Assembly: GCA_014925825.1 (NCBI GenBank)
Contig: JACGCK010000045.1
Span: 1-64,000 of the forward strand
Length of the DNA: 64,000 bases
Direction of reading: 5' to 3'
From: Pholiota molesta
Taxonomy: Eukaryota; Basidiomycota; Agaricomycetes; Agaricales; Strophariaceae
Both the position numbers and the translations under genes were made by a program. Below are positions 1-64,000 of the stretch, one piece after another. The notes below the pieces were generated by a model, which was not told where the DNA came from, ran no database searches, and saw nothing but the letters and a program-made list of their open reading frames with translations. Within the stretch, counting starts at the first letter, position 1. The number at the start of each line of letters is the position of its first letter.

Positions 1-127
1 AGCTTAAGTCAGCTTAAGTCAGTAACATCTGAGGCGGTCTGAAAGTCTTAAAGAGATCTAGACTACCTCGAAGACTTCAGTTGAGTCCTGTCTTCTTCCC
101 TAGGTCCATATTAACCACTGTGGTCGT

Positions 128-2453
128 ATGGATTCCAACGTTCAGCTTGTTGTAGTAGCCGACATCCTTTCAGCCTTGGTGACAGCTATTATGCTCCTGA
201 CTAAACGATAGCTGATGTGTTTTTTTAGGCAGCCCACCAATGGTTCAAACGCTACGATCCAGTGGGACTCAAATCTGCAACCATTGTACTTGCGTTAATT
301 CCCTCACTACCAGCATGGCTCCTCTGGCAGCAAGCATACTCGATACTATTCAGTGCAGCCTGTGCCTACTCTATTTTCTACTCTGCCCTTCTCCTCGCTG
401 TGCTCGGCTATCGGCTTTCTCCATATCATCCATTGGCAAAATATCCTGGCCCAGTTATAATGAGAGTCACCAAGTTATGGGGAGCTTGGATTGCATACAC
501 AGGAAAGACGCATATCTACTTGAAAGCCGTACATGATCAATATGGACCGACTGTCAGAATTGGTAGGCCTATCGTATTTGCATGTCGCGACGTTAGATGC
601 ACAGTAATTTGATTCCGTTGGATTTGCAGGCCCAAACGAACTTTCCACCATCGAGAAGGCATTCCTCCCCAATATTCTTGGTAGTCAAGGAATGCCAAAA
701 GGGCCAAGTTGAGTTATTTCTTCATACCTCAAAGAAGACCGTGGATTTGACCGTCCCAATTATATTTTCGCTTTGCAACAGTGTGGGACGGACGCAAATT
801 TGCGCAAACGGATGCCCAGAAGGACTACGATAATATCATCGACCTACGCGACTCGGTCCTTCACGCACAGCTTCGCAAGCCGTGGAATAAGGCTTTCTCT
901 GCTGAGCCACTCAAAGACTACGAGGCTCTTCTTATTCCAAGGGTCACCCAAATAATCGCGATCCTCAAAGACATCTGCATGGAAAGCGAGCAAGGTATCG
1001 GAAAGGTAGATCTTTCGAAGTGGATCGGCTGTTTTGTGTGAGTAGCCATTAATTGAAACAGGTGGGATGTGTTGAATTGAACGTTCTTCTGATCGAATTA
1101 GCCTTGATGTTATCGGCGATGTAGCGTGCGTTTCATTAATTTCCTTATGATCTTCGTACTTTCTCACATACATCAAGTTTTGGAGGATGCTTTCAACTAA
1201 TGAACGAAGGCGATAAAGACGGCTGTTTCCATGCCATGGAAGGGGCGATGTAGTAAGTCAGAAATGGAAGAGATGGTCCTTTCTACTAATCTGGGTGTTA
1301 GTCTACCAAGCATTACGCACCACGTCCCATGGATTTCGAAATTTATGCGTTATTTCCCAGTGGTCAACGGCGGCATGACACGCTTCATCGAATTCGGCAT
1401 GGAGAGAGCTCTCACGCGATACACGATGGAAATGAAGCGCAAGGATCTTTTCTATCATATGGTGTGTTTTGAAGTGAATCATCTTATTGGGAGAGCCTCA
1501 TGGCGGTTCAAACGTTCTTTAACGTTCATTTGGTGTTCTTCCAGTCTGAAGCGTCAGATAATGTAGAGGCGGAACTTCCCATGATTATCTCCAATGCCCT
1601 CCTTGCAATTGTAGCAGGATCCGATACGACTGCGTTCACGCTATCATGCGTAATGTATCTGCTACTTTCTACTCCAGAGGCATATCAACGCCTGCAGTGG
1701 GAGGTAGATGAAGCATTCGCGAAGCACGATATACCAAACATGGATATAGAGATCAGGCCTGAAGATCCTATCGAAGCGAGATATGGAGACATCTTGGGAT
1801 CTCTGCCATACCTCAACGCGGTCATGTGAGAAATTTCTTCCGTATAAATACTACTGAACTGAGGTGATGAACGCAAATCATGTAGAAACGAAGCTCTACG
1901 TTTATTCCCTTCGGTAACAACTGGTCTTCAACGCGCTCCCGCTAAGGGAAGCGGCGGGAAAATCCTACAATCCGAGTCATTGGACGTGTAGGTCTTAAAT
2001 TTTGTTCGTACCATACATGTTCGCTCAAATATACCCATGCAAAGCTTCCTTCCGGAGGGGAACGCGATCACTGTGCCTGCCTATGTCCTACATAGGAGTC
2101 CCCGCTATTTCTCTCCGCTCCCGAATAAATTTATTCCGGAACGTTGGCTCCCCAAACCCCTCCCCTCAGAAGCGACCGACAAACACGCTCATTCTGCGAC
2201 GAAGTTCACCACCTCACGTGATGCATTTATCCCGTTCTCCCTTGGCCAACATAATTGCGTTGGTCGCCCATTAGCGTTGATGGAGATGCGTTACGTCTTG
2301 GCTGCTTTGATGAGAAACTTCGAGATGGAATTTGACGCCGTACTCTATGATACCAATCAATGGGAAGAGAAGATGGAGGATAGATTTGTTTGCCAGGCGA
2401 AAGGGAACCTTCCGATCAGGATTAGGTGGAGAGGTAGCGAAGGGCAAAAATGA
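128..2453 (+). CDS. Cytochrome P450 monooxygenase (P450-1)
   Basis: Heme-thiolate monooxygenase, probably anchored in the ER membrane; substrate unknown. I place ten exons with introns at 179-228, 563-629, 708-781, 1038-1101, 1126-1177, 1253-1301, 1462-1544, 1826-1885 and 1988-2044. The summed exons are 1770 nt, an exact 589 codons plus stop. Hydrophobic N-terminal segments lie near residues 25-75, followed by a proline-rich KYPGP hinge. Canonical motifs are all present: I-helix AGSDTT, K-helix EALR (ExxR), and the heme loop PFSLGQHNCVG with the Cys ligand. The start at 128 is chosen because a short first exon splices in phase onto a typical AAHxxFKRY leader; the frame after the 228 splice site has no ATG of its own near the N-terminus. 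An apparent stop at about 1251 lies at a 49-bp intron with a CTACTAAT branch point, so the gene looks intact. The CYP family number is not assigned. Confidence 0.9.
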
Positions 2454-2664
2454 AGTATCACTGCACCCTGCTTGCATACAATTTCGCGCTCGAGTTTCTC
2501 AACCCGAAAAGCACAGCTATGGAAATGCATTCTGAGAGTCGCGTTGCACACGAAACAGGTTTTGCCCAATACTCTCACACATCGTATTTTTAACATGTAA
2601 TACCATTGTACTCAGCTACGGACATGGCTAAAGCTTTTGTTGGTTAATTTGGAGGATTAATTGC

Positions 2665-3835
2665 TTAGCTCAACCATGTTGTCCACTTGTTGGCACGTCC
2701 CTCGATGGCTTGTGCGATTTCCCTTGCGACAATCCTATCTGCTTGCTCACTAGGGTGCAGCTCGTCAAACCTGGAGGGAACAGGCATAAGGTTGTTGAAC
2801 ATGATATCGTTAACGTCCAAATAACAGAGACATACCATAAGAAGCTGTCCCTGTCTGTACCTTGGGCAATAGTACATACGCCTGGATCGCTTACCGCCTC
2901 GTTAAGTTGGAACACGCAGGCTTGAACCGCCCCGGTCACATTAAGCGGCGCAGTGCCGTTCAAGTATAGTTGAGGGTGTGCAAACATGTCCGCGAAAAGC
3001 GAGTGAGAGTCGAAAATGCCTATAAAAATTTCGTAGTTATATAAATGCCAAGTCACCGCAAAATATATTTCGAAGGCCTTACCAACATGAGCTCCGGAAA
3101 GAGTCGGTGCAAGAGCTTGTAGCATGAGCTTGGTGAGAGCATTGCCCGAAAGGACAAGTTCGGTCATGAACACACTCCATTCCGTTGTGTTGCGCTGTGC
3201 GGTCCAGTAGCGATCCGTGTATGATACCGGGGCATACAGTGGTACATTTTGCAGTGGAATCATCTATAAATATGAAAGCTATATTCAGTTCAACTAATTT
3301 AACAGGGGAGAGGAACGGTGCTCACGTTTTGGAATAAAAAGTTTCTCGCTCCGCTGGAGTAGAGCACCTTGACCCAATTAACCATGCATTCTGTCACATC
3401 TACCAAGCTCGCTTGATCGCTTCCGGTCAAGAGGGCGTTCGCGCCAACGTCGTTCGTCCCGATCCACAAAGTATAGATCGTTTCATGGGGATCTAGGGAG
3501 CCCTTTCCGGGATGCTTGTCTACTCCCGTTCCAGTTGCATTGAAGTAAGCGGGAAGCTGGCTTTCGAAGACTGAGGGGAAGGGACGGAAGGTGATGTTGT
3601 TGGAGCATGTTGCCCCGGATCGAGCAAATGGGAAGAGGTTAACATGAGCATAGCCAGATGCATAGACTGGCCATTGCGTGCCACCGTTCGAAATGGCAAC
3701 AGTGTCGGTGTAGCTGTCTCCAAAAGTAACCAGGTTTTTTATTTGTCCTGGTGATACTCCGTTTGCAAAGGCTGATTGCGTGGAGCTAGCTGTAATAGAG
3801 AGAATGAGTAGTGCAGCAGAGAGAAAGGCCACCAT
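2665..3835 (-). CDS. Secreted GDSL-type esterase (CE16-like)
   Basis: Probable extracellular SGNH/GDSL hydrolase resembling fungal CE16 acetyl esterases acting on plant cell-wall acetyl groups. The N-terminus has a clear signal peptide (about 24 residues ending AFA). Block I is FGDSYTDT with the catalytic Ser, block III is GTND, and block V is DELHPS with the catalytic Asp and His. The gene has at least three introns: after FLFQN (near 3,325), between the two halves of the central domain (near 3,020-3,085), and before the block V exon (near 2,770-2,840). Length is about 330 residues, normal for the family. It is convergent with P450-1, with about 210 bp between the stops. The family level is clear; the exact substrate is inference. 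Confidence 0.87.
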
Positions 3836-5103
3836 TTTATGAAAGGGAGTGCAAGAGTGTCAACGCCAGTAAATTGATGAGGCTGAAGGATGTCTGGTGC
3901 TCAAGTCCAAGGAAAACATTGCCTTCAGTATTTATGCAACCGCCACCTCGCACTTCGTGATGTCTTCCCGTTGCAAATTTAATCGTCGAATCAAAATTAC
4001 CAATTCCTAACTTCGCTAGCGGTCTTAGAAGTCCAGAAAGAAAATGAGGCTTTCGATGATATGGGTCTGCCATCTAATATCGTCAGATATACGCATGGCG
4101 CATACGAGATACATAGTCACAAGGTGAATGACGGACACTGAGGGCCCGGAAACGGCGGATTCGACGGCTGTGGAGTTCCAATCCTAGAGGAGCTGTTCTT
4201 CAATGCGGGGGCAGAAGTCTGCGTGTGGAAAAAATGGGACATAATAAAAGCAAGCGAAGCATATTACTATTAGACTTAAGAAAGGGATCGTGATCTCACT
4301 TGATACCGATAATATTCCGGGCATAAATGTGCAATTGGTTATAGCAACTAGCTATGAAATAGACAGCAAACTCGTCTTTATCTATACGGTATGCGTCATA
4401 TACTTAATCTTAATCATTTGTCGAGCTGGCAAGCCGAAGATCATCCACAACTCCAAGGAAATCCATGAATATACCACTTACTGGACTGACCAACTCCCTA
4501 GATTATTGTGTCCACAATATTGTCGCACGCATGCGGTGTGCATCGAATTCCATGGACATCGTGGGGTGGGTGGTGTACATGGGTTGATCATGAGTGAACG
4601 AGCGGTCCGCAATGACTCTGCGTCACGGAATGAATTCTGAATAAGAACCAAAGACGCATAAGTAGTTAGTTAGTAAGTAAGTACTCGGTTGAGGACCTAG
4701 ATCTAGACCACTCACGAAAGCAATTCTCAAGGCCCCGGGCCCCAGGCCTGGTGTTGTGAATGGGAAACGCTTGGCGTGGTTCTAAACAAAGTAGGCCTCT
4801 TATTACTCTAGCCGTGTTCAACTCGTCACCATCATCTACGAATTTCGACGATCACTGGACTATGGTACCATGGTTAATGTAGATCATTTAGCAGTCTTAC
4901 ATGGATTCAGGGTGTACTTAGTAGTCCATCACCATCCAGAAAACATTTGGGATTGAAAAAATGAATGATTTGAATGTTAACTTTGTGTGACACGTAGCAT
5001 AATGTTTGACAGCTGTCAAACATGTCAATCACAACAATCACCACAATCACCCATCAATGCGGCGACTCGAAATCCCCAGGGCCAATAATGTTGAATTTTT
5101 GTC
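3836..5103. other. Intergenic region, no gene recognised
   Basis: Divergent promoter space between the GDSL esterase (minus) and P450-2 (plus). The longest plus-strand frame (4290-4640) shows no domain, codon pattern or splice context that supports a gene. The region is AT-rich with short local repeats and no TIR or LTR structure that I can see. Confidence 0.5.
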
Positions 5104-7196
5104 ATGAGTCTCTTGATGACAGTCAATTTCATGGCTTATGAGCTTGGGTCGATCTCTCAGACTGGAATCCAGTCCATTTCCAATAATCCTCTCTTTTACA
5201 TCGGGCTTTGTAGCGTCTGCTACTGGTTTTTACTAGCAAAGTATACTGGCCAAGCTCGCAAGGTATGTGCTTGTCGTAAATCTCAGTGGACAAACACAAT
5301 CTGAACGATAACGTCAAGTTGAAGCACATCCCAGTATCGGGATACGAGGCCCCTCTGCTGTCTTTATTTCAAGCTGGAGCTTTCGTGGCAAATGGCAAGA
5401 AAATCATAGGAGAAACGTTCAAGAAAGTGAGTCAAAAATTTGAGGTCTCGTGCTATTCAACTTAAATAAAATCGACGACTATAGTGGCCCATGGGGGCGT
5501 TCAGGATGGCTGGCATAATTGAATGGCTCGTTGTTATTACAGATTCACAGTCAATCGACGAGTTGCGAATGGCACCTGAGAACGTCCTTTCTTCTATGGT
5601 CGCCATTGATGAGGTAATCACGACATGTATCGCTCTACAAGTCGTTACTAACTGAGAAATTTATACCTCCTTTTTTGAAGACTCTGCAAGTTGAATATAC
5701 TCTAGGCGATAGAGTCAGCAAAAATCCGTATCACATCCCTATCATACGGGCACAACTCACAAGGGCCCTGCCACAACTGGTACCTGAAGTTCAGGACGAA
5801 CTTCAAGAAGCCTTCAAAGAATATTTGCCACCAACAGATGGTGAATATGATTTACTCTGGGAAACCCATGATATTGAGATTTTCTCTAGATTGGACGAGT
5901 GTCAAAGTTACCGATACCGTAATGAAGGTTGTCGGCCGCGCCAGCAATCGTATTTTTGTTGGACTCCCACTCTGTAAGTATTTCTATGTGTCCCACACTT
6001 TGCGAATCACTGAGACATTCCACTAGGCAGAAATCCGGATTATATCAAGCTGAATGTTCAATTTACCGTAGACGTCATCCAGAGTGGAATAATACTGCGT
6101 TTAATGCCTAAGCTTCTTCGACCGTAAGTTTTATTTGAATATTGGAGGCTGTTCAGTGTTGATATTCATATATCTAGGGTCGTAAATCTGCTTATCTCCA
6201 ACATTCCGAAGCGAAAGAAGGATGCTTTGAAACACCTTGTACCTCTTATTCAAGCTCGAAGGGAAGAACGTACAGCAAAGGGCGATCAAGCGGCAAAACC
6301 GGTATGCAGGCTTATTTAATCTGTGAACTTTATGTCAATTCAAGGGTGTAATACAGGTGGACTTACTGACCTGGCTTATGGATGAAGCTAATGCTGACGA
6401 GTCGACTGACGAGGCACTCACCACACGTCTCCTGACAGTCAATTTTGCGGCTATTCATACGTCGTCGATGGTAAGAATACTCAATCGGGATAGTCCGACG
6501 TGGTAGAATCATGCTCAAAAACCATTGAATTATAGGCCTTCATTCATACATTGTATAATCTGGCTACGTATCCAGAGTATCTCCAACCTCTACGTGAAGA
6601 GATCGAAGAGTTCATCAGCGAAGAGGGGTGGACCAAAAATGCTCTTGACAAAATGTTAAAACTTGATAGTTTCTTGAAGGAAACGCAGAGATTGCATCCT
6701 TTGTCAAGCGGTATTGCTTTGAATTTTTTCTCTCGCTTTAACGCGGTGACTGACTACATTCTTTTCATAATTAGTTTTGATGAATCGTGTGGCTGTAGAA
6801 GATTACAAGTTCTCCAGCGGTGTGGTCATCCCCAAAGGAACAACAGTTGGGGTTGCCACTCTTCCTGCGCACATGAAAGACAGCGTATACGAAGACCCAG
6901 AGAATTTTGATCCTTTCCGATTTGTAAAGATGAAAGGACGCGTTGCAGAGGGAGCTGCCAAGAGGTTTGACATGGTATCGACAAACTGTGAATCTTTGGG
7001 CTTTGGACACGGACGACATGCTTGCCCTGGACGATACTTTGCAGTGTCCGAGCTGAAATTGATGTTGGCCCATATAGTGATGAATTATGACGTCAAAACC
7101 AAGGAAGAGGATGTTCGGCCTCCTGATCTCTGGCTTGGTGTTACATGTATCCCGAATCCGAATGGGGAGGTCTTATTCCGCAGACGACGAGTATAA
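5104..7196 (+). CDS. Cytochrome P450 monooxygenase (P450-2)
   Basis: Membrane-anchored P450 of a different group from P450-1, resembling the fungal CYP503/CYP512-like enzymes of terpenoid and sterol oxidation (family resemblance only). Ten exons fit: 5104-5262, 5319-5426, 5485-5613, 5681-5840, 5890-5973, 6027-6123, 6178-6301, 6357-6470, 6536-6710 and 6775-7196. Their sum is 1572 nt, an exact 523 codons plus stop. An N-terminal membrane segment (NNPLFYIGLCSVCYWFLLA) is followed by the catalytic domain. The I-helix reads AAIHTSS instead of AGxDT, as in that P450 group. KETQR supplies ExxR, and the heme loop is FGHGRHACPGR. The gene is intact. With P450-1 and the esterase it makes a small oxidative group, but no core biosynthetic enzyme is nearby. 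Confidence 0.9.
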
Positions 7197-7628
7197 GTAA
7201 TAAATAAGTATCGTAGATGTCTATTACAACACTATACCAGTCCTGAAGTTAGCTTGGACAGATATTATATGCTACGCGGAATCAGAGATTGTCCCCTTGA
7301 GCAAGAACGACAAGCGGAGCAGTTCAGTCATTAATACTATTGACCAGAGCAAACAAGCAGATAAGATGTGGATTGGCAGGAGCAAGTATATCATACACTC
7401 GGGTCCAACTTCTGCGCTACAACGACTTACCTCGAGCATTAATAAGTACCACGCACTTAGCACTGAGCAGTGTACCCTCGAGATGTGAGACCATGGTAAG
7501 AGCCCATGGTAAAACGAGGTGATCAATATTTGATGCATAATGATTAATGAGAAATTAAATGACTAGGACTTGTCGCACCGCCGAAATATTTAAGGGCCGT
7601 TCTGAAGTGAAAGCTCGCAATCCAATTA
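7197..7628. other. Spacer between P450-2 and the Gypsy element
   Basis: About 430 bp of AT-rich DNA holding the 3' flank of P450-2. I see no gene and no Copia-like sequence, so the missing 5' half of the Copia element at 18.8 kb is not here. Confidence 0.5.
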
Positions 7629-7823
7629 TGTAAAGCTTGGCTCTACAGTTAGACCTTAAGTCGCACGTTGTAAACCAGAACCAATCTATATTGGTAGTCT
7701 ACGTGTGTACGGGTCAAAAGGTCTCCCTCCTGATGACAAATAAGTATGGTATATATGTGGGCATCACCAGAGGGTGATGCCAATTAATGGTAAATACTAC
7801 GTCTAGGGAGCGTACCCGTGACA
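7629..7823 (-). repeat. 3' LTR of the Gypsy element
   Basis: 195-bp direct repeat of 18598-18792. The first and last bases follow the TG...CA rule. I find three mismatches to the other LTR: two adjacent bases in the GGTCTCCCTCC stretch and one near the GGGAGCG end. Confidence 0.9.
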
Positions 7824-7837
7824 TACCCCCCCTCGAG
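7824..7837 (-). promoter_or_regulatory. Polypurine tract of the Gypsy element
   Basis: On the minus strand a CTCGAGGGGGGG-type purine run lies directly before the LTR start. That is where the plus-strand primer of a minus-oriented LTR element should be, and it independently supports the orientation. Confidence 0.7.
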
Positions 7838-7929
7838 ATTGCTACGCAATCTTAGGACAAAAAAACAATAAAAGAGAGGATATGTATGTACATCATAACT
7901 TTGGTGTAGTAGTAATAAGATGGTATGTT

Positions 7930-9987
7930 TCACCCATCAGTTGGTTGTGGAATAGGGATCACCTCGTCGAGTGCATTGTTCATGGTGGTGTCGGGATCAG
8001 CCGGTACTGGTTCGAATGAGTTGAGTTGAATGGCGTCCATTACGCTATCCTGCGCCTCGCTGTTGATATTCTCATTCGCGTTAACGAATGTATCCGCTCC
8101 TGCACCCGCGTTAACGTGTGCAAGTCCGGATGGGCTCAACGATGCGTCAGTCCCTGTTGGAGCGGGTATACTGGTGGAAGCGGTGGTAGTAAGGGCGCGG
8201 ATTTTTCGCCGGTATGCATTGTACCCATCATCAGCCATTTGCTGCGGTCGTTTGTCGAGGTAGTTAATAAATGGAGATTGTCCTACTTTGAACCATCCTC
8301 GTCCTTTCATACTATCGGGGATCCCTCGATTTGCTTCATTCATTTGAACTTTAGCGAAACGGAGGTACTCCACTTCTGTCGGCTCCCGATATCCATCCCA
8401 TGCGGTTATGGCTGGCGGTACTCCATATGTCGCCAATCGCCATAGACGCTCGTTGTCGAATTCTCCCCAGAGGTCTTCGTCAATTTCATCACCCGTGTAA
8501 TGTTGACTCATATACTGAAGCCCGAATAGGTAGCCATGATCGACCCATTCAATCGGAATACGGTTGTCGATGAGTACATCGACAATGTCCTTCATCGTCA
8601 TGTTAGCGGCGTGTCGGCGGTCTATGATTAACCGTCGAAATTGCAGAGTGAGACCTTGCTGGGGTATCATCACTTTTTCAGGGTTCGCCAGATTGTATGC
8701 TTCAACTGCTTCTCGGTACATGTTGGGCGATGCCAGTAATACGGCTATGAACTGGATGAAACGGTGTCGGGATGCCTTGTCGCTGGGGGCCATCATTCTG
8801 GCCAAGCCATAGCCGAATAATGATCGTCGGTGAACACGTAGCGAATAGTCCATAACTATCCCCATAATATGGTTTGCCGACCCCGGTCGTCCCTGTAGTA
8901 TGGCAAAGAGTCCTGCGATTTGTTGGTCCATCAGCTGATCGGCCTCTGGTACTCGTACTCCAGCGCCTCCGGTTGGGTTGGTAGGGATCCCAACTGTAGC
9001 CAGCGACCAGTCTCTCGTTATGTCTGGAGATTTCCAGATCTCCTCTCTGACGTTAGGCTGGTAGCGTTCGCCAAAGTCGCTTGCGACAAGAGCATGCATT
9101 GTCCGATCCCATAGTTGAGAGCTTATGCGATCGGTAGCTTTACCAAGCTCGCTCAAGATTATATACGCCTCCACTCGTGCATTAGCGTCTGCTCGCTGGT
9201 CTTTGATCAGCCTCAAGAGCCGATCAAGTTGTTGCGGAGTAAGGGGCGCTCCTCGAGGCGCGATGGTGTAGATGGGATGACGCGGATGAGGTCTGAACCC
9301 ATCGTGATGCATTGCCTCATATCGCGAGGCATCCGCTGCCGTTTGCCCTGCAAATACGATGTTGGTTCGAGTTGAATGATATATTTTCATTCGCGGCCAT
9401 AGTCCCAGCATCGCATTGTTGCGTTCAATAGATTGGGCTACCCCCATCCGTACGATACCGAGTCCATCTGGGATGCGGCCAGCGATTTCTCGTTCGATAT
9501 TCCTAGCCTTTTCTACCCGAAGGCGATCCCGAGTCGCAAGGCGCTCCCGCACCACCACATTATGCTGGCGATTCCTCGCTAGCTGGCCTTCCGTTGGTGG
9601 TCGCCCCAGATCCTCGGTCAATACTTGTGGGTCTTCTTCCCACAATTCGTATTTTGCTTGATCGTCGTCGTCATCCGATCTGTCCTGGTCATCGTCCTCC
9701 GCGGACCTCTCAACTGTAGTGTCTGACTCCTGATGTGGTGGTGGGGGGTAAGCCATTGGCATTCTTACCCTTACCACCGCAGCATATCCTCGTTCTATGA
9801 ATGGTACTGCCATTCGTACATCCTCGTCGTATGGTCGCGGCCGACTTCTTGTTTCATGGTCATCGGCCCATGACGATGTTGGTTGTGATACTGAACGGTT
9901 GACGCTGAACCGTTCGCGATTATTCTCCCCCGCTCGTTGCGCTCCTTCTTGCGATGTGGTACGGCTCGATGGGCCTTGTAATGCCAT
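7930..9987 (-). CDS. Gypsy post-pol ORF, 685 aa, unknown function
   Basis: Long uninterrupted ORF lying between the integrase/chromodomain region and the 3' LTR, where env-like genes sit in some LTR elements. I do not recognise the protein. It has a charged, low-complexity N-terminus (acidic DDDDQ-type stretch near residues 100-112), a long mainly helical central region (about 170-570), and a Ser/Thr/Pro/Asn-rich tail. There is no signal peptide, membrane segment, zinc knuckle or protease motif, so a classical envelope is unlikely. Its start overlaps the 3' end of the upstream 380-aa ORF by about 190 bp in another frame, so the two could be joined by frameshifting. It stays open while pol is broken, which suggests selection or a young age. 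Confidence 0.65.
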   Translation of the reverse strand: MALQGPSSRTTSQEGAQRAGENNRERFSVNRSVSQPTSSWADDHETRSRPRPYDEDVRMAVPFIERGYAAVVRVRMPMAYPPPPHQESDTTVERSAEDDDQDRSDDDDDQAKYELWEEDPQVLTEDLGRPPTEGQLARNRQHNVVVRERLATRDRLRVEKARNIEREIAGRIPDGLGIVRMGVAQSIERNNAMLGLWPRMKIYHSTRTNIVFAGQTAADASRYEAMHHDGFRPHPRHPIYTIAPRGAPLTPQQLDRLLRLIKDQRADANARVEAYIILSELGKATDRISSQLWDRTMHALVASDFGERYQPNVREEIWKSPDITRDWSLATVGIPTNPTGGAGVRVPEADQLMDQQIAGLFAILQGRPGSANHIMGIVMDYSLRVHRRSLFGYGLARMMAPSDKASRHRFIQFIAVLLASPNMYREAVEAYNLANPEKVMIPQQGLTLQFRRLIIDRRHAANMTMKDIVDVLIDNRIPIEWVDHGYLFGLQYMSQHYTGDEIDEDLWGEFDNERLWRLATYGVPPAITAWDGYREPTEVEYLRFAKVQMNEANRGIPDSMKGRGWFKVGQSPFINYLDKRPQQMADDGYNAYRRKIRALTTTASTSIPAPTGTDASLSPSGLAHVNAGAGADTFVNANENINSEAQDSVMDAIQLNSFEPVPADPDTTMNNALDEVIPIPQPTDG

Positions 9988-10937
9988 CGACGTATGCCGC
10001 GTAGACTCTTGTGTCTGGGTTCTCGCTTTACCGACCGCTGCTCGGTTTGCCTCACCTCGTCCACATCCATAGGTTCCACGTCTCGCCGTTTCAATGGTCT
10101 CTGCCCATTGTCTTTGTCGTCGATCGGCGATGCCTCGCGTTTTCGGCTGTTTCTCAGAGTCTGGTTTGCCTCGCGAAGATACTTATTCTCAGCGGTTAAG
10201 TTCTCTATCCGCATGATGAGCTCGTTCACGAGGAGGGCTGTATCTTCGTCCCGTATGGGTTCATCTATCCTTGCCAGAATGTTGTAGCTTTCCAACCTTC
10301 TGTTCAAGCGTTCAATGCTGTCTCCTCTCTCGTTTCCGCATGCGCCGCCATCGTCGATTCGTTCCCTCTGCTTCCCATTGTCTCTTTTCGATGCCGCGTC
10401 CTCACGCGGCGGCGTTCTTGCTCGCGGCTGATGTGGCGACACTGCCCGACGTCCTCCGTACGGCCGTTGTGGGGGTACATAACCCTCACTATTCATTTCC
10501 GTTCGTGGTCTTTGATGGTCCTGCCCCATCGTCGACGGCCACTGGTTTTGCCTTTCCCCTGAATATTCTTGATTCCTGGGTTGTCTCGGCGGGTATCGTT
10601 CATCGTAAAGTTGGTGGGGTGGTCCCATCGATGGTGCATTTAGGTTTGGGTACCCAAATGTATTGTGCGCGTTTGGGTTTGTGTGCCCATACGTGTCTTG
10701 TGGGCGCCGTGTTCCCCTTTCTCCCCCCCACCAGTTCCGGGCATACCCCGGAACGCTCCTCGCCCTCTGCCCCTTTTTCCCCCTCGTACGGTGTTCCATT
10801 CTCCGTGGTCCATTCGTGTTGCTTCTGCAGTTTCTTTTTGTTTTGCACGTAGTAGTTGTAATGACCTTACAACATAGCTTCGCTGGTCGCGTACCGCTGT
10901 TAGGGCTCCGCCCGTAATTAATGATATCCCCGGTCAT
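9795..10937 (-). CDS. Gypsy post-pol ORF, 380 aa, coiled-coil protein of unknown function
   Basis: Open frame starting about 20 bp after the chromodomain stop. The protein is highly charged and Arg/Pro/Asn-rich in its first 200 residues. It contains a likely coiled coil around residues 225-265 (VNELIMRIENLTAENKYLRE), followed by a basic segment with a KKRK-like character that could bind nucleic acid or act as a nuclear localisation signal. No enzymatic motif is seen. The tight spacing and overlaps on both sides suggest that the chromodomain end, this ORF and the 685-aa ORF are read from one transcript. Function is unknown; an accessory gag-like or nucleoprotein role is only a guess. Confidence 0.55.
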   Translation of the reverse strand: MTGDIINYGRSPNSGTRPAKLCCKVITTTTCKTKRNCRSNTNGPRRMEHRTRGKKGQRARSVPGYARNWWGGERGTRRPQDTYGHTNPNAHNTFGYPNLNAPSMGPPHQLYDERYPPRQPRNQEYSGERQNQWPSTMGQDHQRPRTEMNSEGYVPPQRPYGGRRAVSPHQPRARTPPREDAASKRDNGKQRERIDDGGACGNERGDSIERLNRRLESYNILARIDEPIRDEDTALLVNELIMRIENLTAENKYLREANQTLRNSRKREASPIDDKDNGQRPLKRRDVEPMDVDEVRQTEQRSVKREPRHKSLRGIRRWHYKAHRAVPHRKKERNERGRIIANGSASTVQYHNQHRHGPMTMKQEVGRDHTTRMYEWQYHS

Positions 10938-10958
10938 GTGACCGTGCCGCGTCCATAC

Positions 10959-13900
10959 TCATTCTCTCTTAGCCAGTTGCGATGGGCGCTTAACTCCCTG
11001 GAGCTCGAGGTACCGATCTAATGCCTCGAGGTTTTTGCATTCGGCATGAGGCTCCCATGTAGTATCTCCTCCCGTCCATCGCACTTCGTACTCCAATCGC
11101 CGCTCCTGTGTCCATCGGTGACCCAAGATGTCATCAACAAACCACTCCTGATCATCTTCGGCGCCGAAGTCGTATGGTTCAGGCTGCGCTCGGTTAGGAA
11201 AGAGTGCATCGTCGGACGGCCGATACGGGCGTAATAACGAGGCATGAAATGTGGGGTGTATCCTCCGGTTTTGTAACGCTGTTGGTAACTGCAGTGTATA
11301 AGTAGATGATTTGGGTATGCATCCAAATTTTATAAGGACCAATAAATTTGGGGCAGAGCTTGCGCGCTCTGCTCTTAGCAATATTAAGATTCTTTGTGGA
11401 GAGGTAAACTAGGTCACCCGCTCGTATTAGCAGCTCTTTTCCGCGATGCTTATTAGATGTGTCTGTCTGTAACGTACGAGCTTCAATAATAGCGTCGTGG
11501 GCTCTGCTAGGTTTTCCAGGGCATTTTGTGCGAAGCTTTTTATACCTTTCGCCACTCCCTCACTCTTTCTAATTTCCTTGATCATGGATGGCATATATCC
11601 ACCATTCATTCAAACGGTGCATACTGGTGGTTTCGGAAATGCTAGCATTGATAGCAAATTCAGTTATAGCCACCTTGTCTACCCAGTTTTTCTGATTCGA
11701 ATGCACCAGTGTTCTGAATATTTGTCCAACATTCTTATTTGCTCGTTCTGTTTGCCCCATCGGTTTGTGGATGGAATGATGTAGACATCAAAAGTTTAGC
11801 GCCCAAGAGCTTATGTAGTTCACGCCACCATTTGGACGTGAACTTAGAATCACGATCGCTAACGATCGAACTGGGTAATCCATGTAATCTTACGATTTCT
11901 CGTAGATATATCCATGATAACTCAGATGCAGTAGTAGTAATGTTTACTGGAATAAGGTGCACCATACTTGTCATTCGACAGATAATAACCCACAGGTAAT
12001 TAAAGCCTCTGGATTCCGGAAGGGCCCTATGAAATCCATTCCAATCGAGTCCCATGGTTTTGTTGGGATTGGCAATGTGTGCAGTTTCCCGCTGGTGCTT
12101 GAGTTGATGATTTAGATCGCTGGCACACTTCACATGTTCGGCAAAATTCCCGAACATCTTTAACGATCTGTGGCCACCAGTACCATCTCCGTATATATTC
12201 GGCTGTACGTTGGTCTCCGAAATGTCCAACGACTTCATGAGCTGCATTATGATAGTAGTGATCATATTCCTGTTTCGCGGTATACATGTAACACTATTAT
12301 GGTGTTGATTTTGGTACCATATGATGCCGTCTTTAACCTCAAAACTGGCATGCTCTTCTGGATTATTCAGTACTATACTGAATAGCTTGTCATTACTATA
12401 CTCTTTTTTGATCTCTGCCATGAACCCGTCGTCATTGGTAAGTTTTGGTGCTGGTAATGTATTTCTTCCAAACACCACATCTCCCAGCGTCACTTCCTCT
12501 CGTTCCTCTCGATCGTTCGTGTCAATCGTTGCGTTATTACTTTCTGGTCCTTTCGATAACTCGGAAGGCTCAGCCTCTTTCATGACCTGAGCTTCTCGCT
12601 CACGTTCCTCGCGTTTGTCACTTAGGCGCTTGCTGCGTCTAATTTCTAGTGCTCGCAGGGCTCGTACCTCTATAGTCCGATTTTTTATTTCATTATACCG
12701 CTCCCTGGGTAGGTCGTCTCCATTCGGATCAATCCTAGCGTCGGCTCGCACATAGTCATGTGGCGCATGTATGTCTGCGCTGTATCACTTTCATAGTATC
12801 GCGATAGGCAGTCTGCGATTTATTCAGTTCGCCTTTGACATAGGTTATATCAAAATCGAATCTCGCCATGTAGTCCGTCCATCGTCGTTGACGATGGGAT
12901 AAGTGTGCTTGCGTTTTAAAGAACTCAAGAGCTTTATGGTCGGTTATAACGTGTATTCTATTTCCGACCAATTTATCTTCCCATTTAATGAGTGACTCTA
13001 GTATGGCCAATGTTTCTAATTCATGTACCGCATAATTTTGCTGGGCGCTAGTAAACTTTTTCGACATGAATCCTGCCGGTCGACATTCCTGCCATGATGG
13101 TCCTTGACCATACATTGCTCCGACACCAGTTTTCGATGCGTCGCAAATCAGCCATATTGGTTCTTTGCCTTTAGAATCAATAGGACGGATTATCGGTGTT
13201 TTACAACAGATACGTTGATCATATCGAAACATCGCTGATGTAATGGCCTCCAATGGAATGGTGCACCATTCATGGTCATAGCCAGTAAGGGTCCCGTGTA
13301 TGCTGATATATTTGGTAGGAAATTGCCCACATAATTAACAAGGCCAACGAATCATTGTATATCAGTGTAGTTTCTTGGTACGCGCCATTCTCTGATACGT
13401 TCCAATTTGTCCGCATCAGGGTGTATGCCTTGGTCATCTATAATGTGCCCAAGACAGTCAATCTTTTCCGCGTACAACTCGCATTTTTTCCATTTAAGAA
13501 ATAGTTGATTTACACGTAATTTTTCAAACACGTATTTGAGATGTTTCTCATGCTCTTCTATCATATCTGAAAAGATGAATATATCATCTAGATACACATG
13601 CATGAATCTTCCTATGGCGTCTCTAAAAATGGACGTCATGAGTCGTTGGAATGTAGCAGGTGCGTTGCAATCCCCTATTTGTACTACGTTACTGACCATC
13701 GTCCCTGCAATGGTTGCGAATGCTGTTTTGTGTATGTCCTCTGGCCGTACTCTCACTTGTTCGTATGCATCTGATAGATCGATTTTCGATCTTATTTTTC
13801 CTCTGGCCACATCTTCTCGTATTACATCCTGGTCAGGTAACGGAGTCACATCCTTTACTGTATTGTCATTTCTCTGTCGAGCGTCTACTACCGTTCGTAA

Positions 13901-14904
13901 ACCCCGTCTTTTTTCGGCAAACACATCATTGGTGCAGCCTGGTCACACGACTTGGCTTCCCACCATCCAGCATCTACGTATCTATTGAGTTTTTCATAGA
14001 ACTCTCCTCGTAACGCTGTCGGGCACCTTGGCAAATGATATGTATATTGTTTACTTTCGTCGATTAAGTGAATTTCGTGATTTACTTCTCGAAATGGAGG
14101 TAACACCTCCTTCACTCCCTGTACTAATTCATAATACTCATCATGCCACTGTTGTCTTAGTCGAGGATAATCTTCCTCACTCAATTCTGTGGCTCGTCCT
14201 TTGCCTTTATCCGGTTTTTTCTCCGGCGACTTTCGAGGGCGTATTTTCGGTTCCTCAAATTTATTTCGTAACTTTTGAATGGATGTTACCCATTCTTCTT
14301 CTACTGATTCCAATCGGACTATCGATTGTGCATGTAATCTTTCTCGTTCGTTTTGATCAGGGAACCATTTCCCTGTAAATTCTGCCGCCTTGGATATCTC
14401 CTCCTCTTTAGGTGATCTATAGAACTCGCCCGTTGGTCGGAATCTCGTCCAATCACTCGCACGCATATCTGATATCATCGCGTTCCATTCGTTTGGCATC
14501 CGTGGGTCTGGTACCCATTCATATTGGGGCGGTGGCGTTGGCCTATCCCAGAATGATTTCTTTAGTGGTGGCTCTTCATCCTTCGTTATTGGTTTTTTTC
14601 CCAATTCCCCAATTTGTTAATTTTCTTCATCGTCTGTTATAAGGTCTTCGACCTTAGTCTTAGACGATGTCGGTTGGCAATAAGATTCTTCCTTGGTTTC
14701 ACCATGGGTTACCTTCGGAACTCTGTGTTTTTTTATATGACTTTTGTCGTTCATATTCTTATTCGTCTTGTGTTTTTCCTTATCATCCTTATTCCCCCCC
14801 TTGGGAAGGGTTTGGAACTCTTCCTCACTTAGCATTACTTGTGGGCTGTCATGAGGCAGTGATGGTATGTGACGACCATCATTCTCGTCCTCAACCTCCT
14901 CCAC
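10959..14904 (-). pseudogene. Gypsy pol (RT, RNase H, integrase, chromodomain), frame-broken
   Basis: Composite pol recovered in pieces. Reverse transcriptase spans about 13352-14100, with KIDLSDAYEQ and the catalytic YLDDIF motif. RNase H is at about 12756-13253, with CDASKTGVGA, an ELET Glu and a TDHKAL Asp. The integrase zinc-binding HHCC region is near 12110-12250 and its catalytic core lies in 11735-12090. A chromodomain sits at 10959-11381 (GHRWTQERRLEYEVRW ... TWEP). An Arg/Glu-rich linker of about 12300-12750 separates RNase H and integrase. Breaks include a frameshift near 13,905 in the LPKKDG motif, an in-frame TGA near 13,352, frameshifts near 13,215 and 12,800, and switches on both sides of the HHCC region and near the first catalytic Asp (about 12,035). 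The element cannot make a normal Pol as sequenced. Confidence 0.85.
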
Positions 14905-14925
14905 TGATGCCTTAGGGTTTGCCAG

Positions 14926-17748
14926 TCACTCTTTCGGTGCTTTTTCGGTTGCTCGATATCTCCTCAGGCGCCCATCGGTGTCCTTCAATTGAACCTTAGT
15001 TGCCGGCACCTTCTTTCCGTTGATAATCACAGCATCGTTCACGAAGTCTAGGATAACTTTGTGCCTGCGCATGAACGGTGTTCCGATAATCATATCATAC
15101 CGGTCGAAGTTCGCCACGTCAACATATGTTATCGCTTTCGTTCCTACCATGTCCACCATGACGTCTGCCCCATATTTAATAACCGATCGGCTCCCGATCG
15201 TACCTAATTGCAATATATGTGGGTCCAGCAGTGTATCCACTGTAATTCCTGCTATATGTGCGAATGTAGGCGTTATCCCCGTTGTGGTGCTTCCTGAATC
15301 CCATAACGTCCATGCATTCATTCCTCCAACATTTATGTATGTCGCTAAGCACTCCTTCTCTTTGCTAGATACAACTGGTCGCACCCTGCTCTTGTTCGAC
15401 GTACGGACTCGTACCTTGCGCAGGTGTACCTCTTCATTGGTCGCATTTGTCTCTGCAGCTCGTATCCAGTCATGATTGCCATATGTGTCTTCCTTATTTT
15501 CTATGTGTTCGTCTGGACGAACACACCTGACCGTCATCACTCTCATGAAGTCGTTAGATTCATCTGATCCATACTCTTCAACTTCTATGTCCGTGTACTG
15601 GTCACCACTCTCCGGTGATTCCGCACATTCGTCGCAATTGCTGGGACAGTATTCGTCATTTTTGCCTTCGCCAGGTTCATGGTCGTCTTGGTCGTGTTGA
15701 CGATCATCCTCAAGTTCAGACTCCTGACTGTCATCTCGTAACGCCCGGGTGTGCAACGTTCGAGACTTCTTTGGCTCCTTGCAATCTTTTGCGTAATGTC
15801 CTCGGTGCCCACAGTTGAAGCATGTTATGTCAACAGCATGCGTATGAGCTCCACTAACGTTTGACTCATGTGGTTTAACCCATGATTTGCTCCGAGCGTT
15901 GTCCTGGCTCGGGTTGTCTTTTAATGGCTCTTTAAGTACAGACACCTTAGCCTCCTTAGGCGGTGTTCCTGACTTAAGTACACCTCGATGTACGGATCGT
16001 GAGGTTCTATTCGTCGTTGCCGGCTTACTCGTTTCACGCGGCGGTACTTGTACCTTCGGTTGCTCAGTATGGTTTGACTGTAATCTTGCTTTACGATTAT
16101 AATAATCGTCAGTCTTTACTCGAGCTTCAAACGCGACTGCAAACGCGACGAAATCTTCCATAAAGTGTACTTCTGGTGATAATCCTCGTTCTTTAATGAG
16201 TTCTGACCTCATTTCCTTGGGTATTCCGTCAAGGAATACTTCTATGAATGAATAGTCATCAGGATATGCTGCCATATTTTTGGCGAACCCGATTAGCTCG
16301 TCATAGTATGACTGCACTCCTCGTGATGCGGAGTACTTAGCTCTCCTAAATCCTTCGCGGGCGTCTTGCATCGTAGTCGCGTGTACAAATCGATTATATA
16401 GCGCCAATAATATAGCTTCGAATGTCCAATCTAGCTTCGTTCGATTGGTACTAGTTACGTGACGATGGTACCATGTATGGGCCTCTCCACCCAAGTGTTC
16501 GCTCACAATTAGTACACGGAAGCGGTCGAGGTCAGGCCCTCCGAGTTGACGGGTAGCCATTCGGCATACCAAGTCCGATAACCAGTCCTCAAGATCAGCA
16601 AATTTCGATGATCCCGTATATTTGTTTCCAGCCTCTAATTTTTGACTGAATTTAAAGCCATCAGGGTACGTGAGTTTAACACTCAATGCTTCATGAATCA
16701 ACTGGCTTAGCCGTTGTTCCATAACTGATCGATGGCGCTCTGCGGCCTCTATTACTCCTGGGGCATCTGATCGTGGCCCTTGTACTCGTGGTTCCGAATA
16801 TCCTCGATTACTTCGTCGTTCAGATATTGGATCCTGAGCGTCGTATGATCGTCTCTCCGTTCCTCTGTCGAGATCTCGTAAGGTATGGCCGCCATACACT
16901 CGTCTCTTGGTACCTCTTTCAGGTTCTTGCACCGTTGGTCTGTACGGCTCTGGTTCGTGCAAGGTCATTGGCGGCGTAAACCGAACACCTGACTTTGCCG
17001 ATTCTCTATTAGTATTCAGACGAGTTTGCCCGAGTGTACTAGTTACTTGTGCAGGCATTGAAAAGATATTCCTACTTGTGTCCTCAATTTTTGGCTTGAT
17101 GTCGGGCACCTCTGGGACTAACTCATCGAGGTCGACGGCCCCATTAGTCGAAAATCCGACGTTCTGGTCTTCAATTAACGACGATCCGTATTTTGCCAAA
17201 TCTTCTCGACATAGCTTTTGGTAAACTACGCGATCTTTCCAATTGTCTGCTCGCATCGTTCGTCGAGTAACGAATGGATACACAAGTTTATTATCTGTAT
17301 TGGGTACTTCATCCAATACTCCTTGCTGTCCTCCGCTATACTTTGGTATCGCCGCCCCACCCTGCGGATGCATTCTTTCCATCGCCGCCATCCTCCTTCG
17401 AAACTGCTCGTCCGCTTCCCCGGTCATCCTTGGCCCTGCTATATTTGCTACGGCTCGTTCGATGGTTGGTGATCGCTCCAATGATTCACGCGTAATTGGA
17501 TCGTGATGTTGCGGTGATGTGGACGGGACGCTCGCCCATTGACTTATCATCGGCTGGATCAATGGTGTTTGTATCATCACTGGCCCCATTGGCGTAGATG
17601 CTCGCGACATCGCTTTCTGTTGTCTTGCCTCGACATATCGTTTCACGATCCGAGTCAGTGATGCCAGTATCAACTCTCGCCACTTCGGTGAGTTCTCGGG
17701 TATGTTTTGTCTGGAATACTGTACTATTACGACCAAGTGTTCAGTCAC
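14926..17748 (-). CDS. Gypsy gag-protease, 940 aa, N-terminus replaced by MITE
   Basis: Structural polyprotein with retropepsin. A gag capsid-like domain lies at about residues 370-560. A CCHC zinc knuckle (CFNCGHRGHYAKDC) is near residue 642-655, and an aspartic protease with LWDSGS is near residue 815. There are no internal stops. The first ATG (17748) lies inside the inserted MITE, so the first ten or so residues derive from the MITE. The original N-terminal part is in the separate frame at 18027-18557. If the MITE and one TA copy are ignored, the two frames are in register, showing that the ancestral Gag was longer by about 160 residues. Confidence 0.8.
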   Translation of the reverse strand: MTEHLVVIVQYSRQNIPENSPKWRELILASLTRIVKRYVEARQQKAMSRASTPMGPVMIQTPLIQPMISQWASVPSTSPQHHDPITRESLERSPTIERAVANIAGPRMTGEADEQFRRRMAAMERMHPQGGAAIPKYSGGQQGVLDEVPNTDNKLVYPFVTRRTMRADNWKDRVVYQKLCREDLAKYGSSLIEDQNVGFSTNGAVDLDELVPEVPDIKPKIEDTSRNIFSMPAQVTSTLGQTRLNTNRESAKSGVRFTPPMTLHEPEPYRPTVQEPERGTKRRVYGGHTLRDLDRGTERRSYDAQDPISERRSNRGYSEPRVQGPRSDAPGVIEAAERHRSVMEQRLSQLIHEALSVKLTYPDGFKFSQKLEAGNKYTGSSKFADLEDWLSDLVCRMATRQLGGPDLDRFRVLIVSEHLGGEAHTWYHRHVTSTNRTKLDWTFEAILLALYNRFVHATTMQDAREGFRRAKYSASRGVQSYYDELIGFAKNMAAYPDDYSFIEVFLDGIPKEMRSELIKERGLSPEVHFMEDFVAFAVAFEARVKTDDYYNRKARLQSNHTEQPKVQVPPRETSKPATTNRTSRSVHRGVLKSGTPPKEAKVSVLKEPLKDNPSQDNARSKSWVKPHESNVSGAHTHAVDITCFNCGHRGHYAKDCKEPKKSRTLHTRALRDDSQESELEDDRQHDQDDHEPGEGKNDEYCPSNCDECAESPESGDQYTDIEVEEYGSDESNDFMRVMTVRCVRPDEHIENKEDTYGNHDWIRAAETNATNEEVHLRKVRVRTSNKSRVRPVVSSKEKECLATYINVGGMNAWTLWDSGSTTTGITPTFAHIAGITVDTLLDPHILQLGTIGSRSVIKYGADVMVDMVGTKAITYVDVANFDRYDMIIGTPFMRRHKVILDFVNDAVIINGKKVPATKVQLKDTDGRLRRYRATEKAPKE

Positions 17749-18075
17749 ATGTCATTTTGGCTTGTGAACTGAACACTTGGTTCATATGTCATAGGTCATT
17801 TTCGGGCGTGAACAGCGCCAATTTTGGTGACTAAAAATAGAATTTTTGCCCAATCACACAAATGGGTAGTTTTAACGCAGTTTGTCTAAAACTCAGTCTA
17901 CTTTTATAATATTTTTAAGAATTTGGCCCAGGTTTGAGGGCTAGTGTCAAAAAAAAAATTCAAATGAACACTTGTTAGTGCCTGTCATAGGTCACCACCA
18001 GCTGTGAACACCAGTGTCAGTGAACACTATAGGTCATATGTCATATGCCGTGAACAGTTGGTCGTAATAGTACAG
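17719..18075. mobile_element. MITE with TA target duplication, inserted in gag
   Basis: 357-bp insert with perfect 18-bp terminal inverted repeats, CTGTACTATTACGACCAA at 17719-17736 and its reverse complement at 18058-18075, flanked by TA on both sides (17717-17718 and 18076-18077). It has no coding capacity. Multiple subterminal copies of GTGTTCA/TGAACAC and of a TATGTCATAGGTCA-like word lie near both ends, typical of transposase-binding arrays. The TA duplication suggests mobilisation by a Tc1/mariner-type transposase. The empty site restores a continuous gag frame, which proves insertion into the Gypsy element. Confidence 0.85.
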
Positions 18076-18557
18076 TACGTTACCGCATCCATGACGTTCT
18101 GTGTTGCTAATGATCTCATTACCTGGCGTCGATCTAGTCGTTCGACACCGTGTATCTGCCATATCGCGTCTATCTGGTCCTCAAGAATGTCGGCTGGCTC
18201 AGCTATGTCCCCCATGTCGACTCCGTCATCTGTTTCGTACGGCATCTGACTCGCTCCTGGTACCCATGGGGTGTGCATAGGCGTTGGTTGTTCTGGTATT
18301 GCTCGGGAAACCCAATCCGGCTCACTTTCTTGCCTAACCGTTGAGAACTGTGACGATGTTCTCTGACTGAGTCTGCGCGTCCTTTGCGGTGACGTGGTGG
18401 CACTAGTTCTGTATCCTGGTGTCTGTGCAGTCTCCGGTGTCGGGGCGCGTGGTGGCTCGGGATTCTCACCATCGTGGAACGGTTGGTCTCCTTCAGCCAT
18501 GTGAAATTTCACGGGTGGGTTGTGGGTTGCGTTTGTTTTTGTTCTTTGATTGCTCAA
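18027..18557 (-). pseudogene. 5' fragment of Gypsy gag, cut by the MITE
   Basis: A 176-codon frame beginning about 40 bp inside the 5' LTR. The N-terminal part is Pro/Thr/Ser-rich and unstructured. The genuine sequence runs to the TA at 18076-18077; the last dozen or so residues before the stop are MITE-derived. It represents the original N-terminus of Gag. Confidence 0.7.
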
Positions 18558-18597
18558 AGATGTAGACTGTCCAAGTTATTTGGAGGGTTTAAAAAAA

Positions 18598-18792
18598 TGT
18601 AAAGCTTGGCTCTACAGTTAGACCTTAAGTCGCACGTTGTAAACCAGAACCAATCTATATTGGTAGTCTACGTGTGTACGGGTCAAAAGGTCTAACTCCT
18701 GATGACAAATAAGTATGGTATATATGTGGGCATCACCAGAGGGTGATGCCAATTAATGGTAAATACTACGTCTAGGGAGTGTACCCGTGACA
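18598..18792 (-). repeat. 5' LTR of the Gypsy element
   Basis: Direct repeat of 7629-7823 at about 98.5% identity. Being on the right, it is the upstream LTR of this minus-strand element. On its inner side the minus strand reads a T-run and then CCCTCC. I could not match this to a specific tRNA primer, so the primer binding site is unassigned. Its outer edge abuts Copia integrase coding sequence without a gap. Confidence 0.88.
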
Positions 18793-21264
18793 GCGCCCTA
18801 CGCCCACGGACAAAATGGCATCGCCGAACGAGGAATTCGAACCGTTATCGAGCGTGTCCGCTGCATGCTTGCCGACTCCGGACTTCCCAAGGGACTGTGG
18901 GCCGAAGCAGCCACTACTGCCATTTACCTCGATAACTTCATTCCCTCCGCTCGTCACCCCGGCGTCGTACCATGGGAGAAATGGACTGGAAAATGACAGG
19001 ATGTATCCCACTTACGCCCCTTCGGATGCACAGCGTACGCCAAGATTGCGCCCGAAATAGATCAGTCCAAGTTACTTCCACGATCGATCAAATACGTCAT
19101 GATCGGCTATTTTGGCAGAAGCGCCTACAAACTCTACGACCCTGCGAAACGTTCTATTATTAAGTGCCGAGACGTTATTTTTGAAGAGGGCGAGGGACAC
19201 AGGACACCATCGACAGACTTTGACGACGTGCTCGTAGCTGACGGACCAGACATCCAACCCGCGAACCAAATATCTGACACAGGAGTCCTCCGCCCGAGCA
19301 TGCAGAATGTCGTCGCAGCACGCCCGCGGGTAACGGATCCACCGCTACATCCTGCGCTGTCAGATGCGCGAGCGCTTCCTTCCGCACAACCTGCCATTCC
19401 TGCCGTTATCGCACCCACGGTTCCCATCCCACCCATTCCCTTACGCCGCTCTGCACGCAACGCGAAGCCTTCTCAGGCTGTCGAAGAATCCCGTGAGTAC
19501 GCCGCACGCGAGACAGCCGCGGAAAGCGGGGGAGAAGCATGGGCGCAAACAGCGCGTGTGCTTTCCGCGACTACAGACAGCGAGGAAACTATCTCACAAC
19601 TCACCCCTGCCAACGAAGCCCCCAGCGGTAATGTTCTCGACCTCAACAATGACCTCGATGACTATCTCGCGTACATGGCCACCCAGCGCGACTCGTACGT
19701 ACCTCGGGACTACAGGGAGGCGATGGAGCGGGCAGATCTCTGGCAACCACCCATGGATGCGGAACTTGCCATTCTCCTGGAGCGCGATGTCTTCCAATGG
19801 GTCGAAGCGCCGTCCGATGCCCACATCATCGACTGTAAATGGGTATTTGCAAACAAGTACGACGCCGAAGGCAATATCACCAAGCGTAAAGCCCGTGTCG
19901 TCGTCAGAGGTTTTAATCAAATCCCCGACCTCGAGTTCGACGAGACATACGCATCTGTCGTGCGGATGGAGTCGTTTCGCATGACCGTCGCCATCGCGGC
20001 CTCCCTCGGATACTCAATTTGGGGAAAGGATATTGTCGCCGCCTACCTCTACGCCCTGACTCGTTTCACAACGCACGTAAAACCGCCTCAAGGTGCCATT
20101 CAACCCGCAGGATTAGACCCAGCAAAATCTTACATCTGGGTCCTCAACAAATCTCTCTACAGAACCATGGACGCAGGCCACAACTTCCAACATGAAGTCG
20201 TAGGCGCCTTCGAAAGTCTAGGGTACTATCGTTCGCTCGCTGATCCTTGTATTCATTCGCGAGTAGCCAACGGCATGCATACCATCACCAGTACATATAC
20301 GGACGACATCTTTGGGATCTCGTCGACCCACGCCGGCGGACACATTGCTTCCGGAGAGCTTGATACCTGCTTCGACACGAAGGACCTGGGGGAGCCCACC
20401 TATATCCTGGGCATCGAGATTACGTGCGACAAGGACGCCGGCACCATCACTCTCTCTCAGAAATCGTTCTTCGAACGGATGTTGGAGGAGTTTGGGATGG
20501 CTGACTGCAACCCCAAGTCGACTCCTCTCCCTGTTGGCATCGTTCTGAGCGAAGCGGATTGCCCAACGACCGAGGACGACCGACGATACATGGTGAACAA
20601 ACCTTACCGGAAGGTCCTAGGCAAATTCAATTGGGGCGCAGGCGGTACAAGACCTGACATTATTTACGGTACGGGCGTCCTGTCGCGATATCAATCTAAC
20701 CCAGGACCTGCTCATTGGAAAGCCATGCTACACATGATGGCCTACATCAAGGGCACCCTTGACTACGCCATTACATACTACCGCGGGGCCTCCATCACCC
20801 CAACAACCTATGTCGATGCGAGCTACGCCGACGATTTCGACACTCGACGCTCGACGGCGGGATATGGTGTTTGGATGGCGGGCGGCCTGGTCTCCTGGAG
20901 CTCGAAGAGACAACCCACCATCGCGCTCTCGACCACGGAAGCGGAATACATGTCGATGACTCGCGCTGTCCAACAAGTCACCTGGATGTACGCGTTTCTC
21001 GATGAAGTCGGTTTACCCCAGGATCATCCCTTTACCATCTATGGTGACAACGCGCCAGCCATCGCCCTTACCAAGAACACGAAGGGTCATGCGCGTGCGA
21101 AGCATATCGACGTGCGCTACCACTACATCCGCGAGCACGTCAACGAAGGCCGCGTTCAGGTCGAACACGTCCCATCCGACAAGAATCTTGCCGACATTTT
21201 TACCAAGCAGCTGCCTCGTGTTACACATCAGTTCCTTTCCAGGGAAATCGGCCTTACTGCGTAG
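18793..21264 (+). pseudogene. Copia pol, 3' half (integrase C-term, RT, RNase H)
   Basis: Plus-strand Copia polyprotein starting abruptly in the integrase core (PYAHGQNGIAERGIR) at the Gypsy LTR edge. Reverse transcriptase follows (catalytic YTDD near 20,298), then RNase H (VDASYADD, STTEAEYM, and the ADIFTKQLP tail). The frame 19099-21264 is open for 721 codons. An in-frame TGA at 18994-18996, in the segment between integrase core and GKxxDVSHLRPFGC, breaks it; CGA to TGA is a plausible cause. The 5' LTR, Gag, protease and the N-terminal integrase are absent, so the copy is dead. Base composition is more GC-rich than the Gypsy element. Confidence 0.88.
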
Positions 21265-21280
21265 GATGACGACCAATGTC

Positions 21281-21660
21281 GTCCGGGGGAGTGTTGAAGT
21301 ATGGACGCCATGGACTCATCTGCACGTACCGATTTCTTCATTTGTTATCATTACTCCTTTTATCAGTGACATTTCCTATTCCGGCGACGCTCTCGCTAGC
21401 CGTACATTCTACGTCCCTATCTCTACTTTATTTCATATCCCTCGTATCATGGGACCACGGGGACGAGCACGACATCGTGCTCGTTCCGTTATTTTCCGTA
21501 TTACTTATACTCGCATACGCGCAACGGCGCACCTCATCTGTCACCCACATATTGTGTCTGACTCTGAGGTGTGCCTATTATTTTACCTTACTTCGTTCAC
21601 AGCGCTGACTACCTTACTACTTAGTTCCTCTACGTATTTCAGGTAGCTACTTGCGCTCAA
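21281..21660 (+). repeat. Copia polypurine tract and 3' LTR (end uncertain)
   Basis: A purine run (CCGGGGGAG) ends at 21291 and is followed by TGTTGAAGTATGG, a typical LTR start at 21292. I cannot fix the LTR end because the 5' LTR is missing. The segment contains a possible GT...AG interval at 21569-21624 that is absent from a second partial copy at 21664-21715. Confidence 0.6.
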
Positions 21661-21663
21661 TAT

Positions 21664-21715
21664 ATCTGTCACCCACATATTGTGTCTGACTCTGAGTTCC
21701 TCTACGTATTTCAGG
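21664..21715 (+). repeat. Short LTR-derived copy lacking a GT-AG interval
   Basis: The 33 bp at 21664-21696 repeat 21536-21568, and the next 19 bp at 21697-21715 repeat 21625-21643. The 56 bp between the two blocks in the first copy begin with GT and end with TTAG. The second copy therefore looks like a precisely spliced version, although a chance deletion cannot be excluded. Confidence 0.55.
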
Positions 21716-21719
21716 ACAA

Positions 21720-22349
21720 CATGAAGAACATTTTCTACCATATGAACCTATTGTGCAGCCCAATATCCACCCACTATCTCGAATTCATTCAAACCCATAT
21801 GTATATTCGAGCTTTATGGCTTTTGTCATGTCCTTCACTGACGACTCTTGTCCTCACATTTACTCGCTTGTCGGTCGAGATGGACCTGATCGTCACGTTT
21901 CTGGAGAGGTCTGGATGCTCTTTGGAGGCTATCGCTTCTGAACGCAAATATAGGTTTCACGAATGATCTCATGAAAATGTATGAAGGAATTCCGACGTTG
22001 CAGCACCTACACATGGAGTTTCGCCCGGACTATCCGTCACCTGCGTCATCCAATATCTTTGCTCCCCTCGCCGAATTTTCGATTGTCGATGGGCAGAAAA
22101 AGGCGCGATATCTGCCAGCTCTCCGTTTGTTGACTTTGAAAACGGACTCGATTGACGATTGAATATTGGACGCTGGTCCCAAGCATCTTTGTCACTCCCA
22201 CCGCACATTCTTCGACAGGTCTGGAATGCCATAGACATGCGCTTGAGGACGTTGCAATTTGTTTGGAAACGAATCTTGATTCAGATTTAGCTTCTATGAT
22301 CGGTGAGGAGACGCGGAGAGGATTGTGCATTTGGGCGAGGCGGGTGTGA
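21720..22349 (+). pseudogene. F-box-type protein remnant (C-terminal leucine-rich part)
   Basis: Frames here resemble the C-terminal repeats of Agaricomycete F-box proteins: CPSLTTLVLTF followed by a FLERSGCSLEA unit, then MYEGIPTLQHLHMEF and a C-terminal segment ending at 22349. The reading frame must switch around 21,930-21,950, and again near 22,160, without clear introns. No F-box domain or start codon is present upstream, because the Copia LTR sequence begins there. I interpret it as the tail of a gene truncated next to the retroelement. Confidence is limited by the degenerate nature of these repeats. Confidence 0.4.
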
Positions 22350-22888
22350 AGTGGAAGATACAGTGCCAAAACGATATGATCGAGGTGAATGGCAGTTGAT
22401 TTCGATTTGCTAATATGGACGGAACGTGGGTCAAAAGGCTCATGTGCATAGGACTATTGTAAGGGGAATGATAAAATGCCACGATCTCTTGGACAAAATT
22501 TGCGATTCTAATTCGATTCGATTGGCGATTAACTTGCCAAGATGCAGCTTGTTGCAGCGCGGTTATTGAGGACTGCGTTGGCAAGCGTCGCGTTGCGAGA
22601 CTACGAAGCAATTGATGGGTGAGACCAAGACAACAGTCTGCGGGTCTTCCAAGGGTCTTCCTACTTATGCGGCACATCATTATAAAGTCCTTGAAAAGAT
22701 GATTTGCTCCGTATTGTACGCATCTAATATAAAACAAAATGCACTCGAGACCCTCTACCTGACGGGAATGCTATACAAATATTACACCCCAATTAAATAA
22801 AAACCGACGTGCTCTACAAATGACTCGCAATCCTCAGCATGTAAAATCCTACCAATTCCAAGTCCAAAGGCAAACACGACGGCAAAGC
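22350..22888. other. Spacer with no recognised gene
   Basis: Between the F-box remnant and the 3' end of the intact F-box gene. The minus-strand frame 22294-22737 has no domain and no splice context. Nothing else stands out. Confidence 0.45.
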
Positions 22889-24671
22889 TCATAGTTCCAG
22901 CCGACTGCCTCCACTCATCGACGACCGATACCAAAGCCCCTCCCCTGCGTTCTCATCGGAGCGCGCGACGTAGTCCCTGGCGGGCGTCGTGATGACTTTC
23001 GAGATGGCCGACGTGTCGAGGGGCCCGAACGTGGTGACGCTCTCCGTGATCTCCTTGTTGACGCGGTAGATGTGCCCGATCGACGGGTTCCCGCTGCGCC
23101 CGCCGCGGTTGCTTTCGGAGTCCGCGGAGGCGATGGTGAGGTGCGCGAGGTGCGGCAGGTCGTCTGCAATTTCGAGGAGAGTCCACTATGAGACGACGTG
23201 GTTAAGTACATGACGGATGGTGCTCAGGAGATGGATGGACTCACGACTACATCCTGTTTCTTTGCGCGATCGATCTCTGCGGAATTGATATGGATCTTGA
23301 GCGTTTCCAGATTGGCACACTGCAGCAAACTCGCGCAATTATGTCGCCCGAAGCACCATTTCCCCTCATACTCAGGGGTGATCTCAAGTGCCGCCAACGA
23401 GTCTGCATGTCGTGGAAGAACAGCCTGGTAGAACTGCATGGCGAGGGTATCCGACGCGAGACCGTCGTTCGCCGGCGCGGAGCTCAGCCTGAGCTTTTGG
23501 AGCCCAGAATACGCGGCGAGGTAGTCCAGGAACCCGGGCGTGACGCCGTCCGTGGCGATCTCCCGAAGCCAGATGCGCTCCCGGCGCAGCGCGTCCCAGA
23601 TCTCGTCGTACGACGCACAGCACGCCGCGGTGCGCGCGACGAGCGCTGCGATCGCGGCGGCGTCGAGGCCGACGGGCGGGCTGCTGCGCGTGTCGACGTT
23701 GTCGTGTAGGGAGAGCGTGTGCAGGGCATGCAGGTGGGGCAGGGTCGTGGGATCGAGGCGGACGCCCCAGTTCTGCAGCGTAAGATGCGAGAGCGCGAGC
23801 GGAGAGGCTGGGGGCACGGCGCTGAGTATATCGTGCAGCGTCGAAAGGTCGCTCCCGTTTGCGCGGCCCTTGAACCCGACGTCGAGATGCGTCAGTTGCG
23901 GAGAGTTAGAGATGAGCGTACGGAGGCCTGCTACGATGTCCGTGCGGTAGTCGGGGCAATATCCGGTGATGGTGATCTGGCGCATGTCATTGAGTTGCTC
24001 CAGTTTCAACGAGGGCGCGGGCGCGCCGCCGAGGGATATTCGCAGCACTTTGAGGAAAGGCAGGGATACGAGCGAGTCCATGACCACAATCTGCGCCCAT
24101 TCCGGGTCATTGATGCCGATATGCCACCTGCATCGAACTGAATAAATTGCGAAACCGCTTCATATAATATAAACACGCACCAGACTTCCTGGACCTTGCT
24201 CAGCGACGAGATGGCCTGGCCCAGATACGTGAGGATGCCCCTGTTCGACTGGTGCGTCTCCGCCAACGGGCCCCTGCTCCGCGACCTCGATCCCCGCGAG
24301 CGTTCCACGGAGCGCGACCGCGACCGCGCGCCTAGGTGCGAGTCCGGGCTGAACCCCCGGATCTCAAGCGAGCGCGCGTGGCGCCGGGCCGTCGTCGTGC
24401 GCTCCGCGAGTGCCTCGAGCTGCGCGCAGATGAGGTCCGGCTGGTAGTTGCTGTATTTGATGACGATGTTCGCGAAGAGCTGGTGCTCGACGATGGCGTT
24501 GAGCTGCGTGCATGTGAGCCGCAGGGTCTTTTTGTATGTGCCCTCGAGCTACGAACGGATGTGCATTGTGTATGTAGGAGTGAGTGAGGGATGCGTGTTG
24601 GGAACACGACAACGCACCTGGTCTGTGATTTTCTCGATGAGCTCTAGCGGGAGAGAAAGGAAATCCAACAT
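22889..24671 (-). CDS. F-box domain protein with leucine-rich C-terminus
   Basis: Probable substrate adaptor of an SCF ubiquitin ligase. Four exons fit exactly: 24618-24671, 24181-24548, 23245-24127 and 22889-23185, totalling 1602 nt and 533 residues. The N-terminus begins with a short F-box-like LPLELIEKI helix. The second exon has the LRLTCTQLNAIVEHQLFANIVI segment typical of Agaricomycete F-box proteins, and the remainder consists of irregular leucine-rich repeats (HLTLQNW, LHTLSLHDN, LQKLRLSS, LETLKIHI). The gene is GC-rich compared with the surrounding retroelement sequence. The target is unknown, and the F-box call rests on the N-terminal pattern plus overall architecture. Confidence 0.75.
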
Positions 24672-25038
24672 GAGAATGGGAAGTAACGAGTGTGAGTACA
24701 AAGCCGTTTACCTTATGAACGACATGACGAACGGAGCTTGGATGATGTGCTGATCGCCAAGCGAATGGTAATATCACGACAAGTTCTGGTGGCTTGAGCG
24801 TTGGGGATACCTATTCGCGTCATCCCGAGAGTCCGAGACATCATCAGACATCGTCCGCCAAGGGGGTCTCCAAAGTCAGCCACCTTCCCCAAAGAATACT
24901 GAATGCTGCACTTTTCGTTTACGTGTTTCTGTTCAAAAGGAAAGCGAGGCCAGTTGGCTGGGTGAATACCGAAGGTCCGTAATATGTTTTCCGGATCTAG
25001 TCAAAGTTGTCGTCACGGGGCTGATCGTACGGCGCCTC
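24672..25038. other. Promoter-side spacer of the F-box gene
   Basis: No gene is recognised. The right border is where homology to the inverted duplicate at 60.2-62.1 kb begins. Confidence 0.45.
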
Positions 25039-26850
25039 GATGCTTTTCATGTCCGGCATACTGGGGTTCGTTTTCAAATCGCCGGAGTGCCGAATCCATC
25101 CAGAAGAACAGAGTTTATCCATTCGTACCACTCGAAAACCTAAAGGGAATTAGGAACCGACCAAAAATATTATACTTATGTTCAGTATACAAAAGCTAGG
25201 AGCGGGTATTCCATCGAACTTCGAAAGTGGCCCACCATGTATATACTGCTAGTAACGAATGGAGTACAATTGTTAGGTTGATCAGCGCAAACTAGTAGAA
25301 ACGTTGGAAGGACAACAGCGACATACCAACTTATGTCAAGTCGCGCAGCAGTCTAACCTCGCTTCCTTGGGGTATAGCTCCCCATCTTCTACCGCTCGAA
25401 ATAGCCATTCGATAGTGGGTTTCATCTTGAGACGACGAGTGGTAGATCGAACGTGCGATGTCGTATTACTTCGATTGCTGCGCATATGTGTAAGAGTTTA
25501 CGGCCCGTTTTCCTCTACGCAAATCCAACTCGTCCCAAGTCCAGCCCATACGTCGACAATCTTGCTGTTCTCTTCATGTGGAGTCCAGAGTTTCATGGGC
25601 GTTGGTACGTCGTCTGTGTTTCCCACCCCGAGATTGCCGTGCTCGTTCCAACCCCAGCCCCATAACTGCGATGGTCCAGTGCTGGTAGGAGCTACAAGCA
25701 ACAGTACGTGCTCGCTGCCGCAAGCAATCTTGGGGAATGGGCCGTGGCGATCCAGCTCGGCAGGAAAGTTGATCTGGCCCACTGGAGAGGCACCCTCTTC
25801 GCTCCATCCGAGCTGGTTGTGCGAATTACTTCCGGAAGAATACATTGTCCATTGTTCTTGATCTTGAGCGACGATGTACGTTCCGTTCCAGGTGCACCCG
25901 ATACTTTGAGCTTTGTTTTCGCAGTTGGTGAAGTTTTTTACGACCTCTAGTTGACCTTTTCGGTTGGAGCCAAGACATAAAGGCACTCCTGAGTCATCCA
26001 GAGCAACTGTGTGGTGAATGCCAAGAGCTAGAGAGACGACGTTCGAAGAAGGAAGCGAAACGATCTGAGGTGTAGGTGTGAACGGTTTACTTCCCAGATC
26101 TCCGAGTTGACCATGACGACATGATCCCCAGCCCACCAAGATCGGGGAAGAGGAAGGAGCCGCATTTGCGCGTAGAATAACATGACGTTGGCCGCAGTAT
26201 ATCCCTAGCACGTCCAGGCTTTCTGAGAGGGCTGGAATATGGTCAAAGCGGATGATGTGGAAGTCTTTAGCTGGTTGACCCTTCTTCAAGCCACCGATAC
26301 CGAGGTCACCAAAATCATCGGATCCCATAGATAAAACTACGTCCGCTTGTCCATCGCAAGACAGCACGACGAAGCTCGTTTCCCAAGTGGCAGAGATAAA
26401 TTTGATACGATAACTTTGCAGGTCAGCATCCGCTAATGCCAAATCGAGCTTTCGAAAGAGAGTCGTCGTAGATGAGTGCTGATACGTCCGTCCGAGTTGA
26501 CCCTTGCGCCCATCTCCACACCCCCACAGCTCCCTCCTTTCTCCGTCTATCTCGAGAAGAACCAGCGTATGGTTCGCTCCTGTTGCAATATCGATGATTC
26601 GCGACGTTCCAGTGGGCAGAGTATTTGGTGGATGATCGAGAAAAGAGCATTTTTGGAAAATATGGGAATCCTCCAGAGAACTATTCCCCAGGTGCCCGTG
26701 TGCGTTTGACCCAGTTGATAAGAGAGAAAATCTTGAGGTCATGATATTGAAGGAAACAAAGCACCATCAGTGCCTCGGAACTTTGAGCAGGCGGGGATGC
26801 CCGAACTTTTAAGCGCCGGTCTAAATGAACTCTGCCGCTGCTGAACGCAG
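25039..26850 (-). repeat. Left arm of a 1.8-kb inverted duplication
   Basis: This arm matches 60220-62081 in opposite orientation. It covers the RCC1-repeat ORF plus about 460 bp of 3' flank and about 100 bp of 5' flank. Similarity is high inside the ORF and lower, with indels, in the 3' flank, ending near the GATGCTTTTCATG word. The arms are separated by about 33 kb. Confidence 0.8.
25498..26742 (-). CDS. RCC1-repeat beta-propeller protein (copy 1), Ats1/Kti13-like candidate
   Basis: Single-exon 414-residue protein made of RCC1-type blades. Recognisable repeat cores are LLSTGSNAHGHLGN, LWGCGDGRKGQLGR, VLSMGSDDFGDLGIG, LVGWGSCRHGQLGD, LCLGSNRKGQLE, MYSSGSNSHNQLGW and LWGWGWNEHGNLGVG. Size and composition fit small fungal propellers such as Ats1/Kti13, which partners Kti11 in Elongator-linked tRNA modification and diphthamide synthesis. 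That assignment is inference; a Ran exchange-factor role is less likely because the typical RCC1 N-terminal basic tail is absent. A near-identical intact paralogue is at 60320-61564 with compensating three-base indels, so both copies appear to be under coding constraint. Confidence 0.85.
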   Translation of the reverse strand: MTSRFSLLSTGSNAHGHLGNSSLEDSHIFQKCSFLDHPPNTLPTGTSRIIDIATGANHTLVLLEIDGERRELWGCGDGRKGQLGRTYQHSSTTTLFRKLDLALADADLQSYRIKFISATWETSFVVLSCDGQADVVLSMGSDDFGDLGIGGLKKGQPAKDFHIIRFDHIPALSESLDVLGIYCGQRHVILRANAAPSSSPILVGWGSCRHGQLGDLGSKPFTPTPQIVSLPSSNVVSLALGIHHTVALDDSGVPLCLGSNRKGQLEVVKNFTNCENKAQSIGCTWNGTYIVAQDQEQWTMYSSGSNSHNQLGWSEEGASPVGQINFPAELDRHGPFPKIACGSEHVLLLVAPTSTGPSQLWGWGWNEHGNLGVGNTDDVPTPMKLWTPHEENSKIVDVWAGLGTSWICVEENGP

Positions 26851-27402
26851 GTCACTCCAACACCCATTTATTATCCTTATTATCCAGTCCCAAGTCGACA
26901 GCATCTCCTTCCAGTTATAATCTGCGCAAGATCTAAAGATGAATTGAAGATGAGCATCATTGTGCGTTGTATCATTTCTACACGATACCATTCGACCGAG
27001 TCGATACTCCTTGAGAGTTAATTAAAACACGAAACCATCCATGAAACCATCGCAGCTCAGTTTTGTACTAGTCGATGCTCCTTTCAACTACCGATATCTC
27101 GGCTGAGCCTTCCTACCTTAACTGCAAACGAACAGGCTCTCAACCCTGACTCAACTGAAAATAGCCACCTGAGTGAGAAACCCGCTTGCCTCAACTTGAA
27201 TGGCCGAGTTTGATGGAAGTTAAATGCTCCTTGCATTCGTTGCTGGTAAGTTATCGAATACAGAATTCGAGGGGAGTCCTTAAATAAAGAATTTTACACT
27301 ACATAAATACCTCAGTATCATAATACGAGATGCCATGGCTCGGTAATAAATCCGAAAAGAACAAGAAAAAAGTATACAGAGCAGACGGGTATCATTCAAG
27401 CC
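26851..27402. other. AT-rich spacer, no gene recognised
   Basis: About 550 bp between the RCC1 gene promoter and the 3' end of the interrupted host gene. No domain, RNA gene or repeat boundary is visible. Confidence 0.45.
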
Positions 27403-27897
27403 CTATCTTAAGTATTTCCGAACAGCATAAGACAACCCGCAGAGTGTTTCGCAGGATCGGGAAGGAGCAGGAGGAAGGGATTTATCATAATCTGGAACAC
27501 AGTGTGGATCAGACCCATCCACCGGCGAAATCAAGGCGGGTGACTGCACTGCGTCGATCATGGCGCGGTACACATCAAGCGTGAAAGGCCGACCCAAGTC
27601 CAGTTCCGGGATCTTGAAAGCTGATGGTGCACCGGCGTTGATGTTTGTGCTGCTCTTATAGGCGACACCTCTTCCTTCTGTACTAGATATCGCAGTTGAA
27701 AGGTTTGGGCTCGGGCTAACTTCCGCCGTTGGAGTGACTTTCACTGTTCTGTACGACTGGCGCAAAAGACGGTGATCTGAAAGACGGTAGCTCATATGTT
27801 AACCTTCGCTGTATTTTTTGATCGGAAGACCGGTGAGGAGCGTACCATTTTGGTCGTTTTCCTGTACGATGTTTTCCGTGGATTTCTGTGCGTAGGG
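27403..27897 (-). pseudogene. 3' part of a host gene interrupted by the TIR element
   Basis: Minus-strand coding sequence entering from the element border at the CCCTAC word (candidate target duplication), running through a QKSTENIVQEND segment and a likely 69-bp intron (GTACGC...TTAAC...CAG). It then continues in the long frame that ends at 27403. The predicted protein part is Ser/Pro-rich, with a segment LGRPFTLDVYRAMIDAVQSP. No family is recognised. It belongs with 33126-33695, and the two parts join in frame when the element and one copy of the 6-bp duplication are disregarded. Confidence 0.55.
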
Positions 27898-28186
27898 TAC
27901 GGTGGCCGAGAACCGCAAGGCTCACTGGCACTCGACATTTGAACTCGCACCTCGCGTAGCCGACACGTCACATGCGGCCGCGCCGACGTCCATTCACACG
28001 CTCCCGCTGTACCACATCCGATCTTCATGAGTGCGCGAAATGTGTAGCACGGCACTATGGCCTCTAAAAACTATCTAAATAGCTTCTTAAATACTTGTAG
28101 TATATAGGAAGACTGCTTAGAAGTATATACCATATGTATTCCATTCAAAAAATCGATGCCACACCAATTCAAGTGCTATTTGAGAA
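27898..28186 (+). repeat. Left terminal inverted repeat
   Basis: Inverted match to 32837-33119. The outer about 200 bp are almost identical, apart from a 6-bp TGGCAC-type insertion on this side near 27927. The inner about 80 bp hold most of the substitutions. The integrase stop codon lies about 7 bp beyond the inner edge. Confidence 0.85.
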
Positions 28187-28192
28187 GGATAT

Positions 28193-29819
28193 TCAATTCC
28201 CTCCTGCCTCAGCGGCTATGTGGTCCTCTTCAGCACATTCAAGCATTCTGAGAAACACCTTCCAGCCAACCTTCGCACTTAACTCTGGTGATCCGATTTT
28301 TTCAAAGAGGTATTGGCTGAATTGTACCATCTCATCCGAACCAAACTGGAGGAGATCTGGTCTATCATATTTCTCCAAAAGTTTGTCGATGTCTTCTCCT
28401 GGAATCGCAATCAGTTGATTTTCAAGGCCTTCCCAATCTTCTGGGTGCTCGTACATGTCGATTCGGCGACATCCTGTGGGAAGGAGGCTCTTGGCTTGCT
28501 TTCGGACTCTATGGGACTGACTTTCCTTGACAATCATATCAAGTCGAAGTTGCACTATTTTTCCCCAAAGCCACAAAGCCACACCCCTAATAAGATTAAT
28601 TAGAGAGCCTGTTTGTCTTAATTAGAAATATAATGGACGTACTCATGAATAGGATTATCCTGATGAAAGCCGATTAAACCCTTGCCGGAAGTATACTCGA
28701 AAGCAACGTTCCCAAGTTCTTTCTCCCAGATTGGATGCCAATTACGTTCACGAGTAACGTTGTAAATGCTTTTGACGGCCTTGTGAGCAGGAAGAATCTC
28801 TTCAGAGAGATAAGGCTGGTATATTTGTCTTGTCAAATTTAATGAGATGGATGAATTATATTATTGACAACAGTCAATAAACATACCGCAAAGTTGTAAT
28901 CAGTGGAATGAGTTTTGAGAGCTCAGAACCCTTATCAGTCGCTGTTTGTACGCACATTCCTTTGAACAGAATCAGCTTGATAAGTCTATGCACAATAAAC
29001 GAGACACATACCTCCAATCTTTCGAACAAGTCGAAGGTAGAGCGCTGGTGGAACATCTGCTAACCTTGCATTAGGGACAGCCCAAAGTCCCAGTTCAACG
29101 CGGCAGCATTTGTCGATTGCCCCCCAAACTGCGATTCCCATTGATCGAAGTATCTTTTCATGGCCATCCAGACACCACTCTTCATTGGGACCAGAAGAGT
29201 ACAAGCCGTGATGATGCACTTTTCGAGTGCAAGGATGACGAGCTGCAGCTGCACTAGGATTCTCAGCTTGCCGGAAAGTGGTGATAAAATCACTAAGAGG
29301 GTCAAAAAAAAATCAATCAGTATGAATTAATAAACATTAATCTCTATCTCACCGAAGGATATGAACTCCTTTATGCGCCAGTTTTTCCTTGACTAATCGA
29401 GCTCCCCATCTACCAAGTGGATCATCTTCTGAAACCTTCAAAATGGCGACGCCTTGATCAATAGTGTCCATTCCACTTCGTCGTGCTGTCTTGATATTTT
29501 TGTTCTTCATAACAAGTTGGACTGAACGCAAGCTAAGTGCGTCACACAAAAGAATCAGTATAAATAATTTACTATGGCATGAGGTTAATACGAACCTAAT
29601 GGTAATTGCATGATCTCTAAGAAGGTGTTGCGGCATATCCTTCTGTCGGACACCAGTATTGATATAATTTTGAAGAATTGTCGGTAGTTCAGGATGATCT
29701 TCAACTGTTGGGCAATATTGGTAAGTGATAATATCTGAACTGGAAGAGTTTTACTAACGGATAGGGCGATTCCTGTGTTGATTGCTGCCAGAAGGATTGT
29801 TATTTCTATTGAAGCACAT
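28193..29819 (-). CDS. DDE integrase/transposase (rve-type core)
   Basis: Multi-exon gene read as ATG at 29819, exon 1 to 29759, an intron at 29705-29758, and further exons near 29.6, 29.45, 29.2, 29.0, 28.8 and 28.5 kb. The N-terminal about 100 residues look helix-turn-helix-like (LLRDHAITISLRSVQLVMK). The catalytic core shows a first Asp in EEWCLDGHEKI, a second in TATDKGSELSKL, and a candidate Glu in NVTRERNWHPIWEKEL, in the order expected for the retroviral-integrase fold. The C-terminal about 130 residues continue a conserved region seen in Agaricomycete integrase core proteins. All blocks are recovered with short GT-AG introns and no stops that I could find, so the gene may be functional. 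Confidence 0.7.
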
Positions 29820-30064
29820 CCTTGGTCATTGAGATGGTCTCAAAAATTTCAGCTGTACTTATAGAAAATATTGAGACGCACAGACCATACTGAAGGCCTA
29901 GAGGGGTTCCAAACGGATGAGTGCCGGACCACTCAGATCCCTGTCTTCAATTTGGACGTCTCAAAAAATTGGTAGAGAGGCTCTGACATGGTTCGATGAA
30001 TATTTGAGCTCTGGTACTATAAATACAGGTGAATATTTCGTCTCAAGTCCTTACAATATTCCCC
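29820..30064. promoter_or_regulatory. Divergent promoter between integrase and alpha-kinase
   Basis: 245-bp head-to-head interval inside the TIR element that must contain the start regions of both genes. It suggests shared regulation. No specific operator or TATA element is obvious. Confidence 0.4.
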
Positions 30065-32754
30065 ATGGTTTACTGCTCTGGTTGTTCAGCCTCTTTCCCA
30101 AATCTCACTGGTAATCGATGTGGGCGGTGCAAGACCTTTTCTCCAAAGCCTAAAGAGAACTGGCGCATGTGTACTTCATGCGGAGACTTGTACGAGTTTC
30201 TTGATATGGCAATATGTGTCAAATGTCAAGTCGATCAAGGTTTGTCTATCTATTTATTTGTGTCTTTCTGGTACTGAGATACAATTACATTTATAGACAA
30301 GGCTGACAATTCCGGTGCTGCTATTCATCATGCGATGTCTAATTCAGTCAATCCAAGGACCCATAAGTAGCAACCATGGAACTCCAGTCTACACCAATCC
30401 TTATATCAACAACACTATTGCTCACACCCCGGATGACAGTGACGAGGTATTTACATATTCTATTCTATAAATCTCTCCCTTCTATTAACTCTTATTATTT
30501 CGCAGTGGCGCCGTCGAGAGGCGGAAAGGATTACAATCTCAATTGGGAACAGTCACTTAAGCGCTGTTGCACGTGCTAATCCAACCGTCAAGGTCGCAAA
30601 TGCGAAGTTCAAATACAAAGCACCAATGGTATCTCGGGCAGTGGCAAAATATAATATCATGGTATTTAATTTATTTAATTCTACCTTTCTCAGCAGATTA
30701 GTACTGACTTTCTTGTGCAAAGATCAAGAATATAGTTCATCGCAATAGCCCTCGAACAAAAGTGACTTGCTATGATCCAACCATTATTCCAGTTGAGGAG
30801 GGCCATCTCTGGACTGATATACAAGAAGACATCCGAATTTTTTTGGACAATATCTATGGTGAAAATTTTCATCATCGTATTTATTCAAGGTGTGCAATCT
30901 TGTCTTTTAAATCCTGATTTTAAGATTCTATACTGATTATAATTATAGCAAGGATTTTTCGCTTTGTTACCAGAACTCAAACACCGCACTCAGTGAATAT
31001 GAGGAGTCAGCAGTCTTTGGAGTAATTTGGAATGACACCATGAAGAATATTGGTCTCTGTATCACCGAAAAAGCGGCCAAGGTTCGCACTCTTGAGCTGA
31101 TTGCTATAGTCAACTATCCGGTCATAAAATCTATGATGGATGACGAGGATGTGGAAGACGTGAGTATGATTCTTGCTTTATTTGATTTAATTCTATTGAC
31201 CTTACTAATTTATACAAGGAGTTTTCAACCAAGGGTCGGAAGTCCATGAAGCGAAAGGCCCTCAATACAGGTTTTAATCCCTCTACAAGTGTTGACGGCC
31301 GTTCCAAGTGTTCGTATTTTTTTACCTATACCTTGTGCATAACCGACTGATTGTGCTCCAATATTAAGGGATGGCTATCTCAGGCCCTAACTCATATCTC
31401 ACAAATATTACTGCTAATTTCATTCAAGAGGCCATATATATGGTTATGAAGACAGAGTGCAATATTTCCGGACCAAATATACGCTGGGTACGTTCTCCAG
31501 AAATGCAAATGCGCTTAGAAGAGAAGAAAATAGGCGCCGGGAAGACGAAGGAAGCATTCAAGGTTAGCTTCTTCTACATTCTATGATCAAAGTTTACTAA
31601 TATTCTTCTGTAGCTTAAGATCGGTGATTCTAACATAAGCTATGCAGGCAAGCGCTTCTACTACATTGGCGACAATACCGGTCGTGCCGGCGTCTCCTTA
31701 GAAGATAATGTCAAGAATCTTTGTGAAGAATTGGTACGACAAAAGGTCGCACAGCAAGCTCTGATAAAATTTGACGAGCAAATCAAATCCAACAAGATTA
31801 ATGGATATAGTATGTTGCATCCAGCATGTTTTTCTGTAGGCTTATGCTCATTTTTGCATTCATAGATCTCAAAGTGGCCGATGCTTTCCTACTTACAGTC
31901 ACTGAAGGCCAGGATCGAGGCTTAGCATGGATTGTTGACCCACTTTTAGAATCATCCGCTACCATCAAGTTCTCCGGAACAAATGAAGCAGGTCACAATG
32001 GAGACCTTATGGGAATGACTTGCGACGCATTTGCGCATTTCTCCCTCTATGATTCATCGGGCACCTGCGTATTTGTCGACATTCAAGGTAATTTGATAGC
32101 ACATAGTAAGATTGTTATTTTAACTCATACTTTCTTAGGAATTCAAGGAAAAGATAGATCGAGTGGACGTTCTCAAGGGGCAAATACATTAACTCTCTTC
32201 GACTTAATGGCTCATAGGTAACTTAAGTCCAACGAATTACTTGTCTTGAGGGCCATTGCTTTGCATGGCATGTACTCGTCTAAGCCTTTTGGTTATCAGT
32301 ACAAATATATATATTTCAAGAATTCCAAAAGCCTGGAAAGATGCTCTTCACACGACAAGAAAAATTTTTATGTTGTTATTATTATTAAACTCGCTTTCAT
32401 AGTTTTCATATACACTATCATATTGCTGTTATGTAACAAGAAACTGGATTGCATTGACTCAAACTACAAAGTTGTAACTAAAACAATTCTAAAATGCTAT
32501 CCCATGACCCCGCGATCTTCGTGCTCGACGTAGTCGATGACGGTACTGAAGGCATCGACGAATTCAAGCGCCAGCACACCTGCAACTCCATATGCAAAGA
32601 GCTTCAACTTCCGGACATTTCCCAGGAGGACGAAGCTCAAGCGCCGGTAGAACCTGCAGACGACTTGAAATACATCACTAAACCTAATGATGGGGCCAAC
32701 AAAAAACTCCTGAAGGTAAATTTTTCACTCTTTCATGTAAATTCATGCTTATAA
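30065..32754 (+). CDS. Alpha-type protein kinase with N-terminal CxxC zinc region, possibly broken near its end
   Basis: Atypical serine/threonine kinase of the MHCK/eEF2K class. The first about 55 residues carry four CxxC pairs (CSGC, CGRC, CTSC, CVKC), probably a zinc-binding module. The kinase domain follows over many short exons. Diagnostic features are WIVDPLLESSATIKFSG, the CDAFAHFSLYDSSG segment, the VDIQG motif with its Asp, FDLMAH, and the C-terminal zinc motif HTCNSICKELQL near 32,600. Between 32,221 and 32,493 I find no GT-AG pair that joins FDLMAH to the HTCN segment in frame, so this copy may be decayed there or use an unusual exon. Agaricomycetes are known for expanded alpha-kinase families; linkage to a transposon is the unusual point here. 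Confidence 0.65.
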
Positions 32755-32836
32755 GTGTTCTATACAGTAGGCTCTGAGGCTGAAGGCAATTGAGCTATGG
32801 CTAATCCATAATTGCTTCAATCCAAACAGATTACAA

Positions 32837-33119
32837 TTCTCAAACAATACTTGAGTTGGTGCGGCATCGATTTTTTGAATGAAATACATAGAATATATAC
32901 TTCTAAGCAGTTTTCCTATATACTACAAGTATTTAAGAAGCTATTTAGATAGTTTTTAGAGGCCATAGTGCCGTGCTACACATTTCGCGCACTCATGAAG
33001 ATCGGATGTGGTACAGCGGGAGCGTGTGAATGGACGTCGGCGCGGCCGCATGTGACGTGTCGGCTACGCGAGGTGCGAGTTCAAATGTCGAGTGAGCCTT
33101 GCGGTTCTCGGCCACCGTA
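32837..33119 (-). repeat. Right terminal inverted repeat
   Basis: Inverted match to 27898-28186. It ends at CTCGGCCACCGTA (33119), followed by six bases and then the GTAGGG direct repeat. Confidence 0.85.
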
Positions 33120-33125
33120 CTACGG

Positions 33126-33695
33126 GTAGGGAGTCATTCGGGTCCATCTCGAACCATCGGTGGAATCGACATAATAGTGCTGCCCGGTCACTGCATCGTA
33201 TTCTATACAAATTGCTCCCGTAAATTTAATCTCGCTCTTTGAGTCCTATTAGAAATTTCAGTTCATAAGAATCCTCCAAGAATTTATTTGTAGCCATGCC
33301 ACTCACCTCCATGTTTTCCAAATGCTCTTGCAAGATTGGAGGCTAATGGCACTAAGAGAAAAATTAGTCTTGGTCGATGGCTTGCGTTCCTATGGGATGT
33401 CGTTGAACGAGCAATGAGCGCCGGTTAAAGGTGCTTTAGATTGGGTAGCGGAGTGAACAACAGGCTGAAGGGAAGTCTTTATATTAGTGGTTTACAGTGC
33501 AAGCTATATATATCCTTACCATGCCCATACCCGGGGAATGTACTGAGTTGTAGTGCCAATACAGCGGGAGAATTTTAGCGTCTCACATGTATGCCCTGCG
33601 ATGATCCCAATTCTAGTCTCAGGCCTCGGGTTTGACAAGGCGTTCGAACATTTAGTTTTCATCATATACGCGCCGTCCGTCGTCACGACCTGCAT
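33126..33695 (-). pseudogene. 5' part of the host gene interrupted by the TIR element
   Basis: Minus-strand exons. The first coding exon starts at ATG 33695 and spans about 55 codons to an ...QYIPR end. After a long intron a small exon PPILQEHLENME (33,310-33,345) follows. A third exon has SEIKFTGAICIEYDAVTG and a YYVDSTDGSRWTRMTPY tail reaching the CCCTAC word at the element border, after which element sequence gives an immediate stop. The phase of all three joins is consistent. The protein family is not recognised. This is the upstream half of the gene whose downstream half is at 27403-27897. Confidence 0.5.
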
Positions 33696-33805
33696 GTTTA
33701 GACTTGCCAGACAAGCCTTTATTTCAAGACTTCAAAGTGATCATCGAACATATTATGATACATTGAACTAAACAAACCAAGAAACTTATATGGGAGAACT
33801 TCCTC

Positions 33806-35453
33806 TCAATAGCCGGTCTTCCCCTTTATCACCTCATAAGCAGGGCCGTTCCTTCCAAACATCCGTCGCAGATCACCAACGAGCTCTTCTGGTTTCTCGT
33901 GCGCGGCAAAATGCCCGCCACTATCATGTTCAGCTTCAAACACAAGGTTGGGCGTTCGAGTCCACCTATACGTTAATAAGAACAACCATCAATATAACGT
34001 TCAAAACGTTCAAAATGCAGCAATGGAAAAGGTCTACTGACAATCGCGGGACATTGAAAAGCTCTTTCGGAAAATGCGAGAAACCCATCGGAGTCGTCGT
34101 CACATCAGGGACGCGGTCTCCTGCCTTGACCATCTCATAATATATCCTCAGAGACGCACCAGGTCCTGCGGCTGAGAACCAGTATATCGATACCCATGTA
34201 AGGACTGTTTTCGAGTAGAAATCAGCATCAGATAAGCTGGTAAGACATACGAAACGCGCGAACCTTCATCGTCATCCCAAGGATACGAATCGCTCCAGCT
34301 GACGAGCTTTTCGTATATCCAAGCAAGCAAACCGACCGGAGAGTCCGCGAGACTGTACGAGAGTGTCTGCGGCTGCGTAGCTTGCTGCTGGAAATATCCT
34401 GTGCCTGACATCATGAACTTTTTCGTGCGTTCGAGTCCAGCTTTTTCGGCTGGGGTATATGGGGTGATAAGGTTGAGGAGATATTTCCGAGGTGAATCGA
34501 GCAAGGAAGGCGGGTCCATGCTGAATGGGTGTCAGGTAAGGAGGAATTTCTGTGGACGTTTTGTGCGCTCACTTTGGTAGGCGCGCGAAGTTGGAATGCC
34601 AGGCTTTGCTGTGCTTTCCGCCGTATAATTTTGCAATCCTGCGGGTGACCTAGATACATTAAACGGAGATGTAAGAGGGGATTCCAATAATTATTTCGTC
34701 AACTCACAAAATATCCGATGTCTCCGCCCTGAGTGACTTAACGACCAACCATGAAAATGGAAGTCTGTAAGGCAGTCATCACTACATATTATCGGATGCT
34801 TACCATATTCTTCATAGCCCAACGATAGCATCAACTTGTGTCCGGTCTGAGGTTGTTATGCATGAGATTGAGACCGCGCGGCGCAGACTAGAAACTCACT
34901 TCTGCGAATTGCGAGATCGCGAAACCTTTCTTGCTAGGTGCATCTGAGAATCCATATCCAGGAAGACTGAGCGCCACCACATGGAAGCTTGGGTGGTCTG
35001 GCGAAGCCTCAGTAAGCAGAGGAAGGATCTTTTGCACTTCCATAAAATTCCCAGGCCCTTGAATACCGTACGTTGAGCGTGAAGAATATTGGTGGATAAC
35101 ATTAGAAACTCACATCCATGTACAAAAAGAAGCGGGATGGCTCCTTCCACGATACTCTTCTTATGGACGAAATGTATCCCCAACGTTCCGAAGTTATCGA
35201 CCTGGATGTCCGTCTTGAACTGCGGCAACTCTTCGTTCAGCTGCCGTTCGTGCGCTCTCCAATCGTATCCATCCCTCCAGCGAGCCACGAGCCGCTCAAT
35301 GTCGGCTAGTGGGACTCCGTAGTCGCGTCCAGCATCTTGGATTTCGTCGGGGGATCTGTAAAGTGCGAGCTTCTGCTTTAGCAGGTCAATCTGCTCGTTC
35401 GGAATGTCGACCTTGTACGGAACCGCCGGGGTAATGGGGCTTGGGGAGGTCAT
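33806..35453 (-). CDS. Epoxide hydrolase (alpha/beta hydrolase, EHN domain)
   Basis: Microsomal-type epoxide hydrolase that opens epoxides to diols. The first exon (34896-35453 frame) holds an N-terminal EHN domain, with YDWRAHERQLNEELPQF and FVHK, then the HG oxyanion motif (LLFVHGC). The nucleophile Asp is in VTQGGDIGY (near 34,720), and the lid region follows (FMMSGTGYFQQQATQPQTL, LADSPVGLLAWI). The catalytic His is in SGGHFAAHEKP (near 33,900). Around six or more short introns are required. The stop is at 33806. The catalytic set appears complete. Likely roles are detoxification or oxylipin and secondary metabolite processing; the substrate is unknown. Confidence 0.85.
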
Positions 35454-36069
35454 GGGGTAGAGCTAAAGGCAAAATTTCCAGGTGAATGAAGAAAACAAGG
35501 ATGAGAGAAATTGGAGTCATTTGTCGAAGGAGCCTTACCTTTATATCTTTCAATTTCGTAAATCCATTTGGCAGCATAAATAGCGTATTCTTGTTGCAAC
35601 CGATGGCTACGCCCTTTCCGAATTAACCATGCGCATCATTATTAACGGAATGCTATGCCCGTGCATAAGATTCTAGCAATTCTCACTGCCAGGAAAGGAA
35701 AAATGCATGGTTCTTTGATGGTCATGAGATTGAGTTTCCTTCGCTTTTGACTCTTCGGCATGTCTTTGAGTATATAATAACTGTAGTGAATGAGCAAGAC
35801 GTTTTTGAGACCTTGTTTTCGGCAGTTATGTATGTGGAATGGTTGAAAGAAATGAATTCTGAGGAGCGCGCCGCGTGGTACTCATTCGGGATTGGCCGTG
35901 TCATTATCTCACGTGACTTATTTTTGCTTCGTCGTTGTCGCCGTGATGAGCAGCGTTCATTCCCGAACTTCAACAGCGACGACGAGGCGTATTCTGGTCC
36001 GGCCAGAACTAGATAGAGGTAGGATTTGTCTCTCTCCTCCGAAGTATCTGGCTGAATCTCTTGGAATAG
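35454..36069. other. Divergent promoter region, no gene recognised
   Basis: About 615 bp between the starts of the epoxide hydrolase and mS29 genes. The short frames here have no domain support. Confidence 0.5.
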
Positions 36070-37889
36070 ATGTCGTTGCTCGCCACTGTTGCCCGACCAG
36101 GGCCTTCCACGACTTTACCGCGTCTTTTGGCGCCGCCTAGTTCTGTTGAATCGAGAAGGTATAAAAGCGTGCAGTCCTCAGGACACGTTGCTGGCGCCGT
36201 CGGAAGTAAGTGGTGTCTTCGAAGGGCTCTCGACAACACTCAATGCAATTCACAGAGGCGGGGTATTTGATGAAGAAGGGGCCCCCAAGTAGGGAAAATC
36301 CGAATAAGAATAGGAAAAAGCTTCCAGTGCGCATTATTCCACAGTGTGTAGCGGCTCCCGACTAACCATTTCTTGTAAAGATATTCCAACCGCTTCCGCC
36401 ACCCCCGACCCCAGAAATGAGGCATCCACTGTTGAATGCCGCCAGACCACCTTTCGAACCACCAGCTTTCAGCCCAGTATGTGATGGTCAAAGACTCCAT
36501 ACGATATATCACTCATTTGAACACAAATAGTCAGCTATCACGGAACCAACGGCTGTTGGACAGCCTTTCTTTATTCCACCGCACGACAGGGACCCCAAGC
36601 GCGCCTTTGGTTTACCCAGAAACCTCTGGCTGGAGGTATGTTTCTTTCTTTCTTTCTTTCACAGCTTTTCCGCCTACAGCCTTGCATCCGTAGTTCAAGC
36701 TACTGTCAAAACCTTACACCGTCGTTCGGGAGATTACGCAAGATGCAGTCAAATTGCTGGCAGAGGCTCGACGCGATCCAAGTTCAAATACCCGCGTTGT
36801 GTTTAGTACGAACTTTATTTATCCTTTTTCCCCCAGTTCTACACCTAATGCATCTCCATAGCCGGCCGTCCAGGGTGTGGAAAGAGTTTTCTTCTATACC
36901 AAGCCGTAGAACACTGCGTGCAGCAAAACTGGATCGTCATCTACATCCCCCGCGCTATCGACCTAGTCAATTCAACGACAAGCTACGCCTATGATATCCG
37001 CACGCAGACCTACTTCCAGCCATTCTATTCCTACCAAACCCTTCAGCGCATGCTGACCATCAACAAAGAGGCGCTTACGAGGCTGGTGCTGCTGGAGGAC
37101 CTAGTCCTCGAGAAATCAATGTTGCCGAAGGGAACTTCGCTTGCCACTGTCATCGAAACTGCTATGGCGGAAAAGACAAGGAGCATTGCGCAAGCTCCTC
37201 TGTACTTGGAGGCTGTGATGAAGACGCTCGAGGCACAGAAGCAGTAAGTTTTCCTCTACGCCATTCAGAACTACAAATGCCTAACATGCGGCGCAGATAC
37301 CCTGTCCTCCTTGCCATTGACGACATGCAGACGCTGTATTGCAGGACTGCATATCGCGATCCTCATTTCGTCCCAATTCAGTCTTACCATCTCTCAGTAC
37401 CAAGGATGTTGTTGGAGTTCGCCTCAGGAAAGCGGTCCTTCGTACGTCCCTATATTAGTTGTATTCCATGTCCCGCCTGCTCACTTATATATATAGCAAA
37501 AGGGCGCTGTGTTGGGCGCGATCTCGGCATCGCGGACATCGCACCCTACCCCAGTGGAATTGCGTGACGCTCTCGACCTCCACAACGAGGACTACCCCAT
37601 CTCCTCGCCGTACGACAAGCGCAACAAGACCCTCCTCCAATATGCGGAAGGCCTCCGAGCGATGGAGGTGCCCGAGAAATTGACGCTCGCGGAGGCCATT
37701 GGTGTGTTCGAGATCTGGAAGGGCAAGCAGGTGTTCGGCCGAGGTCTGCCGTCCAAAGATAATGCAGCGACAATGGAAAAACCGTCCAAGTTTTTCTATG
37801 ACGAGGCGTTCATGGGGAAGTACACCGAATCTGGGGGAAATGCGAGGGACTTCGTGTGGAAGGGGCTGCTCGCTACGCTGGACGCGTAA
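36070..37889 (+). CDS. RSM23: Mitochondrial small ribosomal subunit protein mS29 (DAP3/Rsm23)
   Basis: GTP-binding protein of the mitochondrial small ribosomal subunit. The N-terminus (MSLLATVARPGPSTTLPRLL) looks like a mitochondrial targeting peptide. A small basic exon (GYLMKKGPPSRENPNKNRKK) and a Pro-rich segment follow. The conserved core starts PHDRDPKRAFGLPRNL, then the P-loop TGRPGCGKSFLLYQ (near 36,863) and NWIVIYIPRAIDLVNSTTSY. A Walker B-like region PVLLAIDDMQTLY is near 37,310. The C-terminus includes LREALD-like ELRDALDLHNEDYPISSPYD and ends KGLLATLDA. Five or more introns are placed, with a consistent frame throughout. The gene is intact, about 470 residues, the normal family size. 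Confidence 0.9.
36639..36661 (+). repeat. TTTC microsatellite
   Basis: Short run of TTTC units inside an intron of the mS29 gene, directly after the donor site. No functional meaning is inferred. Confidence 0.8.
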
Positions 37890-37944
37890 TGGAATTTACA
37901 TTATCTTCTATTCTCCGTGTATCTTGTGAGTAGAGAATGCGGAA

Positions 37945-38258
37945 CTAATATTGATGCTCGCAAAAATACAGATTCTGGGCGGTCCTTTTTGAGGTTCGAT
38001 ATAGCGAAGAGAAAAGGAATTCAACATTTGTGTGGAATTAAAGACGTACTTACCCAAGACCTGGCAACGTTCGGATTGTTCCTCTGAAAGGTAAGCAAGA
38101 AGTTGTATTTTTACGAAGTCGGAACCTGTCTCACTGCCACCTAGCCTTTTAATCCCCACAGCGTTGCTGGTAAAGGCAAAATTGCTCTCGCGGTCTTCAG
38201 CCTCCAATTGCGCTATGACAGCACCACTAAAAGGTCCGTACGTGATAGATTGGGCCAT
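37945..38258 (-). CDS. Small hypothetical protein, weakly supported
   Basis: An open frame from ATG 38258 reads about 69 residues (MAQSITYGPFSGAVIAQLEA start) to a good GTAAGT donor near 38,053. A downstream AG near 37,949 would give a short last exon ending near the mS29 gene. No domain is recognised. The arrangement would be tail-to-tail with mS29. It could equally be noncoding 3' flank. Confidence 0.28.
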
Positions 38259-38530
38259 AAACTGCTAAATGGTTTTGTCCGCGACCCCTTCCCATGACGG
38301 TGTCGCTCGATGACCACCTTTCTTCCGCTATATTTTTGTGGAAGGTTGGGTAACTGTCGTGGATAATCGTGGATACTGACGTTACCACCGCGTCAAACTC
38401 GGAAAAGGTGATATGAACAGGGCCATTCATATAAGCAACAAGGGGACGCAGGTCGGGATTTGCAGACCTTTAGTGCGGAATTTGTCAAGACGTGCAAGCC
38501 ATACATTCATCCAGGAGGATCCCCGACACC

Positions 38531-40103
38531 ATGGCAGACAGCGCGGAAGATGGATGGGTACTCGCACCACCACCCTATTCCCATTACTTTACACCCATGT
38601 CCCAGATTCCTCAGCAGAAAGGACCAGCAAAGGGCGAAACTCGATGTACGTGTGCTGCCATTTCATAATCCTTCATGCAGACCTTGTGCTCAGGCTGTCG
38701 ACGTATTTCGTTCTTTATGGCATGCAGCCGTCCTCAAAAAGAGGCGTACGTTCACGGACAGCCCTCGACTTAGGCCGCCCAAGGAGCAACCACGTCCGCG
38801 ACCATCGACCTACGTCGAACCTTCGCCTCCGCCTCCGCCGCCGATGCAGATCCCCTTCCCGCAGAGCGCGTCGGCGTCGAAGCACAGCGTCTTGCTCCCG
38901 AGTCTCCGTCCCAATTCGCTATGGCTGAACAGGCCCACGCAGCCGCTGCGGATCCGCAAAAGCTCACAGTCGCCTCAGACGCCACCGCATTGGTGGAACG
39001 GGTCTGGGACCTCGCATGTCGTTTCCAATTCGCCTATTCTCCCTATTGGCGGGCAGATCCCATCCAGGCCTACGACTCCGCGGACAGCCAAGTCGTCTCC
39101 TCTCGTCGGCAAGGCGGCGGCGGCGGCGGCCGCTGCCAATGCCGCAACGCCAACAAGCACACTTATTCCCTCATCTATCCAGAACGGTCTCGAGACGCTC
39201 ATCGCGTCGGTCGAGTCGGACTGCAAACACGTACGGCGGCCTTCGCGTTCCTTTTCTGTCGCTACTTCGCTGTCGGTCTATAGTCAAGCGAGCGCTTCTT
39301 ACAGTCTTATACCTGAAGCCCAGGAATTCGAACATGATTCAAGTACAGGCAGGAAAGATGAGAAGGTTTCTGAAACTTATTCGATCCGATCCGCTGAGAC
39401 GATCCGGCTTCCCGCACCTCTATGCCCAAACACGGACCAAGCTATGGCTTCCCGTGATGCTATCTATTTTAATGTCGACCCTCGATTGAGCGCCTCAACA
39501 TCGACACATGCCAGTGACGCGACTTCATCTACTATGGCCACTCTCGTTGGTCCTAGCACGCCTCGCAAGGACAAGAAACACCTCGAAGGCACCAGGTTGA
39601 GCCTTCAGCCTTGCCCCAGTCTCGCAAGCGCCAATCGAATCCTCAGCCTCAGCGACTTACCTCCGAATCACGATGCGCCCTCGCCAATCGATGAGAACAC
39701 TTACCGGCGCTATGAGCATGAGGGCACATTCGATTCTCCATTCAATGACTTCGATATCTGCGCGGATTATGATTATATTCATGCGATTGATGTTCTGATT
39801 TATGGTGTGCGCCCACTGCCGGACGTCCCCATGGATGCCGCTCGTCATCCTTCTCGATCACGTCCAAGACGAGATACTTCGATCCGCCGCAGTGGCTCGG
39901 ATAAAGGACCCATTCAAGTGTTGAAATTAAACGCCCACAATACCCCTCCTGTTTCATTCAATCGGACGTCGCCGAGAAAAAATAGCTTCGAGGTGTGCAC
40001 TAAAGCTGCCGTCAAGATGGAATCCAGACAGGATCACAAGGGCGAGAGGAGGTCCATATTCTTTCAGGTCACACATTTCTTTGGAAAATTTTCGTCGCCT
40101 TAA
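38531..40103 (+). CDS. Ser/Pro-rich protein of unknown function
   Basis: I place exon 1 at 38531-38645 and exon 2 at 38728-40103, joined by an 82-bp GTACGT...GCAG intron. The sum is 1491 nt, an exact 496 residues plus stop. The start MADSAEDGWVLAPPPYSHYF is preferred to the longer frame beginning 38460, because it splices in phase onto VLKKRRTFTDSPRL. The protein is low-complexity: a Pro run (PSPPPPPPM), an Ala run (KAAAAAAAANAA), many Ser-Pro sites, and short basic patches. No catalytic domain is visible, so it may be a disordered regulatory or scaffold protein. Its last codons lie at the left border of the calpain tandem duplication. Confidence 0.6.
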
Positions 40104-40594
40104 CGCATTGCTGACGAAGTTGAACGATTAAGGATACTCCCAACTGTATACCCTTCAGGCTTTAACTTTGGTACAAGTCGAACCGCTCTTTAACGCAACA
40201 GTCAAAGTTGTTACATAACTAAACGCCTCTAGGAGGATCATTTATTCATAACTTGCGAGTACTGTTCATATTCAGCCACTGTTGTTCACTGAATCATGTT
40301 ATACAATTACTGCCATCTTGATCTTGATGGCCCAGACGTGTCATACTTGAGCCCACTAAACTCAACATACATACGCCTCATGGCATGTGCGATAATCGTT
40401 TTCGGCTTTTGCGAGCCTCCGATCAGTTTGTTATCCCAGAAGCAGCGCAGCGCTGGATGTCACAAAGCTGTCGTCTTCCTTCGACCCACAAACCATCGCC
40501 CTGCGGAATATAGCTTTCTGCGTTGTCGTAACTTGTGAGTGCTCTGTGGGCTATACGTATCACATAATGGGCCATTATTGACTCCGTCGTAGTG

Positions 40595-40601
40595 TATAAA
40601 A
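40595..40601 (+). promoter_or_regulatory. TATA box of calpain A
   Basis: TATAAAA 53 bp before the ATG at 40648. The same element at the same spacing precedes calpain B. Confidence 0.65.
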
Positions 40602-40647
40602 GGGAGGAATAACTACTGAATCCATATCCAACTACTCTTATCACACA

Positions 40648-43334
40648 ATGACGAAGAACAAGAACAAGAAACCCTTCGGCAAAAGTCTCAAGGATATTGG
40701 GTCGAACCTCAAGGACGTCGCGTCATCCTTCGCCAAGATGCAAATTACAGACTCAGATTCCAAGACACCTAACACGGCCACCGGGTTCCGCAAAGGAAAG
40801 CGTGGAAAGAAGGAGATCGCGGAATCCTTCGATCCTGTCCCGAAAGATCAGGCTGGGCTTTTAGTCACAGGCGCATTGGACGAGGCCCTGGCGGAATGCA
40901 AGACGAAAGTAGAACAAATTGCCAGACGGTGCCGCGCTACGAATCGCAAGTTCAGGCAAGTTTAGCCAAATTATTCAAGCGTCCACTAAATCTGAAGTGA
41001 CTACTGCAGAGACATTGAATTCGATCTCGAAAAAGACCAATACCTCTGTCGCTTTGGGTTATTGGGGAACGCAGAAAAAGAAGGTAGAGCCGCAGTCAAA
41101 CGCGTCACTGAGATCTTCGATAAACCTGTGTTCTTTGGACCTGATGGTCCCAACGCAAGTGATATACGTCAGGGCCAATTGGGCGACTGTTGGTTTTTAG
41201 CGGCGCTATCTGCTGTATCAACGGTTCCTGGCCTTGTAGAGAAATTCTGTGTCGCGGTAGGCATCCATTCACTCCTGAGAAACTTCTGACTTACGGTATG
41301 TTATCGCATTAGCGGGATGAAGAAGTTGGCGTTTATGGCTTCATTTTCTTTCGTGATTGCTATTGGCAAGCTGTCATTGTCGACGAGTACGTTCCTTTTA
41401 TCTAATTCAAAATTCGATGCGAATTGAGCTAATTCTTTGTGGTTGGATAGCCTTCTTTTCTGGTCTCCACCCAAGTTTGACGAGCTCACTCCTAGTGAAA
41501 AAGTGCTCTACTACAACGATAGAGACATGTATCATCAGGTCGCTGAGAAGACCGGAAAGGGCCTCAAGTACGCGCGATCTGGGAATGTGGGTGAGACGTG
41601 GGTACCCCTTATCGAGAAAGCATATGCCAAATTCCACGGCGACTACGCTTCCCTTGATGGTGGCTTCTTGTCAGATGCAATAGAGGATCTTACGGGGTGA
41701 GTAAGTTCCCCCGCATTCTTTCTACAATCTAACGCTGTATCGTCTGCAGCGGAGTCGCGACCTCTTTCCAAATGGCAGACCTTCTCAACCCGGGCAAATT
41801 CTGGGATGATGAGCTCCAGCATGCTGACCTGAAGACGCGCCTCTTCGGCGTTTCCCTCGATTTGGACGAGAGGCGCAGTCAAGTCGCGGTGCCTACGGTC
41901 CAAGGACTCTTTGCCGCACATGCATACTCCGTGCTGCGGGCGCGAGAGTCTAAGGGAAAACGCTTCGTGGTCATACGCAACCCTTGGGGAGAAAGTGAGT
42001 GGACGGGACCTTGGGCCGATGGATCGAAGGAATGGAAGGGGGAGTGGTTGCAGGTGCTTGACGAGCTTCAGCATGAATTTGGAGATGATGGACAATTTGT
42101 CATGGAATGTAAGTCGTTCCTTAATTGCACTTCAAGCGAGAGGTCCAATATTCGATCTTCGGTTTAGACTCAGATTTCCTGTCGGTATTCGGCCAAATCG
42201 ACCGTGCCACTCTGTTCGACGCAAGTTGGGTTATGTCGTCCATCTGGCTACGCATCCCTCCTCAACCGGCTTTGCATCCATGGACCTATGGTGACGCATA
42301 CTGTATGTATATCCTTTCATATCAAGGCTTGAACGAATGCCTAATTACTTGTTTCGCACTACTAGATTACTTCACCCTCGATAAGGCTTCACCTTCGGTC
42401 ATTGTCCTCTCACAGACTGATCATAGGTATTTCGATAAACTGCAAGGGGAAGATCCCTGGTGGCTTCTCGACTTCCTGGTCTACCGAAAAGGTTCATCTG
42501 AGCCAGTTGGTATGTCTGGTATCAGCTTGGGTAGCCAGCGCAGCGTTTCATGCGAGCTGTACCTTCAGGCGGGAGATTATGTCGTGTTGGTGAGTGTGTT
42601 TCTCCATTACCCTTCATAACGGGGGTAACGAACAACAATGCTGATATGTATAACTTGACTTTTGTAGCCCCGGATGGAACCAAGCGACCGGGGGACCGTT
42701 GTAAGTGCCAATTTGTTTCTTTTACTATTTTTGAGGCCCGTTTATTCATTACTTCTGACCTGTAGACAATGGGAGAGGAGGATGAGGACGATGAGGAGGA
42801 CGAGGACGATGAGGAGGGTAAGGGTAAGGAATGGGGCAAACGCAAGCTCAGCCGCATGTTAACAGAGCGAGCTAAATCTCATTCTTTTGCCGCCAGTAAG
42901 TGCTAACTTACTTATCGTGGGTTTCAGAAGCAGGCCATTCATTTATTCATCATTCTCCATTTACCTTAGATTACGATATACAGTAAGTTCTATTGATACT
43001 GATCGGATATCTTGAGAGACGCTGAAAATACAACAGGCTAGAGATTGATTATCTTCCAATACAGCCTGACATCGCCCTTGTACTTGATGACCTCGGAGAG
43101 CCAGGTACACCATCCGAAACAGAGGACGCAGATGAAAATGGGGACGACGAAGAGGAAGTCGAAGAGGACACCAAGAAGGCCGACGCTGGGTCGAATGATG
43201 GTTCTGACAGTGATGAAGACGATTTAGACTTCAATCCCAACGAAGGACCGAAGTCAGCCCCGCTGTTCTTGGGCCTTCGTGTTTACACGCAGAACGGGGC
43301 GACTACTACTGTAAGCGGCAGGGAAAAGGCTTGA
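40648..43334 (+). CDS. Calpain-like cysteine protease A
   Basis: Intracellular calpain-family (CysPc) protease, about 690 residues. A basic N-terminal region with a LAECKTKVEQIARRCRATNRKFR helix is followed by the catalytic domain. Cys is in [16 protein letters not shown] (near 41,190), His in [13 protein letters not shown] (41919-41921), and Asn in VIRNPWGESEWTG (41979-41981). A C2-like/beta-sandwich region follows ([33 protein letters not shown]). Then comes a very acidic linker (EEDEDDEEDEDDEE) and a C-terminal tail ending [15 protein letters not shown]. At least nine introns are placed. No calcium-binding EF-hands or MIT domain are seen, so it is neither a classical calpain nor a PalB/Rim13 protease. 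The substrate is unknown. Confidence 0.85.
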
Positions 43335-44277
43335 TCTTCATTCGTATATTCGCTCTCTTGGAGGAATCCTCACAAAGTGAGTATTTACTTGGACCAGAAT
43401 AAACAGAATGAAACTAAAAAACTGTTGCAATAGTTCTGACATCTCTTTCGAATCGAAAAAAAACGCTCAAAATGTCTCAATCTGATCTCGGTGGTGAACC
43501 GGTGACATTTAACCTTGTCATCAGTTCTACATGTAACATCTCATTCGCGTATAAATTTCATTCGCTTGTACAAATTCTAAAATAAATAGAACAAGTTTTG
43601 CCGTTTTTGAGCCGAAAATTTTCGTCGCCTTAACATGTTGCTGACGAAGTTGAACGCTTAAGGATACCCCAAACTGTATAATACCCTATAGGCTTTAGCT
43701 TTGGTACAAGTGGAATCGCAACAATGAAGGTCTTTCTGTATTAAGCATCTTTGGAGAAATCGCTTATATTTATCACTTGCGAGTACTTACTGTCTATATC
43801 AAGGCATCGATGTCCACTGAATCATGTTATATAATTAAGTCTGAATCCTCCTGCTTTCTTGTTCTTGTGGCCCACAGCTATGCCATAATTAAAGCCTATC
43901 AACCTGGCATTTGTTTTTGAGAGCCTCCGATCAGTTTGTTGTCCGTGACTGCTAATTTTTCTAGGTGAAAAATGCAGTCAAACCTTGTGTAAGGTTGGTT
44001 AAAATTAGCACCATACAAAATGAATCATTTCAAGAGCATTCTACTGAGCAAGAAATACAATAAGAATGATGTGAAGATAATTTTTTGCCCGGATTTTGCA
44101 TACAATACAAATACAATGGAACTTACTATATTGAACCCAATAACGGACAATTGTTGATCCCCAGCAGTGCGTTCAGCATTGCCCACTGGAATGCAACTTT
44201 CTGCGTTGTCGTAACTTGTGAGTGTTCTGTGGGTTACACACATCAAATAGTGAACCGTTATACACTCCGTCGTTATG

Positions 44278-44285
44278 TATAAAAG
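44278..44285 (+). promoter_or_regulatory. TATA box of calpain B
   Basis: TATAAAAG 53 bp before the ATG at 44331, conserved with calpain A. Confidence 0.65.
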
Positions 44286-44330
44286 GGCGGAATAACGCTT
44301 GAATCAATAACAAACTACTCATATCACGCA

Positions 44331-46950
44331 ATGACGAACAACGAGAACAAGAACACCATCAACAGTCTCAAGGATCTTGGCTCAAGCCTCAAGGACGCCG
44401 CGTCGTCCTTCGCCAAAATGCAATTTACAGATCCCAAGAACACGGCCACCGGGTTCCGCAAAGGAAAGCGTGCACAGAAGGAGATCGCGAAATACTTCGA
44501 TCCTGTCCCGAGAAATCAGGCTGGGCTTTTAGTCGCTGGCGCCTTGGATAAGGCGCTGGCTGAATGCAAGTCGAAAGTCGAGAGCATCGCCGGACGGTGC
44601 CGCGCTGCGAATCGCAAATTCAGGCAAGTCTAGCCAAGTCGTTCAAGCATCCACGAAATCTGATATAACCACCGCAGAGACATCGAATTCGATCTCGAAA
44701 AAGATCAATATCTATGCCGCTATGGATTACTGGGAAATGCAGAAGGTCAACCTGAAGCCGCAGTCAAACGCGTTACTGAGATCTTCGATAAACCTGTGTT
44801 CTTTGGGCCTGATGGTCCCAACGCAAGTGATATACGTCAAGGCGAATTGGGCAACTGCTGGTTCTTAGCGGCGCTATCTGCTGTATCGACGGTTCCTGGC
44901 CTTGTAGAGAAATTCTGTGTCGCGGTAGGCATCCATTCACTCCTAAGAGATTTCTGACTTACGGTATCGCATTAGCGGGATGAAGAAGTTGGGGTTTATG
45001 GCTTCATTTTCTTCCGTGATTGCTATTGGCAGCCTGTCATTGTCGACGAGTACGTTCCTTTTTTCTAACTCAAAATTCGATACGAATTGAGCTAATTCTT
45101 TGTGGTTGGATAGCCTTCTTTTCTGGTCTCCACCCAAGTTTGACGAGCTCACTCCTAGTGAAAAAGTGCTCTACTACAACGATAGAGACATGTATCATCA
45201 GGTCGCTGAGAAGACCGGAAAGGGCCTCAAGTACGCGCGATCTGGGAATGTGGGTGAGACGTGGGTACCCCTTATCGAGAAAGCATACGCCAAATTGCAC
45301 GGCGACTACGCTTCCCTTGAAGGTGGCTTCTTGTCAGATGCAATAGAAGATCTTACCGGGTGAATAACTTTCCTCGCGTTTTTTCCACAATCTAACGCTG
45401 TATCGTCTGCAGCGGGGTCGCTACCTCTTTCCAAATGGCAGACCTGCTCAATCCAGCTAAATTCTGGGATGATGAGCTCCAGCATGCCGGTCTGAAGACA
45501 CACCTCTTCGGTGTTACTTTCCACATGAACGAGGCGCGCAGTGAAGTCGCGAAGCCTACGGTCCAAGGACTCATTCCCTCGCATGCATACTCCGTCCTGC
45601 GGGCGCGAGAGTCTAAAGGAAAGCGCTTCGTGGTTATACGCAACCCTTGGGGAGACAGCGAGTGGACGGGACCTTGGGCCGATGGATCAAAGGAATGGAA
45701 GGGGAAGTGGTTCCAGGTGCTTGACGAGCTTCAGCATGAATTTGGAGATGATGGAAAGTTTGTCATGGAATGTAAGTCTCTTTTTAATTGCACTTCAAGC
45801 GTGCGCGTGAGGTCCAATATTCAATTTTCGATTCGATTTAGACTCGGATTTCCTGTCGGTATTCGGCCAAATCGACCGTGCCACTCTGTTCGACGCAAGT
45901 TGGGTTATGTCGTCCATCTGGCTTCACATCACTCCTCAACCGATTTTTCATCCATGGACCTATGGTGACGCATACTGTATGTATTTTTTCTTATATCAAA
46001 GCTTGAATAAATACATAATTACTCCTCTCGAACTGCTAGATTACTTCACCCTCAAGCAGCCTTCTCCTTCGGTCATTGTCCTCTCACAGACTGATCATAG
46101 GTATTTCAATAGATTGAACGGGGAAGATCCCTGGTGGTTGCTCGACTTCCTTGTTTACCGAAAAGGTTTATTTGAGCCAGTTCTTGTTGGTATGTCTGGT
46201 GTCAGCTTGGGTAGCCAGCGTAGTGTTTCGTGCGAGTTGTATCTTCAGGCGGGAGATTATATCGTGTTGGTGAGTATATTCCTCCAGAAAACACATATTT
46301 AATGGTGATAAGGGAACAACAATGCTGATCGATATATTTCAATTTTGTAGCCTCGGATGGAACCTCGGGCCCAGGGGAGCGTCGTAAGTGCCCATTTGTT
46401 TCCTTGGCTATTTCTAATGCATCTATTTATTCGTTACTTCTGACCTATAGAAAATGAGAGAGGACGGTGACCAATGGGGCACACACAAGCTCAGCCGCAT
46501 GCTAACAGAGCGAGCTAAATCTCATTCTGTTGCCCGAAGTAAGTGCTAACTTACTTATCGTGGGTTTCTGAAGCAGATCATTCATTGATTCATGATTCTC
46601 CTTTTATTTTAGATTATGATATACGGTAAGCTCTATTGATATTGATGGAATCTCTCGAGAGACACTGAAAATACAACAGGCGAGAGATTCAATATATTCC
46701 AATATCGCCTGATGTCGCCCTTGTACTTGATGGCATCGCAGAACGAGGTACATCATCTGAAACAGAGGACGCAGATGAAAATGGGGACGATGAGAAGAAA
46801 GTCACAGGGGACACTAAGAAGGCCGACGCTGGGTCGAAAGGTAATTCCGACAATGGTTCAGGACCAACGCCAGACCCGCTGTTCTTGGGCCTTCGAGTTT
46901 ACACGCAGAACGGGGCCATTACTACTGTAAGCGGCAGGGCAAAGGCTTGA
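44331..46950 (+). CDS. Calpain-like cysteine protease B (GNCW variant)
   Basis: Tandem paralogue of calpain A with the same exon pattern. The catalytic Cys motif reads [16 protein letters not shown] (near 44,850), so the residue before Cys is Asn instead of the usual Asp. The oxyanion Gln, catalytic His ([11 protein letters not shown], near 45,583) and Asn ([13 protein letters not shown], near 45,643) are kept. The acidic linker of copy A is missing and replaced by a short KMREDGDQW segment. The C-terminal tail again ends [15 protein letters not shown]. The frame appears intact across all introns. Activity is probable but not certain because of the motif change. Confidence 0.83.
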
Positions 46951-47662
46951 ATTTCATTCGTATGCTTGCTCTCCTGGAGGAATCCTCAGAAAGTGAGTAT
47001 TTATTTGGACCTGCATAAGCAACATGAAACTAAAAAAACTGTTGCAGGGGATCTGACATCTCTTTCAAATCGGGAAAAAACGCTGTCTCAGTCTGATCTC
47101 AATGGTCATTAAATGTTGTCATCAGTGCTAGATGAAACGTCTTCATTCGCATGTGTAAATTCTGAATTAAATGAACCAAATTAGCTGTTTCTGAGCCTTA
47201 GAGCTTGAGCTCTTAAACGGTTACCTATTGAGGAAATAACTTCCACATTAGGACGGTAGCAAGAGAGCCGGCTCCGTGGGTTGAAACTAAGACCGACGAA
47301 TCTAAATAGTAGATCAAACCGTCTTTATGACGTTGTCATATGACCTTCATCTCCCCGACAAATAGTTAAAGGCAAGATTCTAAAAATGCGGAACTCGATA
47401 TGAACGAATAATATGCAAAAGATGGTACAGACGCTGAGAAACAATAAGGAAAATAAAAATGATATCCATTTCAATTAGCTGTTGCATAGAATCACATCCT
47501 CGATACGAAGAACACTGTTCATCTCATCTCCACTTCCAACTATCCTTCCCCTGAATTTCTTCGGTATATTGTTACTCACCACTTGAGTACTCTCTAGCTC
47601 CATCCAACCATGGTTCACGCTCTCGTCCATTCCATCTGCCATCTTCTCCCATATCCATATAT
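46951..47662. other. Intergenic region between calpain B and HSE1
   Basis: The 3' flanks of two convergent genes. The first about 250 bp are part of the duplicated unit; the rest is AT-rich without a gene. Confidence 0.5.
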
Positions 47663-50600
47663 TCAACCAGACACAGCGCTTCCACTACCCGGGTCAATCA
47701 ACGTCACTCCACCCAGCTGGTTCGCAAGTTGGGGGAAATACGACCCTTCCACAGGCGCTGTTGCCCCTGGTCCCTCACGTGCATGTACCGGCGAGGGCCC
47801 AGTCTTCTTTGGAAGGACCCACGCAGGCGTCGACGATGCCTGTGTCGGACTACCGGCGCTGTTCTGACGCGCTGGACCCTGACCAAAGCCGTACGCCTGC
47901 GTTGGCGATGCCTGCTTCGGCGCCGTGTCAGCCTGGGTGGGCTGCTGTTGGTAAGCGGTGGTATATGCGGGCTGGTCTTGCGGCTGGTATGAGGTAGGAT
48001 ACTGTTGTGGCTGCTGGGCGACGGGCGAAGTAGTTCTGATGCCCGACACCGGACCGTACGCCAATTCGTTCTCAATAGGCTGTTGCGTCTGAGGTTGGGC
48101 CTGCGTTTGCGGCTGAGTCTGGGTTGATTGCCGGCTATTCACCTGCTGCCGCTGCGGCTGCTGCTGGTCCGGACTCTGAGTCCCTGGCTGAGGCGCTGCC
48201 TGCCCATCCGTGACGCCTGGAATCGAGATGAAGTAGACAGACCCAGCCAAATCCTTTCCGCCCTGGGCATAGTACTGTGCCCATGCTTGCACATTCGGAT
48301 CTGCATAGGTGTAGGAGGGGTTGTATACATATGGAGGCGGGCCGGATATAGGCTGTTGAGGTGCCTGTTGAGCCGGGGGTTGGGCTTGAGGTTCCGGCTG
48401 GACGTGGGTCTGAGGGTGGGCCTGAGGTTGAGGTGACGAAGCGGCATGAGCAGGTTCTGGCTGAGCCTGCACCTGGGGTTGCTGCTGGGGAATAGGTTGC
48501 GGTTGCTGCTGCTGCTGGACGGGCTGCTGCTGAATGGGCTGTTGCTGAATAGGCTGCTGCTGAAGGGGCTGCTGCTGAATGGGCTGTTGTTGAATGGGCT
48601 GCTGCTGAACGGGCAGCGGTTGGATTGGTTGCTGCTGGATTGGCTGCTGCTGGATTGGCTGTTGCTGGATTGGCTGCTGCTGGATTGGCTGCTGTTGGGT
48701 TGGCTGCTGTTGGGCGGGCTGCTGTTGAACAGGATGTTGTTGAATAGGCTGCTGCTGTTGCTGAAGGACCTGTGGCTGAGCAGGCTGCTGCTGGCCCTGC
48801 ACGGGATATGGCGTCGGGCCTTGCTGCGAGTACGGCGCTCCAGGCTGATGTCCCGAGTATCCACCCTGTGGAACCACTCCGTATCCTCCTGGCACTCCTT
48901 GTTGAGGTTGCGGTTGCTGCTGCTGCTGCTGCTGATGTTGGGCGCCTGGTCCTTGTTGCCCATATGCAGCGGACGCTGCCGGGTCGACGTACTGCCCAGG
49001 CTGTCCTTGTGGCTGCCCCGGCCCGGGCTGTCCCGGCTGCCCAGGGCCAGGGCCAACTCCGGGCGACGCATACGGGCTGGCGCCCATCATCTCCGGTGCA
49101 GGCTGCCCGTGCATACCATACGCAGCCGGAGGCCCCTGCGCTCCTGGGTACGCACCGTATGCCGCGGGCGGTTGCTGGTCGTACCCTCCTGGCGCAGGCG
49201 CGTTCCAGCCATATGTTGCTTGCGGATGGAGCGCGGCGGCCGCCCCGCGCGAGTCAGGCCGACCCTGCGGGTGGCCGTATTGAGGGTTGCGGAAGGTGGG
49301 CTGGTCGTATACTAGATGGCGAAGGGTTAGATTCGGTGCACAGGGACGAACGGATAAATGTAAAATTACCTCCAGAATGTCTGGCAAGACTTTCCTCCAT
49401 CATCCTGTCGAAGATGGTGCGTGCACGGACAAAAGTTTCGTTCATCGATACCAAGTCGGCTGTTGATCACAATTTGAATGGATGAAATCTATGATAGAAA
49501 GAAAACTAACCTCGTTTCTGGCTGTACTTGTCGATAAGCTTCACTATCTTGGGGCGAAGGGCCATACTCGATCGATAGAGTTCCTATTTAGAAGAAGATC
49601 ATGCATTGATGACTGAAAATCATATAGAAACCAATAAAAAACATACCTGAATCTCTTCATTATCAGCAAGATTGTCCTTCGCTGGATCCATCGCACGGAG
49701 CATGTTCAGTAGCTTCTCTACATTCACTGCCTGTGCGAAGACCGCCGCCTCTTGCTCTGCCTCCTTAGCCAGTTCTGCTGCCGTAGGCTCCGGCATCGCT
49801 TCCTATACATAATGGACCAAATTCATGAGCACTACACATGTTTTCGAGAACAAGAAGGTACGAACCACATAATTGACTGGAAAGATCCCAGTGCGCCCCT
49901 TGAGCTGCCCGCGCCACCAATCTTTGTAGCCGCGGTCGACAACTTTGATGATATCGCCCTTCTCGAACGCCAGCTCCCCCGGCTCTGTGGGCTCAAATGT
50001 GTGCAGGGCCCTGACGCGGGTGACGATGTTCATATTGGGAGTCACCGATGGCCCAGCCGGCGTGGTACTTGATGACACCGCGGGTGCTGGCGCTGCCGCC
50101 ACGGGTGCAGCCGCAGGTGTGGGTGTAGCTTCCGGCGCAGCAGATGGCGCGGACGTGCTGTGCTGTTTCAGCTGCGCCTGATAGTACTGCTGCTGCTGGC
50201 GCTGCTGTGCTGCGACGGTGTTCGGGGAGGGTGTCCGGGCGGGGACGTAGCCGCCATCGGAATATTTGGGAGCGGCGAAATAATGCGATGAGCCTGCGCC
50301 GGAAGGGGCGGTTGTTTGCGCTGTTGGTGTCGGATTACTGCGGGCAGCGGAGCTCTTGGAGCCTGAAGCTGCGGCAGCCGCGCTGCTGCTCGAAGAGCCG
50401 GCTGCGACGCTGTAGTTTGACCACTGGTTGCGGCCGCCCCTGTCTTGCATGGACATCTCGAGCACACGCTGCAGTTCTTCCTCTTCCTTGCGCCGGATCT
50501 CGTCGTCGACTGTAGGAGGAGGCGCTTCTTCAGGCTGTTCAAACTTATAGTCTAGGATAATAAAAACAAATCATACATCTTACGATAAACTGGAAGACGG

Positions 50601-51234
50601 GGGCGCAGCACGTACTTTTGGCCTTCAGATTGTTATAGCAGTCCTCCATAATGCCCAGTGTCTCGTCCTTCTCGAATTCCGCCGTCCAAAGGGCTATCAG
50701 CCCGAGTGCACGTCTACGAACTTTCTCATGCGTATTCTGCGTATTCGTATCTCGGATGAGGTTAGATATTAGGCAGTTTTGAGTGAATGACGTACCCGAT
50801 CTGTGATCAATTTCTCCAGACCTTGCGTGAAGGCCCTTGATGCTAGTTCGCGATGGACTTCGATTCCGGTGTTCTTTCCTAGGGCTTCAGTCAACGACAG
50901 CGCATATAACTGCACATTTGGGTTCCGATGGGCGAGTCGCTTGAGAATGGCGGCGATCGCAGCATGAGCTCTGCATGATTGGAACGAGAATCCGAATAAG
51001 CAGCTGCCCTAGTCAACACCAGGCATTTGTTCAATAAACGTACCCTGGTTGCCCCTCATCTTGTACTTTGTCACATAGGTTCAATATAAGTTCCCAGTTT
51101 TCGCTGGTCAAATTCTCGTCTGTGGTCTTGTCTGGACGTCGATATAAGCATATTAGCCCTCATTTGCGGAATATGGGGTAAGCTTACTCACTGACGATGT
51201 CCTCGTATTCTGTCGATGAACCGCCGCCAAACAT
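47663..51234 (-). CDS. HSE1: ESCRT-0 subunit Hse1 (VHS, UIM, SH3, GAT, Gln-rich tail)
   Basis: Partner of Vps27 that binds ubiquitinated cargo at endosomes. The start is ATG 51234 (MFGGGSSTEYEDIV). The N-terminal exons give a VHS domain (ENWELILNLCDKV, AIAAILKRLAHRNPNVQLYA, LGLIALWTAEFEKDE). A UIM follows (EEELQRVLEMSMQD), then an Ala/Ser/Pro linker and an SH3 domain (VRALHTFEPTEPGELAFEKG ... DWWRGQL ... GIFPVNYV). GAT-type helices come next (AVNVEKLLNMLRAMDPAKDN and FVRARTIFDRMMEESL). The C-terminal about 570 residues are Pro/Gln/Gly-rich, with many tandem QQPIQ-type repeats (48,480-48,770). The tail is much longer than in yeast Hse1, as is common in basidiomycetes. The stop is at 47663. Confidence 0.88.
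48480..48770 (-). repeat. Tandem repeat coding for QQPIQ units in Hse1
   Basis: About fifteen imperfect 15-18-bp units, CTGCTGCTGAATGGG-like on the plus strand, encoding a Gln/Pro/Ile array. Such arrays expand and contract easily, so length may vary between strains. Confidence 0.8.
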
Positions 51235-51404
51235 GGTGGCTTGCGTACAGGAGGAATGTGGGTGAATACGGGATGATATGAAGAGCAGAAGAAAGATATC
51301 GAGCTGCGGGATGGCTATGCAGGAAAGAGCTAGAAAGAGCGTAAGTGCTGTGGCTGTGACAAAGCGTTACTGCCCTTTCCTCACGACCCCCACCACCATC
51401 CGCA

Positions 51405-52030
51405 ATGGCGAAAGGTATCTAGTCCTCATCATCGGCGCTGCGTAACCGCTGATTAAATATGCGATCTAGTTCCAAGAAATTTCCGCCTCCTCGAAGAGCT
51501 CGAGAAGGGCGAGAAGGGCATCGGCGATGGCTCGTGCTCTTATGGACTCGAGGACGGCGACGATGTCCTGATGAGCAACTGGAACGGCACGATCATCGGC
51601 CCAGGGCACGTAAGCACCAACCATATCATACTAGACAATAGCGAAGAGTGCTAACATCGTATATCTCAACGCCCATTGACCGCCGTGCTGGTGTGCCTCA
51701 CTAGACCGTCCACGAGAACCGCATCTACAGCTTGAAGATCACCTGCGGGGCTTCATATCCCGATGTACGACCCGATGTGCAGTTTATCTCTCGGGTAAAC
51801 TTGCCTTTTGTCAATCAGACAAATGGAATCGTCGATGCCACCAAACTTCCTGTCCTTTCGAATTGGTCCAGGAATCTCAGCATCGAGAATGTGCTGGTCG
51901 AGATTCGGAAGTGCGTCATGCTATCTTTATAGTCTGTTCATCAAATCCCTGATCGACATCTTGATCTAGGGAGATGGCATCGTTCAATAACAGGAAGCTA
52001 CCCCAACCACCTGAGGGCACTACTTTCTAA
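51405..52030 (+). CDS. MMS2: Ubiquitin-conjugating E2 variant (Mms2/Uev1-like)
   Basis: Catalytically inactive E2 variant that pairs with Ubc13 to build Lys63-linked ubiquitin chains in DNA-damage tolerance and endocytic sorting. Exon 1 is only ten bases (ATG GCG AAA G), then a 54-bp intron, then [76 protein letters not shown] and the C-terminal [11 protein letters not shown] follow. The position where active E2s carry the Cys is not a Cys here, as expected for UEVs. Length is about 140 residues, normal for the family. It is divergent from HSE1 with 170 bp between starts. Confidence 0.9.
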
Positions 52031-52687
52031 AGAATCCAAGAATATTTTGTATTTCCACCAATTCTAACCTTCAAATGTGTTTATCAATAGTCATCGTCAC
52101 CAATCAATCGGAAATTTATAATCCATCTACGCTGATAATCGGAACACTAGTATTGGTGTTGTCAAACGGAGCCATACCACCATTGGTCATCCAAGTCTAT
52201 CTCATTATTAGACTGGCTCACACGCACAGCAACATCACGGCCCCTAATGTCCTAGTCAAATTCGTTCTCAGGGAGTCACGAACACCTGCATGAAAACCTG
52301 CATTTATTACAACACATCGTTGAAGTCATCGACCGTTCTTGTAAAGAATGATGATGGCATATTTTAGATTGCGAGTTTCTAAGCGTACTGTCAAAACCGC
52401 GCATCGTTATCTGGGTTTTTGGGAGATCAAACAAATTGTTGCCATTATTGCAATGAGCGACAAGAATGTCATAAGTACTATCTAGCATCGTCAGACTTAC
52501 CGATATTTCATGGACGGTATCATGCGTAAATAAATACAATCTGTACAGTGATTCTTTCAGAATGGGTTTTCCACTGACGACACAAGTATGCTCGGGGTGA
52601 TCGTGAATGATGTTCTAAATACGAGAGAATATGAATCTGTGATCATCTCATACGTACAATTGTATAAGCGTCTTTCCTTGGTCTTCG
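52031..52687. other. Intergenic region, no gene recognised
   Basis: Between the convergent UEV and calpain C genes. The frames at 52075-52293 and 52276-52539 lack any domain or splice support. Confidence 0.5.
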
Positions 52688-55600
52688 TCATGAAGTCCTC
52701 GACACTTCCCCATGGACTACCACCACTGCATCCCTCTTAGTATACACCTTCAGGCCGAGGAAAAGCGGCGTCTCATCCTCATTATCACCGGTCACCTCGA
52801 GCTTTTTAGCAGTGCCGGTCTGGGCCGCCTCCTCAGCCGTACGGAAGTCGTACACTGCACCCTTTATCCCAGGCCTATCGCTCGAAAATGACGTTGAAGA
52901 TTCTAGGGTGGGCTGAAGATATGAAGCGCCTGATTCTGCGCCGATCTGACTTGATGCAGGCGATTGTTTCTTATCGACAGGTGTTGGAGAGGACTTCGAT
53001 CTCCTTTCTTCGACTACGGTAGTGGTAGTGGTAGTGGTAGTGGTAGTCGTCGTAATGGTGGCATTATCGCCATCTTCATTGAGATTTTTGGAGCGCTTCG
53101 CATTGACTTCCTCGAGTTGCTGCTCGATAAGCGCCTGTGCCGATATTGGGATAAATTTCTTTTTCGATCTAGAAAATATACAAGGACAAGGAATAAGTAA
53201 ACGGCGTAAGGTCAATTGAATGAGCATATCCTTACCCCAACTCAAAATCTGCAGGTTCACAGATATATAGCGTTACGCTTGATGGATAGGAACAAAATGA
53301 TATTATATCTCACTAGATGCGATTGCCCTTCCTTTGGTGCGTTCGGTCAACACCCGCGAAAGCTTGCGGTGGTCCCAAAGTTTGGCGCCATCTTCGAAAT
53401 ATCCCTGTGAGCCGACCATCGGAAAAATTCTCAACAAATGCAAAATCGCAAGATAATAGGCAATCGTACATACCTTCTCCGAGACAAAATCAAATCAATC
53501 CTAGGCTACAGACGTTGTAATCAGTCGCAAGGCTGTAATGGAAAAAAAAAATAGGACTCACATAAACGATGTACTCGCCCTCGTCGAGATCCAGCTCACA
53601 GGAAACACTTCTCTCGCAAAATATTCCAGAGTACGACTCCCCTTTGATGTATTTATCACCGCGTTTGTATACCACGAAGTCGATATTCGACATCGAGGCG
53701 ACGCCATCGATAAATTTGAAGAATCTACTATCAAGTTGTGATAGAATGATAATGGTGGACGAAGCTTTTGGGAGGCTGAACTTGACTGGGAAAGAGACGG
53801 ATATTGCGTTAGTAAATTGTCTGGAATATATAACTTGAGCAGGCTTACAAAACACTTTCCCGTGCGTCCATGGGTGCATGGGCGGTGGCGATGGAACAGA
53901 TAACCAGTCTGAGGACATAACCCAACTAGGATCAAATATCCGTGTGCGTTGTATACTCCCCCAAGTTGTCAGGAAATCGGTATCTTCGCAGCAATTAGTC
54001 AGGCAGAACTGTGTGAACAACAAGGATCACCTACATTCCATGACGAACTCTCCATCATCTCCGAGAACATGGTCCAGCTCTTGCAGCACCTTAATCCACT
54101 CCCCGTTCCATTCCTTTGATCCATCCGACCACGGTCCCTGCCATTCGGAGTTGCCCCATGGATTTCGGAGAACAATGAAGCGCTTGCCTCTGCACTCCTT
54201 CACTCGCAGAATGGAGTAGGCATGGGACCCATAGAGCCCTTGGATTGTTTGTATGGGTCGCCCACTGCGCGCTTCGTCGAGTCCTGGGAATGATACTCCG
54301 AACAGATGGGTTTTGTTGTTGGCTTGCATGAGCTCTTCTGTCCAGAATTTGTCGGGGTCGAGAATGTCCTGTCAAATCAATAAGAACTACGGTTTTTCGT
54401 TCGGTTTTATGGTGCGTACAGATATTTTGCTTGTCACGGAGACGCCTCTGTACCGTTCATGTAAAATTTATGAGATTTCTGAGGGTTTATATCTATTCAA
54501 CTTTTATAACGCACCCAGTAAGGTCTTCGATACCCTCAGACGATCGACCCCCACTCAACGAGGCGTAATCGCCATGTAGTTTTGCGTAAGCCTTTTCGAA
54601 TAAAGGAACCCAAGTTTCGCCTGCTTCTCCGGATTTCGCATATAGAAGCCCCTTCCCACTCTTTCGGGATAGCCTGTTGTACATATCTTTGTCGTCGTGA
54701 TATAACTCCTTTTCGGCCTTGTTCAATTCTTCGAATTTGGGGGTATTGCAGAAGAGTTGACTTTTATGTTTATTAGCTTGGCGTTCATGTATCAAAAAGA
54801 ATGAATATAGGAACATACTCGTCGATGATAACATTGATCCAGTGGCTATCCCGGAAGAAAACAAATCCATAGATTCCTACGTCCTCATCGCGCTATATAT
54901 TCACTAAGGAGTCAAATTTCAGCTGCAATTACATAGCGAGGACTATACTCACTGCAATACAAAGCTTTTCCAATAGTTCAGGTGCCGTTGTCAGAGTTGA
55001 AAGCGCAGACAAGAACCAGCAGTCTCCTAGGGCTCCTTGAATGATGTCGTTCGAACTCGGCCCTTCTTTAAAAAATTTGGGATGTTCGAAAATCTCAGTA
55101 ATACGTTGGACCTCTGATGCCTTGGTACTTCCATCAGAGTACAGTCCGTATTGACATCGAGTGCGGTCGTTCTCGAGATCAAATTCTATGTCTCTATCAC
55201 GAATCATTAGCCAGGATTCGGGTGGCGTGTACTGGTCTCACCGAAATTTCTTATTCGCAGCACGGTATTCCTTCGCTATTCGTTCCACTTTCTCTTTGCA
55301 TTCCTTTAGGGCTTGCTCTAGTTCGTCGTTCACCAACAATCCAACCTGTGCTTTCGGTGCTTGTGTTTGTGAGGCTGGCACGAGGGTGTCGAGCGTTGTC
55401 GGCGTGGGAAGGACAGTATGTTCAACCACCACGTTGTCAATGCCAGGCCCTTGTGGGTCGGATTCCGCTGACGACTCCGGAGAGCCTGCAGGAGGGCCAT
55501 CAGGATGTTGAGGTGCAGCATCTTCTATTCTTTCTTCTGGCAACGTCTTGGCAAGGCCGTTGTCGTGGCCCCAGTCATCAGTGTCGTTGGTCATTGTTGT

Positions 55601-55756
55601 CGGCAAGTTAGTAAATGATGATACAGGAACTGTGGCCAGGCGTCCGTTTCTGCCAGCAGTGAAGATACCCGCACAGACGAGAGCAGATAGTCCCAGAAAA
55701 GTGAGGATAGATTGATATTCTGAAATTGAATTTTCGAAGGAAAAGAAGATCGCCAT
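52688..55756 (-). CDS. Calpain-like cysteine protease C with N-terminal hydrophobic segment
   Basis: Diverged member of the local calpain family. The N-terminal exon starts at 55756 and includes a hydrophobic stretch (SILTFLGLSALVCAGIFTA, residues about 16-35) that could anchor it in a membrane. A Pro/Ser/Asp linker and the helix ELEQALKECKEKVERIAKEY follow. The catalytic set is intact: QGALGDCWFLSAL (Cys, near 55,025), GLYGSHAYSIL (His, near 54,222) and VLRNPWGNSEW (Asn, near 54,165). The C-terminal part has FSLPKASSTIIILSQLDSRF, a tail with a Thr run coded by a GTGGTAGTGG-like microsatellite (53,018-53,050), and ends LGLKVYTKRDAVVVV. A later in-frame ATG (MTNDTDDW) would remove the hydrophobic segment, so the true start is uncertain. 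Confidence 0.8.
53018..53052 (-). repeat. Trinucleotide-type repeat coding for a Thr run
   Basis: GTGGTA-rich array on the plus strand, encoding about twelve Thr in calpain C. Calpain D has a shorter Thr run at the equivalent place. Confidence 0.75.
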
Positions 55757-56932
55757 GGAATATTCTCCGTCCGTTCACGCGATTATCAAGGGAGGATATG
55801 CCTCAGCGTCGGCATGATCATGACGGTAAAAGGGAAAGCAGTGTTTTTGATATAGTGTTATGCATCTCAACGTGTTATGCATATTTGTCGTAGAGATCAA
55901 TTTGGATTGTTCACTTCTCTGGAAATTATTTAAATAATCTCCTCCTCAACGGCTCAACCAGGCTCAACCGTCATGATGTGGACACTGTAATCCGGGACCG
56001 TGATTTTAAAATTATATGAAATTTAATATTCATGTTTCATGTTTCAAAAATACCTCGAATAATGTCAATTCTAATGCACACCAGTGCACACCTTTTCATA
56101 GATGCATTTATTTATTATGATTGCTCTAGGACACGGGTTAGAACAATTCAGCTTGATGCCAATTTGAGCCACTAGGCTTTCATGTAGACTCATGATGTAC
56201 CCACAGACTGATCAAATCAAATCCGAGTCGCGTTGCCGATGTGCAAATTTCAGTGGTTGGCACTGGTGGCGATGCTGTGTGCTTTTGTCATCGCCGCTCT
56301 CTGCGTAAGTAAAAAAAAAGAACGTTGAACCCACAGCAAACCCACAGACCTGCAACACACACACACACATGGATTGCGAACACTTCTTCGGAGATCTGCA
56401 CGGCCTCTGAATCGCTTTGGCCGCGCTTCGGCCTCGCTCTTGGAAAGTTTTTTCCGAATAGAAATTATGCGTTTTGAGTAAGTGCAAGTCATGCTCCATC
56501 TACGTACATGTGTTTGCGTGCGTCTCACATACGCAAGCGCAGCGCCATATCACCGCCTTCATCGGGAGTCGGAAATAGATTCACCCTCTTTCGTTTCAGC
56601 AGGACACATTGACCCAACATTGACCTACGCCTTTTCAACATAAATCACCAGAGTTTATCGACTTTCATGCTTCAGCGTTGGTGTATCCAGATTCCAGGCA
56701 ACTCACCAGAGTGCAGCTATTGTTTTGTCATCGGCGAGGCGTCTGGACCGACCAACAATGCCACTATTGTTAGCCAATTGGCGCCCAAGATCTCATCATC
56801 GCCACCCATCGATGCGAGATGGGCACAGGGTCTACCTAGACCCAGTCATATTATATATAAAGCCTGCCGGCCTTCATTGTTTAGCTCTGCCTTTCTCCTC
56901 GGTCGCATCGCTACTCATACAACGACATTCCA
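55757..56932. promoter_or_regulatory. Divergent promoter region of calpains C and D
   Basis: About 1.2 kb head-to-head space. A TATATAAA element at about 56,857 lies 75 bp before the calpain D ATG. A short CA run occurs at about 56,356-56,370. No gene is supported in the interval. Confidence 0.5.
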
Positions 56933-59756
56933 ATGGCTAGCACCATTGTATCAGTCACCACCGTCGAGACGACAGCAACAGCGCCACCGCAAGATACGAC
57001 GGTATCCTTCGTGAAAGAGGAACCTTCGCTCCTTGTTACAAATGAATTGGAGAAGGCAATCGAGGACTGCAAAGCGAAAGTGGACAGGATCGCGAAAGAA
57101 TGTCGAGCAAAGAATAGAAAGTTTAGGTGGGTCTTTAATTCTTCCGAAACATGAACCTTGAACCTTGAAGCCTGACGGTCACTGATCATGGCTCTAATTA
57201 CACAGAGACATCGAATTTGATTTGGAGAACGACCAGAATCGATGCTTATACGGGCTTTTCACGCAGCCTGCAGAAAACCTTTCACCAGCAGACGTGCATC
57301 GTGTAACGCAAATATTTGACGAACCTGTCTTCTTTGCTGGTGGGACAGCAAACTCTAGCGACATCATCCAAGGTGCGCTGGGAGACTGCTGGTTTTTATC
57401 AGCGCTCGCCACTGTATCTACGGCACCTGGCCTAGTAGAGAAGTTCTGTGTTGCGGTACGTTTTGACAATTTCGAAGGCGTGTAGGTGGCTAATACTCTC
57501 GGTCCAGCGAGATGAGAAAGTTGGCGTCTATGGGTTCATCTTCTTTAGAGACAATGCTTGGGTGACGGTGGTTATCGACGAGTGCGTGTCTTTCGAATTA
57601 ACTCGGATGATCGCATCCTTCCTAATTTCCAATTGTGTATCATTTCTCTCAGCATGCTCTACACACGTGTTCCTAAATATGAGGAACTCAAAACAAGCGA
57701 ACAAGAGCTATATCACTTCGACAAGGACATCTACAACAAATCAGCTAGAAAAGGTGGCAAGTCCCTTTACTTTGCAAAGTCGGGTACCGCGGGCGAGACC
57801 TGGGTGCCATTAATTGAGAAAGCGTATGCGAAACTACATGGCAATTACTCGCATCTTCTTGCTGGGCAGGAATGTGATGCCATCGAGGATCTTACGGGGT
57901 GGGTAGCTCTCATTAAATTCAAAGAACATTGTGCCTATGCTGAAACTTGATCGTCAACCCACAGTGGTGTTTCAACCGTGCTCCAAAGTAAGGTATGATG
58001 GTGTCCTTTGATGCATCCTGTGGTTTTCTCACTCAACTGACGATGGCCCTTAGGATATTTTAGATCCTGACCGCTTCTGGGACGAAGAACTCGGCCGTGC
58101 GAACCACGACCGTGTCTTCGGATGCTCTTTCAACTCGCTCGACAGCACGCGGAGCGGTGCTTTAGGCGACATAAAGGTGCAAGGTTTGTTTGGTGGTCAT
58201 GCTTATTCCGTCCTGCGGGCGGTCGAGGTGAATGGAAAGCGCTTTGTCGTCGTGCGCAACCCATGGGGCAAATCTGAATGGACGGGGCGCTGGTCGGACG
58301 GCTCAAAGGAGTGGACGCAGGAGTGGCTAGAGGTGCTACCGAAGCTGGGACACCAGTTTGGAGATGATGGACAGTTTGTCATGGAATGTACGTACTTTGC
58401 CTGCCTGCGATCTAGCTCATCGCTCATGAGATAATTTGGATACAGACAAAGATTGGTTGGATTGCTTTGCGCAGATCGATCGCACTATACTCTTTGATTC
58501 GCATTGGATGATGTCGTCGCAATGGCTTCAGGTTACCACACAGCCTCTACCCGCCGCGTGGTCGTATGGAGATGTATCATGTACGTCGTTTTCTACCACA
58601 CAATGTTTTTAGTTCTCATCAAACTTATTATCTATATAGTCAAGTTTACTCTACCACGCCCATCAGAAACATTAATTGTTCTTTCTCAACTTGATTCACG
58701 ATACTATCGAGACGTGGCAGGACGGGCTGCGTGGACCATGGATTTCACACTCGTGAAGGAGGGAGAAAAGATACCTCTTGCGGAATCCGCACATTCTGAA
58801 TTCTTCCTCCGCAGCGTTCATCTTGAGATCGAATTGGAGGCGGGTGATTATATCGTTTATGTTCGGTTAGATCGCACGTTGGATCGCAATGAGGTTTGTT
58901 TGATTAGCTTTTTGTATAGATTGCGCGCTAAAGAAAATTTCCAGGATAATAACACTATTTCTGAATGGCAATTGAGAAAAATGTCACGTATAATGACCGA
59001 GCGAGCAAAGAGTCAGTCCATAGCTTCAAGTAAGCCTTCCTATGTTCAGCTGATGTCACACGCCAACTAACCTGCTTCAATTAGATTTCAAAACGGAGTA
59101 AGTAGTATATGTTAAAATCTTTCGTCCATTCTTCTAACTTCACGTTGTTCAGCGAACAATCCAAGTACTTGCCGAAATCACTTGATGAACTTATCAAGCA
59201 AGATTTAAAAGCCTACGAGAAAGCGCAAAAGGACAAGGCAGAAGAGCCCACCGTTGTGACTGAGGAGAAACTCGGAGAGGACGGTAGTGTCACCACTACC
59301 ACGACGACTACAACCAAAGTCGAGACAGTAGTTGTGAAGAAGTCCGTCAAGACGGAGGCGCCCATCGAGAAAGAAATAAAGGAGAAGTCAGCGGAGAAGC
59401 CAGCATCCCCTAAGTCGACCTCTGCCCTCTCTCTCCCTTCCGAACAGGCGCCAGCCAGTGGAACGGTCACTCCAGCTGTCCCCGACGATCCAAACACTGC
59501 AGATGCATCGACAGATCGCCTGCGCGGCAGAAGACCCAGTGGCCGGATGGGCCCAACTGGTGCGGATACCTATGGCGACGCTCCAGACGCAACTGCAGTG
59601 GAGAAGGGCAAGGTTGCCGTGCCACACGATGATCCAAATTCCGTGTATGTGGGTCTGAGGGTATACACGCATAAGGATGCTCCGGCTGTTGTTGTTGGGC
59701 GCTTGAAGCCGGATCCCACTCCTGTCGATTTGGAGGCAGAAGCTGAGTCCCGCTGA
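56933..59756 (+). CDS. Calpain-like cysteine protease D
   Basis: Fourth calpain paralogue, roughly 750 residues and without the N-terminal membrane segment of C. The N-terminal region includes the helix ELEKAIEDCKAKVDRIAKEC. The catalytic motifs are QGALGDCWFLSALA (Cys, near 57,385), [13 protein letters not shown] (His, near 58,199) and VRNPWGKSEWTG (Asn, near 58,258). The downstream beta-sandwich region includes FTLPRPSETLIVLSQLDSRY and VHLEIELEAGDYIVYV. A linker KMSRIMTERAKSQS matches that of A, B and C. The C-terminal exon (from about 59,150) is Lys/Glu/Pro/Thr-rich, with a Thr run, and ends GLRVYTHKDAPAVVV plus an acidic tail. The gene looks intact, with about ten introns. Confidence 0.85.
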
Positions 59757-60319
59757 TTGTCTTGTCTTTTTTTTTTGCGTGTAATTGACCGCTAGCATAT
59801 CCGATGGTTCTGTAAATGTGTATATCTCACATCTATCGCTTGTTGTAATCTATTATCTATAATTCACCACTCCTCCTAAATATTTGCGCATGCTATGGTG
59901 TTACGCAGTTGTGAGACATTCGTCAATGCGACTCTTTAATACTAATACTGAACAGGTAAATCAATTCTGTAGGCTTCTCAGGCTGTTGCCAGAACGCTGT
60001 GTTGTCCGCCCATTAAAATTAAGTAGCGCTCGTGCGAATGATGCATTGATGCCTTTTTGTTTTTTTGTTGCAGTCCATATATTTGTTTAACCACACGAGA
60101 AAATGGTACGGAAGAAGCTGCGAGGATGGCTTCGTAGTCAAGCAAATTCCATTCCGCTGCTAGTGTGCCAGGAACGTACGCCCAACAGAGATTTGAGACG
60201 AAGGCGTTTTTATTTTCAGCAGGCAGTTCATTTAGACCGGCGCTTAAAAGTTCGGGCATCCCCGCCTGCTTAAAATTCCGAGGCACTGATGGTGCTTTGT
60301 TTCCTTCGTAAATAATATC
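59757..60319. other. Spacer leading into the right inverted-repeat arm
   Basis: No gene is recognised. The last about 100 bp are homologous to the 5' flank of RCC1 copy 1. Confidence 0.5.
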
Positions 60320-62081
60320 ATGACCTCAAGATTTTTTCTCTTATCAACTGGGTCAAATGCGCACGGGCACCTAGGGAATGGCTCTCTGCAGGATTCCCCT
60401 ATATTCCAAAAATGCTCTTTTCTCGATCATCCACCAAATACTTTGCCCACTGGGACATCGCGAATCATCGATATCGCAACAGGAGCGAACCATACGCTGG
60501 TTCTTCTCGAGATAGACGGAGAAAGGAGGGAGCTATGGGGGTGTGGAGATGGGCGCAAGGGCCAACTCGGACGGACGTATCAGCAATCGTCTACGACGAC
60601 GCTCTTTCGAAAGCTCGATCTGGCATTAGAGGAAGCTGACCTGCAAAACTATCGTATCAAATTTATCTCTGCCACATGGGAAACGAGCTTTATCGTGCTG
60701 TCTTGCTATGGACAAAAGGACGTTGTTTTATCTATGGGATCCGACGATTTTGGTGACCTCGGTATCGGTGGCTTGAAGAAGGGTCAACCAGCTAAAGACT
60801 TCCACATCATCCGCTTTGACCATATTCCTGCTCTCTCAGAGAGCCTGGATGTGCTAGGGATATACTGCGGCCAACGTCATATTATTCTACGCGCAAATGC
60901 GGCTCCTTCCACTTCCTCGATCTTGGTGGGCTGGGGATCATGTCGTCATGGTCAACTCGGAGATCTGTGCAGTAAACCGTTCACTCCTACACCTCAGATC
61001 GTTTCGACTCCTGCTTCCAACGTCGTGTCTTTAGCTCTCGGCATTCACCACACAATTGCTCTGGATGACTCAGGAGGAGTGCCTTTATGTTTTGGCTCCA
61101 ACCGAAAAGGTCAACTAGAGGTCGTAAGAAACTTCACCAACTACGAAAACAAAGCTCAAAGTATTGGGTGCACCTGGAACGGAACGTACATCGTCGCTCA
61201 AGATCAAGATCAATGGACAATATATTCTTCCGGAAGTAATTCGCACAAACAGCTCGGATGGAGCGAAGAGGGAGCCTCTACAGTTGGCCAGATCAACTTT
61301 CCTGACGAGCTGGATCGCCATGGCGCATTCCCAAAAATCGCTTGCGGTAGCGAGCACGTACTGTTGCTCGTAGCTCCTACCAGTGGAACATCGCAATTGT
61401 GGGGCTGGGGTTGGAACGAGCACGGCAATCTCGGGGTGGGGCACACAGACGACGTACCCGCGCCCATAAAACTCTGGACTCCGCGAGAGGAAAACAGCAA
61501 GATTGTCGACGTATGGGCTGGACTCGGGACGAGTTGGATTTGCGTAGAAGAAAATGGGGCGTAAATTCCTACACAAACCAAGTATGCGCATCGAATCAAA
61601 GTAATAAGACATCGCACGTTCGACCTATGACTCGTCATCTCAAGATGAAACTCTCGAACCGGCGTAGTTGATCGTCGGATGTCAGATTCCTATCTGTGCA
61701 GTAGGAGATGGCACGCTATAACTCAAGGAAGCGAAGTTCGACCGCTGCGCGACTTGACATAAGTTGGTATGTCGCTGCTGACCTTCCAATGTTTCTACCA
61801 ATTTTCGCTGATCGATCTAACTACTGCTTTCCATTCGTTACTAGCAGTATATACATGGAAACTTTGTAAGCTCGACGGACTATAGTGGATTACCCGTTCC
61901 TGAATCTCCGTAAACAACCACAAGTCTTTGTATACTGAAAATTATACCATATTTTTGGTCGGTGCCTAATTTTCTTAGATTTTTAAGTGGTACGAATGGA
62001 TAATTAGATGGATCCTTCCAAGATCCTTCACTTCGGCGATTCGAAAACGAGCCCCAGGATGCCAGACATGAAAAGCATCAA
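60220..62081 (+). repeat. Right arm of the 1.8-kb inverted duplication
   Basis: Inverted match to 25039-26850. It is slightly longer than the left arm because of indels in the 3' flank. The outer border lies after a GACATGAAAAGCATC word shared by both arms. Confidence 0.8.
60320..61564 (+). CDS. RCC1-repeat beta-propeller protein (copy 2)
   Basis: Intact 414-residue paralogue of the ORF at 25498-26742. The same seven RCC1-type repeat cores are present, with scattered conservative changes such as FFLLSTGSNAHGHLGNGSLQ and LCFGSNRKGQLE. One codon is inserted (DDSGGVP) and one is deleted (TSGTSQ) relative to copy 1, so total length is identical. Both copies keep an open frame, which argues for retained function or a recent duplication. 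The Ats1/Kti13 comparison made for copy 1 applies equally and is inference. Confidence 0.85.
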   Translation: MTSRFFLLSTGSNAHGHLGNGSLQDSPIFQKCSFLDHPPNTLPTGTSRIIDIATGANHTLVLLEIDGERRELWGCGDGRKGQLGRTYQQSSTTTLFRKLDLALEEADLQNYRIKFISATWETSFIVLSCYGQKDVVLSMGSDDFGDLGIGGLKKGQPAKDFHIIRFDHIPALSESLDVLGIYCGQRHIILRANAAPSTSSILVGWGSCRHGQLGDLCSKPFTPTPQIVSTPASNVVSLALGIHHTIALDDSGGVPLCFGSNRKGQLEVVRNFTNYENKAQSIGCTWNGTYIVAQDQDQWTIYSSGSNSHKQLGWSEEGASTVGQINFPDELDRHGAFPKIACGSEHVLLLVAPTSGTSQLWGWGWNEHGNLGVGHTDDVPAPIKLWTPREENSKIVDVWAGLGTSWICVEENGA

Positions 62082-62577
62082 ATTTTATTGACAGCTCTGA
62101 TCACAGAGAGGAAGCCAGCATGATCCTATTTGCGTACTTAGCAGTCTCGTAGCTAAAGTGTAAGCAGGAATATAGGAGTTATAACAAGTAGTAGCACACA
62201 GGACGAAGGGTATGACACTGAAGCAAAAAAACGGAAGTGGAGGATGCGTGTATGTATACTCCTTTATAGCCTACGCAACAGAATACATTTAAATATCGAG
62301 GGATGCATGTTTACCAATGTGTGTATATTGTATGAGTATGAGAGACGAGGGGAAACGAGGGAGTAAAACAAATGGCAAGGCACACTGCGTACCAACTTGT
62401 CTGGATTGAGCAAAAGCAACGGGTAAAAAACGGAAAACACGATAGATAGCTTAGGATCAAAGAGACAAGGAAAAAGAAAGAAAAGAGGAATCGAAGACAA
62501 AACGACAAGCACAAGGAAGGATCAACGAGAGTGAAAATACTAGGCACCGTGGTATTCACTACCCATCGCCTCGACAA
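62082..62577. other. 3' flank of the Opi1-type gene, no gene recognised
   Basis: About 500 bp between the end of the inverted-repeat arm and the stop of the Opi1-like gene. It is purine-rich on the plus strand near 62,460-62,520 and otherwise featureless. Confidence 0.45.
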
Positions 62578-64000
62578 CTACACATCCACCTCCATCTTTT
62601 GCACCCCTCGCTCATCACCTTCCTCTTCCGTACCGTCAACGACACGCACCTCCCTTACTATCACGGATTCCGGTTTATCGCCCTCGTCGCCTTCAGCTTC
62701 TTCCTCTTCCTCCGGCAGACCCGCGACCACGCTCCTCGGCGTGTTATACCGTGATGCCAGACTCATCGCGCCAATCGGAATCGCGCCGGGGCTGGGTGCG
62801 CCCGCATAACTCGCATAACTCTTCTCGTAAGACGCTCCCTCATTGTACCCGCCCGCTGTAGAGCCGAAGCCACCTCCGCCGGGTGTATATGTCCCACCGC
62901 CAGGCGTCGACGGGATGCTCGAGCCCCATGTCGTTGATGCGTTGGAGGAGAAGAATGGGGACGACGGGATGTCGGGATCGCGGTCAGCATCGTGCTCGGC
63001 GTCGAGGTCGGAGAAGGCTGTGGAGGTCGCGCTCCCCGCGCGGCGGTGGCGTATGTGCTCCGGGTGGGGGAAGCCGAACTCGGCAGCTATATCGTGTTCT
63101 GGTATATCTTCGCCTTCTTGTGCGCCGCGCTGAATGCCTACCGTGCGTAGACGGCCAACCCAGCTAGAGAAAACAGATTTTGGTATTAGCAATCCACGAA
63201 GCAACGGCGAGGAGACACTCACGCATCAGCTCTGTCCAAGCTATCCTTCACCACACCGGTGACATTGCGCATCATATCCAGACTCTCCGTCGCGAGCACC
63301 AAGATCCTCTGCGATGCGACCAGCGCCGCACTCGCCGACACCGCGTCTCCTCCCTGGCCGTCTCCGTGCCTGGTAGATGCCAATGTGGCTCTCGCCATGC
63401 GCGGAGATGATGAAGGCGATTGCGCACGCGAGCTTGTTCCGGACCGCATCCCAGACTCAGGCGCGCCCATCCCGCGCTCCCTCTGCGCCGCGCGCCTCTG
63501 GCCGGGTCCACCGGGCCGTCGTAGCGCGCTCGTCCCAAGCCCCCTGCCGCTGCCACCGTCTCGCGCTCGCTGAGGCCGCTCAAGCTCGCTACTGCAGAGG
63601 CCGACGACGACGCAGATGCACCAGTAGCGACAGGGCCAGCCTTGGTCGCCCAGCGCTGGGGGAGCTTGAGGATGAAGCCGCGGACCCGGGTGCGTGCAGG
63701 CTCGGGAAGCGCACCGCCAGTGTATTTGGACACAACATCGACCACCTGTCGGATCGTATGTACGATATCGCGGCGCACGGCGGTCAGTTTACGTAGGTGA
63801 TCTTCCGAGATAGGTGGTCGCCGCGTAACGGAAGAAGAGGAGGATGGGAGGGGCTGAAGGGACGCGGTGAAATCGCGCAAGATGAGGATTTGGGCGTCGA
63901 TGTGGGCTGTGGCATACTGGGGTGGAGGGTCACGGTTAGCGGATGTCGCACGGAACGGAGCATGGACACGAACCTGCAGCCACTGTAGACAATACTTCAG
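62578..64000 (-). CDS. OPI1: Opi1-type transcriptional regulator (partial, cut by window end)
   Basis: Homologue of Opi1, the repressor of phospholipid biosynthesis genes in yeast. Reading from the window edge: LKYCLQWLQ, an intron (about 63,915-63,973), then YATAHIDAQILILRDFTASL. RKLTAVRRDIVHTIRQVVDV and RGFILKLPQRWATK come next, then the diagnostic ALVASQRILVLATESLDMM and GVVKDSLDRADA. After an intron (about 63,168-63,224) VGRLRTVGIQRG and a Gly/Pro-rich tail run to the stop at 62578. The frame changes once, near 63,540, at a run of five C (plus strand). It is either a one-base loss or a sequence error. The N-terminus lies beyond the window. Confidence 0.8.

What the first reader, a model, noticed from the sequence alone, without database searches (positions are those of the whole stretch)
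27892..33131. A TIR element pairing a DDE integrase with an alpha-kinase
Long inverted repeats (about 280-290 bp, roughly 95% or better, outer 200 bp nearly identical) enclose two divergent multi-exon genes: an rve-fold integrase and an alpha-type kinase with a four-CxxC zinc head. A 6-bp direct repeat GTAGGG flanks the unit, and a host exon reads through when the unit is left out. I know of integrase-derived DNA transposons (Ginger-type) and of expanded alpha-kinase families in Agaricomycetes. I do not recall a described transposon family with a kinase partner. The kinase could be a cargo gene, a regulator of the transposase, or a host-manipulating factor; all three are inferences.
Basis: partly seen in the sequence, partly recalled or inferred. 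Interest (0 to 1): 0.88.

Follow-up and report, generated by a model that had tools for sequence, protein, structure and literature searches.

The report
Mushroom transposon carrying a protein kinase
This stretch of a mushroom genome is a real jumping gene of a known superfamily (IS3EU) that carries, besides its DNA-moving enzyme, a gene for an alpha-type protein kinase; that pairing has been noted in print for related fungal elements, but what the kinase does for the element is unknown.

The parts
27892..27897 (.). target site GTAGGG, left copy
   Evidence: a single copy at the empty site C79
27898..28186 (+). left terminal inverted repeat, begins TACGGTGGCCGAG
28196..29819 (-). IS3EU-type DDE transposase gene, 7 exon blocks (29760-29819, 29598-29705, 29352-29531, 29010-29291, 28886-28957, 28642-28818, 28196-28585), no stop inside the blocks
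   Evidence: PF24764 E 1.6e-7; exon blocks; homologues; fold of the C600 homologue P0002
29820..30064 (.). 245-bp spacer between the predicted start codons of the divergent genes, presumed bidirectional promoter region (inference)
30065..32715 (+). alpha-kinase gene, about 11 exons; four-CxxC head in exon 1 (30065-30239); PF02816 match spans roughly 31536 to 32595
   Evidence: PF02816 E 1.3e-21 on the peptide joined from exon blocks; exon blocks; exon structure of the sister copy
30364..30367 (+). 4 bp not present in the sister copy; shifts the reading frame in exon 2 of this copy
32239..32535 (+). about 300 bp where the sister copy has 58 bp (last intron and start of last exon); alters the C-terminal part of the kinase
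32837..33119 (-). right terminal inverted repeat, ends CTCGGCCACCGTA
33120..33125 (.). six extra bases CTACGG between TIR end and target-site copy; absent from the empty site
33126..33131 (.). target site GTAGGG, right copy

Best explanation
The unit is a copy of a two-gene IS3EU DNA transposon. A DDE transposase of the PF24764 (rva_4) type binds the long TIRs, cuts at TACGG/CCGTA and joins the element to staggered target cuts, giving 6-bp duplications (ends, target repeat and empty site shown; chemistry inferred from the superfamily). The alpha-kinase is a resident second gene of this transposase lineage, not a recent passenger, and most likely serves the element itself: an active Ser/Thr kinase, carried by its zinc head and middle domain to a protein or chromatin partner, phosphorylates either the transposase or a host silencing or repair factor and so raises transposition or expression (residence, conserved catalytic residues and purifying selection shown; activity, target and effect inferred). 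This particular copy still has open transposase exon blocks but a damaged kinase; the sister copy C600 has an open kinase gene.
Against: No functional data. Of 16 TIR-linked or closely related loci scanned, only 2 hold both genes nearly whole and 7 hold any kinase sequence; 7 hold transposase sequence only (for C593, C99 and C49 only about 1.5 kb beside the match was held). The window copy's kinase is damaged. Gene orientation is not fixed: C100, C300 and C578a have both genes on one strand transposase first, C359 kinase first, C578b tail-to-tail, and for C100, C300, C359 and C578b no complete TIR pair was found in the DNA held. Six PF24764 loci have no alpha-kinase hit on their contigs. Five alpha-kinase loci have no such transposase in the flanks held or in the genome search. 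Co-divergence may partly mirror host phylogeny. pN/pS for the transposase is not significant alone (4 against 4 changes, p 0.08).
Confidence: 0.7

Rival explanations
1. Passenger cargo: an alpha-kinase of the host was captured and is carried without benefit to the element, decaying after each insertion.
For: The window copy's kinase is damaged; 9 of 16 loci scanned have no kinase sequence.
Against: Same pairing in about five transposase lineages of this genome, in seven other species by shared contig length and in TET+ IS3EU families of other fungi; purifying selection on the kinase; catalytic residues nearly invariant; the sister copy's kinase is open. In the deletion derivatives the transposase is also incomplete.
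Confidence: 0.11
2. Host-directed or driver role: the kinase acts on the host (mating, spore survival, cytoskeleton) so that nuclei with the element are favoured, rather than on transposition.
For: Alpha-kinases of other eukaryotes act on myosin, eEF2 and other proteins (PDB titles; roles recalled). The zinc head and a possible beta-grasp domain suggest protein partners.
Against: No linkage, expression or phenotype data. I ran no test for secretion, spore killing or drive.
Confidence: 0.1
3. Relic: the kinase once mattered in the lineage, but the elements now move with transposase alone, and the kinase is being lost.
For: C600b and C607 moved without a kinase, with TSDs GCTCCG and GCCGAC and 98.5% identity to each other; the window kinase is damaged.
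Against: C600b and C607 also lack an intact transposase (N-terminus missing, frame broken), so they were moved in trans and say nothing on whether the source needed its kinase. The C600 kinase is open. The synonymous excess in the kinase, much of it in the diverged tract, shows selection until recently.
Confidence: 0.08
4. Not a transposon: a chance inverted duplication around two unrelated genes.
For: None found.
Against: Seven other two-ended copies with exact 6-bp repeats, and an empty site.
Confidence: 0.005

Closest known systems
TET+ IS3EU families of Pucciniales and Tuber (Kojima 2025, PMC12730594; passages, section 25 and part 1 of section 24 seen)
   Same: IS3EU; 6-bp TSD; TAYGG..CCRTA; transposase and alpha-kinase in opposite orientation
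   Different: The window element has no TET/JBP gene between the two. The genome has five Tet_JBP hits (one over the family cut-off) on contigs C1 (two), C34, C268 and C124, none of which bears a pair. C578a and similar loci have both genes on one strand.
Styx element of Zymoseptoria (PMC10853768; passages seen)
   Same: TIR element with integrase, related by its authors to IS3EU, 6-bp TSD, further coding sequences, demonstrated new insertions
   Different: 7.9 kb, four coding sequences, 36-bp TIR; the word kinase occurs once in the text, for a gene neighbouring an insertion
IS3EU/GingerRoot superfamily of Repbase (PMC10045372; passages seen)
   Same: TA..TA termini, usually 6-bp TSD, integrase-like transposase
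   Different: The word kinase does not occur in that paper's text
Ginger1/Ginger2 transposons
   Same: Integrase-derived DNA transposons with TIRs (recalled)
   Different: Distinct from IS3EU/GingerRoot in the tree reported in PMC10045372, in part without statistical support (passages); 4-bp TSD (recalled)
Kyakuja and Zisupton elements with TET genes (PMC12730594, abstract and passages)
   Same: Agaricomycete DNA transposons with an enzyme gene next to the transposase
   Different: Other transposase superfamilies; the partner is a dioxygenase
MHCK A, eEF2K, TRPM7, ALPK1 alpha-kinases
   Same: Kinase fold and conserved C-terminal zinc-region motif
   Different: None has the four-CxxC head (recalled); none is transposon-borne (recalled)

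Membership tests
IS3EU superfamily | 6-bp target-site duplication | tested here: met
   7 of the 8 copies of this TIR family with both ends identified have an exact 6-bp repeat directly beside the ends: C600 GACGTG, C10 CTGGAT, C289 AATCTT, C32 CCTAGC, C157 TACGGG, C600b GCTCCG, C607 GCCGAC. The window copy has GTAGGG on both sides but the right one six bases out; the empty site has one. In the other families the repeat is less clean: GGCATG plus one base at C28, CTACA at C578a.
IS3EU superfamily | TA..TA ends, TAYGG..CCRTA in the fungal families of PMC12730594 | tested here: met
   TACGG..CCGTA at the window copy and the other two-ended copies
IS3EU superfamily | TIRs longer than 30 bp (stated for the fungal TET+ families) | tested here: met
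   289/283 bp
IS3EU superfamily | DDD/E transposase with integrase-like core | tested here: met
IS3EU superfamily | Groups with Repbase IS3EU transposases in a tree | not testable with these tools
   Repbase sequences are not held
TET+ IS3EU | TET/JBP gene between transposase and kinase | tested here: not met
   245-bp spacer between the predicted start codons; no Tet_JBP hit on the window's contig
TET+ IS3EU | transposase and alpha-kinase in opposite orientations | tested here: met
   head-to-head in the window, C600 and C28; tail-to-tail at C578b; not opposite at C100, C300, C578a and C359
Ginger1/2 | 4-bp TSD (recalled) | tested here: not met
   6 bp in 7 of 8 copies
Alpha-kinase family PF02816 | family profile over cut-off | tested here: met
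   78 bits against 21.3, profile positions 2-185 of 185 (peptide joined from exon blocks of the window copy)
Alpha-kinase family PF02816 | conserved Lys, two Asp, zinc His/Cys | tested here: met
   Residues numbered as in P0048, 29 aligned proteins, gaps counted as losses: K371 28, E397 27, H481 29, D495 28, Q497 28, D519 28, H546 27, C548 27, C552 26 of 29; assignment to known roles recalled
Alpha-kinase family PF02816 | kinase activity | not testable with these tools
   no biochemistry available

The most novel reading that the evidence does not exclude
A large, old lineage of fungal IS3EU transposons is built as an obligate transposase plus protein kinase pair, kept together through family divergence and gene inversion. 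Many 'expanded' fungal alpha-kinase genes would then be transposon genes, and an element-encoded kinase would be a core part of a eukaryotic transposition or anti-silencing system.
Probability: 0.45. Interest if true: 0.8.

Novelty: new member of a known kind. Interest (0 to 1): 0.5.

Why it matters
A protein kinase as a standing component of a DNA transposon is unusual. The only mention I found in the papers searched is one passage in a study of another gene, without a proposed function. The data here show that the pairing exists without TET, in several diverged families of one mushroom, and under purifying selection, so the question 'what does the kinase do for the element' becomes testable in a tractable fungus. 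It also warns that alpha-kinase counts in fungal genome papers may in part count transposons; for example PF02816 is listed as enriched (ratio 2.34, Q 0.035) in wheat rusts against eight other basidiomycetes (Table 3 of PMC5295586, passages seen). That link is my inference.

Full report
Observation. The window contains a TIR element at 27898-33119. The TIRs are 289 and 283 bp and 94% identical, with one 6-bp indel. It starts TACGGTGGCCGAG and ends CTCGGCCACCGTA. GTAGGG stands directly left of it; on the right the same hexamer stands six bases further out, after CTACGG. Joining the flanks and searching the same genome gave a continuous 89% match over all 746 bases at C79:158959-159731, with a single GTAGGG and neither the element nor the six bases. 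The host exon is open across the joint in the window (70 aa) and in the paralogue (98-aa open frame), so the element interrupts a coding exon.

Organism. Proteins P0002 and P0047, named Pholiota molesta, lie on a contig of 215,938 bp, the length of C600; P0046, also Pholiota molesta, lies on a contig of 303,761 bp, the length of the window's contig C389.

State of this copy. Against the sister copy C600 the window kinase has 4 bp more in exon 2 (frame shift near 30364), and about 300 bp at ~32239-32535 stand where C600 has 58 bp holding the last intron and the start of the last exon. The C600 kinase reads 635 aa through 11 exons with GT-AG borders; its public model P0047 skips one of them. The transposase blocks of the window copy are open, and the C600 copy differs from them at 8 coding sites. 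Divergence between the two copies is mosaic: 4.0% in the 5' half of the kinase (30065-31340) against 1.2% in the transposase side and in the 3' kinase part. The kinase changes are relatively poor in amino-acid changes: 23.5 of 386.5 synonymous and 20.5 of 1392.5 nonsynonymous sites, pN/pS 0.24, Fisher 1.5e-6. The transposase has 4 of 282 and 4 of 987, p 0.08.

Copies. A pattern for the terminal 21 bases (up to one mismatch) gave 25 matches in the genome, none for the reversed control. In eight copies I identified both ends; seven have exact 6-bp repeats beside them (C600 GACGTG, C10 CTGGAT, C289 AATCTT, C32 CCTAGC, C157 TACGGG, C600b GCTCCG, C607 GCCGAC). Of 16 TIR-linked or closely related loci scanned with both proteins, 2 hold both genes nearly whole (window, C600), 3 more hold pieces of both (C10, C289, C138b), 2 kinase pieces only (C32, C6), 7 transposase pieces only (C246, C157, C600b, C607, C593, C99, C49; for the last three only about 1.5 kb beside the match was held) and 2 neither (C138a, C533). 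C600b and C607 lack the transposase N-terminus and have broken frames, so they are deletion derivatives moved in trans.

Pairing across the genome. PF02816 finds 13 loci (a lower bound). Eight have a transposase of this lineage within about 5 kb: window, C600, C28, C359, C578 twice, C300, C100. Expectation from 17 such transposase loci is 0.04; copies of one family are not independent, but the eight fall in about five transposase lineages. C28 is a separate TIR-bounded element (45221-52404, 138-bp TIR at 88%, GGCATG on both sides with one extra base) with the same head-to-head order. C578:67047-73716 is TIR-bounded (29 bp at 97%, CTACA on both sides) with both genes on one strand. The order is also same-strand at C100 and C300 (transposase first) and C359 (kinase first), and tail-to-tail at C578b; complete TIR pairs were not found there. 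The kinases at C100, C300 and C578a keep a four-CxxC head; at C28 three CxxC were seen; none was found at C578b. The five unpaired kinase loci give best exon pieces of 18-27 bits against the kinase profile, the six paired ones other than window and C600 give 30-86 bits, a narrow gap at the low end; none of the five shows a CxxC pair of this spacing in the DNA held. Six further PF24764 loci have no alpha-kinase hit on their contigs and form a separate clade (local support 1.000, short fragments).

Other species. Comparing species and contig lengths in the protein listings, 8 contigs hold both a transposase and a kinase: Pholiota molesta C600, Agrocybe chaxingu (5,213 bp, genes NLJ89_g10675 and g10676), A. 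pediades (26,871 bp), Panaeolus papilionaceus, Mycena olivaceomarginata, M. vitilis, M. filopes and Coprinopsis cinerea (8 of the 44 transposases; 8 of the 39 kinases). Distances within the eight pairs correlate (r 0.84; 13 of 40,320 permutations as high); host phylogeny may contribute.

What is known. The ends, TSD and transposase fit IS3EU (PMC10045372 and PMC12730594, passages). PMC12730594 states that all TET+ IS3EU families carry a TET/JBP gene between transposase and alpha-kinase genes, which are in opposite orientations (section read); the word kinase occurs only twice in its main text, both in that passage, so no kinase function is proposed. The pairing itself is thus published. I found no other paper in this library linking alpha-kinases to a DNA transposon.

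Mechanism. Shown: a mobile IS3EU element, a resident kinase with conserved catalytic residues (26-29 of 29, gaps counted as losses), purifying selection, recurrent linkage. Inferred: the kinase is active and works for the element, by phosphorylating the transposase or a host silencing or repair factor. The TET gene that sits between the same two genes in other families makes an anti-silencing setting plausible, but nothing here decides between targets. Confidence: IS3EU element with resident kinase about 0.93; kinase serving the element about 0.70.

Noticed in passing
window 33120-33125: Six extra bases CTACGG between the right TIR end and the target-site copy; they contain TACGG, the first five bases of the element. 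Carry-over from a donor site or an end-joining trace are possible; unexplained.
   Followed up: partly
L046/L049 (C600:195667-195720): The low-coordinate end of a recently inserted 2.1-kb relative (TIRs 99.75% identical over 401 bp) carries a 33-bp direct repeat of its terminus.
   Followed up: no
L009 against window 30065-31340: The 5' half of the kinase is about three times more diverged between the two copies than the transposase side or the 3' kinase part; suggests recombination between element lineages.
   Followed up: partly
L028 (C25) and L029 (end of C246): Same profile hits, scores and frame lengths for an alpha-kinase-like gene on two contigs; possible uncollapsed duplicate or haplotype in the assembly.
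   Followed up: no
P0012: A Coprinopsis cinerea record named citrate synthase I carries PF24764; probably a misannotated transposase.
   Followed up: no
P0081: A Hohenbuehelia grisea protein combines an alpha-kinase domain with PF13358 (DDE_3); a possible link to another transposase type, or a gene-model fusion.
   Followed up: no
PMC5295586, passages: PF02816 is listed among families enriched in wheat rusts; IS3EU elements with alpha-kinases are reported from rusts, so transposon copies may contribute.
   Followed up: no
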